Shown: positions 1 to 46,640 of the stretch, piece by piece | Layout: each line of letters opens with the position of its first letter | Numbering within the stretch: the stretch's first letter is position 1 | Assembly: GCA_021827605.1 (NCBI GenBank) | Contig: JAKAVF010000006.1 | Coordinates: 1 to 46,640, forward strand | Length of the DNA: 46,640 bases | Origin: Microcaldota archaeon | Lineage (GTDB): Archaea > Micrarchaeota > Micrarchaeia > Micrarchaeales > Micrarchaeaceae | Reading direction: 5' to 3' | Notes under the pieces: model-generated | What the model saw: the letters and a program-made list of their open reading frames with translations, nothing else | Told to the model about the DNA's origin: nothing | The model's database searches: none | Translations under genes and position numbers: made by a program

Positions 1-1
1 T

Positions 2-421
2 TCCGATCTTATAACTTATCCTGCTTGTGCTACAGATGGCAGTTATATCTATTGCGCAGGAGGAAGCACAGGTAATGGTGGAATGACTTTGGGCAACGTT
101 TATTCGGCGCAGATAGTTTCTGGGGGAAAACTTGGCACTTGGAGCGCAGACACTTATCTACCCTCAGCAACGTATAAAGCATATTGCGATATGTATAATG
201 GGAATCTTTTCTGCCTTGATGAGGAGTCTGGTGCGTATTATGAGGCTACACCATCGTCTGGGGTTTTCAACAGTCCATGGACCCAGATAGGGACGTATCC
301 AACTGTCAGCTCCTCCTTCACGCCATGTAGCATAATTGGTGGCACAGTAAGCTGCATTGGGGGATTCAATTCGCCTCCACCATACACTACAAATGCTATT
401 TATTATGCTAATTTACCCTAA
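2..421 (+). CDS. C-terminal part of a secreted/surface beta-propeller (Kelch-like) protein, cut by the window edge
   Basis: The open frame enters from the left edge, so the N-terminus is missing; it ends at a TAA at 419-421. The visible 139 residues hold about three repeat units of roughly 45 residues. Each has a Gly-Gly or Asn-Gly turn and a Cys pair with constant C-x8-C spacing, and units carry GTW or PWTQIG and tYP-type segments typical of Kelch-like blades. Regular paired cysteines in a Ser/Thr/Tyr-rich protein suggest disulfide-stapled blades outside the cell (inference). No membrane anchor is visible. The ligand or role is unknown. Confidence 0.6.
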   Translation, partial: SDLITYPACATDGSYIYCAGGSTGNGGMTLGNVYSAQIVSGGKLGTWSADTYLPSATYKAYCDMYNGNLFCLDEESGAYYEATPSSGVFNSPWTQIGTYPTVSSSFTPCSIIGGTVSCIGGFNSPPPYTTNAIYYANLP

Positions 422-453
422 ATATAGGCTAAACGCGGACAATAATTGATTTG

Positions 454-1353
454 ATGGACGAAAACAACCTTAACAGGATAAGAGATGTAGGTACAATCTC
501 TTACAGGGCGCTGCTGAATGCAAAGGCTCTTGTGAAGCCAGGTGCGAAGCTGCTTGACATAGCAAGCGCAGCCGAGAAGTTCCTTCTTGATAGCGGGTAT
601 ACCTGCGCATTCCCGCTCAACCTTTCTGTAAACAGTGAGGCGGCACACTACTCGCCGGCAGTTGCGGATGAAAAGGTATTTGGGGATAAAGACATCGTAA
701 AAGTTGACTTCGGGGCTGCGAAGGACGGAATCCTTGGAGACTGCGCAGTTACGGTCGATCTCTCTGGGGAGAATGGGAAGCTCGTCGAGGCATCCGAGCA
801 GGCGCTTGCTGATGCAATAGCGACGGTTAAGGCAGGAGTAAAAGTGAGTGAAATAGGAAAAGAGATTGCAAATGCGATAGAATCGCGCGGATTCAAACCT
901 ATAGAGAACCTTGGCGGACATGGAGTCGGAGAACACGACCTGCATTCAAAAATATTCATTCCGAACTTTGACAACGGGGACGATACTGAGCTGGAGGAAG
1001 GCGAGGTTATAGCGATAGAGCCGTTTGCGACAAGCGGAAAGAAAGGTCTTGTAACAGACAGCGATGTATGCGAAATATATGGGTTTGCAGGGCCTGTACA
1101 GGTCCGCAATCCAGACGCGAGGAAGGTATTGGATGAAATAATGAACAAGTACAGCAGTGAACCATTTGCGGTCAGGTGGCTATCAAATGTTATCCCTGAG
1201 AAGTTCAAGCTCTATGTTGCGGTAAAGGAGCTATGGAGGAGCGGTGCGCTTACCCCCTATCCGATGCTCATCGGATTGGGAGGAGGGAATGTGTCGCAGG
1301 CTGAGGCGGAGCTGCTGGTCACAAGGGACGGATGTGAAGTGCTGACGAAATGA
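454..1353 (+). CDS. map: Methionine aminopeptidase, type II
   Basis: Removes the initiator methionine from nascent proteins in the cytosol. At 299 aa it has the length of compact archaeal type II enzymes. Expected dinuclear metal ligands are visible: D85 (VDFG), D96 (GDCAV), H156 (GGHGVG), E189 (AIEPF) and an acidic residue in QAEAELLV (about 284). H65 in AHYSP matches the substrate-contact His. The 155-residue to C-terminal part includes the type II helical insert. ATG at 454 is preferred over the TTG at 451. It is followed 13 bp later by a 47-aa ORF on the same strand. Confidence 0.95.
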   Translation: MDENNLNRIRDVGTISYRALLNAKALVKPGAKLLDIASAAEKFLLDSGYTCAFPLNLSVNSEAAHYSPAVADEKVFGDKDIVKVDFGAAKDGILGDCAVTVDLSGENGKLVEASEQALADAIATVKAGVKVSEIGKEIANAIESRGFKPIENLGGHGVGEHDLHSKIFIPNFDNGDDTELEEGEVIAIEPFATSGKKGLVTDSDVCEIYGFAGPVQVRNPDARKVLDEIMNKYSSEPFAVRWLSNVIPEKFKLYVAVKELWRSGALTPYPMLIGLGGGNVSQAEAELLVTRDGCEVLTK

Positions 1354-1366
1354 TGCTGGTGATTTT

Positions 1367-1510
1367 ATGGAGAAAGCTGCAGAAGAAGGGCATGGTAGCA
1401 TAAATCAGATTCGGGACTCGGGAAAAGCTGAAAGCTTCCTCAGAAACGGAAACCATGACGAATCAGACCAGAAGCTGGCTTTCTACATTTTGAACCAGCT
1501 TAGACTGTGA
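1367..1510 (+). CDS. Small uncharacterised protein (47 aa)
   Basis: An ATG follows a good ribosome-binding site (GGTGATTTT) 13 bp after the methionine aminopeptidase stop, giving a frame of 47 codons ending at TGA 1508-1510, one base before the convergent nrdJ end. The product is hydrophilic and charged, starts MEKAAEEGHG and ends with a probable helix (KLAFYILNQLRL). No family is recognised. The spacing and ribosome-binding site suggest translation from the map transcript; the function is unknown. Confidence 0.55.
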   Translation: MEKAAEEGHGSINQIRDSGKAESFLRNGNHDESDQKLAFYILNQLRL

Positions 1511-1511
1511 G

Positions 1512-3806
1512 CTAATCTCCACAAAGGCTTAGACCACACTTCGGGCAGGTAAAGCAACCGCCGCCTGAAATCAGTGGTGTGCCGCAGTCTGGGCACTTCT
1601 TCTCCTCTGCCGTAATCAACGACCATTTCTGCGTCTGCCCGCCGGATATTGCGCCGTTCGTGGCGGCAATCTTCTGACCGCCGGCATGATGAGCCTGTTT
1701 TATCGCATCTAAGCCTTTCTGCGCGCCCTCACTCTTGACGGCCTGCAATACCTGTATGTTCTTCGACTGGTCCCTGTAGACCGTTATTCCCCTGCACCCT
1801 GTTTCCCACGCAAGATCATATGCGTATTCTATGTCGTGCGGAGTTGCCCAGCTCGGGAAGTTTATAGTCTTCGATACACTGTTGTCGGTGTACTTCTGGA
1901 ACACGGCTTGCATCTTCACGTGCCATTCGGGTGCTATGTCGAAAGCGGTGACAAATACATCTCTTACGTCTTTTGGAATCTCTTCGGATTCCTGTATCGA
2001 TACCTTGTTGGCTAGCTTCTGCATCAGTTCCTGCGAATAGAAGTTCCTTTCAAGAGCTATGCGCTCGAACTCGTTGTTTACCTCTATAAGATTTGAACCA
2101 ATCGTATCACGGACATTCCTGAGATAGACTACTGAGAATATCGGCTCAATCCCTTGCGAAGTGCCTCCTGCGATTATGCTGATGGTGCCTGTCGGGGCTA
2201 TTGTCGACACCGTTGAGTTTCTCAATGGCTTGAACCCAAGCTTTGCCCAGATGCTGTTCTGGAATTCAGGGAATGGTCCCCTTTCAACAGCAAGCTCTTC
2301 GCTCATCTTCCTTCCCTCATCGTTGAGGAACTTCATAACCTTCTCACCAAGCTCTAGAGCTTCGTTGCTGTCGTATTTCATTCCGAGCTTTATCAGCAGG
2401 TCTGCCCAGCCCATTACGCCAAGGCCTACTCTCCTTATCGCCTTGCTCACTTTATCTATCTGCGGAAGAGGGTAAGCGTTCACTTCTATAACATCATCGA
2501 GGAATCTCACGCCAAGCCTTATCATCCTTCTGTACTCATCCCAATCGATCTCATAATGGTGGTCTGTCTTCTTAACCATCTCTGCAAGATTTATTGAGCC
2601 AAGGTTACATGAGTCAAATGAATATAGCGGGACCTCACCGCATGGATTTGTTGCTTCGATTGGGCCGAGCTTCGGAACCGGATTCGAGTAGCTGGAGTTC
2701 ATCCTGTCGAGGAACACTACGCCAGGATCCCCAGTCTTCCACGCCATAGTCACGATAAGGTTCCAAACCGCCCTTGCATTAAGCCTGCCTACTACTATTC
2801 CAGTTCTAGGATTGAGAAGGTCATAGTCCTTATTTTCCTTCAGCGCTTTCATGAACCCATTTGTTATGCCGACCGAGATGTTGAAATTCCTTAGCGTACC
2901 TTCGTTCTCCTTCAGCACTATGAAGTCGAGTATGTTCGGATGATCCACTCGCAGTATCCCCATATTTGCCCCGCGCCTCTTTCCTCCCTGTTTTATCTCT
3001 TCTGTAGAGGCATCGAAAAGCTTCATGAATGATATTGGACCTGACGCCACCCCGCTGGTCGATTTTACATAGTCATTTGATGGTCTGAGCCTCGAGAATG
3101 CCATGCCTGTGCCCCCGCCAGTCTTGTGGACCATTGCCTGCCACTTCAGCGCGTCATAGATTTCCGGTATTGAATCGCCAACAGGAAGTACGAAACATGC
3201 GCTCAGCTGACCGTCCTTTGTACCAGCATTCATGAGCGTAGGGGAGTTTGGCATAAACTTGAATGTTGACATGGCGTCGTAGAATTCCTTTTCTATCCTG
3301 CGCGTCTCAGCTTCGCTCTTCCCGAACTTCAGCTCGGCTGAAGAAATGGCCCTTGCAACCCTTTCAAATAGCTGCTTTGGCGTCTCGGTTATCTTTCCAT
3401 TCTCGTCCTTTAGGAGATATCTTGCTGCAAGCACGATAAGCGAGTTGATAGGTACCTTGAGTTCGTCATTCGGAATCCCGAGTGAGAGCCTGAACTGCCT
3501 AAGGCCAGCATGCTTGTCTCTGTAAAGAATGTATGCCTTCGCTACATTAGGCTCGCTCTTCATCAGGACCATCTCGACTATATCCTGGATTTTCTCGACG
3601 TCAAGCTCGTCCTTGTTGAGCTGCCTTATCTCCTCAATGACCTGTTGTGTTATCTTCCTTGTGCTTTCAATATTTTCTTCCTTATCTTTCAGCGGATAGT
3701 ACCCGTTGAATGCATTGAATATCGCCTTTTCAATTTTCTCCTGATCGAAAGGTACCTTGTCCTTATTCCTCTTCACCACAAACTTAGGATTCGTTTTGTT
3801 CTCCAT
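1512..3806 (-). CDS. nrdJ: Adenosylcobalamin-dependent (class II) ribonucleotide reductase
   Basis: Reduces ribonucleotides to deoxyribonucleotides using a thiyl radical made from coenzyme B12. Domains of the 764-aa protein: an ATP-cone at about 8-95; a catalytic alpha/beta barrel with the first redox Cys in LSACF (C204), the NPCGE motif (N387, C389, E391) and the partner Cys in SCNLGSIN (C400); and a C-terminal CxxC...CxxC zinc-ribbon-like tail with a last Cys near the end (LCGD). No small radical subunit gene is seen here, as expected for class II. The start is ATG after GGTGAAATGA. It converges on the 47-aa ORF. Activity implies cobalamin uptake or salvage (inference). Confidence 0.95.
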   Translation of the reverse strand: MENKTNPKFVVKRNKDKVPFDQEKIEKAIFNAFNGYYPLKDKEENIESTRKITQQVIEEIRQLNKDELDVEKIQDIVEMVLMKSEPNVAKAYILYRDKHAGLRQFRLSLGIPNDELKVPINSLIVLAARYLLKDENGKITETPKQLFERVARAISSAELKFGKSEAETRRIEKEFYDAMSTFKFMPNSPTLMNAGTKDGQLSACFVLPVGDSIPEIYDALKWQAMVHKTGGGTGMAFSRLRPSNDYVKSTSGVASGPISFMKLFDASTEEIKQGGKRRGANMGILRVDHPNILDFIVLKENEGTLRNFNISVGITNGFMKALKENKDYDLLNPRTGIVVGRLNARAVWNLIVTMAWKTGDPGVVFLDRMNSSYSNPVPKLGPIEATNPCGEVPLYSFDSCNLGSINLAEMVKKTDHHYEIDWDEYRRMIRLGVRFLDDVIEVNAYPLPQIDKVSKAIRRVGLGVMGWADLLIKLGMKYDSNEALELGEKVMKFLNDEGRKMSEELAVERGPFPEFQNSIWAKLGFKPLRNSTVSTIAPTGTISIIAGGTSQGIEPIFSVVYLRNVRDTIGSNLIEVNNEFERIALERNFYSQELMQKLANKVSIQESEEIPKDVRDVFVTAFDIAPEWHVKMQAVFQKYTDNSVSKTINFPSWATPHDIEYAYDLAWETGCRGITVYRDQSKNIQVLQAVKSEGAQKGLDAIKQAHHAGGQKIAATNGAISGGQTQKWSLITAEEKKCPDCGTPLISGGGCFTCPKCGLSLCGD

Positions 3807-3953
3807 TCATTTCACCCAACTCACGAAGTCGTGCGGTAGTAAGTAAACAAAAAAGGTTTAAAAGGGTAGATTGCAGCATGCGACCAAAAACGTAAACGCT
3901 TGGGAAGCGCACTACACAAAAAGAAAAAAGCTCTGACGGAGGAAAAGTTAGAC

Positions 3954-4373
3954 CTACTCGGTTCTCTCGATGTCATCGCATGCTTCTTCGAACTGCGCCT
4001 TGAGCTCGGCCCAAGCCTGGACGTAGTCCTCGTGCTCACCCTTATCAACGTTGAAGAAGAGCCACTGCGAAAAAGCGGAGTCTGAAAGATTGGTCTTTGA
4101 CACTTCGACTATGTCGAATGGAGTTATCAACTTCCACTTTGATGTCTTCGCCTCGGCATACTCTTTCTTTACGTCTGGCTGGTTGAGCATCCCGCCACCG
4201 TTGGTAAGGAGCTTGTACGTCTGCCAGGAGTGGCCTGAAGCAAAAGATGCGATCAGTATCGCCTTGATCATCGTGTTTGAGTCCTCCTTTGAGAATCCTT
4301 CTTTCTTTGTCGAGACCTTCTTCACTTTTGTCGAGAGCATGTCGTATTTCGTAAGATTGTACTTTATCGGCAT
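3954..4373 (-). CDS. Hypothetical protein (139 aa)
   Basis: No family recognised. Lys-rich N-terminus, then a segment GHSWQTYKLLTNGGGML that could hold a structural or ligand-binding loop, and an acidic helical C-terminus (about residues 110-139). No signal peptide or membrane segment. ATG at 4373 is preceded by GTGATAGGAGAG, a good ribosome-binding site. It stands alone, upstream of nrdJ on the same strand with a 147-bp gap. Confidence 0.7.
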   Translation of the reverse strand: MPIKYNLTKYDMLSTKVKKVSTKKEGFSKEDSNTMIKAILIASFASGHSWQTYKLLTNGGGMLNQPDVKKEYAEAKTSKWKLITPFDIVEVSKTNLSDSAFSQWLFFNVDKGEHEDYVQAWAELKAQFEEACDDIERTE

Positions 4374-4526
4374 TTACTCTCTCCTATCACGTTGACCTTT
4401 TGGTCTATTTCTTAACCTTGTCTCGTGACTACTGCCCGATTGGAGGATACTTCTCTTGTTAGTATTTTAACAACAAAATATATAAGCATGATTACGAGAA
4501 CATAATTTAACGACCGTGGTGATTTC

Positions 4527-4940
4527 TTGGGTATTTTCAACATTTTCGGCAAAAAGGATGTAGCTTCAGACCTTGCAAAGCCGGCACCTTTCAGGATTTC
4601 GACTGAATGGATACCTTACAGGCTATATGCAAGGAAAAAGAGCTCTGCGATGCTCGTGATAAGACTCAAGAACGCAACGCAGGAGGTCCTTCTGACATCC
4701 GTGGTGGCGGAGTTGCCAAAGAATCTTGGCTTTGACACAATTAATGTAGCAAAAGAAAGGGAGGCGAGGCTTGGAGACGTCGCACCAGGAGAGGAGAAGG
4801 AATTGAGGTTCGAGGTTTTCTCCGGGTTGAACTCAGACGCCGGGGAGTACACGCTTAATCTGACCGCAATAGCGCACTACCGCGACTATGGGCATGTGAT
4901 AAACGCTGTGAAAAAAAGAGTTACTGTTGAAGTTGTCTGA
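4527..4940 (+). CDS. Hypothetical protein with probable Ig-like beta-sandwich
   Basis: 137 aa starting with TTG directly after GTGGTGATTTC. After a short N-terminus (GIFNIFGKK) the sequence alternates beta strands: PFRISTEWIPYRLYARKKSSAMLVIRL, later ELRFEVF and EYTLNLTAIAHYRDYGHVI. This strand pattern, with NATQE and APGEEKE turns, resembles CARDB-like/NPCBM-like Ig folds common in archaeal proteins. No signal peptide is visible, so it is probably cytosolic. The fold call is inference; no function can be given. Confidence 0.7.
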   Translation: MGIFNIFGKKDVASDLAKPAPFRISTEWIPYRLYARKKSSAMLVIRLKNATQEVLLTSVVAELPKNLGFDTINVAKEREARLGDVAPGEEKELRFEVFSGLNSDAGEYTLNLTAIAHYRDYGHVINAVKKRVTVEVV

Positions 4941-4942
4941 GA

Positions 4943-5284
4943 TTACTTCTTCTCGGGCTGCGGCACTGGCTGCGGTTTTTCTTTTTCCTCAACAGACTTC
5001 GGCGGCTGCTGTGTGCCGTTCGTCTGGTTAATCAGCGCATAGACGCCTGAGAGCATCTCAGCCAGCTTTACTCCCTTCTCGGTAAGCTTTATCACCTTTA
5101 TCTTGCCATGTCGCTCATTCTGGACTATCCCCATCTGCTCGCACTTCCTTATGAAGTTGCTAGTGTGCACATATGTGGTATTGCACGTCTTGGAAAGCGT
5201 GGCGATGTGCCACGGCTGCTTGCCCTCCTTAAGGGAAACAAGTATCATCGCCTGCTTATCCTTCAATAGGATTGAACCTTCCAT
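4943..5284 (-). CDS. Winged-helix (MarR-like) DNA-binding protein
   Basis: 113 aa. Residues 8-75 read as a winged helix-turn-helix: QAMILVSLKEGKQ, a recognition region around TTYVHTSNFIRKCEQMGIV and a wing NERHGKIKVIKLTEKGVKLAEML, as in MarR/ArsR-like archaeal regulators. The tail (85-113) is Pro/Glu/Lys-rich and probably disordered. It converges with the Ig-like gene 2 bp away. The target is unknown; neighbouring genes give no clear clue. Confidence 0.75.
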   Translation of the reverse strand: MEGSILLKDKQAMILVSLKEGKQPWHIATLSKTCNTTYVHTSNFIRKCEQMGIVQNERHGKIKVIKLTEKGVKLAEMLSGVYALINQTNGTQQPPKSVEEKEKPQPVPQPEKK

Positions 5285-5316
5285 GTATATTATTCTCCAT
5301 TATTGGTATTTAGCCG

Positions 5317-6018
5317 TTACTCACGCAGATAAGCTTTTTTAGCCTCTTCCTTTTTCCTTTCGGCGAAATAATGAGAGATGCGCTCCCTTGCGATCAGCGC
5401 AATGCCTATGGTTAGCCCAAATAATGCGGTGGTGTACGCCAGCGGCGCGCCGATCGGCGCCGGGAGCACTTTGTAGATGTTTTTGAGACCTGCTGCACCC
5501 ATGAGGACTTTGTCGTCGATTGTCGCGATGGCGAGACTCACGCCGCTTAGAGCCAGTCCAACCTTACCGAAGAAATCCCATCTGTTCTTTTTCGATTCTG
5601 CGTTGTCGAGTATCTCCTTTGCCTCTTTGTCATCCTTCCTCAGCTTCAGGGCGAGAACCGCCCGCTTCCGCTCTATTTCTGGCATGAGTATTTCCTTTAT
5701 GTCGGCCTGCATGCTCCCTATCTTCATCCTCTTGCGCTTGTTCTCCTTTGTAGGATTGTTGAGGTACTGCCTGTTTGCTTCCTCCCAATAAAGGTCAACA
5801 TCCTCCTTCAGCCTTCTGTGTACAACAATCTCGCGATTTATCTCTTCTACCTGCTGCTCCGTTGGCTGCTGGGTTGGTGTGAGCGCATTTAGCCGTTTCA
5901 TGAAGTCAACAGCAGCGGCTATTCTCGCGGTAAGGTCGCTTATCCTCTCATCGACTGTTGGCTGGCTTTCTCCGTTCTGCGCTTTAGCTTTCACTTGATT
6001 TGATGCAGTTACTGCCAT
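5317..6018 (-). CDS. Coiled-coil membrane protein, uncharacterised
   Basis: 233 aa counted from the ATG at 6018. Residues 20-140 are highly charged and predicted helical/coiled-coil (RRLKEDVDLYWEEANRQYL, KENKRKRMKIGSM). Two hydrophobic segments follow, around GKVGLALSGVSLAIATI and PLAYTTALFGLTIGIALIA, and then a basic C-terminal tail. A TATA-like ATTTTAAATA about 22-30 nt upstream and no ribosome-binding site suggest a leaderless mRNA. An upstream in-frame extension would run into tRNA-Arg and is rejected. Function unknown. Confidence 0.7.
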   Translation of the reverse strand: MAVTASNQVKAKAQNGESQPTVDERISDLTARIAAAVDFMKRLNALTPTQQPTEQQVEEINREIVVHRRLKEDVDLYWEEANRQYLNNPTKENKRKRMKIGSMQADIKEILMPEIERKRAVLALKLRKDDKEAKEILDNAESKKNRWDFFGKVGLALSGVSLAIATIDDKVLMGAAGLKNIYKVLPAPIGAPLAYTTALFGLTIGIALIARERISHYFAERKKEEAKKAYLRE

Positions 6019-6060
6019 AAAATTTCGTTGTTGATTCTGATATTTAAAATAAGCGGAAAA

Positions 6061-6135
6061 TGAGCCTGGCGGGATTTGAACCCGCAACCATCTGGTCCGA
6101 AGCCAGACGCGCTATCCAAGTTGCGCCACAGGCCC
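6061..6135 (-). tRNA. tRNA-Arg (anticodon TCG)
   Basis: Full cloverleaf on the minus strand: acceptor GGGCCTG/CAGGCTC with one G-T pair, anticodon loop CTTCGGA in a TCTGG/CCAGA stem, T-arm GCGGG-TTCAAAT-CCCGC, discriminator A, no encoded CCA. No intron. The right-hand end of the tnpB element lies only about 25 bp upstream of its 5' end. A TATAAA lies 4-10 bp upstream, too close for a normal archaeal tRNA promoter. Confidence 0.95.
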
Positions 6136-6170
6136 CCTTTATATGGAGAGTGCTGGATAGGTGACATCCT

Positions 6171-6191
6171 CCCACCCGTAAACGGTGTGGG
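6171..6191 (-). repeat. Right-end (RE) subterminal palindrome of the IS element
   Basis: On the minus strand: CCCAC-A-CCG, loop TTTA, CGG-G-GTGGG-type stem with one A-G mismatch, starting 12 nt after the tnpB stop. In IS605-family elements this end, with the 3' part of tnpB, forms the guide (omega/re) RNA. The sequence just beyond it, towards tRNA-Arg, would be the guide. Confidence 0.75.
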
Positions 6192-6202
6192 CTTCCTCTG
6201 CG

Positions 6203-7414
6203 TCATGCAATCACTGCATCCTGCAAAGGATGTGTTTTATCGGTTCTCAGTTCTTCGAGAACTGCCTCCTGATGAGGTCTTACACTCTCTCCCTGAGCGT
6301 GACTTCCCCTCTGTCCGAGGGTAGCTCTGTTGAGTATGTTTATACTTGCATTTATATCCCTGTCCTTCTGCATACCGCATCTATTGCAGATGTATGTTCT
6401 TTCCGAGAGTGGCATTTCCTGAATATTGCCACAGTTACTGCATTCCTTTGAGGTATTTCTTGCATCCACTCTGATTATCTTCATACCAGCACTTTCAGCC
6501 TTGTATGAGAGCATTTGGATAAACCTGTTCCATGAAGCGTTTTGTATTGACTGTGCAAGATTGTGGTTCTTTACCATGTTCTGAATATGAAGATCTTCCA
6601 CTGCGAATGAGGTATATCCTGAATTGATTAGAGTGTCTGAAAGTTTATGCAGGTAGTCATCTGACTGGTTTGTGGAATATTCGTATGCCTTTTGAAGATG
6701 CATCTTCGCTTTCTCCCTTCTCTTTGAGCCTTTGTTCCTTCTTGCAACAATCCTTTGCCACATTGCGATATGTTTCTCTGCCTTCTTTGCAAACTTTGGT
6801 TTCCCTACTTTTGTTCCGTCAGACAATGCGATGAAGGAATTGAGGCCCATGTCTATGCCGACAGGATTGGTGTTCTTGACCTCTGGGACTTTGATGTTTT
6901 TTATGGTAGTGAAGACTGCATAATAATTTCTTCCTTCCCTCTTTATCGCAAGCGTCTTTATTGTGCCTTCTATCTTCCTGTGAAGTTCAATTCTCATCGT
7001 GCCTATCCTTGAAACCCGTAGTCTATCCTTCCTTATTGAGAAAGAACCATTGTCTTGCGGGTATGTTATCGACTTATATCTGTCCCTTGACCTGAATCTT
7101 GGAAATCCTGCCTTCCTGTTTCCTTCCTTTGTCCTCCTGAAGAAGTTCTGGTATGCCTTGAGAAGCCTGAATTCTATTTCGCATCTTGTCTGCGAATACA
7201 GTTTCAGGTATTTCTTGTCTTCTTGGATTATCTCTTTCACGAACCTGTTGAACTGTGCCATTGAAACTTTTGTCTTTCTGTTTTGGTATGATGCGATTGA
7301 CTTCTCAAGAATCCTGTTGTAGAACTGTTGTGCAAGGATTAGCCTTTCATCTATTTCTTCCTGCCTTGTGGCATCAGGGTAGATTCTGAACTTGTATGCT
7401 CTTGTCAGTTCCAT
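6203..7414 (-). CDS. tnpB: TnpB RNA-guided endonuclease (IS200/IS605 family)
   Basis: Transposon-encoded RuvC-like nuclease, the ancestor-type of Cas12. At 403 aa it is full length. An N-terminal OrfB helix-turn-helix region covers about 1-50. The RuvC catalytic acids are all present: D188 in GIDMG, E273 in VEDL, D353 in DRDINAS. The zinc ribbon is C325/C328 and C343/C346. The frame is intact, so the nuclease may be active. ATG at 7414 follows a strong GGGGAGGT ribosome-binding site, unlike the GGTGA type used by host genes here, consistent with transfer. Known TnpB proteins cut the empty donor site and so keep the element; that role here is inferred. Confidence 0.93.
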   Translation of the reverse strand: MELTRAYKFRIYPDATRQEEIDERLILAQQFYNRILEKSIASYQNRKTKVSMAQFNRFVKEIIQEDKKYLKLYSQTRCEIEFRLLKAYQNFFRRTKEGNRKAGFPRFRSRDRYKSITYPQDNGSFSIRKDRLRVSRIGTMRIELHRKIEGTIKTLAIKREGRNYYAVFTTIKNIKVPEVKNTNPVGIDMGLNSFIALSDGTKVGKPKFAKKAEKHIAMWQRIVARRNKGSKRREKAKMHLQKAYEYSTNQSDDYLHKLSDTLINSGYTSFAVEDLHIQNMVKNHNLAQSIQNASWNRFIQMLSYKAESAGMKIIRVDARNTSKECSNCGNIQEMPLSERTYICNRCGMQKDRDINASINILNRATLGQRGSHAQGESVRPHQEAVLEELRTDKTHPLQDAVIA

Positions 7415-7477
7415 TACCTCCCCTTCTTTACCTTTATCCTCTTTTTTTCTTTATATTCCTTTCTGCGGTTCGCTTTC

Positions 7478-7502
7478 ATCCCACCCCTGAAGGATGTGGG
7501 AT
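7478..7502 (-). repeat. Left-end (LE) subterminal palindrome of the IS element
   Basis: On the minus strand: ATCCCAC-A-TCC, loop TTCA, then a GG(G)GTGGGAT arm with the same A-G mismatch seen in the right-end hairpin. It lies about 63 bp upstream of the tnpB start. Y1 transposases recognise such hairpins in single-stranded DNA. Confidence 0.75.
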
Positions 7503-7576
7503 TTCCCGCTCACGTAGTTAAGCCTTAGTGTTGCTGGTTATAAATATTTTGATAGACTGAGCAGTTTTGTGGTTCT

Positions 7577-8122
7577 GTGGGTTCAGAAGCTAAACCCCTG
7601 ATTCTTCCGATTGATGGTCAGTTTGGTGCTAGTTATAGACCGTTGTTCCTGCGTACGGAGCAGGGAACTGGACCGGTGATCACAAATCTTGATAAGTAAA
7701 TAAGGCTGCCAAAACCGGAAAATCCAAAAAAGATACGTATGGATTTCAATTCACTGCATATGAAGCTTTATATTCAGATTGAAGGGCAGACGATAATAGT
7801 GCACAGCACTTACCATAGGGGGCTTGTTGATATGAAACCCACTTATAATGGGGGTAAGTTGCACGAGATCATGATGTTTGTTCTCGAGGTATCGTTCGAT
7901 GCATTGGAGCGCGCATGATGTTGTGGAGGGTCTGATAGGCAGCTTGCTTCCGAAGGGGCAGCCCGAGCACCACCTTCGCGAGAAAGAGAGTGAGATAGTT
8001 AGTGGCTTAGGCGCTTCCTGAATGATGGAATACAGACAGTATATGGTTTTACTTGTGTAAAGCTGAGGCGGTACGATGGTTTTAGGCACGAAGTCCTGCC
8101 TGAAGAGCGGTTTAGCCACCAA
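7577..8122 (+). pseudogene. Decayed protein-coding gene, family unknown
   Basis: One plus-strand frame reads like protein from about 7577 (segments such as LPIDGQFGASYRPLFL). It hits TAA at 7697-7699 and continues in frame (KIRMDFNSLHMKLYIQIE...) to TGA at 7916-7918. The coding look then moves to another frame (HDVVEGLIGSLLPKGQPEHH...) to TGA at 8019-8021 and returns to the first frame (NDGIQTVYGF...) up to the rnhB end. Two stops and two compensating frameshifts indicate decay. The longest intact piece is 7739-7918 (59 aa). A TATA-like TTATAAATATTT at about 7529 precedes it, next to the IS left end. No family recognised. Confidence 0.45.
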
Positions 8123-8821
8123 TCAAAAATAGGAATCTATCTTGGCCTGCTTTATTCCGTCTATTGTGACCCAGTATTCCCTGACGTTCTTCCTGAATTC
8201 GGGATTCTTGAGGTTGTTCTTGACTACATCAACTGTCTTCTGGTCTGATGGGTATCCGGAGCCGAGCTCTATGCCGAGAGACGACCCGAGTTCCTTTATC
8301 GCGTTGTCTCTTGCAACCTTTGCTATTATACTGGCTGCGGACACAACGGGATACCTCGCGTCCGCCTTGTGCTCGGCTACTATCTTGGTGTACTTCTCTC
8401 CCTTCACGCGCTCTGCCTTCATCCCAGCGACAATTGTGGGTTTTGTACTGTAGATGTTGACGCGCGCGCCGAACTTCTGCGCTATGACGTCAGGGGAGTC
8501 AAGATAGATTATCGAGGGATGGTTTTCCAGCCTATCGAAAAGGCGCGCAAACCTCACCGCTTCCAGCTCATTTAGCGATATCTTGCTCTCCATCGCCCTG
8601 TTTATTTCTTCTGGATAAATCATGTCGACAAGCACTTCAGAGGCTGCATCGTTGATCTCATCTATCAGTTCCTCCCTGCGCTTCCTTGTGAGGAGCTTCG
8701 AATCCCGCACTCCTACGTCTGCGAGCTTCTTCTCTCCGTCTTTCTTTATGGCAACCAGGGCGATGACCAGAGGACCTATCACGGCACCCCTTCCCGCCTC
8801 ATCTCCACCGCATATTATCAT
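8123..8821 (-). CDS. rnhB: Ribonuclease HII
   Basis: Cleaves the RNA strand of RNA-DNA hybrids and acts at ribonucleotides in DNA. 232 aa, normal archaeal length. The GGDEAGRG motif supplies D7 and E8, YLDSPD gives D108, and HKADARYPVVSAASIIAKVARD gives D154 with the typical Ser/Ala-rich helix. The ATG at 8821 follows a 55-bp spacer from the PRC-barrel gene on the same strand. The gene's 3' end abuts the decayed gene. Confidence 0.97.
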   Translation of the reverse strand: MIICGGDEAGRGAVIGPLVIALVAIKKDGEKKLADVGVRDSKLLTRKRREELIDEINDAASEVLVDMIYPEEINRAMESKISLNELEAVRFARLFDRLENHPSIIYLDSPDVIAQKFGARVNIYSTKPTIVAGMKAERVKGEKYTKIVAEHKADARYPVVSAASIIAKVARDNAIKELGSSLGIELGSGYPSDQKTVDVVKNNLKNPEFRKNVREYWVTIDGIKQAKIDSYF

Positions 8822-8876
8822 GCAAACACCGCCAAAAACTAAGAAGGAGGGAAAGAAAAGTAAAAAGCGAAGAATC

Positions 8877-9128
8877 TTACCAGTTCTTCCTGTCCACTAC
8901 AGCATAATCGTTGACTGCAAGGACAGAGTTGTACGGGATCTTTATCTGCCCGCCTTCAATCTTCATCTTGTTTGCCAATCCGCTATCGAGGTTTGGCTCC
9001 ACTACAAGATTTATTATCTTGCCGGTCACTTCGCTTATTTCTACGTCGAAGAGCCTGCCAACATCAAATCCGTCGCTTGTTATTACTTTCTTTCCCACGA
9101 GCTGCCTTGCTATTATGAATTTTACCAT
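8877..9128 (-). CDS. PRC-barrel domain protein
   Basis: 83 aa from ATG 9128, which follows GGTGTTTCA; a 10-residue upstream extension is possible but lacks a better signal. The whole protein is one PRC-barrel: ARQLVGKKVITSDGFDVGRLFDVEISEVTGKIINLVVEP, then IPYNSVLAVNDYAVV. PRC-barrels occur in RimM and in archaeal small proteins linked to RNA metabolism and cell division (CdpA/B), but which role applies here cannot be told. It is divergent from gatC, with a palindromic TATA region between. Confidence 0.85.
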   Translation of the reverse strand: MVKFIIARQLVGKKVITSDGFDVGRLFDVEISEVTGKIINLVVEPNLDSGLANKMKIEGGQIKIPYNSVLAVNDYAVVDRKNW

Positions 9129-9175
9129 TGAAACACCTTTTCGGTCGCTTAGTCGCAATAATATTGCAAGTAATT

Positions 9176-9187
9176 AGTTTATAAACT
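9176..9187 (-). promoter_or_regulatory. Palindromic TATA box upstream of the PRC-barrel gene
   Basis: AGTTTATAAACT is a perfect 12-bp palindrome containing a TATA box, about 48-59 bp upstream of the ATG at 9128 on the minus strand. It lies in the divergent spacer shared with gatC. Confidence 0.5.
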
Positions 9188-9254
9188 TTTACCTCTTTTC
9201 GAGATAGAGGACTGCATCGGAAAAGTCGGGAAATTCCTATTTGATTGGACGCAA

Positions 9255-9268
9255 TGCTTAAATAAGCA
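9255..9268 (+). promoter_or_regulatory. Palindromic TATA box upstream of gatC
   Basis: TGCTTAAATAAGCA is an inverted repeat with a 2-nt centre that includes the AT-rich TATA element, 28-41 bp before the TTG start. Transcription would begin about 10 nt before gatC, just enough to include the GTGAT ribosome-binding site. Confidence 0.5.
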
Positions 9269-9295
9269 CTCCAGCTTACTCATTAACGTGATCCT

Positions 9296-9583
9296 TTGGA
9301 TTACTGGAAGATAGACAAGGAACTGATTAACCGCATCGCCCTTATCTCGAAGCTGGATCTCAACGAAAGTGAGAGGATGCTTTTCCTAAAACAGTTGGGC
9401 GACGTGCTCGACACTTTCAAATTGATAGATGAGGTTGATACCGATGGTTTGGAGCCAGCATTCCATCCTAGAATCATAGAAAATATATGGAGAGAGGACG
9501 AGGCGAGTGAAACCGCGTGGGACCCTCTCGCAGATGTGGAAAGCAAAGAGGAAGGATATTATAAAGCCCCGCGGATCGTTTAG
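9296..9583 (+). CDS. gatC: Asp-tRNA(Asn)/Glu-tRNA amidotransferase subunit C
   Basis: 95-aa small subunit that stabilises GatA and wraps around GatB in the GatCAB complex. Typical features: IDKELINRIALISKLDLNESE at the N-terminus, LGDVLDTFKLIDEVDTDGLEPAFHP in the middle and a WREDE segment near the end (usually LREDxV). The start is TTG, 7 nt after GTGAT. The TAG stop is followed directly by the gatA GTG, so the two are translationally coupled. Confidence 0.93.
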   Translation: MDYWKIDKELINRIALISKLDLNESERMLFLKQLGDVLDTFKLIDEVDTDGLEPAFHPRIIENIWREDEASETAWDPLADVESKEEGYYKAPRIV

Positions 9584-10978
9584 GTGGTTTCATTAATACA
9601 GAGCCTTGTTAAATTGCATCTTGAGCGCCTTGCTGCAGAGGATGTGAAGCTGGATGACTTTGCACCCAGAGTCATGGAGAAGGCGAGGGCAATCCAGCAG
9701 AAATATTCTCCTTTCATTACCTTGGACGAAAATCTCGGCAGCACGAATAGGAATGCGCAGAAGCTCCCTTTTTCGGTAAAGGACAACATCTGCACAAATG
9801 GACTTAGGACCACGGCCGGTTCTAGAATATTAGAGAACTATATCCCGCCATTCGACGCTACATGCGTGCGCCAAGTGAAAAGTGCAGGTGGTTTTGTTAT
9901 CGGAAAGACAGCAATGGATGAATTCGGGTTCGGGACATTCTCGACAAACTGTGCATACGGCGCTCCCAAGAACCCGATAGATATACAGAGGGTATGCGGG
10001 GGCAGCAGTGGTGGCGCGGCATGCGTGACCGCAGCTGCAGATTTCCCACACATTGCAATAGCACAGTCGACAGGCGGCAGCATAACTGCACCTGCGGCAT
10101 TCACCGGAACTGTTGGGCTCACGCCTACTTATGGAAGAGTATCAAGGTGGGGGCTCATCGACTATGCGAACAGTATGGATAAGATCGGTGTTATTGGAAG
10201 ATGCACATACGATGCAGCTTTCGGCTTCTCGCTAATCGCTGGCCACGATCCTCTTGACGCAACCTCGCTGAATGCACCAAAACTCGATTACACGAAAGTT
10301 CTGGAAAAGGATATACGGCACCTCAGAATTGGGGTGCCGTCTGAGTATTTTAACGCGGATGGCGTAGATCCGCAGGTAAAGAAGCTTGTCTGGGATAAGA
10401 TCACCTCCCTTGAAAGGTTCGGTGCGACTTATGAAGAAATATCTCTTCCGTCTACGAAGTATGCGACCGCAGCATATTACCTAATTGCGCTCAGCGAGGC
10501 TTCCACAAACCTTGCAAAGTTCTGCGGGCTACGCTATGGAATCCAGGGAGAAACGGAAGGAAACTACGAGAACTATTTCTCGTCGATAAGGGAGAGGGGA
10601 TTCGGAGAAGAGGCAAAGCGGAGGATAGTTTTGGGGACCTACGCCAGGATGTCCGGTTACAGGGATGCATATTACATAAAAGCGCTTAAGGTAAGGGCGA
10701 AAATAATAGGGGAGTTCAGGAAGGCCTTTGACCGTGTAGGCGCGATTGCGACGCCGTCGATGCCAATATTTGCGCCAAGGTTTGATGAGGTTGCAGGGCT
10801 GACGCCGGTTCAGCAATATGCAATGGACATTATGACTACCGCACCCAACTTAGCAGGGCTCCCGACAGTATCCGTGCCAGCCGGAGAATCCGGAGGGCTC
10901 CCAGCAGGGGTGCAGTTCATTGGAGACTATGAAAATGAAGGGACTCTGCTGCAGCTGGCTGCTGCGTGTGAGGTTTGA
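9584..10978 (+). CDS. gatA: Asp-tRNA(Asn)/Glu-tRNA amidotransferase subunit A
   Basis: Glutaminase of the amidotransferase; the amidase-signature fold hydrolyses glutamine and channels ammonia to GatB. The catalytic Ser-cisSer-Lys triad is visible: K66 in PFSVKDNI, S142 in GGSSGGAA, S166 in STGGSITAPAAFTG. The usual GSDTGGSIR reads QSTGGSITA, a conservative change. 464 aa, normal length. GTG at 9584 abuts the gatC stop. In archaea GatCAB serves Asp-tRNA(Asn) (family knowledge), and the adjacent tRNA-Asn supports this. Confidence 0.96.
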   Translation: MVSLIQSLVKLHLERLAAEDVKLDDFAPRVMEKARAIQQKYSPFITLDENLGSTNRNAQKLPFSVKDNICTNGLRTTAGSRILENYIPPFDATCVRQVKSAGGFVIGKTAMDEFGFGTFSTNCAYGAPKNPIDIQRVCGGSSGGAACVTAAADFPHIAIAQSTGGSITAPAAFTGTVGLTPTYGRVSRWGLIDYANSMDKIGVIGRCTYDAAFGFSLIAGHDPLDATSLNAPKLDYTKVLEKDIRHLRIGVPSEYFNADGVDPQVKKLVWDKITSLERFGATYEEISLPSTKYATAAYYLIALSEASTNLAKFCGLRYGIQGETEGNYENYFSSIRERGFGEEAKRRIVLGTYARMSGYRDAYYIKALKVRAKIIGEFRKAFDRVGAIATPSMPIFAPRFDEVAGLTPVQQYAMDIMTTAPNLAGLPTVSVPAGESGGLPAGVQFIGDYENEGTLLQLAAACEV

Positions 10979-10980
10979 CT

Positions 10981-12384
10981 ATGAGCGTAATGATCGGAAT
11001 TGAGGTGCACTGCCAGCTCAACACCGCGAGCAAGCTGTTCTGCAACAGCAGCTCTGATCATAGAGGGAAAATGCCGAACGAGTGCACCTGCCCAATCTGC
11101 CTTGGTTTTCCGGGATCCAAACCGGTAGTCAACAAAAGGGCGATAGAGCTCGGGATGATGATTGCACTGGCTTTAAAGTGCAAGATCGCTGAAAAGATGT
11201 TCTTCTCTAGAAAGACCTACTTCTATCCGGACATGTCGAAGAACTACCAGATAACGCAGTATGAGGCGCCCCTTGCTGAGAGGGGCTTATTTACTTTAGG
11301 GGAGAACAAAATCAGGATAAGGCGTGTCCATATAGAAGAGGATCCTGCACGGCTAATTCATGTAGGTGGTGATATCACAAGCGCTAAGTACGTGCTTATC
11401 GACTACAACAGGTCTGGAATTCCCCTTGCAGAGATAGTGACAGAGCCAGATTTCACCGCTCCAAAGGAGGTCCGCGCGTTCCTGGAGAAGATGGTCAATG
11501 TCCTAGAGCACCTAGGCGCATACGATTCTGGAAAGGAGGCTACCTTAAGAGTAGACGCCAACATATCGACGGATGGCGGCGAAAGGGTTGAGGTCAAGAA
11601 TATAACCGGATTCGAGAACGTTGAGAAGGCACTCAACTATGAGATAATAAGACAGAGTAGTATGAAGCGCAGTGGAAACGTTGTCGTTAGGGAAACCCGC
11701 CACTTTGATGCGGACACTAACACAACGAAAAGCCTTAGGAAGAAAGAATATGAGGAGGATTACGGCTATATCTTCGACCCAGACCTGCCATCCGTAACAA
11801 TAAGCAGAGCTTGGCTTGAGTCCGTCGCTTCTTCCATGCCTGAGCTTCCGGACCAGAGAATAGAGCGGTTCGTTAGGCAGTACTCGATTGATGAGTATAC
11901 GGCAATGGTGATAGTTTACTCAGACAAACGCCTCGCAGACTTCTTTGAGGAGTGTTGTGCGCGCTACAATAAACCACCAACAGTCTCAAACTGGATCGTA
12001 AACTATCTCCTGAAGAGCCTCAATTGGCGCTCTGAGAGGATTTCGCAGTCGAAAGCAAGACCGGAAACCTTTGTCGAGCTGCTGCAGCTAATTGATGAGG
12101 GGAAAATAACAGACAGGTTTGCGAAAGAGCTAATCAAAGAGTATGTTGATACCGGAATATCTCCCAGGACACTTGCGCAGAAGGAGATTGTTGCGCTATC
12201 AGAAAAGGATTTAGATGAGATAATTGTTAAGGTTCTGCAGGCGAACGCCAATGCGGTTGAGGAATACCGCAACGGAAAGAAGGAATCTCTGCAGTTCCTG
12301 ATAGGAAAGGTCCTTTCTGAAACTAGGAAGCAGGGGAATCCGAAGAAGATAAAGGATTTGATAGTGAAGTTAATGCCTCGATAG
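10981..12384 (+). CDS. gatB: Asp-tRNA(Asn)/Glu-tRNA amidotransferase subunit B
   Basis: Binds the misacylated tRNA, phosphorylates the Asp/Glu side chain with ATP and transfers ammonia. 467 aa: N-terminal cradle domain from IGIEVHCQLNTASKLFCNS, with CTCPICLGFPGSKPVVN carrying the zinc cysteines; helical middle; C-terminal YqeY-like domain (about 390-467, KELIKEYVDTGISPRTLAQKE). ATG 10981 lies 2 nt after the gatA stop. The last 10 nt, including the TAG, lie inside the tRNA-Asn gene. Confidence 0.96.
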   Translation: MSVMIGIEVHCQLNTASKLFCNSSSDHRGKMPNECTCPICLGFPGSKPVVNKRAIELGMMIALALKCKIAEKMFFSRKTYFYPDMSKNYQITQYEAPLAERGLFTLGENKIRIRRVHIEEDPARLIHVGGDITSAKYVLIDYNRSGIPLAEIVTEPDFTAPKEVRAFLEKMVNVLEHLGAYDSGKEATLRVDANISTDGGERVEVKNITGFENVEKALNYEIIRQSSMKRSGNVVVRETRHFDADTNTTKSLRKKEYEEDYGYIFDPDLPSVTISRAWLESVASSMPELPDQRIERFVRQYSIDEYTAMVIVYSDKRLADFFEECCARYNKPPTVSNWIVNYLLKSLNWRSERISQSKARPETFVELLQLIDEGKITDRFAKELIKEYVDTGISPRTLAQKEIVALSEKDLDEIIVKVLQANANAVEEYRNGKKESLQFLIGKVLSETRKQGNPKKIKDLIVKLMPR

Positions 12385-12447
12385 CTCAGTAGGTAGAGCG
12401 ACTGGCTGTTAACCAGTAGGTCGCAGGTTCGAGTCCTGCTCGGGGCG
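12375..12447 (+). tRNA. tRNA-Asn (anticodon GTT), overlapping the end of gatB
   Basis: Cloverleaf with acceptor GCCTCGA/TCGGGGC, anticodon loop CTGTTAA in an ACTGG/CCAGT stem, T-arm GCAGG-TTCGAGT-CCTGC and discriminator G. No intron, no CCA. Its first ten bases encode the last codons and stop of gatB, so tRNA processing from a gatCAB transcript would cut the mRNA at the gatB stop. No separate promoter is visible. Confidence 0.97.
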
Positions 12448-12456
12448 CTTCATGCT

Positions 12457-13641
12457 TCACCGGCGCATATGCGCATATGGATTTGAAGGAAAGTTGGATA
12501 TATTGTAGGGGTTGAGCTTGAACGCGTCCTGCATTGCAACTGCTTTATTATCTAATGGGCCATCGACCCTGAATAGTTTCCCCTCCCTCTTCATAAGCAC
12601 GTTTGCATTGAGCGCTGGGTTGTGGCTCTCGATTATTATCGTCCCTTCCTCAAACTTCTTTTCTCCTGCTATGTAGTAAAGCAGGTGGCCGCCCCAGCCA
12701 TTATGAAAGAACGGATTGTAGATGTTTGATAGATATATTACGTTTGGCGCTGCTTTCGGTTTGACATTCCTAAGATATTTGTCTATGCTCTCGTTTAACG
12801 TATTTGTAACCGGAACCGGCCTGTAGAAGCTCTTCACCGGCCTTACTCCATACCTCACCCCGCTCTTTATCCTTGTTCTATGCTCACCGTGGAGAAAGTC
12901 CGCCATATATGGGTATTCCCCGACTTCTATCGCACCTATGACGCTGCCATCGAAGTCGCGAAGGCCGAAACACCCTCCCGCAAGGTCGCTCAGCCGCAGA
13001 GCAAATCCGCACGGCTTCTCCATGATTCTATAGGGTAAATTATCCTGTATGGGCGTTCCGTCCTTTTTACATAAGTCGAATCGCGAGTGGAAGAAGAGCT
13101 CGCATTCATCAAAAATTGAGATGTCGGGGCGTAGCGCGCCGCCTGCTATGAACTCTGTGATGATCGAACGGCCTCCTTCGGAAACTGCGCTTGCAATTTG
13201 GTCTGCTATCCAGGAAAGATGATGGAGTTGCACAGCGTTTATATCCAAAGCAACTGAACTCTGGAAGTGTTTGTGGGTTGCAAGAGCACCGAATAAGTTT
13301 AGGAACGCATCGCCGCCACCGGCAACACCGGCAAATCGCACATGTGGAAGATTCCCAGCCAGGCTTTCAAGCATCGAAACCACACATAGGTAACTTTCGT
13401 TGCTTGACTCGTAGTTTAGGCCCAGTTTGGCGGTGTCGATCTCCTGCTCCGCGTCCTTCACCCGCCGGGATACGCTGAAATGATTCGACCTTCTTGGTGC
13501 TTTTGCGGGAGGGTGCTTTAGTGCTCCTTCCTGCAGCGGCACTTGCCCCACTGATGGGAGTGGGGAGGCGAGGGTATCCTGGGCAATTACCGTGAGGTTT
13601 GCGCGCCCTGATGCTGGCTCTGCTCTTTCTGTGAGTACCAT
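12457..13641 (-). CDS. SAM-binding protein resembling BtaA/DUF3419
   Basis: 394 aa. The first 60 residues are low-complexity. Around residue 105, RFAGVAGGGDAFLNLFGAL followed by SSVALDINAVQLHHLSWI matches the glycine-rich loop and the DxN/Q segment of the Rossmann-like AdoMet fold. The later strand NVIYLSNIYN and EGTIIIES fit its C-terminal strands. The GGD...DINxxQL pattern resembles BtaA/DUF3419 proteins, which move the aminocarboxypropyl group of AdoMet. That is a family-level guess from motifs; the substrate is unknown. ATG 13641 follows GTGATGGTATCC, with a TATA-like ATTTAAATATC upstream. Confidence 0.6.
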   Translation of the reverse strand: MVLTERAEPASGRANLTVIAQDTLASPLPSVGQVPLQEGALKHPPAKAPRRSNHFSVSRRVKDAEQEIDTAKLGLNYESSNESYLCVVSMLESLAGNLPHVRFAGVAGGGDAFLNLFGALATHKHFQSSVALDINAVQLHHLSWIADQIASAVSEGGRSIITEFIAGGALRPDISIFDECELFFHSRFDLCKKDGTPIQDNLPYRIMEKPCGFALRLSDLAGGCFGLRDFDGSVIGAIEVGEYPYMADFLHGEHRTRIKSGVRYGVRPVKSFYRPVPVTNTLNESIDKYLRNVKPKAAPNVIYLSNIYNPFFHNGWGGHLLYYIAGEKKFEEGTIIIESHNPALNANVLMKREGKLFRVDGPLDNKAVAMQDAFKLNPYNISNFPSNPYAHMRR

Positions 13642-13777
13642 GGATACCATCACATTTTTCCTGATATTTAAATGCGTGGTTTCCCCAAAAAGTTGAAGTG
13701 AATCACTCCTGTTTTGTCTGCACGGCTGACGCTATGCTGGAAAACAGAAAAACAAGAAAAAGAAAGAAAAATTAGGA

Positions 13778-13915
13778 TTAGCCCCCTATCTTGAACATCT
13801 TCGTTCCGCAGACTGCGCAGACGCCAGTAGTCGCCTTCTTCCCGTTCTTCATGGTTACTTCCTTCGGGTTCTTCATCTCTCTCTTCGCTTTACATTTTAC
13901 ACAATAGGCTTCCAT
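13778..13915 (-). CDS. Small zinc-ribbon protein (DUF5679-like, 45 aa)
   Basis: Starts MEAYCVKCKAKREMKNP and ends with GVCAVCGTKMFKIGG: two CxxC pairs separated by a Lys-rich stretch, the layout of DUF5679 proteins. The start is an ATG after GGTGTTATT. It follows the GT-C gene region on the same strand with a 62-bp gap to that gene's end. Probable nucleic-acid or ribosome-associated zinc protein (inference). Confidence 0.8.
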   Translation of the reverse strand: MEAYCVKCKAKREMKNPKEVTMKNGKKATTGVCAVCGTKMFKIGG

Positions 13916-13975
13916 AATAACACCAGTGGTTGATTTTATAAGCTACTTACAACCTTTAAAACCTATCTGTGTGCC

Positions 13976-15553
13976 TCAGTCCCCTGGCTGGTATTTATAA
14001 ACGTTCACATTGTAGAAGTTGAGCCCTATGTTGTCGAAGGCGGTGTAGTTGGACAGCCATTGTGGATAGCTAGGTTGGAAGACCTCCGTCATATTGCATG
14101 AGGAGGGGTCTGTCAGGTTTCCTATGAAATAGGAGCCAGGCTTAAAGCTGAAAAGTGCCGTAACATTCTTGCATGTGTTCTCAGACATCACGTATCCGAG
14201 GGAATTGGTGTTATTTTGAGAAGTGTAGACCAGCCATGGGACATCGGCCGGACCTTGAATATTTGTATTAGATGGGAGGCTGTTTATGTATCCCCCAATC
14301 TCGAGCAATGGGAGCGCAGTCTTGTACTGGGAGTAGTTGAGATATGCGGCGATTATCACTGAAGAGACGGCTAGCGCTATCAGCGAGGCTACGACCAGCG
14401 AATAGGCTATCGGTGCGATCTTCCCTTTGGCTACCTTGATTATGTCGGCAAGCGCAATTCCTATAAGCAGGGCTATCGCGGGCACGAAGATGACTGTATA
14501 GCGTATCATTAGGATGAGCGGTATATAGGTAGTGATGCTCATTGTGCCGAAACCCATGTAGAGCAGCATGAAGATTAACCATGCTGCTGGCACAATAGCG
14601 GCCCTCCTATAGTTTATGGTGAGGTAGAGCACCGAGAGTGCCAGTGCAATGCCGAAGAATCCATAGGCAAGCATGTTGAAACCAGTGTTGCGCAGAAATC
14701 CATGCGGGTTACCTGCAAATGCAGATAAGTTGTTCGAAAATAGGGACGAGTAGTATGCGGAGAATGCTGGAGACGTCCCTTGGTAAGAATTGAAGTTCGC
14801 GGAATACGCATCGATTATGTGGAGGGGATTGCCGGAAATTAGGAAGCCGAGTGCAAAAATCACAAGGATTGCGGCTATTGCGCCTGACGTGAAGTTGAAT
14901 ATCTGGAAAATCGATCGATGATTGCGCTTCGCTATTGCATCGATGCAGAGCCAGCCGAAAATGAAGAATGAGCCTATCAGCGCTTCCGGGACTATAAGCA
15001 CGTTTATCAGCGATAAGAAACCTGCTGTAAATAGATATGCTGACTGCCTCTTCACGCTCTTTAGCCCCTTTATCACCAGGAGTATGCTAAGTGCGACCAG
15101 GAAAGCCATCGGTATGTCGTCACCGACATTGGAGCTCTCGACCAGCACGAGCGGGAAAACAGAATATAGGAAGGCGGAGAATAAGCCTGCGGCTTTGCTG
15201 TACAGCTCCTTCCCTATCATGTAGACCGCGATGATAGTCAGGAGAAAGCACATCACGCCAAAAAGGGAGGCGGTGAGGAGGCTGTACCTGAAGATTGAGA
15301 AGAAGAGCGTGATCCCGCCTATGAGGAGCAGTTTCACGTTGTCGCCAAGCGTAAGGCCGAGTGGCTGGAAGTTCCCCTGCGCGAACATGTGCGCTTCCCA
15401 TGTATAGATGTAGTTGTCGGACCCGTTTATCCAGCTTGGGCCGTAAAAGAATGCCATGCTCAAGAAGGCTCCGGAGGCAAGTATCATGAGAAGCGCAATC
15501 TTGCTGAAGTTTCCAGAAAGGAAATTTCCTATGTAGCTTTTTTTGTTTCCCAT
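13976..15553 (-). CDS. Multi-spanning GT-C glycosyltransferase (PMT/ArnT-like)
   Basis: 525 aa from ATG 15553 (MGNKKSY). About ten or more hydrophobic segments from residue 16 to 430 follow an N-terminal helix and the first external loop SWINGSDNYIYTWEAHMF, whose acidic residues match the catalytic loop of GT-C enzymes using polyprenyl-phosphate sugars. A soluble C-terminal domain (about 435-525) carries several N-x-S/T sites (NNTN, NLTD, NMTE, NYTA) and probably faces outside. Likely adds sugar to surface protein or lipid (inference). The upstream in-frame extension overlaps tRNA-Gly and is rejected. Confidence 0.75.
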   Translation of the reverse strand: MGNKKSYIGNFLSGNFSKIALLMILASGAFLSMAFFYGPSWINGSDNYIYTWEAHMFAQGNFQPLGLTLGDNVKLLLIGGITLFFSIFRYSLLTASLFGVMCFLLTIIAVYMIGKELYSKAAGLFSAFLYSVFPLVLVESSNVGDDIPMAFLVALSILLVIKGLKSVKRQSAYLFTAGFLSLINVLIVPEALIGSFFIFGWLCIDAIAKRNHRSIFQIFNFTSGAIAAILVIFALGFLISGNPLHIIDAYSANFNSYQGTSPAFSAYYSSLFSNNLSAFAGNPHGFLRNTGFNMLAYGFFGIALALSVLYLTINYRRAAIVPAAWLIFMLLYMGFGTMSITTYIPLILMIRYTVIFVPAIALLIGIALADIIKVAKGKIAPIAYSLVVASLIALAVSSVIIAAYLNYSQYKTALPLLEIGGYINSLPSNTNIQGPADVPWLVYTSQNNTNSLGYVMSENTCKNVTALFSFKPGSYFIGNLTDPSSCNMTEVFQPSYPQWLSNYTAFDNIGLNFYNVNVYKYQPGD

Positions 15554-15573
15554 ACATTCCCTATTTAGCGGAT

Positions 15574-15646
15574 TGCGAGCGCCGGGATTTGAACCCGAGT
15601 CGTTGGCTTGGGAAGCCAAAGTCCTACCAGGCTAGACTACGCTCGC
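15574..15646 (-). tRNA. tRNA-Gly (anticodon CCC)
   Basis: Minus-strand cloverleaf: acceptor GCGAGCG/CGCTCGC, anticodon loop TTCCCAA in a TTGGC/GCCAA stem, T-arm CTCGGG-TTCAAAT-CCCGG, discriminator A. A TATA-like TTTTTATACTTT lies about 25-40 bp upstream. No intron. Confidence 0.96.
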
Positions 15647-15689
15647 GCTGACAGAAAGGATTGATTTGAAAAGTATAAAAATAGTGTTA

Positions 15690-15908
15690 TACGGCACTAT
15701 TTTCTAACCTGCTAATTTGGCTGCTTATGTACGGCCGCTGCAGACCCCTTTGGCCACCCTCGGCTGATATCGTCCACTACCCGCTCCCAAACTGCCAGTT
15801 GCCACTCTTAAATGTATGGAGCAGGCACTGCATACTGCCTGTCTCAAAATCTATGGTTACTTCCTCGTGGTCCGGCCTGTTGTGGTGCCGTACGCGTTGG
15901 TAGTTCAC
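15690..15908 (-). pseudogene. Possible gene remnant in the tRNA-Gly to PAC2 spacer
   Basis: The 352-bp spacer 15647-15998 has no clear gene. On the minus strand a frame from GTG 15908 encodes 43 aa (segments RVRHHNRPDHEEVTIDFETG and QCLLHTFKSGNWQFGSG) to TAG at 15777-15779. The same frame continues protein-like to about 15690. Either a short gene or a decayed one; no ribosome-binding site or family is seen. Codons on the plus strand (15812-16030) also stay open but overlap the PAC2 gene. Confidence 0.25.
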
Positions 15909-15998
15909 GCAAAAGAAAAGAGCTCATTGTAGTAGCCCCAAATCGAGAAACATGGGAAGAGGTTTCCACTGACTCACCAAGCGGTCATCCCCTGCGGC

Positions 15999-16784
15999 TC
16001 AGCGTATGTAGCTCGGCTTCTCCCCGCTAAGGCCCTCTGGCGGCGCGAATCCAGACTGCTGTTTCTCGAGTTCCTTCAGCGCCTTCGCTGTCTTCTCGAT
16101 TATCTTGTCAAGGTTCTTCGTGTCTATCTCCATGCTGAGGTTCTTGGCAAGCACCTTCAGCACAGCTTTTGCAGCTGCGGCATCGACATCAAGGAAACTC
16201 GTCTCCCCCATAAGGCATACGCCTTCGATCTTCCGCATCTTCGCGAAAGCCAGGATGAGTCCGGCTGAGCCAAGTATCATACCTCTGGCCTTTCCAAAGA
16301 GTATCCCGCTGCCCTTCAGTTTTTCTATTACTTCGTTGCTTGTCGCGCTCCCATAAACCTTCGGTTCGCTCGCTACGCTCCTCGCTACGCTGTATCCGCC
16401 AAGCGTGTAGACGAAATTGCCTTTCAGCTTATCGATAAAGAAGTCGACGATCTTCGCGTTTACTTCATATTGCCCCTCTGGAGTGATTGCCTGGGTCTCT
16501 CCAGTAAGGAGGATTATATCCCTCTTCAACCCTTTGCCCCTAAGCAGATAGAACCTGTTCCCTACGAGCCTTATTCCGCCGCTCCTGAGCATGACAACTT
16601 GGTGAGGGAAATGCGGCGACAGAAGCGTGGCAAGCTTCACCGAATCGAACTCTAGCCGCAGGTGCTCCGCAATCAGCTTCCCGACGTTGCCTATGCCCGG
16701 CAGTCCGACAACGAGCACAGGCTTGTTAAGCTTTATCCCTTTAGAGGCCTTTGCCATCTTTATAATCGTCTTCTCCATCATCAT
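15999..16784 (-). CDS. PAC2-family proteasome assembly chaperone-like protein
   Basis: 261 aa. GIKLNKPVLVVGLPGIGNVGKLIAEHLRLEF at the N-terminus is the PAC2-family core, with later LYTLGGYSVAR-type and GSAGLILAFAKMRKIEGVCLMGET segments. Archaeal homologues (PbaB type) help assemble the 20S proteasome. The C-terminal 60 residues are a charged helix. It follows aIF2-alpha by 9 bp, as in many archaea. Three consecutive ATGs make the exact start uncertain by a few codons. Confidence 0.85.
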   Translation of the reverse strand: MMMEKTIIKMAKASKGIKLNKPVLVVGLPGIGNVGKLIAEHLRLEFDSVKLATLLSPHFPHQVVMLRSGGIRLVGNRFYLLRGKGLKRDIILLTGETQAITPEGQYEVNAKIVDFFIDKLKGNFVYTLGGYSVARSVASEPKVYGSATSNEVIEKLKGSGILFGKARGMILGSAGLILAFAKMRKIEGVCLMGETSFLDVDAAAAKAVLKVLAKNLSMEIDTKNLDKIIEKTAKALKELEKQQSGFAPPEGLSGEKPSYIR

Positions 16785-16793
16785 CTCATCCGA

Positions 16794-17594
16794 TCATAGC
16801 GTTGACATTATCCCTTCGCGCTCTTTCTTCAGCTTTTCCTTCGCTACCTCTATCGTTCCCTTCTTTAGCTTAGCCTGCGCAGCGTCGACAGCGGCTTGGA
16901 TCTTCGCTTCAGCGTCAGCGTAATCCGTTCCCTCGGCTTCGAGATGGTATTTCGGCGCGCTCACGTAGTTCACGCGCACGCCCTTGTCTGCCATTGCAGA
17001 GAAGATTCCACGCAACTCTGTTGCTCCGCTCTTTGTGTTGAATGTAGAGATCTTCATTATGTATGAAACCTCATATTTTTTCTTCTTTTTGCTGGTCTCA
17101 ATGAGCTTCTGCAATGCGTCCTTAAGCTTTTTTGGCAGCTTCGACGCATCAAACTCCTTTGTCTGCTCCGCTGCGTTCCTCATGAGGTTAGTATAAGTAT
17201 TGAATTCTACAAGCGCAGCGTTTGCTAACTCGGCCTTCTGTTGACCCAAGCCAGAAGCCTTTACCGCCTGCGCAAAAAGCGCATCGAGTCGCTTCTCGAG
17301 ATTGAAAGTGTTGATCTTTTGCTTCGCGTCCTGAGGCGTTACCTTCTTAATAGAAACATCGATAGTCTGCCTTTCCCTATCATAAAACACCACTTTGCAG
17401 ACAACATTCTGGCCTTCGTGTATGAACTCGTGGATGTTCTTAATCCAGCCAGATGAGACCTCCTTTATCGGGAGAAAGACTTCGAGGTTGCTGTACTCCG
17501 GCAGCCTGCAGTATGCCCCGAACGGCATTATCTTGCTAATCTGCGCTATAACTAACTCACCGACAAGCGGTACCTTCTTCTCTTCCTGCACCAT
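16794..17594 (-). CDS. eif2a: Translation initiation factor aIF2 subunit alpha
   Basis: Part of the trimeric aIF2 that delivers initiator Met-tRNA to the small ribosomal subunit. 266 aa with the normal three parts: S1 domain at about 10-85 (GELVIAQISKIMPFGAYCRLPEYSNLEVFLPIKEVSSGWIKN), a helical middle domain, and a C-terminal alpha/beta domain (YVSAPKYHLEAEGTDYADAEAKIQAA) that binds the gamma subunit. It lies between L44e (12 bp) and the PAC2 gene (9 bp). The Nop10 gene often found after it in archaea is missing. Confidence 0.97.
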   Translation of the reverse strand: MVQEEKKVPLVGELVIAQISKIMPFGAYCRLPEYSNLEVFLPIKEVSSGWIKNIHEFIHEGQNVVCKVVFYDRERQTIDVSIKKVTPQDAKQKINTFNLEKRLDALFAQAVKASGLGQQKAELANAALVEFNTYTNLMRNAAEQTKEFDASKLPKKLKDALQKLIETSKKKKKYEVSYIMKISTFNTKSGATELRGIFSAMADKGVRVNYVSAPKYHLEAEGTDYADAEAKIQAAVDAAQAKLKKGTIEVAKEKLKKEREGIMSTL

Positions 17595-17606
17595 TTTTTA
17601 GCCTAG

Positions 17607-17891
17607 CTATGTTGTTTTGAGCTCCAGCCTCTTCTTCGTCCTGTTGCCCACCACTCTCTCGACAGTGTACTTGCACTCCTTACAGATAAGCAGGACTTTT
17701 TGCTTCTTCGCCACCTTCTTGACGGTGGCTTGACCCTTGACCTTCCCGTGGTATCCTATCCTCTTCCTGACAGCCCTCCTGTTCCCTACCTTGAGCCCAC
17801 TCGTCGTTCCCTTTGAATAAAGCTTCACGGTATGAAGCGTATGCTTGTTGCAGCGGGGGCAGTAAGTATTCGTCTCCTTTGTTATTATCAT
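17607..17891 (-). CDS. rpl44e: Large-subunit ribosomal protein eL42 (L44e)
   Basis: 94 aa with two zinc CxxC pairs: TYCPRCNKHTLH near the N-terminus and LICKECKYTV near residue 70, plus the Lys/Arg-rich middle that contacts rRNA near the E site. Full length. It follows the GINS gene and precedes aIF2-alpha. The eS27 gene normally between L44e and aIF2-alpha is absent; only 12 bp separate the two. Confidence 0.97.
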   Translation of the reverse strand: MIITKETNTYCPRCNKHTLHTVKLYSKGTTSGLKVGNRRAVRKRIGYHGKVKGQATVKKVAKKQKVLLICKECKYTVERVVGNRTKKRLELKTT

Positions 17892-17915
17892 ATGATCATC
17901 TCTCTTCTTTTTTCT

Positions 17916-18437
17916 TTACATCTTCTGGCAGATGGTATTATTTATGAGGAAATTCGCATCCTCCTCGTTGCCGCCCATTTCGATGACCTGCCCCTTTTCT
18001 AAGGGACCGACCTTCCTGCCCGAAGGAAGCATTATCTCGGGTATCGATTGCAGAGATTTCAACAAGAAAGTGTTCGGCTTTTGCATTACTGTGAAGTCTA
18101 TCTTGTTCTCACTGGCAACCTGGCTCAACTTTTTATAGAAGTCTTGCTCTGACTGTATCGCTGGTTGCGGCATTTGTTTTTTGTATGCAACATATATAAG
18201 TATCTTTTGCTTCCTGCGTTCGTGCAGATCGTTGAGCAGCTTTATAGTGTTCCTCTTCAGGTTTAAGTCCTCGTCTGAGAGTTCCTTGCCGTCAAAAGAC
18301 CTGATGAATTCATTTATATCGTTGTAGAAAGTTTTTGGAAGCAGCTGGAGTTCATTAGTCTGCTTCTCCTTCTGGGTAACCTGCCATAAAGTTTCGTATA
18401 CGTTGGTCTTGTCCACAGGTACACCCCACAATTCCAC
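17916..18437 (-). CDS. GINS complex subunit (Gins15/51 type)
   Basis: GINS joins the MCM helicase in the archaeal replisome. 173 aa: helical A domain (about 1-115, with YNDINEFIRS and KRNTIKLLNDLHERRKQKILIYVA, the conserved helix that ends in Arg/Lys-rich RRKQK), then a small beta-rich B domain (PEIMLPSGRKVGPLEKGQVIEMGGNEEDANFLINN). This A-B order marks the Sld5/Psf1-like class. GTG start at 18437. It heads a minus-strand cluster with L44e, aIF2-alpha and PAC2, an arrangement linking replication and translation seen in other archaea. Confidence 0.8.
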   Translation of the reverse strand: MELWGVPVDKTNVYETLWQVTQKEKQTNELQLLPKTFYNDINEFIRSFDGKELSDEDLNLKRNTIKLLNDLHERRKQKILIYVAYKKQMPQPAIQSEQDFYKKLSQVASENKIDFTVMQKPNTFLLKSLQSIPEIMLPSGRKVGPLEKGQVIEMGGNEEDANFLINNTICQKM

Positions 18438-18578
18438 TATTCGTGCATTCTTTCTGTAATTGTAACTTAATAGAAAGAACGTTTGAATTATTATTAGCTT
18501 TTGAAAGGAAGAAATTTAAACAAGATTGCAAAGCAAGTTACTTGAGATTAACGGAAGTGCAGGGTGTATCATTAAAAG

Positions 18579-18653
18579 TAGCGAGGGGTGGATTTGAACC
18601 ACCGGTCTTTGGGTTATGAGCCCAACGAGGACTCCTTGCTCCTCCACCTCGCT
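18579..18653 (-). tRNA. Initiator tRNA-Met (anticodon CAT)
   Basis: Cloverleaf with acceptor AGCGAGG/CCTCGCT, anticodon loop CTCATAA, T-arm GGTGG-TTCAAAT-CCACC and discriminator A. The A1-U72 end pair and three consecutive G-C pairs next to the anticodon loop (TTGGG/CCCAA) are initiator features. No intron. Confidence 0.93.
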
Positions 18654-18715
18654 ACAAGAAAAGAAGGCACTAATTCAAATGAATGAACTGGAATAAATAA
18701 GTTTGTCTTTACTGC

Positions 18716-19432
18716 TTACTCCTTTGCGCTCTCAGCAGCAAGTCTTGATTCCCGCTGTGCGGTCTCTATAAGGGATGTTGCCTCGTCTCTACCCACCATC
18801 TTCAGGTTGCTGCCGCACATGGTGCACTTGAATCCCTCTTCAAAAGCCGCATCAAACGTGAAAATAAGCTTTGATTTATCATAACACTCGTTGCATACAA
18901 AATAGTCGTTGCACTCAGAGCTGACAGTCTGCTTCTTGCTTTCAAGGCTCTTGACATACTCAAAGAACGGAGGAAGTTTGTCTGTGTTTATGTACCATGC
19001 AAACGAGAGCCAGCCGTTCACGTTCTTAGCTATGTAATAGTTCGTTACGCCCTGGCCTTGCATAAGGTTGAGGATTCTCCTGACTGCATTTATCTTCATA
19101 TCAAGCTCCAGCGCGAGTGCCTCATCCGTCTTTGGCGTAGAAAGGGCATTCAGGACATCAATCGCCCTCTTGCTAACGTTCTTTTTGAGATAAGCGATTG
19201 CAGCCTCGTTCCTCGCAAGCGTCGCAATTGCGTTCTCCATCTTCTGCGGGTCGTGGCGCGGTGCAGCACTCTCCCTTCTGCTCCGTGTCCTTACCTCTTC
19301 GACACCTACGCGCGCCGCCGCTCTAGTCTCAATGTTTCTTGCAACTTTGTTCGCTTTCTTCGTGCGCATAGGCTTTTGCTTCTTTGTCGCACGCATGGTC
19401 TTTTTCGTCGATTTTTTAGCATGATTCTTCAT
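18716..19432 (-). CDS. tfe: Transcription initiation factor TFE, alpha subunit
   Basis: Helps RNA polymerase open promoters. 238 aa. A very basic Lys/Arg-rich N-terminal extension of about 55 residues is unusual for archaeal TFE. Then a winged helix (RAIDVLNALSTPKTDEALALELDMKINAVRRILNLMQGQGV), a linker helix, and a zinc ribbon FVCNECYDKSKLIFTFDAAFEEGFKCTMCGSNL with two CxxC. A charged tail follows. ATG 19432 follows GGTGTTGTTT. The extension may bind DNA (inference). Confidence 0.92.
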   Translation of the reverse strand: MKNHAKKSTKKTMRATKKQKPMRTKKANKVARNIETRAAARVGVEEVRTRSRRESAAPRHDPQKMENAIATLARNEAAIAYLKKNVSKRAIDVLNALSTPKTDEALALELDMKINAVRRILNLMQGQGVTNYYIAKNVNGWLSFAWYINTDKLPPFFEYVKSLESKKQTVSSECNDYFVCNECYDKSKLIFTFDAAFEEGFKCTMCGSNLKMVGRDEATSLIETAQRESRLAAESAKE

Positions 19433-19489
19433 AAACAACACCTGTCTCGATATAAAATAGGACTTTTTCAGTATTTAAACCTTCACTTA

Positions 19490-20131
19490 TCATAAATTTT
19501 TAGCCTGATTTGTTTCGTTTTTGTCCCGCTGTTTTTCGCCATTTTGCACCGCACTAATGGAGCTTCGCTCAAACTGCTCCTTTGTTTGCTTGTTCACCAG
19601 CTCCCCTGGTTTGTAAGGCCTGTTCAGCATCAGTACGTCGAAAGTGACGCCTGTTTTCAGGTCTATAGCGACATGCCTCTGCTCATTCCCGAACAGGTCT
19701 ATCTCAAAGATGCCTATCCCTCTGCTGGAAATAAGGGCATACGCCATTTCAACAATGTCAAACTGCTGGCCGTTCTGCAGGCCGATTAACCTCGCTTCAC
19801 TGTTCGCACCGAATTCCCTCATGTACTTCGACAACCTCGCCATGTCCTCCTTCCTGAATTCATTGAATCTGCATATTAGAGCGCGCCTAGTGCTCTGATC
19901 GAAGACAGCGAGCATCGCGTCGTATACGAGGTTTACGCAGGCAGCGTATCTTTTCCCAACCTCATCATAGCTCCCAAAATACACGCCATTCGCATCAATG
20001 TACTCGCATCCGGAATCGGAGTCAAGGCGCAGCTTTGACAGGTTCTGGCGCTCCTTGAAGTTCCTTACATACCTCTCCTTCCCAAAACCCGCCTTTCTTG
20101 CCTCTTCATCAAGAAACTTCTCGAAACTCAA
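19490..20131 (-). CDS. Uncharacterised protein with weak CheD-like layout
   Basis: 213 aa, starting at TTG 20131 after GGTGGTGTTT; GTG 20140 is an alternative. No confident family. From residue 55 the order of strands and helices (RYAACVNLVYDAMLAVFDQSTRRALICRF, a helix ARLSKYMREFGANSEARLIG, then GIGIFEIDLFGNEQRHVAIDLKTGVTFDVL) echoes CheD glutamine deamidases, including the Cys after the first strand and a late R-x-V-x-x-D-x-x-T-G segment; the usual His is not obvious. The tail is Lys/Glu/Gln-rich. Minus-strand neighbour of tfe. Function unknown. Confidence 0.55.
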   Translation of the reverse strand: MSFEKFLDEEARKAGFGKERYVRNFKERQNLSKLRLDSDSGCEYIDANGVYFGSYDEVGKRYAACVNLVYDAMLAVFDQSTRRALICRFNEFRKEDMARLSKYMREFGANSEARLIGLQNGQQFDIVEMAYALISSRGIGIFEIDLFGNEQRHVAIDLKTGVTFDVLMLNRPYKPGELVNKQTKEQFERSSISAVQNGEKQRDKNETNQAKNL

Positions 20132-20259
20132 AAACACCACCTACATATATAAATATATCCCTGTCTAAATGTATCAGAAAGGCAGGCGCTAATCTTTAGC
20201 ATTTAAGCTTATTATAGCTATTTGAGCGCCGCACGAAAGCTTGATTTTCACGTGAATAC

Positions 20260-20832
20260 ATGAAGATAGAGGCAATAGAGGCAACAGGCAATGCGCTTAG
20301 GTTTACCCTCAAGGACGCAATACCAGGATACGCGAACGCGGTGAGGCGTGCTAGCGCGCGCGTTCCAACATTCGCCATCGACAAGATAACAATGTACGAA
20401 AACACAAGCGCGATGTTCGACGAGTACATCTCTCACAGGATAGGATTGGTTCCAATAACCACACCGGCAAAGGGCTACTCGGAGAAAGACGAGGTCATAT
20501 TCAATCTCGACGCAACGGGCCCAAAGACAGTATACTCAGGGGAGCTCGAGACGAGCGACAAAGACGTAAAGGTTGCGAACGCGGAGATTCCGCTGATAAA
20601 ACTCGGCGAAGGGCAGAGGGTGAGGCTTGAGGGCAAGGCGCTTCTCGGAACCTCCAGCAGGCACGCAAAGTTCCAAGCGGGGCTAGTGACATACGAGCAG
20701 AAGAATGACACAACATATGCCTTTTACGTTGAAGGTTTTGGCCAGATGCCACCCAAAGAGATAGTTAATAAGACTTTTGAGGTAATAAAAGAGGAGCTCA
20801 AGGAGCTTGAGAAGGAAGCGAAGAAACTCTAA
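20260..20832 (+). CDS. rpoD: DNA-directed RNA polymerase subunit D
   Basis: Alpha/Rpb3-like assembly subunit that pairs with RpoL. 190 aa, short because the ferredoxin-like Fe-S insertion found in some archaea is absent. N-terminal dimerisation motif LKDAIPGYANAVRRASARVPTFAIDKITMYEN and HRIGLVPITTP are conserved. The 120-residue beta insert contains HAKFQAGLVTYEQ. It begins the conserved cluster rpoD, tRNA-Leu, L18e, L13, S9, rpoN, tRNA-Pro, S2. Start ATG after GTGAATAC. Confidence 0.97.
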   Translation: MKIEAIEATGNALRFTLKDAIPGYANAVRRASARVPTFAIDKITMYENTSAMFDEYISHRIGLVPITTPAKGYSEKDEVIFNLDATGPKTVYSGELETSDKDVKVANAEIPLIKLGEGQRVRLEGKALLGTSSRHAKFQAGLVTYEQKNDTTYAFYVEGFGQMPPKEIVNKTFEVIKEELKELEKEAKKL

Positions 20833-20841
20833 CCTTTACGA

Positions 20842-20926
20842 GCGGGGATGGCAGAGCTTGGCCAAATGCGCTGGGTTGAGGGCTCAGTGTCGTAGGACTG
20901 CGTGAGTTCAAATCTCACTCCCCGCA
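20842..20926 (+). tRNA. tRNA-Leu (anticodon GAG)
   Basis: Class II tRNA: acceptor GCGGGGA/TCCCCGC, anticodon loop TTGAGGG in a CTGGG/CTCAG stem (one G-T pair), long variable arm, T-arm GTGAG-TTCAAAT-CTCAC, discriminator A. It lies 9 bp after rpoD and is probably processed from the operon transcript, as in other archaea. Confidence 0.95.
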
Positions 20927-20957
20927 TATAATTAAATAACATTAAACAAGTGAAATG

Positions 20958-21302
20958 ATGGCAAATGAAAAGAGGAATGTAAGCGAATGGCTCGCGGTTC
21001 TCAGCGAGGCATCCAAGGGTAAGCACTATCCGGCGCTCTACAAAAAGGTATATGGACTCCTCTCTGCACCCTCAAGACGCAGGAACGCAATTAGCCTTGA
21101 AAAGCTGAGAAAATATACGAGCGCAGGTGAGAACGTCATAGTGCCAAGGAAAGTCCTTGGTACTGGAAAGATAGATCATAAGGTTAAGATTGCAGCGCTG
21201 GAATTCTCCTCAAGCGCGAAGGCAGCACTGCAGGCAGCGGACTGCGAGTTCGTCGATATAAAGGAGATGGTAAAGAGGGACAAAGTCCGCCTAATAGTGT
21301 GA
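20958..21302 (+). CDS. rpl18e: Large-subunit ribosomal protein eL18 (L18e)
   Basis: 114 aa, full length. Typical L18e segments: RNVSEWLAVLSEASK, RRRNAISLEKLRKYTSAGENVIVPRKVLGTGKIDHKVKIAALEFSSSAKAAL. Second ATG (20958) has the usual 4-nt distance to GTGA, so it is preferred over 20955. It overlaps the region of the next start (stop at 21300-21302). Confidence 0.96.
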   Translation: MANEKRNVSEWLAVLSEASKGKHYPALYKKVYGLLSAPSRRRNAISLEKLRKYTSAGENVIVPRKVLGTGKIDHKVKIAALEFSSSAKAALQAADCEFVDIKEMVKRDKVRLIV

Positions 21303-21307
21303 TGCTA

Positions 21308-21754
21308 ATGAAGGAAATGAAGATGGATATCGTATATGACGGAAAGGACAAGATCCTCGGCAGGCTTGCCAGCACAGTCGCAAAGCAGCTGTTGCTCGGT
21401 AAGAACGTCGCGGTCATAAACGCGGAGCAGTGCGTAATAAGCGGAGACCGTAAGGGTATAATCGCCAAGTACAAGGTCAGGGCTGACATAATAGAGAAAG
21501 CGAACCCGGAGCACTCTCCATACTGGCCTAGAAGATCAGACCTGCTCGTCAAGAGAGTGATACGAGGCATGCTGCCGTACCATAAGAAGGCATCGGGGAA
21601 AGCAGCATACAAGCGGCTGCGCGTGTATATAGGGGTTCCTGACTCGCTAAAGGATGCAAAGCCGGTTGTCGTCGAGACAAAGAATCCAAGGGAGCTCTAC
21701 GTAAGTCATATGACCGTTTCAGAGGTTTCAAAGCTATTGGGATACAACAAGTGA
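21308..21754 (+). CDS. rpl13: Large-subunit ribosomal protein uL13
   Basis: 148 aa. Conserved IVYDGKDKILGRLASTVAKQLLLGKNVAVINAEQCVISG, then RGMLPYHKKASGKAAYKRLRVYIGVPD near residue 95. ATG 21308 follows GTGATGCTA, which overlaps the L18e stop, so the two genes are translationally coupled. Confidence 0.97.
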   Translation: MKEMKMDIVYDGKDKILGRLASTVAKQLLLGKNVAVINAEQCVISGDRKGIIAKYKVRADIIEKANPEHSPYWPRRSDLLVKRVIRGMLPYHKKASGKAAYKRLRVYIGVPDSLKDAKPVVVETKNPRELYVSHMTVSEVSKLLGYNK

Positions 21755-21758
21755 TGTT

Positions 21759-22283
21759 ATGGCAGAAGTACAGCAGCAACAGGCACAGGCACAAACACCA
21801 ACACCAGCTCCAGCGGCGCAGGTAGATGAAAAGAAGAAGAAGGCTCAGGCAAAGAGGAAGCCGCAGAAGAAAGGAGAGAAAGCAACGGTCACAAAGAGCA
21901 AGAGGAAGACGTCTGTCGCAAGGGCTTATATAAGGAGCGGGAAGGGGTCAATCAAGATAAATGGGACGAGCATAGACGCTCTTGAATTTAGCGTTATAAG
22001 GGACATGATGATGGAGCCGCTTGCGGTTTCAAACGCAGCGCGCGACCTCTCAAAGAGGGTTGACATACGCGTAAACGTGTACGGCGGCGGAATCAGCTCG
22101 CAGATGCAGGCAGTCCGCGGCGCGATAGCGCGCGGGCTTGTCGAGTACTCCGGCAGCGAGGCGCTCAAGCGTGAGCTCATGAGTTACGACAGGACGCTTA
22201 TAATCGACGATCCGAGGAGAGTCGAGCCAAAGAAGTTCAAGGGGCCAAAGGCAAGAGCGAGGTTCCAGACTTCATACAGATGA
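21759..22283 (+). CDS. rps9: Small-subunit ribosomal protein uS9
   Basis: 174 aa, about 40 residues longer than most archaeal S9. The extra is an N-terminal Gln/Ala/Pro-rich then Lys-rich extension (about 1-45). The core begins TSVARAYIRSGKGSIKINGTSID and ends with the conserved RFQTSYR tail that reaches the P-site tRNA. Starts 4 bp after the L13 stop, with GTGATGTT as ribosome-binding site. Confidence 0.96.
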   Translation: MAEVQQQQAQAQTPTPAPAAQVDEKKKKAQAKRKPQKKGEKATVTKSKRKTSVARAYIRSGKGSIKINGTSIDALEFSVIRDMMMEPLAVSNAARDLSKRVDIRVNVYGGGISSQMQAVRGAIARGLVEYSGSEALKRELMSYDRTLIIDDPRRVEPKKFKGPKARARFQTSYR

Positions 22284-22294
22284 TGGTGATATAA

Positions 22295-22495
22295 ATGATG
22301 ATGCCCGTGCGATGTTTCACCTGCGGAAAAGTAGTTGCAGACAAGTGGGAAGAGTACGACAAGCGCGTAAACAAGGACAAGGAGGACGCTTCGAAGGTCC
22401 TCGACGAGCTCGGCTTCTCGCGCTACTGCTGCAGGCGCATGTTCATAAGCAACATAGAGCTGATTGATGAGTTCATAACCCTAAACAGAAAGTGA
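22295..22495 (+). CDS. rpoN: DNA-directed RNA polymerase subunit N (Rpb10-like)
   Basis: 66 aa. [19 protein letters not shown] and [21 protein letters not shown] give the characteristic CxxCG...CC zinc site. Start ATG after GGTGATATAA; three ATGs in a row make the exact codon uncertain. The RpoK gene often next to it is not present between rpoN and tRNA-Pro. Confidence 0.97.
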
Positions 22496-22528
22496 TGTTT
22501 TAATAATATAGTAGAAAAAGATAAGGCA

Positions 22529-22616
22529 GGGGCCATCTGCTAGCCTGGTAGGCTTCGGGCATGGGGTGCCTGAGACCCGAGTTCAAAAGCAATGGCTGAA
22601 AATCTCGGTGGCCCCA
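22529..22616 (+). tRNA. tRNA-Pro (anticodon GGG) with a 15-nt intron in the T-loop
   Basis: Acceptor GGGGCCA/TGGCCCC, anticodon loop ATGGGGT in a CGGGC/GCCTG stem, discriminator A. Between the T-stem halves CCGAG and CTCGG there are 22 nt instead of 7. Removing 22588-22602 restores the consensus loop TTCAAAT. The junctions form a bulge-helix-bulge: TTCA pairs with TGAA, with 3-nt bulges AAA and AAT. A TATA-like AT-rich stretch lies at about 22500-22510. Confidence 0.93.
22588..22602 (+). other. Archaeal tRNA intron (tRNA-Pro, position 59/60)
   Basis: 15-nt insert in the T-loop with its own bulge-helix-bulge motif. Predicted cuts follow the second base of each 3-nt bulge. Same design as the T-loop intron in tRNA-Ser. 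Confidence 0.85.
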
Positions 22617-22650
22617 AATTTAAAGATGCACCGGAAAGAAAGTGAAGCTA

Positions 22651-23373
22651 ATGGACGAAGAAATCAAGGAAAACGAAAATGAACTGGCGCAGAACGCCGA
22701 TATCGTGAGCGCAGAAGCTCCAGAAACCGGGCAGAGCGCAGGTGAGAACGGCCTTCTTGCCGGGCAGAACGATTACCTTGAGGTTGGAGTGCACATTGCA
22801 ACAAAGGTCAAGAGCGCCGGGATGAAGCGATTCATCTACAAGGTCAGGGAAGACGGGCTCTACCTGCTGGACCTGAAGACCATAGACCAGAAGATAAGGG
22901 TAGCGGCATTGATGATTGCAAGATATGACCCAAAAGACGTCGTTGTTACCGCTTCGAGGATATATGCGATAGTCGCAGCAGAGAAATTCGCAAGCATAAT
23001 CGGAGCGAAGTTCATAAAGGGCAGAGTCACTCCTGGAATATTCACGAACCCGCACAGGTCAGACTACATGGAGTCCAAGCTGATAATGATCAGCGATTCA
23101 AGGAACGAGAAACAGGCGATAAAGGAGGCTAGCATGAAGAACATACCAATAGTCGCGCTGAGTGACACCGACAACTCGACGAAGTTCGTAGACCTGATTG
23201 TTCCGGCAAACAATAGGGGGAGGAGGTCGCTCGCATTCATCTATTACCTGCTCGCAAGGGAAGTGCTAAAGGCCAGAGGGGACATAAAAAGCGACTCAGA
23301 GTTCAAGTATAGCCTTGATGAGTTTGAGGCAAAGAGCGAAGGAAGACCTGTAGTGCAGCAGATGCAGCAATAG
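22651..23373 (+). CDS. rps2: Small-subunit ribosomal protein uS2
   Basis: 240 aa with an acidic N-terminal extension of about 40 residues before the S2 core (LEVGVHIATKVKSAGMKRFIYKVREDGLYLLDLKTIDQKIRVAA). Conserved GRVTPGIFTNP and VALSDTDNSTKFVDLIVPANNRGRRSLAFIYYLLAREVL are present. ATG 22651 follows GTGAAGCTA. The enolase gene commonly found before S2 in archaea is not here. Last gene of the rpoD-S2 cluster. Confidence 0.97.
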   Translation: MDEEIKENENELAQNADIVSAEAPETGQSAGENGLLAGQNDYLEVGVHIATKVKSAGMKRFIYKVREDGLYLLDLKTIDQKIRVAALMIARYDPKDVVVTASRIYAIVAAEKFASIIGAKFIKGRVTPGIFTNPHRSDYMESKLIMISDSRNEKQAIKEASMKNIPIVALSDTDNSTKFVDLIVPANNRGRRSLAFIYYLLAREVLKARGDIKSDSEFKYSLDEFEAKSEGRPVVQQMQQ

Positions 23374-23394
23374 TTTCCATTCTGATCCTTAAAA

Positions 23395-23490
23395 GGTCGC
23401 AACGGAGCGCCAATGAAACTTGTGGGTGAAAGCCTCGACAGAGGCGTCCGCGTCTCGTTGCGATGTAGCACACATTTCACTGTGCTACAA
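23395..23490. ncRNA. Two adjacent perfect hairpins, possible structured RNA or bidirectional terminator
   Basis: Between the convergent S2 and UbiA genes. TCGCAACG (23397-23404) pairs with CGTTGCGA (23456-23463), enclosing an inner GCCTC-GACA-GAGGC hairpin. Directly next, TGTAGCACA (23464-23472) pairs with TGTGCTACA (23481-23489) over an 8-nt loop. Strand is unknown. The tandem stems followed by an ACA trinucleotide are reminiscent of H/ACA guide RNAs, but no target was identified. Confidence 0.4.
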
Positions 23491-23561
23491 TAATATATGG
23501 AAGGCAGAAATATTTACGCCTTCTCCGTATATATACGCATTTCTGGGCAGTTGCACTGCTG

Positions 23562-24437
23562 TCAAACATAGGCGCCGATATACAGGATTGGTGCAAGAAG
23601 GAACGCAACAAGCGCAATCCCCATCCCAGCGAGGCTCAGGTTCCTGGAAAGGTCAAAGAACCTCCTGTTGTCCTTGTTCATGTAGCCGAAAGCCACGTAC
23701 GCGAACATCAGGTTTGCGATCGTGACGAGAATGAGGTATAAGAAATTGTACTTGAAGGGATAGTCATAGAAGAAGAGGAAGATGCCTATCCCTATCGCCT
23801 CGACATAGAGAATTAGCGCGATTGTCGCAGACTTCTTTACTCCGATATACCTTATCAGGTTCCTTGCCCCCCTTACCTTTATGTCGCCAGACCTGTCCCG
23901 TATCATCCCATGTATCTCCCGCGCCAATCCGCTGGAGAATACAATGAACGATATCAGCACTATGCTTATGCTTATGGTATCTGATACAACTATGTTCCCA
24001 AAGATGAACGGAATAACCATGGAGAAGGCGACATAGACGTTGCCGACAAGCAGCATGTCCTTCATCCTTTCCGCGTAGAGATAGGCCAGCACGGCAAACA
24101 AGAGTGCAATGACAAATGCGTACATGTTGATAAATGCGCTTGCAATTATCCCAATCGCAAAGCTCACGATCGCCACGTAATATGCGCCGCTCCTGCTTAT
24201 TGCGCCAGAGACTATCGGCCTGTCCGTGCGCCTGTTCGCCCTGTCGGTCTCAACGTCAAAATAGTCGTTGATTGCAAACGCACCCATGCTGACGAAGAAA
24301 GGCGTAACCAGCGACAGTGCGAATATCGGAAGCTGCGGTATGCCGCCGCTTATCAGCTCCGCGGCAACCACGGCTATTATCAGAAGCAGCGAATGCTCAA
24401 TGCGCGTCAGTTTCACCACGGCGCTCAAAAGGTTCAT
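23562..24437 (-). CDS. UbiA-family prenyltransferase (possible DGGGP synthase)
   Basis: 291 aa, nine or so membrane helices. First Asp-rich motif NDYFDVETD (57-65) followed by RTDRPIVSGAIS; second motif IRDRSGDIKVRGARN near 180. These bind the Mg-prenyl diphosphate. In archaea the commonest UbiA enzyme is geranylgeranylglyceryl-phosphate geranylgeranyltransferase, which adds the second ether-linked chain of membrane lipids. That assignment is inference; quinone or other UbiA roles remain possible. It is 23 bp downstream of the HerA-like gene on the same strand. Confidence 0.85.
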   Translation of the reverse strand: MNLLSAVVKLTRIEHSLLLIIAVVAAELISGGIPQLPIFALSLVTPFFVSMGAFAINDYFDVETDRANRRTDRPIVSGAISRSGAYYVAIVSFAIGIIASAFINMYAFVIALLFAVLAYLYAERMKDMLLVGNVYVAFSMVIPFIFGNIVVSDTISISIVLISFIVFSSGLAREIHGMIRDRSGDIKVRGARNLIRYIGVKKSATIALILYVEAIGIGIFLFFYDYPFKYNFLYLILVTIANLMFAYVAFGYMNKDNRRFFDLSRNLSLAGMGIALVAFLLAPILYIGAYV

Positions 24438-24460
24438 GGTAGACTTATACAGAGCCCGCT

Positions 24461-26278
24461 TTAAAATTGTTGCGCTTGGCCGGGACGGTCAGCCCCGATG
24501 CGATGAAAACCCCCCGCAAGTTCACCGAGCTCGCTGAATTTCAGTATGTGGATGTTGCCACCACCAAAGCTGCTTGCGTATCTCTGGTAGTGCTCGTCAG
24601 CGACGAATACGTATACCTCTTTGTATGCGCTCGACCTCCTGCTGAGCATCTCGCGGGTGCTGCCATCTGGCTTGCTCCCGGTCTCATACTCGATAGCCGC
24701 TTTCCATCCGTTCGCGAATCCGATTATATCGGGCTTATTGGTGCCATTAACCGTTATCACGTTTGGCACGCCAAGGTTCTTCAGCCCGTCCGATATCTTC
24801 CTAACGTAAACCTCATGCTGGACCGAAAGGTTCCCCCTCCTCGCCATGCACCAGAGCTCGTCGTTTCCGTCAGCCTTCCATTGGAGTGTGCTGATTCTTC
24901 CATCAGAGACGAGTGCATCAAGCTGCGCTTCGGCCTCCTTCCCAAACTTTCCAACGAGCGCATTCTTGGTCGTTGGCTTGTATGTGAACGCAATGATGTT
25001 GTCTATGAGCTCCCCCGCCTTTTCATCCTTCGCGGATCCAAGTTCTGTAAGTTTCGATATGACCTCTGCTGCTGTCTTGGTTTTTACCAGCGCAGGCGCG
25101 GAGAAGCCGGCTTTCATCATGAGCGCCTCATGCTTTCCAAGGCTCATCATCCTCTGCCGTACCCTATCCATTATCTCCCTATGCCCTCCACCGAGCAGGC
25201 TTGCCACATATTCAACCTCCTCAGGCTCTCTAGAGTAAAAGCTGATGAACGTTGATGAGTTAGCAACTATCTGCCTGTCAAGGTTGCTTGCAGAATGGGT
25301 GGCGACTATTAGGCCTACACCGTATTTCCTGCCCTCCTCGATGAGCCGCCTTATCATCTCCCCAGTTCCATTTCCGCTGCCGATCAGGGACTGTGCCTCG
25401 TCTATCATTATGTAGTGGCGCACGCCCCGCTCCTTCTCGTTGTCCTTCATCGAGACGTAGAGCCTTTTTAGCATTTCGCTGATGTATATAGTGCGCGCCT
25501 CCTTGTTCTTAAGTTTCGCCAGGGAGAACGAGAGCACGGAGTTCTTCAGGTCTTCAATCTCGATGAAGTTTCCGTTGAAAGCGGGGCTGTTTAAGGGAAG
25601 GAACTTGCTGCGCATGCTGCGCAGGCCCTGGCGCTCTGTGGCGCTTTTTGAGAGCTTCAGGAAGACGGTAAGCTCGTCAACGAGGTCAGAGATTGTCGGG
25701 GTCTGCTTTATCACCATCGCAGTCTTGCTCGGCGCACCGACCTTCCTGTAAGTGTACCAAAGGCATACTGCAAGGAGCGCAGATTGGAGGTTCCCAAGGT
25801 TGTAGACCTCGGTGAACAGGTTTGTAAGGTCGCTTATCCTGTCTGCAACGCTCATCCCGTCGAGGGCGAATATGTTTATCCCGGCATGGGCTGCGCTGAG
25901 CACCTTCCCTCCAGCGCTTTTTATCGCGTCGCCGTGCTCGTTGTGGACGTCGAACACCATCATCTTCCTGCCGGTTCCGCAGATCTCGAATATCAATGAC
26001 TTGCAGAGCGTGCTCTTGCCATAGCCGCTCATCCCGACTATCAGGATATGGGGGTTCGGCTCCTTCTCGAGGTCGAGCACTGCCTTTCCGGAGTGCGGCC
26101 TCCAGCGCCATTCGCTGGTGGAATTCGCCATTGCGAAACCGCTCCCGGCTCGCCTCAGCACTTGCACCCTCTTTTCTGCAAGGCGTTCCTCAAATCTTCC
26201 TACCATTATCATGCCTGCGTCCGCAGGCTTTTTCCTATTGCCTATTGCTTGTTTCACGAATTTCGATAGATCAAACAT
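24461..26278 (-). CDS. HerA/VirB4-like ATPase with winged-helix and nuclease-like C-terminus
   Basis: 605 aa from ATG 26278 after a perfect GGTGATTTT. Walker A GMSGYGKST (82-90), Walker B MIDEAQ (291-296) and a sensor-like ATHS (326-329) place it with HerA/TraG/VirB4 hexameric DNA or protein pumps. Residues about 405-485 look like a winged helix (ALVGKFGKEAEAQLDALVSDGRIS). The last domain (486-585) has PDIIGF (516-521) and AIEYETG (528-534), the spacing of a PD-(D/E)xK fold in which the Lys is replaced by Glu. Known for plasmid/virus-type or repair ATPases; the role here is unknown. Its promoter region is divergent from tRNA-Ser. Confidence 0.75.
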   Translation of the reverse strand: MFDLSKFVKQAIGNRKKPADAGMIMVGRFEERLAEKRVQVLRRAGSGFAMANSTSEWRWRPHSGKAVLDLEKEPNPHILIVGMSGYGKSTLCKSLIFEICGTGRKMMVFDVHNEHGDAIKSAGGKVLSAAHAGINIFALDGMSVADRISDLTNLFTEVYNLGNLQSALLAVCLWYTYRKVGAPSKTAMVIKQTPTISDLVDELTVFLKLSKSATERQGLRSMRSKFLPLNSPAFNGNFIEIEDLKNSVLSFSLAKLKNKEARTIYISEMLKRLYVSMKDNEKERGVRHYIMIDEAQSLIGSGNGTGEMIRRLIEEGRKYGVGLIVATHSASNLDRQIVANSSTFISFYSREPEEVEYVASLLGGGHREIMDRVRQRMMSLGKHEALMMKAGFSAPALVKTKTAAEVISKLTELGSAKDEKAGELIDNIIAFTYKPTTKNALVGKFGKEAEAQLDALVSDGRISTLQWKADGNDELWCMARRGNLSVQHEVYVRKISDGLKNLGVPNVITVNGTNKPDIIGFANGWKAAIEYETGSKPDGSTREMLSRRSSAYKEVYVFVADEHYQRYASSFGGGNIHILKFSELGELAGGFHRIGADRPGQAQQF

Positions 26279-26318
26279 AAAATCACCTGTTAAAAGAAAA
26301 GGACGAGAACCGCCAAGC

Positions 26319-26330
26319 CTTATAAATATT
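26319..26330 (+). promoter_or_regulatory. TATA box of tRNA-Ser
   Basis: CTTATAAATATT ends 20 bp before the mature 5' end of tRNA-Ser, normal for an archaeal tRNA promoter. It lies 41 bp from the start of the divergent HerA-like gene. Confidence 0.65.
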
Positions 26331-26388
26331 GGTCGGTAAATCATTAGCGTGCCAGGGTGGCAGAATCCGGTAATGCGCCGGTCTTGAG

Positions 26389-26428
26389 TTTTCAAAACAT
26401 CAAGAGCTGATTAGTGATGCAAAAAGAA
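26389..26428 (+). other. Probable anticodon-loop intron of tRNA-Ser
   Basis: About 40 nt after position 37. It contains CATCA/TGATG (5 bp) as an internal stem. The pairing CTT/AAG next to the splice sites gives only a relaxed bulge-helix-bulge, so exact ends may be off by a few bases. Confidence 0.6.
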
Positions 26429-26460
26429 AACCGGTGCCCCTCGGGGCTTTAGGGTTCAAA

Positions 26461-26479
26461 AGCGGGCAACTGCTGAAAT
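26461..26479 (+). other. T-loop intron of tRNA-Ser (position 59/60)
   Basis: 19 nt with a textbook bulge-helix-bulge: T-stem TAGGG/CCCTA, 3-nt bulges AAA and ATT, central helix TTCA/TGAA, inner stem GCGG/CTGC closed by a GCAA tetraloop. Same position and central helix as the tRNA-Pro intron. Confidence 0.88.
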
Positions 26480-26529
26480 TCCCTACCCTGGCGTACAATG
26501 TCTGCGATAGCGTTAGCACTCTAAAAATA

Positions 26530-26935
26530 TCTGGAATGGCGAGGCTGTCCATCGGAGACAATGTCCTCGCCAAACTGTTTCTGTTCCCGCACAACTGAAT
26601 CCGAAACAGGACGGAGGAGTAGCTGCCAGAACTGCGCAGGTGCCAGAGCAATCAGCGCTGGGCCTGGTTGCGAGGGACGAGCTGGAGCCGGCTCTTTCAG
26701 AGACTGCAGCAAGGAACATAACGTGGGCCGATTGCAGAGCGCAAAGCAGAGGATAGACTAATATCTCGAAGAGGAGAAGTCGCGCTCGAATCCGAGGCAG
26801 AGGCTTGGAGAGAGCAATGGCAATTATTCCAAGAGAGCAACGGCTAAGCTAGACACTATACTCAGAAAAGCACCGATATCCCCGCAAAATGGCGGCAAGA
26901 ATTACCCGTTTGTATTGCGCCGGTAAACGCACTTT
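26530..26935 (+). pseudogene. Degenerate stretch with broken protein-like frames
   Basis: The 607-bp gap 26494-27100 holds no intact gene. Protein-like pieces occur in different plus-strand frames: MARLSIGDNVLAKLFLFPHN then stop; GGVAARTAQVPEQSALGL... through ARNITWADCRAQSRG then stop; YLEEEKSRSNPRQRLGES... through NYPFVLRR then stop. They may be one gene broken by indels, but AG-rich composition keeps several frames open, so this is weak. A TATA-like TAAAAATATC lies at about 26522. It sits directly 3' of tRNA-Ser, a common place for element insertion. No known structured RNA motif was recognised. Confidence 0.25.
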
Positions 26936-27100
26936 CAGCATCCTTGTAAACTTTCTATTTTAAATACCTTCCCTAAAGTGCAGAGCGTAAAGAGTGCTAC
27001 CTTGAACTAAGAATATCAAACTTTCCATATTGTTTGACAGATGTCAAACCACACTTCCGCTTTTTCCTTTGCTATAAATATCAGATAAGTGAATAAATTA

Positions 27101-27562
27101 ATGGGGGCAGCAATGACGCACATGATGCAAGATGCGCCGCGTTCCGGGCCAGCGGAAATGTTAGCTATAAGCGTCAGAGTCAATGCACTTTCGAGAATGG
27201 ACTTCGTGGTTCTCGCATATTTAAGGGTCCATGATGATGCGCTGCGCCGCGCTGAATTGAATGGGCGCAGGGTTCCAGACCAGCATACAGAGATCCTGAA
27301 GCTGCTGCGCGTGGCAGCAATGCAAATGAGCAAGGACTACCTTTTCCCGCTCGAGGTTGCAAACTCGCCTGTTATTTTTGACAGCAGAAACAGAGGGCTA
27401 GCGCGCATGCAGATAACAATAAACAAGGCAGCTGCAAGATTCAGGGAACTTTGGTCAAAGCCTGAGCCGAGCGCGAGCGAGGTCGCAGCAGAGTTCAGAG
27501 CTATCTATGCAGAGGTATTCTATCCGCACTACGGCGCGACCAGGAGGATGTGGAGCTATTAG
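27101..27562 (+). CDS. Hypothetical protein (153 aa)
   Basis: No family recognised. Mostly helical and soluble: ISVRVNALSRMDFVVLAYLRVHDDALRRAEL, then HTEILKLLRVAAMQMSKDYLFP and MQITINKAAARFRELWSKPEPSASEVAAEFRAIYAEVFYPHYGATRRMWSY. Arg-rich with a tryptophan/tyrosine-rich C-terminus. ATG 27101 follows GTGA by 8 nt; GTG 27089 and ATG 27113 are alternatives. A TATA-like CTATAAATATC lies about 27 bp upstream. It converges on the DUF92 gene 5 bp away. Confidence 0.65.
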   Translation: MGAAMTHMMQDAPRSGPAEMLAISVRVNALSRMDFVVLAYLRVHDDALRRAELNGRRVPDQHTEILKLLRVAAMQMSKDYLFPLEVANSPVIFDSRNRGLARMQITINKAAARFRELWSKPEPSASEVAAEFRAIYAEVFYPHYGATRRMWSY

Positions 27563-27567
27563 ACCGA

Positions 27568-28287
27568 TTAGACCAGGACGACCAGCACAAATCCAACGAG
27601 CGCACCTGCTATGCTGCATATGAAGTTAGAGGTGTACTTGTTCCCGATGCCTTTCTCCTCAAAGTACCCCAGATATGAGTCGGATATCGTTCCAACTAGA
27701 CCTCCAATCATTGCCGATGCTATAAGAAGCAGGAGAAGTGGCGGGACGCTGCCGCACCCACCTACAGGGCAGTTGAAGAGGATTGGTTTAAAGAAAAAGA
27801 AAACCAGAGCGGAAACTACCGCGATGAGGAATGCACCGAAGACCCCCATCGCTATGCCGAAGAGGGTGACGCCGCCTGACGTGCCCTTCTCCACCTTCTT
27901 GAACGTGACTATTGATGTCGGCTCTCCATCGAGCACACCTATCTCGCTGCTGAACTTGTCCGCGGTGACAGCCGCAACGCTTGCCATGAAAGTGAAGGTG
28001 TAGACCGTGCCAGACAAGCCAAATGCCTGGAAGTGCGCTAGGAGCACGAATATGAGCGGGCCCAATCCGTTCGCTACTACATTCTTTATCCCCCTGGTCT
28101 TCTGGTACTGCCTTATCCGCTTCTTGTACTTCGTGCCAAGGTGTGTCACTATGGCAGAAAGCACCAGGAAATAGACCATGACAAAGACATAGAAGCTCCC
28201 GAGGAGCGGACCTCCAAGGTAGAGCATGACCAAGGCCATGGCCAAGGCCAGCAAAACACCCTTTATATCGAGAGTAAGTATGTCCAT
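27568..28287 (-). CDS. DUF92/TMEM19-family membrane protein
   Basis: 239 aa, about six to seven membrane helices. Family signature is clear: KTRGIKNVVANGLGPLIFVLLAHFQ, VAAVTADKFSSEIGVLDGEPTSIVTFKKVEKGTSGGVTLFGIAMG, and TISDSYLGYFEEKGIGNKYTSNFICSIAGAL. Plant VTE6 and related members of this family act as phytyl-phosphate kinases, so a polyprenyl-phosphate kinase role is possible here; archaeal members are untested. Alone on the minus strand, divergent from radA. Confidence 0.88.
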   Translation of the reverse strand: MDILTLDIKGVLLALAMALVMLYLGGPLLGSFYVFVMVYFLVLSAIVTHLGTKYKKRIRQYQKTRGIKNVVANGLGPLIFVLLAHFQAFGLSGTVYTFTFMASVAAVTADKFSSEIGVLDGEPTSIVTFKKVEKGTSGGVTLFGIAMGVFGAFLIAVVSALVFFFFKPILFNCPVGGCGSVPPLLLLLIASAMIGGLVGTISDSYLGYFEEKGIGNKYTSNFICSIAGALVGFVLVVLV

Positions 28288-28345
28288 GCCATCAATCCAT
28301 AACTATGAAAACCGACTGGAACGTCCGAAGTTATACATCTCGTGA

Positions 28346-28363
28346 GAAGCTTTTTAAAGCTTC
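28346..28363. promoter_or_regulatory. 18-bp inverted repeat over a TATA-like core
   Basis: GAAGCTTTTTAAAGCTTC: 8-bp arms and a 2-nt centre, in the 295-bp spacer between DUF92 (minus) and radA (plus), 58 bp upstream of the DUF92 start. It could be an operator over the DUF92 promoter. A second inverted repeat (TGCCGG...CCGGCA, about 28422-28452) lies nearer radA. No gene is seen in this spacer. Confidence 0.4.
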
Positions 28364-28529
28364 TTTTTCCATATTTTATTACGGGTTCTCTAAAGGAAGG
28401 TCGTGAAAGAACTGGTCGCCTTGCCGGTGTGGCTTAAAAACCCGCCGGCACTTGTTCTTTTTGAAACAAACAGGAATTTTCTACCCCTAGCATCAGCAAT
28501 TTTTCCCTCGAGAAGCGCGTGCTGTTCCA

Positions 28530-28542
28530 ACCTTTAAATATC
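28530..28542 (+). promoter_or_regulatory. Promoter (TATA box) of radA-dph5-endA
   Basis: ACCTTTAAATATC, a BRE-like/TATA element about 41-53 bp before the radA ATG. Predicted start of transcription near 28566, leaving a leader of about 17 nt. Confidence 0.6.
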
Positions 28543-28582
28543 TTCTCCTTCATAATTAAGGTGTCAAAATAGTCGTGTTTTA

Positions 28583-29533
28583 ATGGCAAAGGAAAAAGCA
28601 ATAAGGGAGCTAGAGGACCTGCCAGGCATCGGGGAGACCACGGCGGAGAAGCTCAGGGCTCTTGGCATAGCCTCTCTCGAGCAGGTCGCGGTGAAGTCGC
28701 CCCACGAGCTTGCCGAGATAACCGGCATCAGCGTAGAGGCCGCGAAGAAAGCGGTCCTTGCAGCCCAGGAATCAACAACTGTGAACTACGAGACCGGAGA
28801 GGCCATACTAGAGAAGAGGAAGGAGATAGGCAAGATAACCACCGGCAGCAAGGATCTCGATGAGCTCATAGGCGGCGGCGTAGAAACAAACGCGATAACG
28901 GAGGCTTACGGCAAGTTCTCTTCAGGGAAGTCGCAGATAGCATTCCAGCTGGCAGTCAACGTGCAGCTGCCAAAGAAGGATGGCGGAATGGAGGGTGCAG
29001 TGCTGTTCATAGACACCGAAGGAACATTCAGGCCTGAGAGGATAGCGAGCATGGCCACAGCTGCCGGCTTGGACCCTAAGAAGGTGTTGGAAAACATAAT
29101 AGTTGTCAGGGCAATGACGACAGACCAGCAGATCCTCACCGCAGAGAGAGCGGATAAGTTGATACAGGAGAAGAACATCAAGCTTGTGATCGTAGACTCA
29201 ATGACCTCCCTCTTCAGGGCGGAGTTCCTCGGCAGAGGGGCGCTGGGGGAGAGGCAGCAGAAGCTCAACAGCCATGTGCATAGGCTGCAGACCCTCGCCG
29301 ACAAGTACAACATAGCGGTCTACATAACGAACCAGGTGATGGACAACCCCGGAATAATGTTCGGCGATCCCACGACACCGATAGGGGGAAACGTGCTGGC
29401 CCATGCCGCGACGACGAGGCTTTACCTGAGGAAGAGCAAGGAGGAGAAGAGGATAGTCAGGCTGGTGGACTCGCCCAGCCAGCCGGAAGGGGAGTGCGTG
29501 ATAAAAGTCACTCCGAACGGCATAAAGGACTAA
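28583..29533 (+). CDS. radA: DNA repair and recombination protein RadA
   Basis: Archaeal RecA/Rad51 recombinase that forms filaments on single-stranded DNA. 316 aa: N-terminal helix-hairpin-helix domain (EDLPGIGETTAEKLRALGI, 11-30), Walker A GKFSSGKS (110-117; most RadA have GEFGSGKT), Walker B LVIVDSMTSLFR, and the DNA-binding loop/ATP-cap region near GNVLAHAATTRLYLRKSKEEKR. First gene of a likely operon: dph5 starts 15 bp after, endA 7 bp after that. Confidence 0.98.
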   Translation: MAKEKAIRELEDLPGIGETTAEKLRALGIASLEQVAVKSPHELAEITGISVEAAKKAVLAAQESTTVNYETGEAILEKRKEIGKITTGSKDLDELIGGGVETNAITEAYGKFSSGKSQIAFQLAVNVQLPKKDGGMEGAVLFIDTEGTFRPERIASMATAAGLDPKKVLENIIVVRAMTTDQQILTAERADKLIQEKNIKLVIVDSMTSLFRAEFLGRGALGERQQKLNSHVHRLQTLADKYNIAVYITNQVMDNPGIMFGDPTTPIGGNVLAHAATTRLYLRKSKEEKRIVRLVDSPSQPEGECVIKVTPNGIKD

Positions 29534-29548
29534 GAGCAATGTGATAAG

Positions 29549-30304
29549 GTGCTTTATCTAATAGGAATAGGGTTGAACAAGAAGGATTTTCCCATAGGTG
29601 CAGTAGACCTCTGCGAGAAGTGTGACGTTTACATAGACAGATACACTACCTTCGTCGACGACGAGAGGATGTCCTATATAACAGGGCTGCTCGAGAAGAA
29701 GCCGGTGGAGCTGGGAAGGGCCCAGATGGAGGAGGAGCTTCCAGAGCTGCTCGGCGAGGCGAAGGAGAGGGACGTAGCTCTGCTCATAGGAGGCGACCCG
29801 CTTGTTGCGACCACGCACAAGATAATATTCATAGAGGCAAAGAAGGCCGGAGTCAGGGTCGAGGTGAGGCACGCCTCTTCCATACTCTCCGCGATAATAG
29901 GCGAGAGCGGGCTTGACTTCTACCGCTTTGGCGCTATATGCACCGTATCGAGGTGGACGACCAACTACACGCCGACATCATTCTACGAGACGATAAAGAA
30001 AAACAGGAGCAATAACCTGCACAGCATAGTGCTTCTGGACTATGACCCTGTAAAGAATTCATCGCTTGAGACCAAGGAGGCGATAAGGATAATGGAGGCG
30101 GCAGAAGCACAGTACAAAAGCGGAATAATTACGGACGACAGCGCTGTCTTCATAATGCACAAGATCGCTCTTGACGACCAGCAGAAGCTCCTTACCACAA
30201 TAAGGGAAGCCAAAAGGCTCACATTCCCCAGCGGCCCGACAGCCATGATAATCCCAGCGAACCTCAGCGACATAGAGAAGGAGACGATAGAGAGCATGTA
30301 CTAG
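29549..30304 (+). CDS. dph5: Diphthine synthase (diphthamide biosynthesis methyltransferase)
   Basis: Uses AdoMet to methylate the modified histidine of elongation factor 2 in diphthamide formation. 251 aa tetrapyrrole-methylase fold: N-terminal LYLIGIGLNKKDFPIGAVDLCEKCDVYIDRYT, LLIGGDPLVATTHK (AdoMet loop), HASSILSAIIGESGLDFYRFG and SRWTTNYTPTSFYE are all characteristic. GTG start 5 nt after GTGAT. Between radA and endA. Confidence 0.97.
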   Translation: MLYLIGIGLNKKDFPIGAVDLCEKCDVYIDRYTTFVDDERMSYITGLLEKKPVELGRAQMEEELPELLGEAKERDVALLIGGDPLVATTHKIIFIEAKKAGVRVEVRHASSILSAIIGESGLDFYRFGAICTVSRWTTNYTPTSFYETIKKNRSNNLHSIVLLDYDPVKNSSLETKEAIRIMEAAEAQYKSGIITDDSAVFIMHKIALDDQQKLLTTIREAKRLTFPSGPTAMIIPANLSDIEKETIESMY

Positions 30305-30311
30305 TGGGTCC

Positions 30312-31466
30312 ATGGCGCTTCTACTCGAGCTTATTGATGCGAAGAGCGCGATAGCCTCAGACCAGTCTACGAAGGACATCCTTGCCAAGGGTCACTTCGG
30401 CGAGATAAGCGGCAACATCCTGTACCTGCAGCCGGAGGAGGCGCTCTACCTTGTCGACGTGAGGAATGCGGAGCTGAAAAGGGAGGGAAGAACCCTTGAC
30501 TTCAACGCAGCTGCGGAGATCTTCGGGACGAAGGGGAAGATGATGGCGAGGTATCTTACCTACAAGGATTGGAGGGACAGGGGTCTTGTCATCAAGAGAC
30601 CAGAGTTCCTTGAAAAAGAGAGCACGAAGACGCCGATAAAGAGGTACCCCCAGGGAGCACTGAAGATGAAGCCATACAAGCTTGAGGGGGTGTTCTACCC
30701 AGAGGACCTTATAACAATAGTCAGCAGCGGCGGGGACGCCAAGGAAATCTACCTGCAGCATTGGTTCGGGCAATATGGGACTTACAAGGTGAGCAACAGG
30801 GGCTTGCTGAACAAGCTCGATGTGTACGAGACAGTATTCCTCATCGACAACGGGAACCTCAGCGTCTCGAACTATACAAGGAAGGAGATATTCGCGCATG
30901 CAGCGAAGAGGAGGAAAGATTTCCCGAAGCTGTATGATGTCTATGCAGACTGGAGAAGCAAGGGATATATTGTAAAGACAGGATTCAAGTTTGGGACGCA
31001 TTTCAGGATATACTTTCCAGGCGCAAGGCCGGACAACAACGAGGAATGGTCGCACTCCAAGCACGTTGTCCACGTATTCCCAAGGGACGTGAAGCTGCTG
31101 ATATCCGAGTGGGCGAGGGCGATAAGGGTAGCGCACTCAGTCAGGAAGACGTTCATACTTGCGATTCCCGGAAAGAGCAGGGCGAAGAAGCTGGGAATCG
31201 ACTTTATCCTCTACCACAGGAAGGGCGGGAACATAGAGGTGCCAGCGGAGGACGCACCGCGGTTCGGCATGCTCTCGCTTAGCGAGGACGAGTACATAGG
31301 GGGAGCAGAACTATCAGCAATAATCAACGAGGCGAAAGCGCATAAGCTGGAGCTGGTAATCGCGATAGCAGACAGGGAAACAGCAGTTACCTACTACAAG
31401 GTCAGAAGGATAGAGCTCCCGAGAAGCGAATACGAATACTACGAGATAGACTGGATGCAGCCCTAA
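30312..31466 (+). CDS. endA: tRNA-splicing endonuclease, fused three-unit (epsilon-2) type
   Basis: Cuts the bulge-helix-bulge at tRNA exon-intron borders. 384 aa, against about 170-180 for alpha4 and 300-360 for alpha2 enzymes. It reads as three units: an N-terminal degenerate alphaN unit (about 1-170), a catalytic alpha unit (about 172-285) and a structural C-terminal betaC unit (about 288-384, FILYHRKGG, ELVIAIADRETAVTYYKVRRI). The catalytic triad is Y234 (HFRIYFPG), H248 (SHSKHVVHVF) and K279 (VRKTFIL). This is the ARMAN/Micrarchaeota epsilon-2 layout, reported to accept introns at unusual positions. Its end overlaps the convergent neighbour by 4 bp. Confidence 0.93.
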   Translation: MALLLELIDAKSAIASDQSTKDILAKGHFGEISGNILYLQPEEALYLVDVRNAELKREGRTLDFNAAAEIFGTKGKMMARYLTYKDWRDRGLVIKRPEFLEKESTKTPIKRYPQGALKMKPYKLEGVFYPEDLITIVSSGGDAKEIYLQHWFGQYGTYKVSNRGLLNKLDVYETVFLIDNGNLSVSNYTRKEIFAHAAKRRKDFPKLYDVYADWRSKGYIVKTGFKFGTHFRIYFPGARPDNNEEWSHSKHVVHVFPRDVKLLISEWARAIRVAHSVRKTFILAIPGKSRAKKLGIDFILYHRKGGNIEVPAEDAPRFGMLSLSEDEYIGGAELSAIINEAKAHKLELVIAIADRETAVTYYKVRRIELPRSEYEYYEIDWMQP

Positions 31467-32446
31467 ACAGCGTCGTGCCTGCGCCGCATGCCTTCGCAGA
31501 CGAACGGCTTGTGCTCCGCATCGCGCAGTACTGTATGGATGGCTGAAAGCACCTTCTTCCCTGTTCTTCTGTCCTTCGCGAACGCCGTCATGGTGCGCCT
31601 GCTTAACGTGCGCATGAAGCTGACCTCGGAGTAGGCATTTATCTTAGTTTTCGAAGCCCCCCTCCTCCTGAGCTCGATGTCGTACATTCCAGCCAGAGTT
31701 GAGGCTAGCTTATCTGCATCCCTGTACGCTACCAGCCTGCCAGCCAGCCTAAAGAGCAGCAGCCTGGGCGCTGGCAGGACTGCTATTTTAAATCCAAGCC
31801 TTTGACTAGACAGGTAGAGTGCATCGAGAAGGAGGTAATCCGTCATCTTGTTTCCATCGCTGATAAAGAAACCGTGCTTCTCTACAACCGCGCCTATATA
31901 TCCAAGCTCAGCGTCGACTCTTCTCTTTATCCTGGTCATATCGCTCAAGCGGTGGGATTCTTTGTAAGCCTCTGGGTCCTTTACAAAGCGCAGGTATGTC
32001 TCAACGCTTTTCTGTGTGAGGCCATGCAGTGCTGCGATCTCATGGTTGGTATACCCAGCAAGCTTCAAATCCAGGCATTTGCGTATGTGGTGCGGCACGC
32101 CAGCCGGTACCCCGTCCTTGCATTCGCGTAACAGCCAGCCATATGGCTGCATGAATCTCTCCTTTAGGAACTGAAGGATCTCGTCCCTCTCCCTCATTGG
32201 AGCAGGAGATAACCTGAGCATTTTCCCAGATCCAATTGGCGACCTCTCGATCAAGTCTGCCTTGACAAGCGCAGCAATCAATCTATTCCCCATCGCTTTG
32301 CTCATTCCCGAAATCGTGTGGAAATCCCTTTGCAATGGATTTTCATAGAGTGCATTGCATACGCTCTCCGCCAGCCCGAACGCCTTGCTCTGTCCGTTAA
32401 CGCGGACTCCACTGCCCGAACCATCGACACTGAGAGACTGTGCCAT
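31463..32446 (-). CDS. Hypothetical protein with two helix-turn-helix regions
   Basis: 327 aa. Residues about 20-75 resemble a winged helix (ALYENPLQRDFHTISGMSKAMGNRLIAALVKADLIERSPIG). Residues about 125-160 contain a LuxR/sigma-like helix-turn-helix (LKLAGYTNHEIAALHGLTQKSVETYLRFVKD). The C-terminal half (about 185-327) is basic and of unknown fold, with RLVAYRDADKLASTLAGMYDIELRRRGASKTKINAYSEVSFMR, which recalls LAGLIDADG-like substrate regions only weakly. A TATA-like CTTAAATATC lies about 25 bp upstream of ATG 32446. Probable DNA-binding regulator. Confidence 0.65.
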   Translation of the reverse strand: MAQSLSVDGSGSGVRVNGQSKAFGLAESVCNALYENPLQRDFHTISGMSKAMGNRLIAALVKADLIERSPIGSGKMLRLSPAPMRERDEILQFLKERFMQPYGWLLRECKDGVPAGVPHHIRKCLDLKLAGYTNHEIAALHGLTQKSVETYLRFVKDPEAYKESHRLSDMTRIKRRVDAELGYIGAVVEKHGFFISDGNKMTDYLLLDALYLSSQRLGFKIAVLPAPRLLLFRLAGRLVAYRDADKLASTLAGMYDIELRRRGASKTKINAYSEVSFMRTLSRRTMTAFAKDRRTGKKVLSAIHTVLRDAEHKPFVCEGMRRRHDAV

Positions 32447-32542
32447 GAGTCTCAACTCTTCCTAAACAGATATTTAAGTTTTTCTAAAGCTCGGCAGCGC
32501 TCTCCTTTCCATTCAGCTTGGTCTTTTCGGCCCAGCACCAAT

Positions 32543-32935
32543 TCATTCTTCCCTTCCGCCATACCTTAGTGATTCCCTGTGCTCGCGTATCCTGCACATA
32601 ATGCACACGCCAAGATTTGGGTCGTAGTGCTCGCCGCAGACGCTTTTCCCGCACGACTTGCACCTGTGGCCCGCCCGGTTTGAGCACACATAGCACTCCA
32701 TACCTCCTCCACTCTCTTTCATGCTGCACTTCGTGCACATGCCTTTCGATTGGTCAAAATGATTTATGCAAACCCTGTTCCTGCAGTGTTCGCACATTCG
32801 CAGTGCAGTTTTTCCGCATATGTAACAGACCGGGCCAGCGCCTGTTTTCTTGCTCTCTTTGTTTTCCTGCTGTTTGGCCTGCTCCGCCTCCTCTCTCTCA
32901 TCCTCGGTCGGACGTTCCAACGGTTTTACCTCCAT
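32543..32935 (-). CDS. Cys-rich protein with tandem zinc fingers
   Basis: 130 aa. A charged N-terminus (1-34) is followed by two similar treble-clef/B-box-like units: CYICGKTALRMCEHCRNRVCINHFDQSKGMCTKC and CYVCSNRAGHRCKSCGKSVCGEHYDPNLGVCIMC. Each has eight metal-binding positions (C-x2-C-x7-C-x2-C-x4-C-x2-H...C-x2-C). The two units are clearly duplicated. Similar HIT/B-box fingers bind protein or RNA. Partner unknown. Confidence 0.75.
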   Translation of the reverse strand: MEVKPLERPTEDEREEAEQAKQQENKESKKTGAGPVCYICGKTALRMCEHCRNRVCINHFDQSKGMCTKCSMKESGGGMECYVCSNRAGHRCKSCGKSVCGEHYDPNLGVCIMCRIREHRESLRYGGREE

Positions 32936-33162
32936 GGCTATCCTTTCTCATCAAACGTTTTTATAGCTGACTTCGCAAAACAACAAAGGTGCAGGTTTTC
33001 TTTAAAAATACTTGGTTTTTTGTCGTTCTCCTTCAAGCTCTTAAATAATCCAATTGCGATGGTCTTTCAGGGGGTAGTACGCAAACAGAAACGAGCGGCG
33101 GAAATATTGTCGCTCAACAAACAAAAGCAAAAGAGACAAGAACACACAAAATATTCCGGTTG

Positions 33163-33708
33163 ATGAGAGCCGGGGTAAAAGAGGTACTACCCTCTGCATA
33201 TTCTTCGAGCTGCGAGAAGGAACACGGGATGGATGATATGAGCCGGCATCTGTTGAGAGCCGGCGCTTCACGACAGGCAGCCGTAAGGGAAATTCCAATG
33301 CGCGACACGGATAAGATAAGCGTGCATGTCAAGGAGCCATTCGATGTCGACGCAGGCTTCTGGGAAGAGGGAGCGCGCAAAGAGCGGTCCGCTCCTGCGA
33401 AATTCAACATACTCTATGATATCGATGACAGCATACATGGCATAGCAAGGCTTGGATTCCTTGCGACCGCAATCGACGCGGGCAGGTCGCTTTTCTTCGA
33501 GAGCAACAGCCTGCTTTCCACTATCACGGACAAGTGGGTATTCGTACCTGCGCTCGGCACCGCGATGTTCTTCACAACGCACTATGCCCTCTGCTCTTTT
33601 ATAAGATTCCTCGAAGAGAGGGCAAGGAACATTGAGCAGGAAATGCAGAGGGCAAAGAGCATGGCGCAGACTAAGATTCCAGGACCTGGAGTTCCGATGT
33701 TCGGCTAG
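33163..33708 (+). CDS. Hypothetical protein with membrane-like segments
   Basis: 181 aa. N-terminal 90 residues are hydrophilic with Arg/Glu. Two moderately hydrophobic stretches follow, around IARLGFLATAIDAGRSLFF and WVFVPALGTAMFFTTHYALCSFI, then a helical charged tail (RFLEERARNIEQEMQRAKSM). The plan (soluble helix, paired membrane segments, charged tail) is like the gene at 5317-6018, but sequence similarity is not obvious. The start is uncertain; later ATGs at about 33229 are possible. Confidence 0.6.
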   Translation: MRAGVKEVLPSAYSSSCEKEHGMDDMSRHLLRAGASRQAAVREIPMRDTDKISVHVKEPFDVDAGFWEEGARKERSAPAKFNILYDIDDSIHGIARLGFLATAIDAGRSLFFESNSLLSTITDKWVFVPALGTAMFFTTHYALCSFIRFLEERARNIEQEMQRAKSMAQTKIPGPGVPMFG

Positions 33709-33717
33709 CCTGCAGCA

Positions 33718-33815
33718 ATAATTATATATCAGAACAATGTGAGCCGTGAGTTAGCGGTTTACCAGAGTGCCGCTTCCCAGAGGTAGGGCGTAGCCTTTTA
33801 TATTTTTAGTTTATC
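33718..33815 (+). ncRNA. Possible small RNA gene between a hypothetical gene and L15e
   Basis: A TATA-like ATTATATATC (about 33720) is followed some 20 nt later by a GC-rich block of about 60 nt containing an AGCGG/CCGCT inverted repeat (near 33755-33776). It ends in a T-rich run (CCTTTTATATTTTTAG, from about 33795). The run may serve as terminator and as the L15e promoter. No tRNA fold or box C/D motif was recognised. Confidence 0.3.
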
Positions 33816-33842
33816 AATAATCTCGCTTATTCTGTGATTCAA

Positions 33843-34409
33843 ATGAGCATGTACAAGTCAATGAGAAGCGCGTTTATTCAGGAGTACAAGGAACGCTCTC
33901 CGCAATACAAGGAGAGAATAGTCAAGTGGAGCTCAGAGCCTCCTGTTGTCAGGATAGAAGGCCCGACAAACATAGCAAGGGCAAGGGCTCTCGGATACAA
34001 GGCCAAGGAGGGAGTCATAGTCGCCCGCGTGCATGTCCTAGGCGGAACGAAGAAGCGTCCGGCGAACAGCGGTGGAAGGAAGCCATCAAAGGCAGGAAGG
34101 TTTTTTACAAGAAGGAAGTCATCGCAGGCTATTGCGGAGGAGAGGGCGAACAGGAAATTCACTAACTTCGAGGTGCTTAATTCTTATTTCGTCGGCGCTG
34201 CCGGATCGGACCAATTCTACGAGGTAATACTCCTGGAAAAGGCGAACCCGGTCATTCTGTCAGATCCGCACTACGCGCCGATAGTTTCCCAGACAAACAG
34301 AGCAGCGCGCGGCCTCACTTTTGAGGGAAGGAAGCACAGGGGAATCTCAAGAAAGGGCTTCGGTACAATAAGATTTAGGCCGAGCAAGAGAGCCAACGAC
34401 AGAAGCTAA
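33843..34409 (+). CDS. rpl15e: Large-subunit ribosomal protein eL15 (L15e)
   Basis: 188 aa, normal length. MYKSMRSAFIQEYKERSPQYKERIVKW at the N-terminus, then RARALGYKAKEGVIVARVHVLGGTKKRPANSGGRKPSK and LTFEGRKHRGISRKGFGTIRFRPSKRAN at the end are diagnostic. ATG 33843 follows GTGATTCAA. It leads a short operon with the Brix-like and Pcc1 genes, 4 bp apart. Confidence 0.97.
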   Translation: MSMYKSMRSAFIQEYKERSPQYKERIVKWSSEPPVVRIEGPTNIARARALGYKAKEGVIVARVHVLGGTKKRPANSGGRKPSKAGRFFTRRKSSQAIAEERANRKFTNFEVLNSYFVGAAGSDQFYEVILLEKANPVILSDPHYAPIVSQTNRAARGLTFEGRKHRGISRKGFGTIRFRPSKRANDRS

Positions 34410-34413
34410 TTCC

Positions 34414-34692
34414 ATGCCCTACATCACTTTCTCAAGGAATCTAAGGGATGCCATGGAGCTCCACAGGATTTTAAAGAAGAGCCATCCGAAGGACTCTATT
34501 GTTGAGATGAGGGGCAGCAAGACGGTGAGGAAGATAGCGGAAAGGGCTGCGTCAAAGGGATTTAATAGTGCGCTGATAATAATCGGCCACAAGGGAAGCG
34601 CGTTCAATGCACAGGAGATAAGAATAAAAAGGAAGGGAATCGCGCTTGACTGGAAGTTCGGAAAGGAAAAGTCGATATCGGTGAAGGGATGA
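34414..34692 (+). CDS. Short Brix-domain-like ribosome biogenesis protein
   Basis: 92 aa, much shorter than the usual 150-190 aa archaeal Brix proteins. ITFSRNLRDAMELHRILKK, then VEMRGSKTVRKIAERAASKGFNSALIIIGHKGSAFNAQEIRIKRKGIALDWKF matches the N-terminal half of the IMP4-type Brix domain (start TSR, RG, liiI, G-x-P-like turn, W-x-F). Position supports it: in many archaea the Brix gene precedes the KEOPS Pcc1 gene, which overlaps its 3' end here by 4 bp. Likely a half-domain or reduced form. Confidence 0.6.
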   Translation: MPYITFSRNLRDAMELHRILKKSHPKDSIVEMRGSKTVRKIAERAASKGFNSALIIIGHKGSAFNAQEIRIKRKGIALDWKFGKEKSISVKG

Positions 34693-34916
34693 AGGCTTAC
34701 TCGGTGAAGATTGTCATGCCTAAGAAGGCGAGCATAGACTACAGGACAGCGCTTGGCGAGATCAAGGAGCACGAGCGCAGCGGCGTCTCGGTAAAAGAGA
34801 CGGAAAAGGAGCTCGTTATAGAAATAGAGACGAGCGATGCAACGGCGCTGCGGTCTTCGGTGAATGCTGTCCTCCGCGACATACAGACGATAGAGGGAGC
34901 GCTCAGCGCAAAGTGA
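34689..34916 (+). CDS. pcc1: KEOPS complex subunit Pcc1
   Basis: 75-aa dimerising subunit of the KEOPS complex that makes t6A at position 37 of ANN-decoding tRNAs. KAYSVKIVMPKKASIDYRTALGEIKEHERSGVSV and IEIETSDATALRSSVNAVLRDIQTIEG match the family; the LRxSxNxxLRxI helix is diagnostic. The ATG overlaps the stop of the Brix-like gene (ATGA). Confidence 0.85.
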   Translation: MKAYSVKIVMPKKASIDYRTALGEIKEHERSGVSVKETEKELVIEIETSDATALRSSVNAVLRDIQTIEGALSAK

Positions 34917-34943
34917 CGCAGTTCCAGAAATCAGCAACCTTTT

Positions 34944-34968
34944 TAAACCCCTTCCATCTAATATATTC
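34944..34968 (+). promoter_or_regulatory. Promoter element of the L3 operon, shared with aglB
   Basis: A 25-bp block starting TAAACCCC and ending ATATATTC, just after the TATA core TTTTTAAA. The block at 39673-39697 upstream of aglB matches in 22 of 25 positions. It leaves a leader of about 65-70 nt before L3, in which GCCGT (34970) can pair with ACGGC (about 34995). Confidence 0.55.
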
Positions 34969-35037
34969 TGCCGTAAGCAGTTCTTATTTTCCCGACGGCT
35001 GCATCTGGCAAGTTAGTATACACACTAAGTGTTCAAA

Positions 35038-36006
35038 ATGGGACGATTTGGCTCATTGCAGTATTGGCAAAGAAGGAGGGCACACAAGAGGATGCCTAGA
35101 CTGAGGAATGCACCATCGATGAAGGAGGCGCTTCTCACGAACCTTGTCGCATACAAGGCCGGAATGACCCACCTCACAATGATAGACGACACCGAAGGCC
35201 CAGCGAAAAACCAGGAGGTAGCCCGCGCATGCACCGTTCTTGAGGTTCCCAGGATGGAAGTATACGGAATAAGGATGTATGGAGCTGAAGGCGGGACAAA
35301 GTACCGCAAGACCAGGACTGAATTCTACAGCAAGGCTGCTGCACAGAAGCTTGGAATAAAGAATCTCAAGAACGATGAGAGCAAGCTCGAGCAGGCGAAG
35401 GGCAAGCTTGCAGATTATACCGACATCTCAGCCCTAATTGTCGCATACCCGAAGGATGTAAGCAGCGTAGAGCAGCACCACCCGATGAGGTTTGAATCCA
35501 GGGTTGGCGGAAGCACGGTGCAGGAAAAGTTCGATTACGTTTCAAAGCTCCTGGGCAAGGAGGTCAAGATGAACGATATCTTCAAGCCAGGAGAATTCAT
35601 CGACGTCTCAACCGTTACTACGGGAAAGGGATGGGCAGGAGTGATAAAGAGGCACGGGGTGCACAGGAACGCGCACAAGGCGACCAACAAGATAAGGCAC
35701 GGTGGACCTCTCGGTTCGTTCGGGGACGGAAGGATTTTCTTCACAGTTCCAAGGGCTGGGCAGATGGGGTTCAACTACAGGACAGAGCACAACAAGAGGA
35801 TACTTAAGATAGGCCAGAAAGCTGACACAGAGCAGATAAACCAGAGAGGCGGATTCCAAGACTACGGTGTAGTCAAGAACGACTTCGTTGTCGTCGACGG
35901 CTCCATAGGCGGAACAACGAAGAGGCTTGTAAGGATAAGGAAATCGATAAGGGAAAGGAACGCAACAGGCATCAAGGAGCCGCGGGTCCTTTTCATAGCA
36001 AAGTGA
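35038..36006 (+). CDS. rpl3: Large-subunit ribosomal protein uL3
   Basis: 322 aa. MGRFGSLQYWQRRRAHKRMPRLRN start and the signature region FKPGEFIDVSTVTTGKGWAGVIKRHGVHRNAHKATNKIRHGGPLGSFGDGRIFFTVPRAGQMGFNYRTEHNKRILKIG are typical. ATG 35038 is chosen over GTG 35029 by homology of the N-terminus. First gene of L3-L4-L23-L2-S19-L22-S3. Confidence 0.97.
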   Translation: MGRFGSLQYWQRRRAHKRMPRLRNAPSMKEALLTNLVAYKAGMTHLTMIDDTEGPAKNQEVARACTVLEVPRMEVYGIRMYGAEGGTKYRKTRTEFYSKAAAQKLGIKNLKNDESKLEQAKGKLADYTDISALIVAYPKDVSSVEQHHPMRFESRVGGSTVQEKFDYVSKLLGKEVKMNDIFKPGEFIDVSTVTTGKGWAGVIKRHGVHRNAHKATNKIRHGGPLGSFGDGRIFFTVPRAGQMGFNYRTEHNKRILKIGQKADTEQINQRGGFQDYGVVKNDFVVVDGSIGGTTKRLVRIRKSIRERNATGIKEPRVLFIAK

Positions 36007-36010
36007 AAAA

Positions 36011-36820
36011 ATGAACGCTAACATATTGAGTCTGCAGGGAGCGCAGAAGGGTAGCATAGAGGTGCCAGCAATCTTCAGCGAGGCGGTTAGGGAAGACCTC
36101 ATAAGAAGAGCTGTCATAGCAGAGCAGACTACAAAGCTGCAGCCGAAGGGGCACTACCTGCTGGCAGGAATGAATACCACGGCCAGGTACTACGGCGCGA
36201 TGAGCTCGTACAGGACCGGCAGGCATATGGGAGTCGCAATAAGGCCAAGGCAGAAGCTCGGCGGAGGTCAGCAGGGGCAGGTGCGGAGGATCCCTTCATC
36301 GGTAAAGGGGAAGAGGGCACACCCCCACAAGATAGAGAAGACGCTTATAGAAAGGATAAACAAGAAGGAGTACCAGAAGGCGGTGAGGAGCGCGATAGCC
36401 GCGACCGCTGCCGTCGATATCGTGGTCAAGAAGCATTCTGTAGAGAAGGCGCAGCTCCAGCTTCCGATTGTCCTTTCAAATGAGATCGAGTCCATAAAGA
36501 AGACAAAGGACGTAATCGCGATGCTCACAGCACTCAAGCTTTCCGCAGAACTGGAGAAGAGCAAGGACCCTTCCCTTAGGAAGGGAATCCGAAGGCTCTC
36601 GCATAGAAGGCACTTCAGGAAGTCTGCGCTGATAGTCGTCGGAGAGGACAAGGGGATAATAAAGGCAGCCCGCAACATAGCTGGAGTAGATGTCTGCACG
36701 GTCAGGGAGATAAATGCCAACCTCCTCGCGCCGGGCGGGGTTCCCGGAAGGATTACTATCTGGAGCGAATCAGCTGTCAAAAGCCTTCCTTCTGAAGTGG
36801 AGAAATTATCGTTGATGTGA
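36011..36820 (+). CDS. rpl4: Large-subunit ribosomal protein uL4
   Basis: 269 aa. The rRNA-binding extended loop around SSYRTGRHMGVAIRPRQKLGGGQQGQVRRIPSSVKGKRAHPHK lines the exit tunnel. The C-terminal domain includes RSALIVVGEDKGIIKAARNIAGVDVCTVREINANLLAPGGVPGRITIWSESAV. Starts 4 bp after L3; ends 4 bp before L23. Confidence 0.97.
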   Translation: MNANILSLQGAQKGSIEVPAIFSEAVREDLIRRAVIAEQTTKLQPKGHYLLAGMNTTARYYGAMSSYRTGRHMGVAIRPRQKLGGGQQGQVRRIPSSVKGKRAHPHKIEKTLIERINKKEYQKAVRSAIAATAAVDIVVKKHSVEKAQLQLPIVLSNEIESIKKTKDVIAMLTALKLSAELEKSKDPSLRKGIRRLSHRRHFRKSALIVVGEDKGIIKAARNIAGVDVCTVREINANLLAPGGVPGRITIWSESAVKSLPSEVEKLSLM

Positions 36821-36824
36821 TGCT

Positions 36825-37076
36825 ATGGCAGTTTTGAAATACCCGCTTGCTACTGAAAAAGCGATATCGCTTATCGACAAGAACAACATAATCACTTACA
36901 TAGCGGACTTCAGGGCAACGAAGACAGAGATAAAGAAGGAATTTGAGGCGCAGTTCGGCGTAAAGGTGGATTCGATAAGAACCGTGAACACGTCAACGAA
37001 CCTCAAGAAAGTATACGTAAAAATGGCAAAGGGATTCAAGGCCAGCGACGTGGCCTCGAAATTGAAGCTTGCATAA
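36825..37076 (+). CDS. rpl23: Large-subunit ribosomal protein uL23
   Basis: 83 aa, normal compact archaeal size. YPLATEKAISLIDKNNIITYIADFRATKTEIKKEFEAQFGVKVDSIRTVNTS is the family core; it forms the docking site for the signal recognition particle at the exit tunnel. ATG after GTGATGCT, which overlaps the L4 stop. Confidence 0.97.
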   Translation: MAVLKYPLATEKAISLIDKNNIITYIADFRATKTEIKKEFEAQFGVKVDSIRTVNTSTNLKKVYVKMAKGFKASDVASKLKLA

Positions 37077-37112
37077 TAGTACTGCAATGGATGACAACAT
37101 AATGGTGTAAAA

Positions 37113-37829
37113 ATGGGAAAGCGATTGAAGCAGCAGCGAAGAGGAAAAGGCTCGGTTGCGTATAGGAAGGCGCCGGGGACCTTTGACATCAGCGTAGGCT
37201 ATACTCCAAAGCGCGATTCCCAGCTTGTCGGAGAGGTGGTAGATATAATCCACCACACCGGGCACACGGCTCCTCTCGCCGAGGTTAAGTACGAGGACTT
37301 CACAACAGGATACCTGCTTGCGCCAGAGGGGATAAAGATAGGCGACAGGATACACATAGGTCCGACCCCGCACTACACGCTCGGAAGCGTCATGAAGCTT
37401 GGAGACATCCCAGAGGGAATTCCGATTTACAATATTGAGTCCATGCCAGGCGACGGTGGAAAGATGACGAGGAGCGCAGGAAGCGTCGCGTATGTCTCAG
37501 CGCACATAGGCAACATGACAACTATCGCCATGCCGTCAAAGAAATCAATAACGCTAAGCAGCGAGTGCAGGGCACAGCTCGGCGTAGTTGCCGGCGGCGG
37601 AATGGACGAGCAGCCTATAGTAAAGGCCGGAAAGAACCATTACATAATGCACGCTATAAACAAGATGTGGCCGACGTACAGGGGAGTCAAGCTCAACCCA
37701 GTTGACCATCCGTTCGGAGGAAAGCAGCACCACAAAGGCAAGAGCAGCATGACGAGCAGGAACGCACCTCCTGGCAGGAAGGTTGGACATATCGCAGCCC
37801 GCAGAGTCGGAAGAAAGAAGAAAGGTTAG
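37113..37829 (+). CDS. rpl2: Large-subunit ribosomal protein uL2
   Basis: 238 aa. N-terminal GKRLKQQRRGKGSVAYR, OB-fold and SH3-like domains, and the C-terminal loop with VKLNPVDHPFGGKQHHKGKSSMTSRNAPPGRKVGHIAARRVGRKKK, containing the conserved His (VDHPFGG) close to the peptidyl-transferase centre. Start after GGTGTAAAA. Confidence 0.98.
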   Translation: MGKRLKQQRRGKGSVAYRKAPGTFDISVGYTPKRDSQLVGEVVDIIHHTGHTAPLAEVKYEDFTTGYLLAPEGIKIGDRIHIGPTPHYTLGSVMKLGDIPEGIPIYNIESMPGDGGKMTRSAGSVAYVSAHIGNMTTIAMPSKKSITLSSECRAQLGVVAGGGMDEQPIVKAGKNHYIMHAINKMWPTYRGVKLNPVDHPFGGKQHHKGKSSMTSRNAPPGRKVGHIAARRVGRKKKG

Positions 37830-37834
37830 AGTAA

Positions 37835-38227
37835 ATGGTAGAACGAATAGCATTTAGGGGAAAGACGGCGCAGGAGGCGCAGGCGCTAAAGCCTGACGAG
37901 TACATGAGCCTTGTCAAGTCGCGCCAGAGGAGGACGATGAAGAGGCAGGGCCTCGTCTACAGGGAGCTAATACAGAAGGTGGAGATGCACAAGAAGAAGG
38001 GCATAACGAAGCCGATAAGGACGCACGTAAGGGAAGCGGTCATCCTTCCATCATGGATAGGGATGAGGTTTGACGTTCACAACGGAAAGGAATTCCAGGC
38101 GCTAGAGATAAACGCAAGTATGCTTGGCCACAGGCTCGGCGAATACGCGTTCTCAACCAAGAGGGTGCAGCACAGCGCACCAGGAATAAAGGCAACGAAG
38201 GGAAGCAAGTTCCTAGCGGTGAAGTGA
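37835..38227 (+). CDS. rps19: Small-subunit ribosomal protein uS19
   Basis: 130 aa. Archaeal S19 pattern: YMSLVKSRQRRTMKRQGLVYRELIQKVEMHKKKGITKPIRTHVREAVILPSWIGMRFDVHNGKEFQALEINASMLGHRLGEYAFSTKRVQHSAPGIKAT. Starts 5 bp after L2. Confidence 0.97.
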   Translation: MVERIAFRGKTAQEAQALKPDEYMSLVKSRQRRTMKRQGLVYRELIQKVEMHKKKGITKPIRTHVREAVILPSWIGMRFDVHNGKEFQALEINASMLGHRLGEYAFSTKRVQHSAPGIKATKGSKFLAVK

Positions 38228-38229
38228 CA

Positions 38230-38991
38230 ATGCAATACTCATACAATCAGGATAGGAAGGACATCGTCTTCGCTAACGCGCAGAACCTCAACGCGAGCTT
38301 CAAGGATCTCGGAATCGTCTGCGACGCGATAAGGTACAAGAGCGTGCCCAACGCAATCGATACGCTCGACGCAACTATATCCGGGGTTATGCCTATGCTA
38401 TACAGGAAGCACAACAAGCACATGGGAGCGAGGCACGAGCTGGGCGGAAGGAAGGGCAGGTGGCCGATAAAGTGCGCCAAGGAGGTCAGGAAGGTCCTTG
38501 TCAATGCGATGGCGAACGCGACTAACAAAGGATTCGACCCTGAACTCATGTATGTTGTCCACGCATCGGCGAACAAGACGCTTATCGCACAGAGAAGGCC
38601 TTCGAAAGGGGCGCTCTTCGTTACCGGGGGGCCAAGCGGCTATGTGAGCGCAAGGATGTCCAATCTTGAGTTTGCAAGAGTAGAAATCGGCATTTCAACG
38701 CTTGACGAGAAGAAGCTCAGCAATACCATGGTAAGGAGGATAAAGGCGATAGCCAAGATAACGCCGAAGAGGAAGGCCGAGCCGTTGAAGGAAGTGAAGA
38801 AGGAGAAGAAGCCGCTCCTGCAGAAAGGCGAGAAGAAGGAAGAAAAGAAAGAAGAAAAGAAAGAGGAGAAGAAAGCGGCCATAGTACTCGAAAAGCAGCA
38901 ACCAACGCAACCAGTCGTGGAGAAGAAGGAGCAGGCGCAGCCGGTGAAGCAGGAAGCTCAGAAGGCAGCCGTAACAGAAGAGAAGAAGTGA
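38230..38991 (+). CDS. rpl22: Large-subunit ribosomal protein uL22 with long Lys/Glu tail
   Basis: 253 aa, about 100 longer than usual archaeal L22. The core (1-150) is normal: DLGIVCDAIRYKSVPNAIDTLD, then NKHMGARHELGGRKGRWPIKCAKEVRKVLVNAMANATNKGFDPELMYVVHASANKT. From about residue 180 the tail is repeats of KKEEK/EEK followed by a Gln/Pro/Val/Lys-rich segment, surely disordered. The tail codons are A/G-rich. ATG 38230 is preferred over GTG 38224. Confidence 0.95.
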   Translation: MQYSYNQDRKDIVFANAQNLNASFKDLGIVCDAIRYKSVPNAIDTLDATISGVMPMLYRKHNKHMGARHELGGRKGRWPIKCAKEVRKVLVNAMANATNKGFDPELMYVVHASANKTLIAQRRPSKGALFVTGGPSGYVSARMSNLEFARVEIGISTLDEKKLSNTMVRRIKAIAKITPKRKAEPLKEVKKEKKPLLQKGEKKEEKKEEKKEEKKAAIVLEKQQPTQPVVEKKEQAQPVKQEAQKAAVTEEKK

Positions 38992-38995
38992 AGAT

Positions 38996-39619
38996 ATGAC
39001 GATAGAGAGAAAATTCATAGACAATTCGATAATCAAGCTGAAGATATCAAGATACCTTGAGAAGGAGCTGATAAGGGCAGGCTTCTCCAGCGTGGAGATC
39101 CAGAAGACTCCGGTGCTCACAAGGATAACAGTTCACGTTCTCAACCCTGGAAAGGTGATAGGGAGGGGAGGCTCAACGATTGACAGGCTGACGGAGACGA
39201 TAAGGACGAAGTTTCAGGTCGAAAACCCCCAAATAAACGTTGTCGAAGTAGAGAACAAGATGCTCGAACCTATGCTTGTCGCGAGGGATATAGCGGATAA
39301 GTTCGAAAGGGGGCTCAACGCGAGGAAAGTGCTGCAGAATGCGCTCAGGATAATCATGGAGAATGGCGCTCTTGGCGCAGAAATAATCGTAGCCGGAAAG
39401 CTTGCAGCGAAGGGTGCGAGGGGAAAGACGATAAAGAAGAGCATAGGATACATACCAAAAGCAGGGCAGGTAACCGACCTTGTAAGGGAAGCAGAGGCAG
39501 TTGCATACCCAAAGTACGGTGCGATAGGAGTAAAGGTTCGAATAGTGCCTCCTGGAACCCAGTTCCCGGACAGGGTAATAAAGACAATCGAGATTCCGAA
39601 ATCGATACTTAACGCCTGA
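38996..39619 (+). CDS. rps3: Small-subunit ribosomal protein uS3
   Basis: 207 aa. KH domain with VIGRGGSTIDRLTETIRTKF (RNA-binding GxxG loop as GRGG) and C-terminal domain AAKGARGKTIKKSIGYIPKAGQVTDLVREAEAVAYPKYGAIGVKVRIVPPGTQFPD. It is the last gene of the L3 operon here; L29, Sui1, Rnp1 and S17, which usually follow in archaea, are not downstream. Confidence 0.97.
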   Translation: MTIERKFIDNSIIKLKISRYLEKELIRAGFSSVEIQKTPVLTRITVHVLNPGKVIGRGGSTIDRLTETIRTKFQVENPQINVVEVENKMLEPMLVARDIADKFERGLNARKVLQNALRIIMENGALGAEIIVAGKLAAKGARGKTIKKSIGYIPKAGQVTDLVREAEAVAYPKYGAIGVKVRIVPPGTQFPDRVIKTIEIPKSILNA

Positions 39620-39672
39620 AGGTAGAACTAGCGCGCCGCAGCCTATGCCGATGGGATGCTAGACAAACTTAA

Positions 39673-39697
39673 TAAACCCTTTCCTTCTAATATAATC
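39673..39697 (+). promoter_or_regulatory. Promoter element of aglB, like that of the L3 operon
   Basis: 25-bp block starting TAAACCCT and ending ATATAATC that matches 34944-34968 with three mismatches, after the TATA-like AATAAA. It is 54 bp before the aglB ATG. Confidence 0.55.
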
Positions 39698-39750
39698 CGA
39701 AGATTTGACTTCTTTTTTGGGGTCTTTCAGATTTGTTTAGAGTGTAGTAG

Positions 39751-42700
39751 ATGTTGGGCACAATTCTAGTCGCATTCATAGCGTTTTTGACAGCGATAAT
39801 ACCTGGATTCTTCCTTGCGCTTGCGCTGCTGCGGAAGACAGGCCTCCACCTTATGGAGATCATAGTAATAGGGTTCATCTTCGGGCTGGTCGCAGCGCCG
39901 GTAATGACGTGGATGGAGTCCTATCTCATGAACTCCATTCACTTCTTCTCCTTCTCGCTCGGCCTTTACCTAGTCAACACGCTGATACTCACCATAATTG
40001 GGCTGGCGCTCTGCTTCTGGCAGGGAGCGTTCAAGGACTTCAGGAGCGAATTTCTACCGAAGAAGGGAGAGCCACTACAGCCGCATATGGGGAAGAAGGT
40101 CTCGTGGTGGGTCTGGGCCGCTCTCATCGTGATAATGCTGTCCGTATTCGCGACAAGGATGCAGAGCATAGGTATTGCGCCGGTATTCTTCGAGTTCGAC
40201 CCGTACTTCGACATGGTAGACACAAACCAGATACTTACGTTCGGCCAGCAACTCGCATGCGATCCATCAGCATGGCCGCTCCCCTCAACCCCGCAGCAGT
40301 GTGCTGTCGGAAGCGTACACAGGATAGAGCCGATAGTCCCGTACCTAGAGGCTTATTGGTACAGCCTGTCAAACTCAATGGGCCCTAACCTGAGCTACTT
40401 AAGCACGACAATGATGAGCGATATAAGTAGCCTTTATCCGCCCATCGCAGCTGCCCTCCTAGTCTTCGCGATCTTCATGCTGATATACCACGAGTACGAT
40501 GAGAAGCTTGCGCTCGTGGGAGCCGGCCTTGCTGCCACCATGCCTGTACTATTCACCACATTCATAGCCGGAGAGCAGCTTGTAGAGCCTTGGGGGATAT
40601 TCGCCCTCTTCTTCTTCTTCGCTGCGTACATGCTCGCGGTAAAGAAGCCGGAAAGCAAGAGGCTTGCAATCTTCGCAGGCCTCGCATTCGTCTCCAACTT
40701 CCTTGGAGCCCACTACTATTCCGTGACAGCAGGAGTGTTCGCTGCGTACATACTTGCACAGGGGCTTGTATCTATTCTGCGTGGCGACCTGAAAAAGGAC
40801 TTCTACAAGATGAATGCAATAATAATAGCTGTCATAGTGATATTTGCAATCATATTCATACCATACGGGTCTACGCTCGGCGCCTTCTCAGCGGAGATAC
40901 CGATAGTGATCATAGGATTCCCCATAATCGCGCTGCTCGGGGTATGGATCGTTGACTTCCTTACCAAGGCAGCTGCAGGCAACCTGCAGAGGTCACCAGC
41001 GCTGGTCATAGCTCTAAGTCTTCTATCGATATTGCCTATAGCTCTCGTTTCTTTCGTAATCCTGACCTCTCTTGGGCTGTCGTTTGCAATCTGGCTACCG
41101 CCGACCATAGCCGTTGCCGCGCTTGTAACCATCATGCTCAGGGGGTCTGTGAAGGAGAACATGCCTCTCCTTTCGAGGTATGCAATCATCTCGGTGCTCA
41201 TGACAATCGCAGTGATTGCCGTGTTCTTCACGCCGCTCGGCTCGCCGGTGCAGCGCTACATACAGCTGACACGCCACTTCACCACGCCGTCAGTCCCGCT
41301 ATTCATGACAGTGCAGGAGTATGCGCTTACCGGCATTGGATATAACTTCGGCGCGGCAGGCCTCGGTCCGATTGCCGCCTCAATAGGGGGGCTTCCGCTT
41401 GTGATACTCGTGGTGATGGCGCTTGCGCTCTTCCTTGTTGAGCTGAGCGTTATACTCAGAAATAGCAAGACAGGTGTGTTCTACCTGGCCCTTTCGCTTA
41501 TCGCCCTCGCGGGATTCTCCGAGGTAAAATACCTGCCGCATCTTGGCGCTGTATACATAGTGCTGTTCTGCGCTATGCTGGGAGAGCTGACATACCTCGC
41601 GGAAAACCGCTTCAAATTGAGGAGCGCGCCGAAGACCGAGAACGTCATCGAGCAGCAGGGCGAGCTACTCACAAAGAATGAGGACACCAACAAACACTAC
41701 AAGGCCATGATACTTGGAGTGGGATTGTTCCTGCTGTTCAGTATCTTCGGTCTCGTGTACGTGCTTTATCTTGCCATGCAGAAGGGCATTACGGGAAAGG
41801 CAAAGGAATATATGTGGGGGCTGTTCGTTTTACTTGTGCTCGTAACAGGAATCTTCTCATTTGCCAAGGGAAGCTTCTTCATGGGAGAAGGCTCCTCATA
41901 CGCTGACTCGATAGGATCCGCAATGCTTGCAGGGAGCGCGCTAACACAAACCCAGCTCTGCAACCAGATATCCGCAGCAGGCTATGCAATAGGCTCTGAC
42001 CTGTACTGCAACACAATACCGCAGTACTGGCTCAACTCCATGCTCTGGATTAGGCAGAATATAGGTCCGAACGCGCCGCGCATTCTTTCGTGGTGGGACT
42101 ACGGTGACTGGATAAACTGGTTCGGCAACAGCAACGCGGTGCTCAGGGGAGACAACAACAACCCGAAGGCAGACTATGCCGTGGCTGCGCAGTATGTGCT
42201 CGGCTCGAAACAGGGCTATACGCCGCAGACGCTTGCAAATATGATGAACCACAACCAGACAGAATACGTTCTCATGGACCAGGACCTAATACAGAAGTGG
42301 TCGGCGTTGAACTTCCTCGGCTGCGTGCACGCCAACCTAACGTCGGAGCAGGCGGCGATTGCTGCAGGTCAGGGAGAGAATCCGCCCATCCCATATGCTA
42401 CGGGCGGCTCTACGTGCGAGCTCACCCACATACCGCAGATGGTTCTGCTGCCCCTGGCTGCGCTCGTGCCGACGAACAGCACTCAGCAGAGTATAAACTA
42501 CTATTGCCCGTTCTCAAACAGCACAACACAGTACATAATCGGCTTCCTCAGCCCGCAGTCAAATGCGACAAACCAGAGCCAGGTCTGCGTTGACGCTGCA
42601 CCAAATGCGAACGGAGTAATGCAGGTCTACACAAGCAACCATACAAAGATGAACGCGGTCATCCAGGCTGCGCAGTATCTCGGTGTGGTATATTCGCAGA

Positions 42701-42999
42701 ACCCGAACAACGGGCAGCCAGTGCCATTTGTGGAATACATGATGATATACCTCCCGAACGGCCCGAACCAGACCATAACCGATGAGCCTACGCAGTTCTA
42801 CGATTCCAACTACTACAAGGGATTCATACTCGGCAACCTGACCGGATTCCATGAGGTATACCCTGCCAATGCATCCGGAATCAACTATGTCAATGGCACG
42901 TATCCAGTGCGCATATTCGCGCTCAACAACTACACAGGAGGCAATGTGCCGGTGCCACAGAAGCCATCATGGATAACGAACAATTATTCGATGCCATGA
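39751..42999 (+). CDS. aglB: Oligosaccharyltransferase AglB (STT3 family)
   Basis: Transfers lipid-linked glycan to Asn in N-x-S/T sequons at the outer face of the membrane. 1082 aa: about thirteen membrane helices within residues 1-660. The first-loop acidic motif EFDPYFD (about 148-154) and SVHRIEP further on are typical of metal binding. The globular domain has the WWDYG motif at 781-785 (SWWDYGDWINWFGNS) and many N-x-S/T sites of its own. Its own promoter precedes it; a GTGTAGTAG ribosome-binding site abuts the ATG. The GT-C enzyme at 13976 may act in the same surface glycosylation (inference). Confidence 0.95.
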   Translation: MLGTILVAFIAFLTAIIPGFFLALALLRKTGLHLMEIIVIGFIFGLVAAPVMTWMESYLMNSIHFFSFSLGLYLVNTLILTIIGLALCFWQGAFKDFRSEFLPKKGEPLQPHMGKKVSWWVWAALIVIMLSVFATRMQSIGIAPVFFEFDPYFDMVDTNQILTFGQQLACDPSAWPLPSTPQQCAVGSVHRIEPIVPYLEAYWYSLSNSMGPNLSYLSTTMMSDISSLYPPIAAALLVFAIFMLIYHEYDEKLALVGAGLAATMPVLFTTFIAGEQLVEPWGIFALFFFFAAYMLAVKKPESKRLAIFAGLAFVSNFLGAHYYSVTAGVFAAYILAQGLVSILRGDLKKDFYKMNAIIIAVIVIFAIIFIPYGSTLGAFSAEIPIVIIGFPIIALLGVWIVDFLTKAAAGNLQRSPALVIALSLLSILPIALVSFVILTSLGLSFAIWLPPTIAVAALVTIMLRGSVKENMPLLSRYAIISVLMTIAVIAVFFTPLGSPVQRYIQLTRHFTTPSVPLFMTVQEYALTGIGYNFGAAGLGPIAASIGGLPLVILVVMALALFLVELSVILRNSKTGVFYLALSLIALAGFSEVKYLPHLGAVYIVLFCAMLGELTYLAENRFKLRSAPKTENVIEQQGELLTKNEDTNKHYKAMILGVGLFLLFSIFGLVYVLYLAMQKGITGKAKEYMWGLFVLLVLVTGIFSFAKGSFFMGEGSSYADSIGSAMLAGSALTQTQLCNQISAAGYAIGSDLYCNTIPQYWLNSMLWIRQNIGPNAPRILSWWDYGDWINWFGNSNAVLRGDNNNPKADYAVAAQYVLGSKQGYTPQTLANMMNHNQTEYVLMDQDLIQKWSALNFLGCVHANLTSEQAAIAAGQGENPPIPYATGGSTCELTHIPQMVLLPLAALVPTNSTQQSINYYCPFSNSTTQYIIGFLSPQSNATNQSQVCVDAAPNANGVMQVYTSNHTKMNAVIQAAQYLGVVYSQNPNNGQPVPFVEYMMIYLPNGPNQTITDEPTQFYDSNYYKGFILGNLTGFHEVYPANASGINYVNGTYPVRIFALNNYTGGNVPVPQKPSWITNNYSMP

Positions 43000-43168
43000 G
43001 GAGCTGGAGCACACAGGCTGGCAGTGGAATAAAAATAACCATATTTGATGTTGACAAGGTCCTGCTCTATTACCGGGATAAAAGAGCTCAAGGGCGAACT
43101 CTCCCGCCTTGGTATCAAAATCCAGTAAGGATTATATATCTTGTCTCGACAAGTTTTATGCTTTATGT

Positions 43169-43243
43169 GGGCTCGTAGCTCAGCCTGGTCAGAGCGATGG
43201 TCTTATAAGCCATAGGTCGTGAGTCCAAATCTCACCGGGCCCA
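43169..43243 (+). tRNA. tRNA-Ile (anticodon TAT) with C55
   Basis: Acceptor GGGCTCG/CGGGCCC, anticodon loop CTTATAA in an ATGGT/GCCAT stem (T-G closing pair), T-arm GTGAG-TCCAAAT-CTCAC, discriminator A, no intron. The anticodon TAT reads AUA directly. The T-loop has C where all other tRNAs here have T (position 55, normally pseudouridine). TATA box GATTATATATC at about 43130-43140 is 29 bp upstream. Confidence 0.93.
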
Positions 43244-43263
43244 CTCAGCATTATAGTGGTGGT

Positions 43264-43665
43264 ATGAAGGGCTGCAAGTTCTGCGAAGATGACATAAGAA
43301 AGAAGGGTGTAGTATACGAAGACAAGCTATGCTATGTCGTCCCGTCAGGATATCCCAGGGCATTCGGCCATCTTCTAGTAATCTCGAAGAAGCACTTCAG
43401 TGACATGGCAAGCATGGATAAAAAGACCCTTCTTGGCTGTTTCTATGTCGCGCACAGGCTGTTGCCGAAGATGAAGAAGGCGCTAAAGGCGCGTGGGATA
43501 TACGTGATCGTAGATTCGGAGGGTGCCGAGGAGATATACCACTTCCACATACACCTGATCCCGAACTACAAGGAGGTGCACAGGAAACGATTCGCTTACC
43601 TCTCCTATAAGAAAATCTCTGATGCAGACAGGAGCAGCGTGATAAAGCTGCTGAAGATGAACTGA
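43264..43665 (+). CDS. HIT-family nucleotide hydrolase/transferase
   Basis: 133 aa. N-terminal CKFCEDDIRKKGVVYEDKLCYVVPSGYPRAFGHLLVISKKHFSDMASM has the small CxxC and the GHLLVIxKxH segment. The histidine triad is YHFHIHLIPNY near residue 107-117. Acts on nucleoside phosphoramidates or dinucleotides; substrate unknown. ATG 43264 follows GGTGGT and lies 20 bp after tRNA-Ile; an in-frame upstream extension would cover the tRNA. Converges with rnp4 (1 bp apart). Confidence 0.92.
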   Translation: MKGCKFCEDDIRKKGVVYEDKLCYVVPSGYPRAFGHLLVISKKHFSDMASMDKKTLLGCFYVAHRLLPKMKKALKARGIYVIVDSEGAEEIYHFHIHLIPNYKEVHRKRFAYLSYKKISDADRSSVIKLLKMN

Positions 43666-43666
43666 C

Positions 43667-43972
43667 TCAGTAATGCACATGGACTTCATTTCCGCATTTG
43701 GTGCACCGCGTAGCTACGTATCCCTTAGAGCTCACTATCCTGACGCTTGCATTCAACCCAGGCACAAGCACCTCGTTGCACTTCTTGCATATTCCGTTCC
43801 TTATCTTTTTTGGGAGAGGTACCTTGTAGTGGCTGCTCATGTAGCGCATCCTCTTTATGTATCTGCCGGACTGCTCCCTATCGCTGCCAATGGTCCTTGT
43901 GGCCAAGCCAAAAAGGAGGGCTATCCTCTCTCCAGCGATTTCTTTAACAATATTCTTCTTGTTCTGGTGCAT
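43667..43972 (-). CDS. rnp4: RNase P protein component 4 (Rpp21/Rpr2)
   Basis: 101 aa protein subunit of RNase P, which trims tRNA 5' ends; it pairs with Rnp1. Helical N-terminus (KEIAGERIALLFGLATRTIG), the conserved RYIKRMRYMSSHYKVPLPKKIRNGICKKCNEVLVPG and C-terminal CTKCG form the zinc ribbon (CxxC...CxxC). Third gene of the minus-strand group PCNA, DJ-1-like, rnp4. Confidence 0.93.
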   Translation of the reverse strand: MHQNKKNIVKEIAGERIALLFGLATRTIGSDREQSGRYIKRMRYMSSHYKVPLPKKIRNGICKKCNEVLVPGLNASVRIVSSKGYVATRCTKCGNEVHVHY

Positions 43973-43992
43973 TCAAACACTAGCGAATAAAA

Positions 43993-44511
43993 TCAGATTG
44001 CGCCGATATGCTGGAGCAGCTCATGTACCTGGGTCTCGAGGCTGCTGCCCTTCATCGTGGCGATATTGCCCGATATCTCAACGTTTTTGTCGGATGGCAC
44101 ACCATGGAAAAGGAGAATCGCCCTCTTGGTTTCTACATCATCTGGGACTACCATCTTCTTGCCATTGATTATGTTGGCGCGTGCCACAACCTTTATTGCG
44201 TTATTAACAGCCCCAATTATCTTGTTCTGGCTGTTGAACTGCAGGAGAAGGTCTAGGAGCGGCCTGTATTCATAGAGCTTGTAATCCTCTATTCCATTCC
44301 CGTCTACGAGCACTATCCCGTCGTAGTTCCCGACTGCCGCAACATTGGTGTTCACAGACGGGCTGTAGACCGCGCCGTGAGCGCCAACACACTCCTTTTT
44401 TGAGTAGCTCGATATGTCATAGTCGATGCCCCATCGCTCGAAGAACATCTTTATTGTCGAAACCGTCTCATCGCGGAAATTGTTCGGTGCGATAAAGACT
44501 AGGAATCTCAT
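43993..44511 (-). CDS. DJ-1/PfpI-like protein lacking the nucleophile Cys
   Basis: 172 aa with the flavodoxin-like DJ-1/PfpI plan: LVFIAPNNFRDETVSTIKMFFE, DGIVLVDGNGIEDY (65-77), KIIGAVNNAIKVVARANIINGKKMV (97-121). In the family the elbow reads AICHG or similar with a catalytic Cys; here it is AVNNA, Asn at about 103, so Cys-based catalysis is lost. Cys41 lies elsewhere. It may be a structural or ligand-binding homologue. The ATG at 44511 lies 1 bp after the PCNA stop. Confidence 0.7.
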   Translation of the reverse strand: MRFLVFIAPNNFRDETVSTIKMFFERWGIDYDISSYSKKECVGAHGAVYSPSVNTNVAAVGNYDGIVLVDGNGIEDYKLYEYRPLLDLLLQFNSQNKIIGAVNNAIKVVARANIINGKKMVVPDDVETKRAILLFHGVPSDKNVEISGNIATMKGSSLETQVHELLQHIGAI

Positions 44512-44512
44512 G

Positions 44513-45259
44513 TTAATCGCTCGACATGTATGGGGCCAGGAAATATGAGAGCGCAGCGTCGCCTATCTTGTAGTCGATTCGGATTGGTTCCTCGCTCTTG
44601 AGCGAGAGAGCCACCGCATTCTCCGCAGGGCATGCGCCTATTATGCGTTCCAGATACTCGAGATTGAACGTTGCGGATGATGCCTTATCAACGCTGAGCT
44701 TCTTTATAACGTCCGTGTTGTTCAGGTGCTCCTCTTCCAGCTCCCCTGCGTCACCCTTTGCCAACACCATGAAGGAGTTCTTGTCCGTCTTGAACCCTAT
44801 GTATGTAGAGAGAAGGTTCGCATCCTTGAGTATCTCCTTGAGCGCATCGCTCCTTACCTCAATATTAGACTCGAACGCAATCTTTGGCTCCTTGTCAGCG
44901 TCCTTCTTGACATCTATCATCGGGAGCTTGTACCTTCTCCTTCCATTCGGGCCTATGAACTCCATCGACAGCTTGTTTCCCGCGTCCTTCATCACAAGCT
45001 GCTCGTTCTGCCTTGCGCTCGCCAGTATCTTGCCGAGGTTGTCTAGGTTCAGCCCGACCCCCGCTGTCTTGTCGACTTCGAACTTCGAGAATGCCTTGTT
45101 TGGGATGAAGAACGATACCATACTGATCCCGGACGGGTCCATCGCCTTGAGCGATATGCCCTCCTTGCTTATGTTGAACGTACCCTCGTCTACGAGGCTG
45201 ACTATTGAATCTACGCAGCTCTTCCAGTATCTAGCATCATCTATCTTAATCTCGAACAT
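44513..45259 (-). CDS. pcn: DNA polymerase sliding clamp PCNA
   Basis: Ring-forming processivity clamp for replication and repair. 248 aa from ATG 45259 after GGTGAGAAA: two PCNA domains, with MFEIKIDDARYWKSCVDSIVSLVDEGTF, ISLKAMDPSGISMVSFFIPNKAF, and a C-terminal PIRIDYKIGDAALSYFLAPY (the usual PIP-groove tail, IDY...YFLAPY). Only one clamp gene is seen, so a homotrimer is likely. TATA-like TTTATATTCC is about 45-50 bp upstream of the start. Confidence 0.97.
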   Translation of the reverse strand: MFEIKIDDARYWKSCVDSIVSLVDEGTFNISKEGISLKAMDPSGISMVSFFIPNKAFSKFEVDKTAGVGLNLDNLGKILASARQNEQLVMKDAGNKLSMEFIGPNGRRRYKLPMIDVKKDADKEPKIAFESNIEVRSDALKEILKDANLLSTYIGFKTDKNSFMVLAKGDAGELEEEHLNNTDVIKKLSVDKASSATFNLEYLERIIGACPAENAVALSLKSEEPIRIDYKIGDAALSYFLAPYMSSD

Positions 45260-45493
45260 TTTCTCACCTAGAATGTAGTGAGTATATTGCACCAAAAAGG
45301 AATATAAACACATCGAAAATCCTTGGAGAGAGGTCTGCCATGCCCAAGGCTTTTAAATGCTGTGTCACAGCGCCACATTGATAAGTATTTGGGGCAAAAG
45401 CGCATTCCGTTAAGGCTGGTCTCAGGCACAGAGGCCTAAGCAAGGATGAAACCGCAGGTTCCGGGCTTTCAGAGCCGTGGCGGCGCAAATACA

Positions 45494-45616
45494 TCAGGAA
45501 CGCAGAGTCTTGCGCGATTGCTGTTTCTCCAGGTTCCTTATGTGTCCGCCCGTCATCTCGAGGTATGGCGGTAGGAGATATCTCTGCCCCGACTTGATGT
45601 GATGATTCATAGCCAT
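45494..45616 (-). CDS. Possible 40-aa protein in the PCNA upstream spacer
   Basis: The 509-bp spacer 45260-45768 has no large real gene. A 40-codon frame begins at ATG 45616 (GGAG 6 nt before) or ATG 45610 and ends at TGA 45494-45496. The product (MAMNHHIKSGQRYLLPPYLEMTG..., ending RNLEKQQSRKTLRS) is basic and looks protein-like. A second open frame (about 45264-45680) begins MPYFGDVASAFELGAVRVIGVDGYESS and then loses coding character, so the pair might instead be one frameshifted gene. No family recognised. Confidence 0.35.
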   Translation of the reverse strand: MAMNHHIKSGQRYLLPPYLEMTGGHIRNLEKQQSRKTLRS

Positions 45617-45768
45617 CAACTCCAATTACGCGCACCGCACCGAGCTCGAATGCACTGGCCACATCTCCGAAATAAGGCACTCTAATGCGCTAGATATCTA
45701 AAATATCCCTATTACCCTAGCGCTAAAGCGCCCAGCTAGGCGCGGAATACTGTCCTGGCTCCCCGCTC

Positions 45769-46464
45769 TCACTTCTTCTGCGAGAGCAGCATCACAGAGA
45801 ATGGTATCATAGCCACCTCTATGATGTTAAGTACTGGAACCAGCTCTACCAGAAGCGTCAGATACAGCATTATGCCGGCGTTCGACGACTCCTTGTTAAC
45901 CTGCGCAAAAAGGTCCCAGAAGTTGTACCACTGGGTCTTCTGTGCAACGAACGCGGCAAGCCCGATGCCTATTGCGCCAGCGATGAATATCGATTCTATG
46001 AATATTGCAAGGTATCCGAAGCCTCCAAGGAATGTCCCTATAAGGCCGCCGACAAAGGCCAGTGCGGCCATGGCCAGAAGGGTGTTGGGGTGCGCAAGCG
46101 CATCGTGGAGCCCCTGGCTTACCAGGTTGACATAGTTGATATTCGTTGACTTCGCCTTGAACTCATCGGCAAGTCTGTAGAATGCGCCAATGAACCACAG
46201 GTAGACGAACGCTATCAGCGCAGCTTGTATAGCTGTGACTATCGCAAGCGCAGTGTAGTCGACACCGAAGAAGAACCTGCCAACTATCTGGCCTTCTATT
46301 GCTCCGAACACAAGGAATATTATCGCAGACGCGACAACGAACAGTATAATCATTATCACGAAAGGTGCGAAGTTCGCACTAACCATCTTCATAGTGTTGT
46401 TCCATATATCAGAAGAGCCCTTCGAATCCGGCTTCTTGGCTGATTTATCATCAGATGCTGCCAT
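45769..46464 (-). CDS. Multi-spanning membrane protein, uncharacterised
   Basis: 231 aa from ATG 46464 after GGTGAAACCG. Ser/Lys-rich cytosolic N-terminus (1-30), then about five or six membrane helices: FVIMIILFVVASAIIFLVF, ALAIVTAIQAALIAFVYLWFIGAFY, LLAMAALAFVGGLIGTFLGGFGYLAIFIESIFIAGAIGIGLAAFVA and a last one MLYLTLLVELVPVLNIIEVAMIPFSVML. The layout recalls DUF4013/YIP1-like archaeal membrane proteins. Function unknown. The 176 bp after it to the window edge hold no gene I can support. Confidence 0.7.
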   Translation of the reverse strand: MAASDDKSAKKPDSKGSSDIWNNTMKMVSANFAPFVIMIILFVVASAIIFLVFGAIEGQIVGRFFFGVDYTALAIVTAIQAALIAFVYLWFIGAFYRLADEFKAKSTNINYVNLVSQGLHDALAHPNTLLAMAALAFVGGLIGTFLGGFGYLAIFIESIFIAGAIGIGLAAFVAQKTQWYNFWDLFAQVNKESSNAGIMLYLTLLVELVPVLNIIEVAMIPFSVMLLSQKK

Positions 46465-46640
46465 CGGTTTCACCCTGAATAAGGCTTATCAACAACAATT
46501 TAAAAAGCTTGCTAAACTCTTTCGTGGCGGAAAGGCAGGAGAATTTCCATTCCAAAAGGAAAAACGGCCAGTTTACTGATTACAAAACCGGCAAAGAGTA
46601 CAAAGATAACACAAAATACTATTGGAAACCGTTCAGAATT

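Follow-up and report, generated by a model that had tools for sequence, protein, structure and literature searches.

Asparagine transamidation in archaea is carried out by ND-AspRS and GatCAB acting on tRNA-Asn, and archaea that possess AsnRS have been described as having lost this indirect route (review PMC9499178). In Deinococcus, Thermus, Bdellovibrio and S. aureus, AsnRS and GatCAB occur together, and GatCAB is proposed to be the source of Asn when AsnA/AsnB are lacking (PMC4206432). In bacteria, GatCAB recognizes the 1-72 base pair and, in the D loop, base 20a (PMC9976931). The locus described here is located in the window, i.e. the whole 46,640-nucleotide stretch of DNA that was analyzed, which is the entire contig C51 of a draft archaeal genome of 971 kb (completeness 91.5%, contamination 2.7%) that is closest, among named genomes, to uncultured Micrarchaeota. 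With the dual-route bacteria it shares the coexistence of direct and indirect routes and the same proposed role in Asn supply, whereas those bacteria are not known to have a dedicated operon-encoded class of tRNA-Asn, and recognition in them is attributed to a U1-A72 pair, where G1-C72 is present here (PMC4206432). It resembles the archaeal transamidation pathway in its three GatCAB subunits, an archaeal-type AspRS, a tRNA-Asn with G73 and GUU, and GatDE for Gln, but differs in that the tRNA-Asn gene lies inside the gat cluster and that AsnRS and a second tRNA-Asn class coexist with it. Clostridium acetobutylicum reportedly (Saad et al. 2012, as cited in PMC4206432) has redundant, T-box-controlled amidation genes; redundant AspRS, GatCAB and AsnRS in one genome are the point of similarity and T-box regulation in a bacterium is the point of difference. 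The conserved gatCAB-tRNA-Asn cluster with its dedicated tRNA class, often found beside an AsnRS route, is a variant of a known pathway. A search of the open-licence literature found no published archaeal gatB-tRNA-Asn cluster.

The three amidotransferase genes touch or nearly touch, as the original prediction had stated, with gaps of 0 nt between gatC and gatA and 2 nt between gatA and gatB as read from the sequence of the contig. gatC (9296..9583, forward strand) has a TTG start and a TAG stop, and its product scored above cut-off against PF02686 (49.6 bits) and TIGR00135 (61.6 bits). The GTG start of gatA, which encodes the amidase subunit (9584..10978, forward strand, TGA stop), lies directly behind the gatC stop. 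GatA matched PF01425 with 364.9 bits and TIGR00132 with 441 bits, the latter slightly below the cut-off of 481 yet full length, and the Lys/Ser-Ser motifs SVKDN and GGSSGG are legible in its sequence. gatB (10981..12384, forward strand) runs from an ATG start to a TAG stop and encodes the domains GatB_N and GatB_Yqey (PF02934 and PF02637; Pfam/NCBIfam), with a score of 552 bits, above cut-off, against NF004012. A complete GatCAB set, consisting of GatC, GatA with its amidase signature and GatB with catalytic and YqeY domains, is therefore encoded together. The tRNA-Asn(GUU) of the gatB-linked class (12375..12447, forward strand; end at 12447/8) was assigned with ARAGORN and by class comparison; its Rfam score of 75.9 bits is the second best of any tRNA in the genome. 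It has an 8-nt D loop with an extra A (AGTAGGTA), the acceptor sequence GCCTCGA and the T arm TTCGAGTCC. Convergent with the cluster is a 398-aa ORF (12457-13653, reverse strand) that gave no Pfam or NCBIfam match.

The arrangement was compared among loci with the window type of GatB (identity down to 51%) for which sequence past gatB was present. In 19 of 19 such loci, including the window, tRNA-Asn was observed directly 3' of gatB on the same strand. The adjacency is non-random, and the predicted linkage between the enzyme and its substrate tRNA across Micrarchaeota is real and strongly conserved. The window GatB type occurs in ∼22 of the 148 genomes of the order, and many nearly complete genomes, same-genus ones among them, are without it. 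The complete 814-kb genome of ARM-1 (L257, equivalent to G024) carries the cluster, at about 31-34.2 kb of AP024486. In ten relatives the cluster is adjoined by aspS, which is positioned downstream in G113, G016, G018, G136 and G078 and upstream or divergently in G054, G006, G098, G088 and G102; the gene order in G113 and G016 is gatC-gatA-gatB-tRNA-Asn-aspS-tRNA-Asp. A second, divergent GatB type of 430-450 aa (L068-L075, ∼40% identity) was observed in a sister family; it was rejected as a locus of the same kind, as no tRNA was present within 1.5 kb.

Named genomes beyond Micrarchaeota were scanned for the cluster with a GatB alignment. In Bathyarchaeota, tRNA-Asn was found directly 3' of gatB at L251, L254, L255 and L256 and at a distance of 173 nt at L258. 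It lies near gatB in the aenigmarchaeotal locus L248, farther downstream at L249, L252 and L261, and directly 5' of gatC instead at L264, L272, L280 and L289. A quick GatB tree placed the 3'-linked loci in one group of Micrarchaeota, Bathyarchaeota and some Aenigmarchaeota. The linked tRNA-Asn genes of Bathyarchaeota also have the extra D-loop A, and their mean identity is 79% to the linked tRNA-Asn of Micrarchaeota, whereas identity to the remaining tRNA-Asn genes in the same Bathyarchaeota genomes averages 68%. AsnRS scored above cut-off in the Bathyarchaeota genomes G148-G151. At L251 (5407-5689), two tandem tRNA-Asn genes were observed behind gatB, in a genome with a third, different tRNA-Asn.

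Inspection of the tRNA-Asn genes revealed two classes. The extra D-loop A was present in all 19 linked genes and in none of 26 unlinked ones (Fisher 4e-13), a value that, given that the genomes are related and partly incomplete, overstates the significance. The acceptor stem and the T arm also distinguish the two classes, both of which retain G73, GUU and G1-C72. The original prediction had named a second tRNA-Asn gene and a true AsnRS among the findings that would refute it, and both are present in the window genome. Besides the linked gene, two intact tRNA-Asn(GUU) genes (C10 and C41), one degenerate copy (C45) and one partial copy (C10) were found. A true AsnRS is split over the end of contig C49 and the start of C14, which overlap by ∼40 codons; when joined, it scored 489 bits against NF003037 (cut-off 414), and its best structure match was the AsnRS 1x54. 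Contamination was ruled out by 74-80% identity to the AsnRS of four same-genus genomes (80% in G125, 79% in G036, and G008 and G086). Given the presence of AsnRS and further tRNA-Asn genes, the indirect route to Asn-tRNA is not the sole one, as the prediction had implied it to be.

Among cassette-bearing Micrarchaeota and their relative G136, the second class was detected only alongside AsnRS, namely in 11 of the 13 genomes that have AsnRS and 0 of the 7 that do not (Fisher 5e-4, overstated for the same reason). It was not found in ARM-1 and G016, both of which have AsnRS and, on inspection of the detected tRNA genes, yielded only the linked tRNA-Asn. AsnRS in these genomes must therefore be able to use the linked tRNA, and ARM-1 shows that the separation of routes by tRNA is not absolute. 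The related family f2 combines a divergent GatB with the other tRNA-Asn class, and some of its genomes have no detectable AsnRS; thus, the linked class follows the gat cluster better than the pathway as such.

The remaining enzymes bear on the substrate of GatCAB. GatD and GatE and a single GluRS/GlnRS-type enzyme are present in the window genome, and use of GatCAB for Gln is unlikely given GatD and GatE. Together with the tRNA-Asn linkage, their presence provides an indirect basis for the prediction that GatCAB amidates Asp-tRNA(Asn) rather than Glu-tRNA(Gln). AspRS scored above the cut-off of NF003483/TIGR00458; residues 26/85 did not separate the genomes and were thus uninformative with respect to discrimination. 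The AspRS genes (L031, L185-L243) form two old, strongly supported clades, and a single clade of cassette-linked AspRS was not found. G113 and G018 each encode one AspRS of each clade, the second one adjoining gatCAB. In nearly every Micrarchaeota genome searched, matches to the asparagine synthetase domain PF00733 were either missing or weak, and no canonical asparagine synthetase was found in the window genome, where the 357-aa hit scored 46 bits against AsnB, far below the 499 bits required.

We consider it probable that the cluster is a self-contained transcription unit of gatCAB and a dedicated tRNA-Asn for tRNA-dependent Asn synthesis, often operating beside an AsnRS route on the second tRNA class. 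Here, one transcript would provide gatC, gatA and gatB together with the substrate tRNA, and in several relatives aspS and tRNA-Asp would join them. A non-discriminating AspRS would charge the linked tRNA-Asn with Asp, which GatCAB would then amidate to give Asn-tRNA. The linked class would travel with gatCAB and the second class would be the main substrate of AsnRS, so that the two pathways would operate in parallel, each with its own tRNA. Retention of the pairing and of a special tRNA beside AsnRS suggests two such parallel routes. Amidation may also supply cellular Asn where asparagine synthetase is missing, and the gat unit is proposed to be the only identifiable Asn source of the window genome because a canonical asparagine synthetase is absent. 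The cluster is a possible source of Asn for host-dependent archaea that lack asparagine synthetase. Having its own distinguishable tRNA, it is a natural system in which to test the two routes separately, and with them how interference is avoided in dual-route cells and why both routes are kept. It also bears on the replacement of the indirect route by AsnRS in archaea. A broader reading, which we put forward tentatively and hold to be less likely than not, is that a portable gatCAB-tRNA-Asn cassette of several archaeal phyla constitutes a second Asn-tRNA pathway on its own isoacceptor, apart from the AsnRS/tRNA-Asn pair, with the D-loop A as a mark for GatCAB or AspRS. Since bacterial GatCAB reads a D-loop base, it is plausible that the fixed D-loop difference between the classes serves as a recognition mark.

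The same observations could reflect ordinary operon clustering, in which the tRNA simply stays beside the enzyme that amidates it, AsnRS and AspRS/GatCAB alike accept any tRNA-Asn, and the two classes record only ancestry, as two lineages joined by transfer. The single tRNA-Asn of ARM-1 and G016, which have both AsnRS and GatCAB, is consistent with this explanation, as are the G73, GUU and G1-C72 common to both classes and the U1-A72 tRNA-Asn described for dual-route bacteria (PMC4206432). However, the extra D-loop A is a fixed feature of linked tRNAs across two phyla, and only genomes that retain AsnRS retain the second tRNA gene as well; we regard clustering of this kind as unlikely. A different role was suggested by the gatB stop TAG (12382-12384, forward strand), which, as predicted, falls within the first ten bases of tRNA-Asn, forming U8-A9-G10. 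The final 10 nt of gatB are the initial 10 of the tRNA, and the final three GatB codons (M-P-R), like the stop, fall within or across its 5' end. It had been proposed that each transcript consequently gives either GatB or tRNA, with the RNase P cut destroying the gatB message as a built-in feedback. The stop is inside the tRNA in the window and eight further loci (overlaps of 10 nt in five of the nine and 18 nt in four), and T at -1 in 18 of the 19 linked genes would suit RNase P cleavage. In 10 of the 19 loci, however, gatB ends 1-33 nt ahead of the tRNA, where 5' cleavage would leave gatB intact; the stop inside the tRNA is thus not conserved among relatives, and an exclusive choice is unsupported as a conserved mechanism. 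Moreover, two different reading frames are used at the overlapping loci, translation could end before the tRNA folds, and similar overlaps exist elsewhere in the genome, where bases 8-10 of another tRNA-Asn form the end of an unrelated 105-aa ORF, and a tRNA-Ala contains the end of a 332-aa ORF. Such a switch is accordingly considered very improbable. In the window tRNA-Asn, each of the three reading phases meets a stop (at base 8, 16 or 36), so that an upstream gene losing its own stop would still be terminated. We propose that the overlap is tolerated because the tRNA gives a stop in every frame, and it is probably a by-product.

As to the predicted single transcript with no separate promoter for the tRNA, no clear TATA box was found upstream of tRNA-Asn inside gatB, the best TATA-like match being 5/8 positions, in a scan that discriminates poorly: TATA scores did not differ clearly among linked, unlinked and other tRNAs, and the scans fit both read-through and an internal promoter. 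Co-transcription of gatC-gatA-gatB-tRNA-Asn is the simplest reading, and a TATA-like cttaaataag (9258..9267, forward strand; read directly), which precedes the start codon of gatC by ∼30 nt, is a possible operon promoter. Alternatively, the tRNA may have its own promoter inside gatB, with adjacency reflecting genome compaction or a transfer unit rather than co-expression. The genome is compact, and AT occupies -2/-1 in 16 of the 19 linked tRNA-Asn genes; in G024 and G016, tRNA genes generally show a strong preference for A at -2 and T at -1 in their 5' flanks. This preference is weaker in the window genome and may constitute a processing signal or an initiator. A search of 800 kb of the 814-kb ARM-1 genome (L466-L505) with Rfam gathering scores and simple motifs also gave no RNase P RNA, in sequence that yielded SRP RNA, all rRNAs and ∼40 tRNAs. 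Given that RNase P ribonucleoprotein proteins are reported in all archaeal genomes surveyed (PMC6380272), a divergent RNase P RNA is the likelier explanation for ARM-1. The weak TATA-like match and the retention of order and strand over deep divergence argue against an internal promoter, to which we assign a low probability.

Two further observations were made on tRNA-Asn genes. Linked and unlinked copies from one genome (L185/L169 of G113 and L048/L167 of G036) have identical anticodon arms and different D and T arms, as if partly homogenized by gene conversion. In the window genome, the unlinked tRNA-Asn on C10 and a 3' copy of it bracket a stretch of ∼9.3 kb (G000:C10:9301-18712; L459:802-10213) that encodes, as named by eye, a tyrosine recombinase, a restriction-modification-like protein, a VirB4-like ATPase and an IS630-like transposase. 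This stretch is probably an integrative element with tRNA-Asn as its site.

Follow-up and report, generated by a model that had tools for sequence, protein, structure and literature searches.

Two tRNA genes, for Pro(GGG) and Ser(TGA), in a 46,640-nucleotide stretch of Micrarchaeota DNA (hereafter the window) are interrupted in their T-loops by short inserts. On the comparative sequence evidence set out below, we are highly confident that both inserts are archaeal bulge-helix-bulge (BHB) tRNA introns at position 59/60, probably excised by the endonuclease that the window itself encodes and joined by RtcB. A broader reading, which we favour with moderate confidence, is that the T-arm is an old, order-wide intron hotspot: an intron with a TGAA half-site would have been copied unchanged among Arg, Ala and Ser tRNAs, and tRNA-Pro would often hold two introns (53/54 and 59/60) with a six-nucleotide exon between them, its release probably following a set order. 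The window is contig C51 of a 971-kb Micrarchaeota genome bin, approximately 92% complete and probably mixed, and its host lineage is ARMAN-2-like; the uS2 gene of the window shows up to 94% identity to ‘Candidatus Micrarchaeota’ and ‘Micrarchaeaceae’ assemblies. The features discussed are collected in table 1.

Table 1. Features of the window and tRNA-Pro loci of related genomes with two T-arm introns.
Feature	Position	Strand	Basis
tRNA-Pro(GGG) gene, one T-loop intron	22529..22616	+	cloverleaf with paired acceptor and T stems; Pro(GGG) call after splicing; orthologue of uS2-linked Pro tRNAs
59/60 intron of tRNA-Pro, 15 nt, AGCAATGGCTGAAAA	22588..22602	+	TGAA 22597-22600 pairs with TTCA 22582-22585; covariation across relatives
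tRNA-Ser(TGA) gene, two introns	26351..26493	+	cloverleaf; Ser(TGA) call after T-loop insert removal; both introns in L048
37/38 anticodon-loop intron of tRNA-Ser(TGA), 40 nt	26389..26428	+	read from sequence and exon placement
59/60 intron of tRNA-Ser, 19 nt, AGCGGGCAACTGCTGAAAT	26461..26479	+	inner hairpin GCGG-GCAA-CTGC; TGAA 26474-26477 pairs with TTCA 26455-26458
Epsilon-type (three-unit) tRNA splicing endonuclease, 384 aa	30312..31466	+	546.6 bits to ARMAN-2 enzyme 4FZ2/9W2K; PF01974, PF02778
Double T-arm tRNA-Pro loci (53/54 + 59/60)	L053, L061, L062, L063, L073, L078, L081, L199-L218

The two T-loop inserts share one layout, running from the T-stem through TTCA, an AAA bulge, the intron hairpin, TGAA and an AAT or ATT bulge back into the T-stem. 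The Pro T-arm comprises CCGAG (22577-22581), TTCAAA (22582-22587), T60 at 22603 and CTCGG (22604-22608), and that of tRNA-Ser comprises TAGGG, TTCAAA (26455-26460), T60 at 26480 and CCCTA. ARAGORN and Rfam miss both genes in their unspliced form; with the T-loop insert removed, both genes receive the correct call (the spliced copies were read from loci L098 for Pro and L047 for Ser, at the same genome positions). A preliminary description of the window had placed inserts of 15 and 19 nt at 59/60 of these tRNAs, and the coordinates and spliced tRNA calls prove it right to the base. The 4-bp TTCA/TGAA helix with its 3-nt bulges, and the TTCAAAT left on removal, are confirmed in both genes, and the pairing of residues 54-57 with the TGAA of the intron supports the proposal that the T-loop provides the exon half of the BHB motif. 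The 40-nt anticodon-loop insert of tRNA-Ser, together with its 19-nt T-loop insert, likewise supports the suggestion that one transcript is spliced twice. The central helix of the anticodon-loop intron has three of four pairs (CTTG/AAAG), making it a relaxed BHB, and a paralogous Ser(CGA) gene on contig C4 has the same kind of anticodon-loop intron.

The anticodon loop and the T-loop each consist of 7 nt closed by a 5-bp stem. By this geometry, 59/60 corresponds in the T-arm to the canonical position 37/38: the intron falls between loop residues 6 and 7 in both loops, and in both, the 3' part of the intron would be the pairing partner of residues 1-4. L199, a tRNA-Pro of a different family in the class, can be read as having TTGG/CCAA in the anticodon loop and TTCA plus TGAA in the T-loop, and appears to contain three introns, at 37/38, 53/54 and 59/60.

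Repeated A residues make three Pro cut sites, 57/58, 58/59 and 59/60, compatible with the window sequence taken by itself. We compiled 96 distinct T-loop inserts, most of them detected by a model or scan biased towards the motif. A58, A59 and T60 are invariant across this set, all four bases occur at the first intron position, and the 3' bulge reads AAT, AGT, ATT, ACT or TAT. Since variation starts after nucleotide 59 and stops before T60, the 57/58 and 58/59 alternatives are removed; cutting at 59/60 alone restores the regular TTCAAAT throughout (TTCGAAT in one Ala). The 4-bp central helix is complete in 96% of the inserts, a set mostly selected in favour of the motif, compared with 1.8% when the intron letters are shuffled, and its 3' strand is TGAA in 83, TGGA (with a G-U pair) in 9 and GGAA in 4. 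Covariation supports the flanking helices of the BHB intron, with a score of 0.449 for 22 aligned T-arms versus 0.148 after shuffling (0/500 shuffles reaching the observed value); three pairs of the inner helix were counted in these T-arms, and all three show changes on both sides. Minimum-energy folds contain the central helix in only 12 of the 96 cases, usually preferring a 6x6 internal loop, and the BHB form costs a median of 1.1 kcal/mol over the minimum-energy fold. As energy folding so rarely yields the central helix, we left it out of the case for the BHB; the helix may need the enzyme in order to form.

Of the relatives with this region, nearly all have tRNA-Pro upstream of uS2; the T-loop insert differs among them in both length and sequence, with its layout conserved. 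In a second assembly (L048), whose uS2 is 94% identical to that of the window, the Pro intron is identical and the Ser T-loop intron changes from GCGG/CTGC to GCAG/CTGC, preserving the inner stem. Orthologous Pro genes at L049, L050, L051 and L052 are intron-free and have the T-loop TTCAAAT. L050 and L054 are sisters (100/99 support) with identical Pro exons, the sole difference being one 14-nt insert at 59/60 (L054). Mapped onto a tree built from four concatenated proteins, the Pro 59/60 intron requires at least three changes, be they gains or losses. These comparisons bear on the possibility that the inserts are mutations in silent or decaying pseudogenes, with intact copies elsewhere serving the cell. 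An incomplete and apparently mixed bin leaves room for an unseen intact copy, but targeted searches, extended to the stretches surrounding their matches, did not find in it the second Pro(GGG) or Ser(TGA) gene that the preliminary description named as a refutation. The exons are also intact and the introns are retained across many genera with compensatory changes, so that decay of the two genes is very unlikely.

The window endonuclease aligns over residues 2-384 with residues 2-387 of the ARMAN-2 enzyme 4FZ2 (64% identity). The catalytic residues Y236, H251 and K282 of the ARMAN-2 enzyme, and K161 of its ARMAN-specific loop (ASL), are conserved as Y234, H248, K279 and K159 in the window protein. 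The ARMAN-2 protein is a homodimer active on relaxed motifs (PMC6379350), canonical and relaxed motifs are both cut (PMC6379350, PMC4033280), and epsilon-type endonucleases have broad substrate specificity (PMC6379350; PMC12397907). By this homology, the window's enzyme very probably removes both T-loop introns. From the anatomy, conservation and covariation observed here, the intron-free orthologues with the same mature T-loop and the presence of both enzyme genes, we infer the following course for the cutting, joining and folding of the Pro and Ser RNAs. In the precursor, the TTCA of the T-loop would pair with a TGAA close to the intron's 3' end, placing the central helix between the T-stem and the short intron hairpin. 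The endonuclease would then cleave each 3-nt bulge between its second and third nucleotides, and RtcB would link A59 to U60, with release of the intron. As long as the intron is in place, the T-loop would be without its contacts to the D-loop, so splicing would have to precede final folding. Alternatively, the insert could stay in the mature tRNA as an enlarged T-loop; folding does predict a stable extended hairpin. We consider this more improbable still, since a retained insert would destroy the conserved D-loop/T-loop contacts, whereas removal gives a regular T-loop of the kind seen in the intron-free orthologues, and an endonuclease of broad specificity is present.

The genome bin encodes RtcB in four genes (G000 contigs C20:576-1880, C7:385-1689, C8:30439-31743 and C18:14793-16550), with mutual identities of 61-74%. 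Among congeners, RtcB is single copy in 11 of the 12 with a match; the twelfth has two partial hits and one further congener has none. Given four genes against one in congeners, we read the bin as probably a mixture of contigs from related genomes. Genome-wide tRNA counts are unreliable in such a bin, and we gave up stating a number of intron-bearing tRNAs for the window's genome. The RtcB of C18 (L193:14652-16553) has an intein-like insert (PF14890, TIGR01445, TIGR01443) and is flanked by Leu(CAA) and Ser(CGA) tRNA genes, both with T-loop introns. The bin also contains tRNA fragments or degenerate copies (C24:201-220 and 1168-1187, C10:18654-18712, C45:4025-4094 and C30:4497-4584), comprising the 3' ends of two Asp tRNAs, Asn-like pieces and, for Leu(CAG), a 3' part that lacks a matching 5' half; these are possibly integration scars.

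The preliminary description had also proposed scanning the tRNAs of the whole genome for 59/60 inserts ending in TGAA-N3. As a bare pattern (TTCAAA-N(5-35)-TGAA-NNT), the motif is at background in this genome, with 17 matches versus 21 for a reversed control; the motif is significant inside a cloverleaf, and the case accordingly rests on cloverleaf context and on relatives. A covariance model (R1) built from 22 T-arms gives at most 17.6 bits for intron-free T-arms of the window's genome versus 30.9 to 42.9 for intron-bearing matches; it misses some true cases, and the Ser gene of the window is absent from its matches. With R1, the motif was detected in 79 of 85 genomes and all 27 genera of the family (E <= 0.05), in 149 of 164 genomes of the order (E <= 0.005) and in 201 of 301 genomes of the phylum. 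That the T-loop inserts arose by chance or misassembly is a negligible prospect, already refuted by other assemblies: the bare motif may be no commoner than its reversed control, but both introns recur at the same loci in L048 and the motif is present in those 201 of 301 phylum genomes.

Carriers among the sampled matches spliced in silico were Arg(TCG, TCT and CCT), Ala(GGC), Pro (GGG or AGG in the ARAGORN calls) and Ser. The T-loop inserts of two Leu(CAA) genes, L087 and L094 (G000 C18:14353-14450 and C32 near 1700), measure 13 and 15 nt and are better matched by a register-shifted BHB (GTTC/GAAC or GTTC/GAGC) than by TTCA/TGAA. The tRNA-Arg(TCG) of the window (6061-6135) is intron-free, and the Arg(TCG) genes of L057, L059 and L076 have a 59/60 intron. 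Adjoining the window's Arg(TCG) gene is an ORF on the minus strand (6203-7414) that by eye resembles a TnpB/IS605-type protein.

Some of these introns share sequence across isotypes. The stretch ATAAACTTTTGGAAAAAGTTTAATCAAAA occurs in the introns of both L148 Ala(GGC) and L170 Arg(TCG), and a Ser(CGA) of the window's bin (L100) has nearly the whole of it. Eleven cross-isotype intron pairs have a 12-mer in common where shuffling predicts 0.1; neither the Pro nor the Ser intron of the window was found in this shared set. Such identical stretches in different isotypes make it likely that T-loop introns have moved between tRNAs in this lineage. One intron with a TGAA half-site would suit many tRNAs unchanged because many T-loops begin with TTCA. 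The earlier proposal that any tRNA could accept such an intron thus stands as far as the site is portable (Pro, Arg, Ala, Ser and, in variant form, Leu, with introns shared between isotypes), but ‘any’ is too strong, as few isotypes recur and A57 may be favoured. A57 is found in 95 of 96 insert-bearing T-loops versus 59 of 75 intron-free T-loops counted, a difference to be read as suggestive, given that the isotypes depend on one another and that the search model is itself tilted towards A57. For these biased, non-independent samples, we dropped the idea of a strict A57 requirement. In tRNA-Arg(CCT) of L084 (G000 C47:5077-5191), an intron in the anticodon region resembles the shared T-loop intron sequence (AAACTTTTG...ATCAAAAG); from this likeness, one intron family may use both sites.

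A signature of two T-arm introns in tRNA-Pro, at 53/54 (CCCG/CGGG) and 59/60, was found in 40 of the 301 genomes, spanning 24 genera, and the reversed pattern in none. All 20 loci checked have the full double-intron layout, with the six-nucleotide exon TTCAAA between the introns. The 53/54 half-site uses the 5' strand of the T-stem, so the T-stem needed for the second motif would form only afterwards, which suggests ordered splicing of 53/54 and then 59/60. Closely set introns, one of which needs removal before the next motif can form, have been acknowledged before (PMC8450103).

The preliminary description called the position unusual. For archaea this does not hold: 59/60 is a listed non-canonical tRNA intron site (PMC4090602), and the permuted tRNAs of Thermofilum pendens and Cyanidioschyzon merolae are joined there (PMC3218864). 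Non-canonical introns are richest in Crenarchaeota and Nanoarchaeota, and several introns per tRNA are known (PMC4090602). The introns described here match the known archaeal 59/60 introns in position, BHB geometry and enzyme class, and differ in being regularly present across one Micrarchaeota order, where several isotypes have them. Permuted tRNAs have a BHB at the same T-loop junction, but their 3' half lies upstream of the 5' half, whereas the window genes contain a plain intron insert; a permuted or split tRNA was rejected, since the Pro and Ser genes are both in normal order. Disrupted, multi-intron tRNAs and an epsilon2 endonuclease have been reported for ARMAN-1 and ARMAN-2 (PMC4033280, PMC6379350, PMC12397907), the same lineage with the same enzyme type. 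As relayed in PMC4033280 and PMC4090602, intron transposition in Thermoproteales (Fujishima 2010) left similar introns in different tRNA species; the likeness here, as far as those accounts go, is of similar introns across tRNA species, in Micrarchaeota T-loops. Neither the recurrence across the order nor the sharing of introns nor their pairing in the T-arm was found described in the literature surveyed, whose scope did not include the primary 2011 ARMAN-2 paper.

Position and mechanism are therefore already known, and the two introns of the window alone change little. Their surroundings are well suited to studying the spread of tRNA introns: the same exon half-site occurs in many tRNAs, presence and absence can be traced gene by gene over hundreds of related genomes, and the enzyme at hand has a close relative with a solved structure. 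Because standard finders, here ARAGORN and Rfam, overlook such genes, Micrarchaeota are likely to appear to lack tRNAs that they in fact encode.
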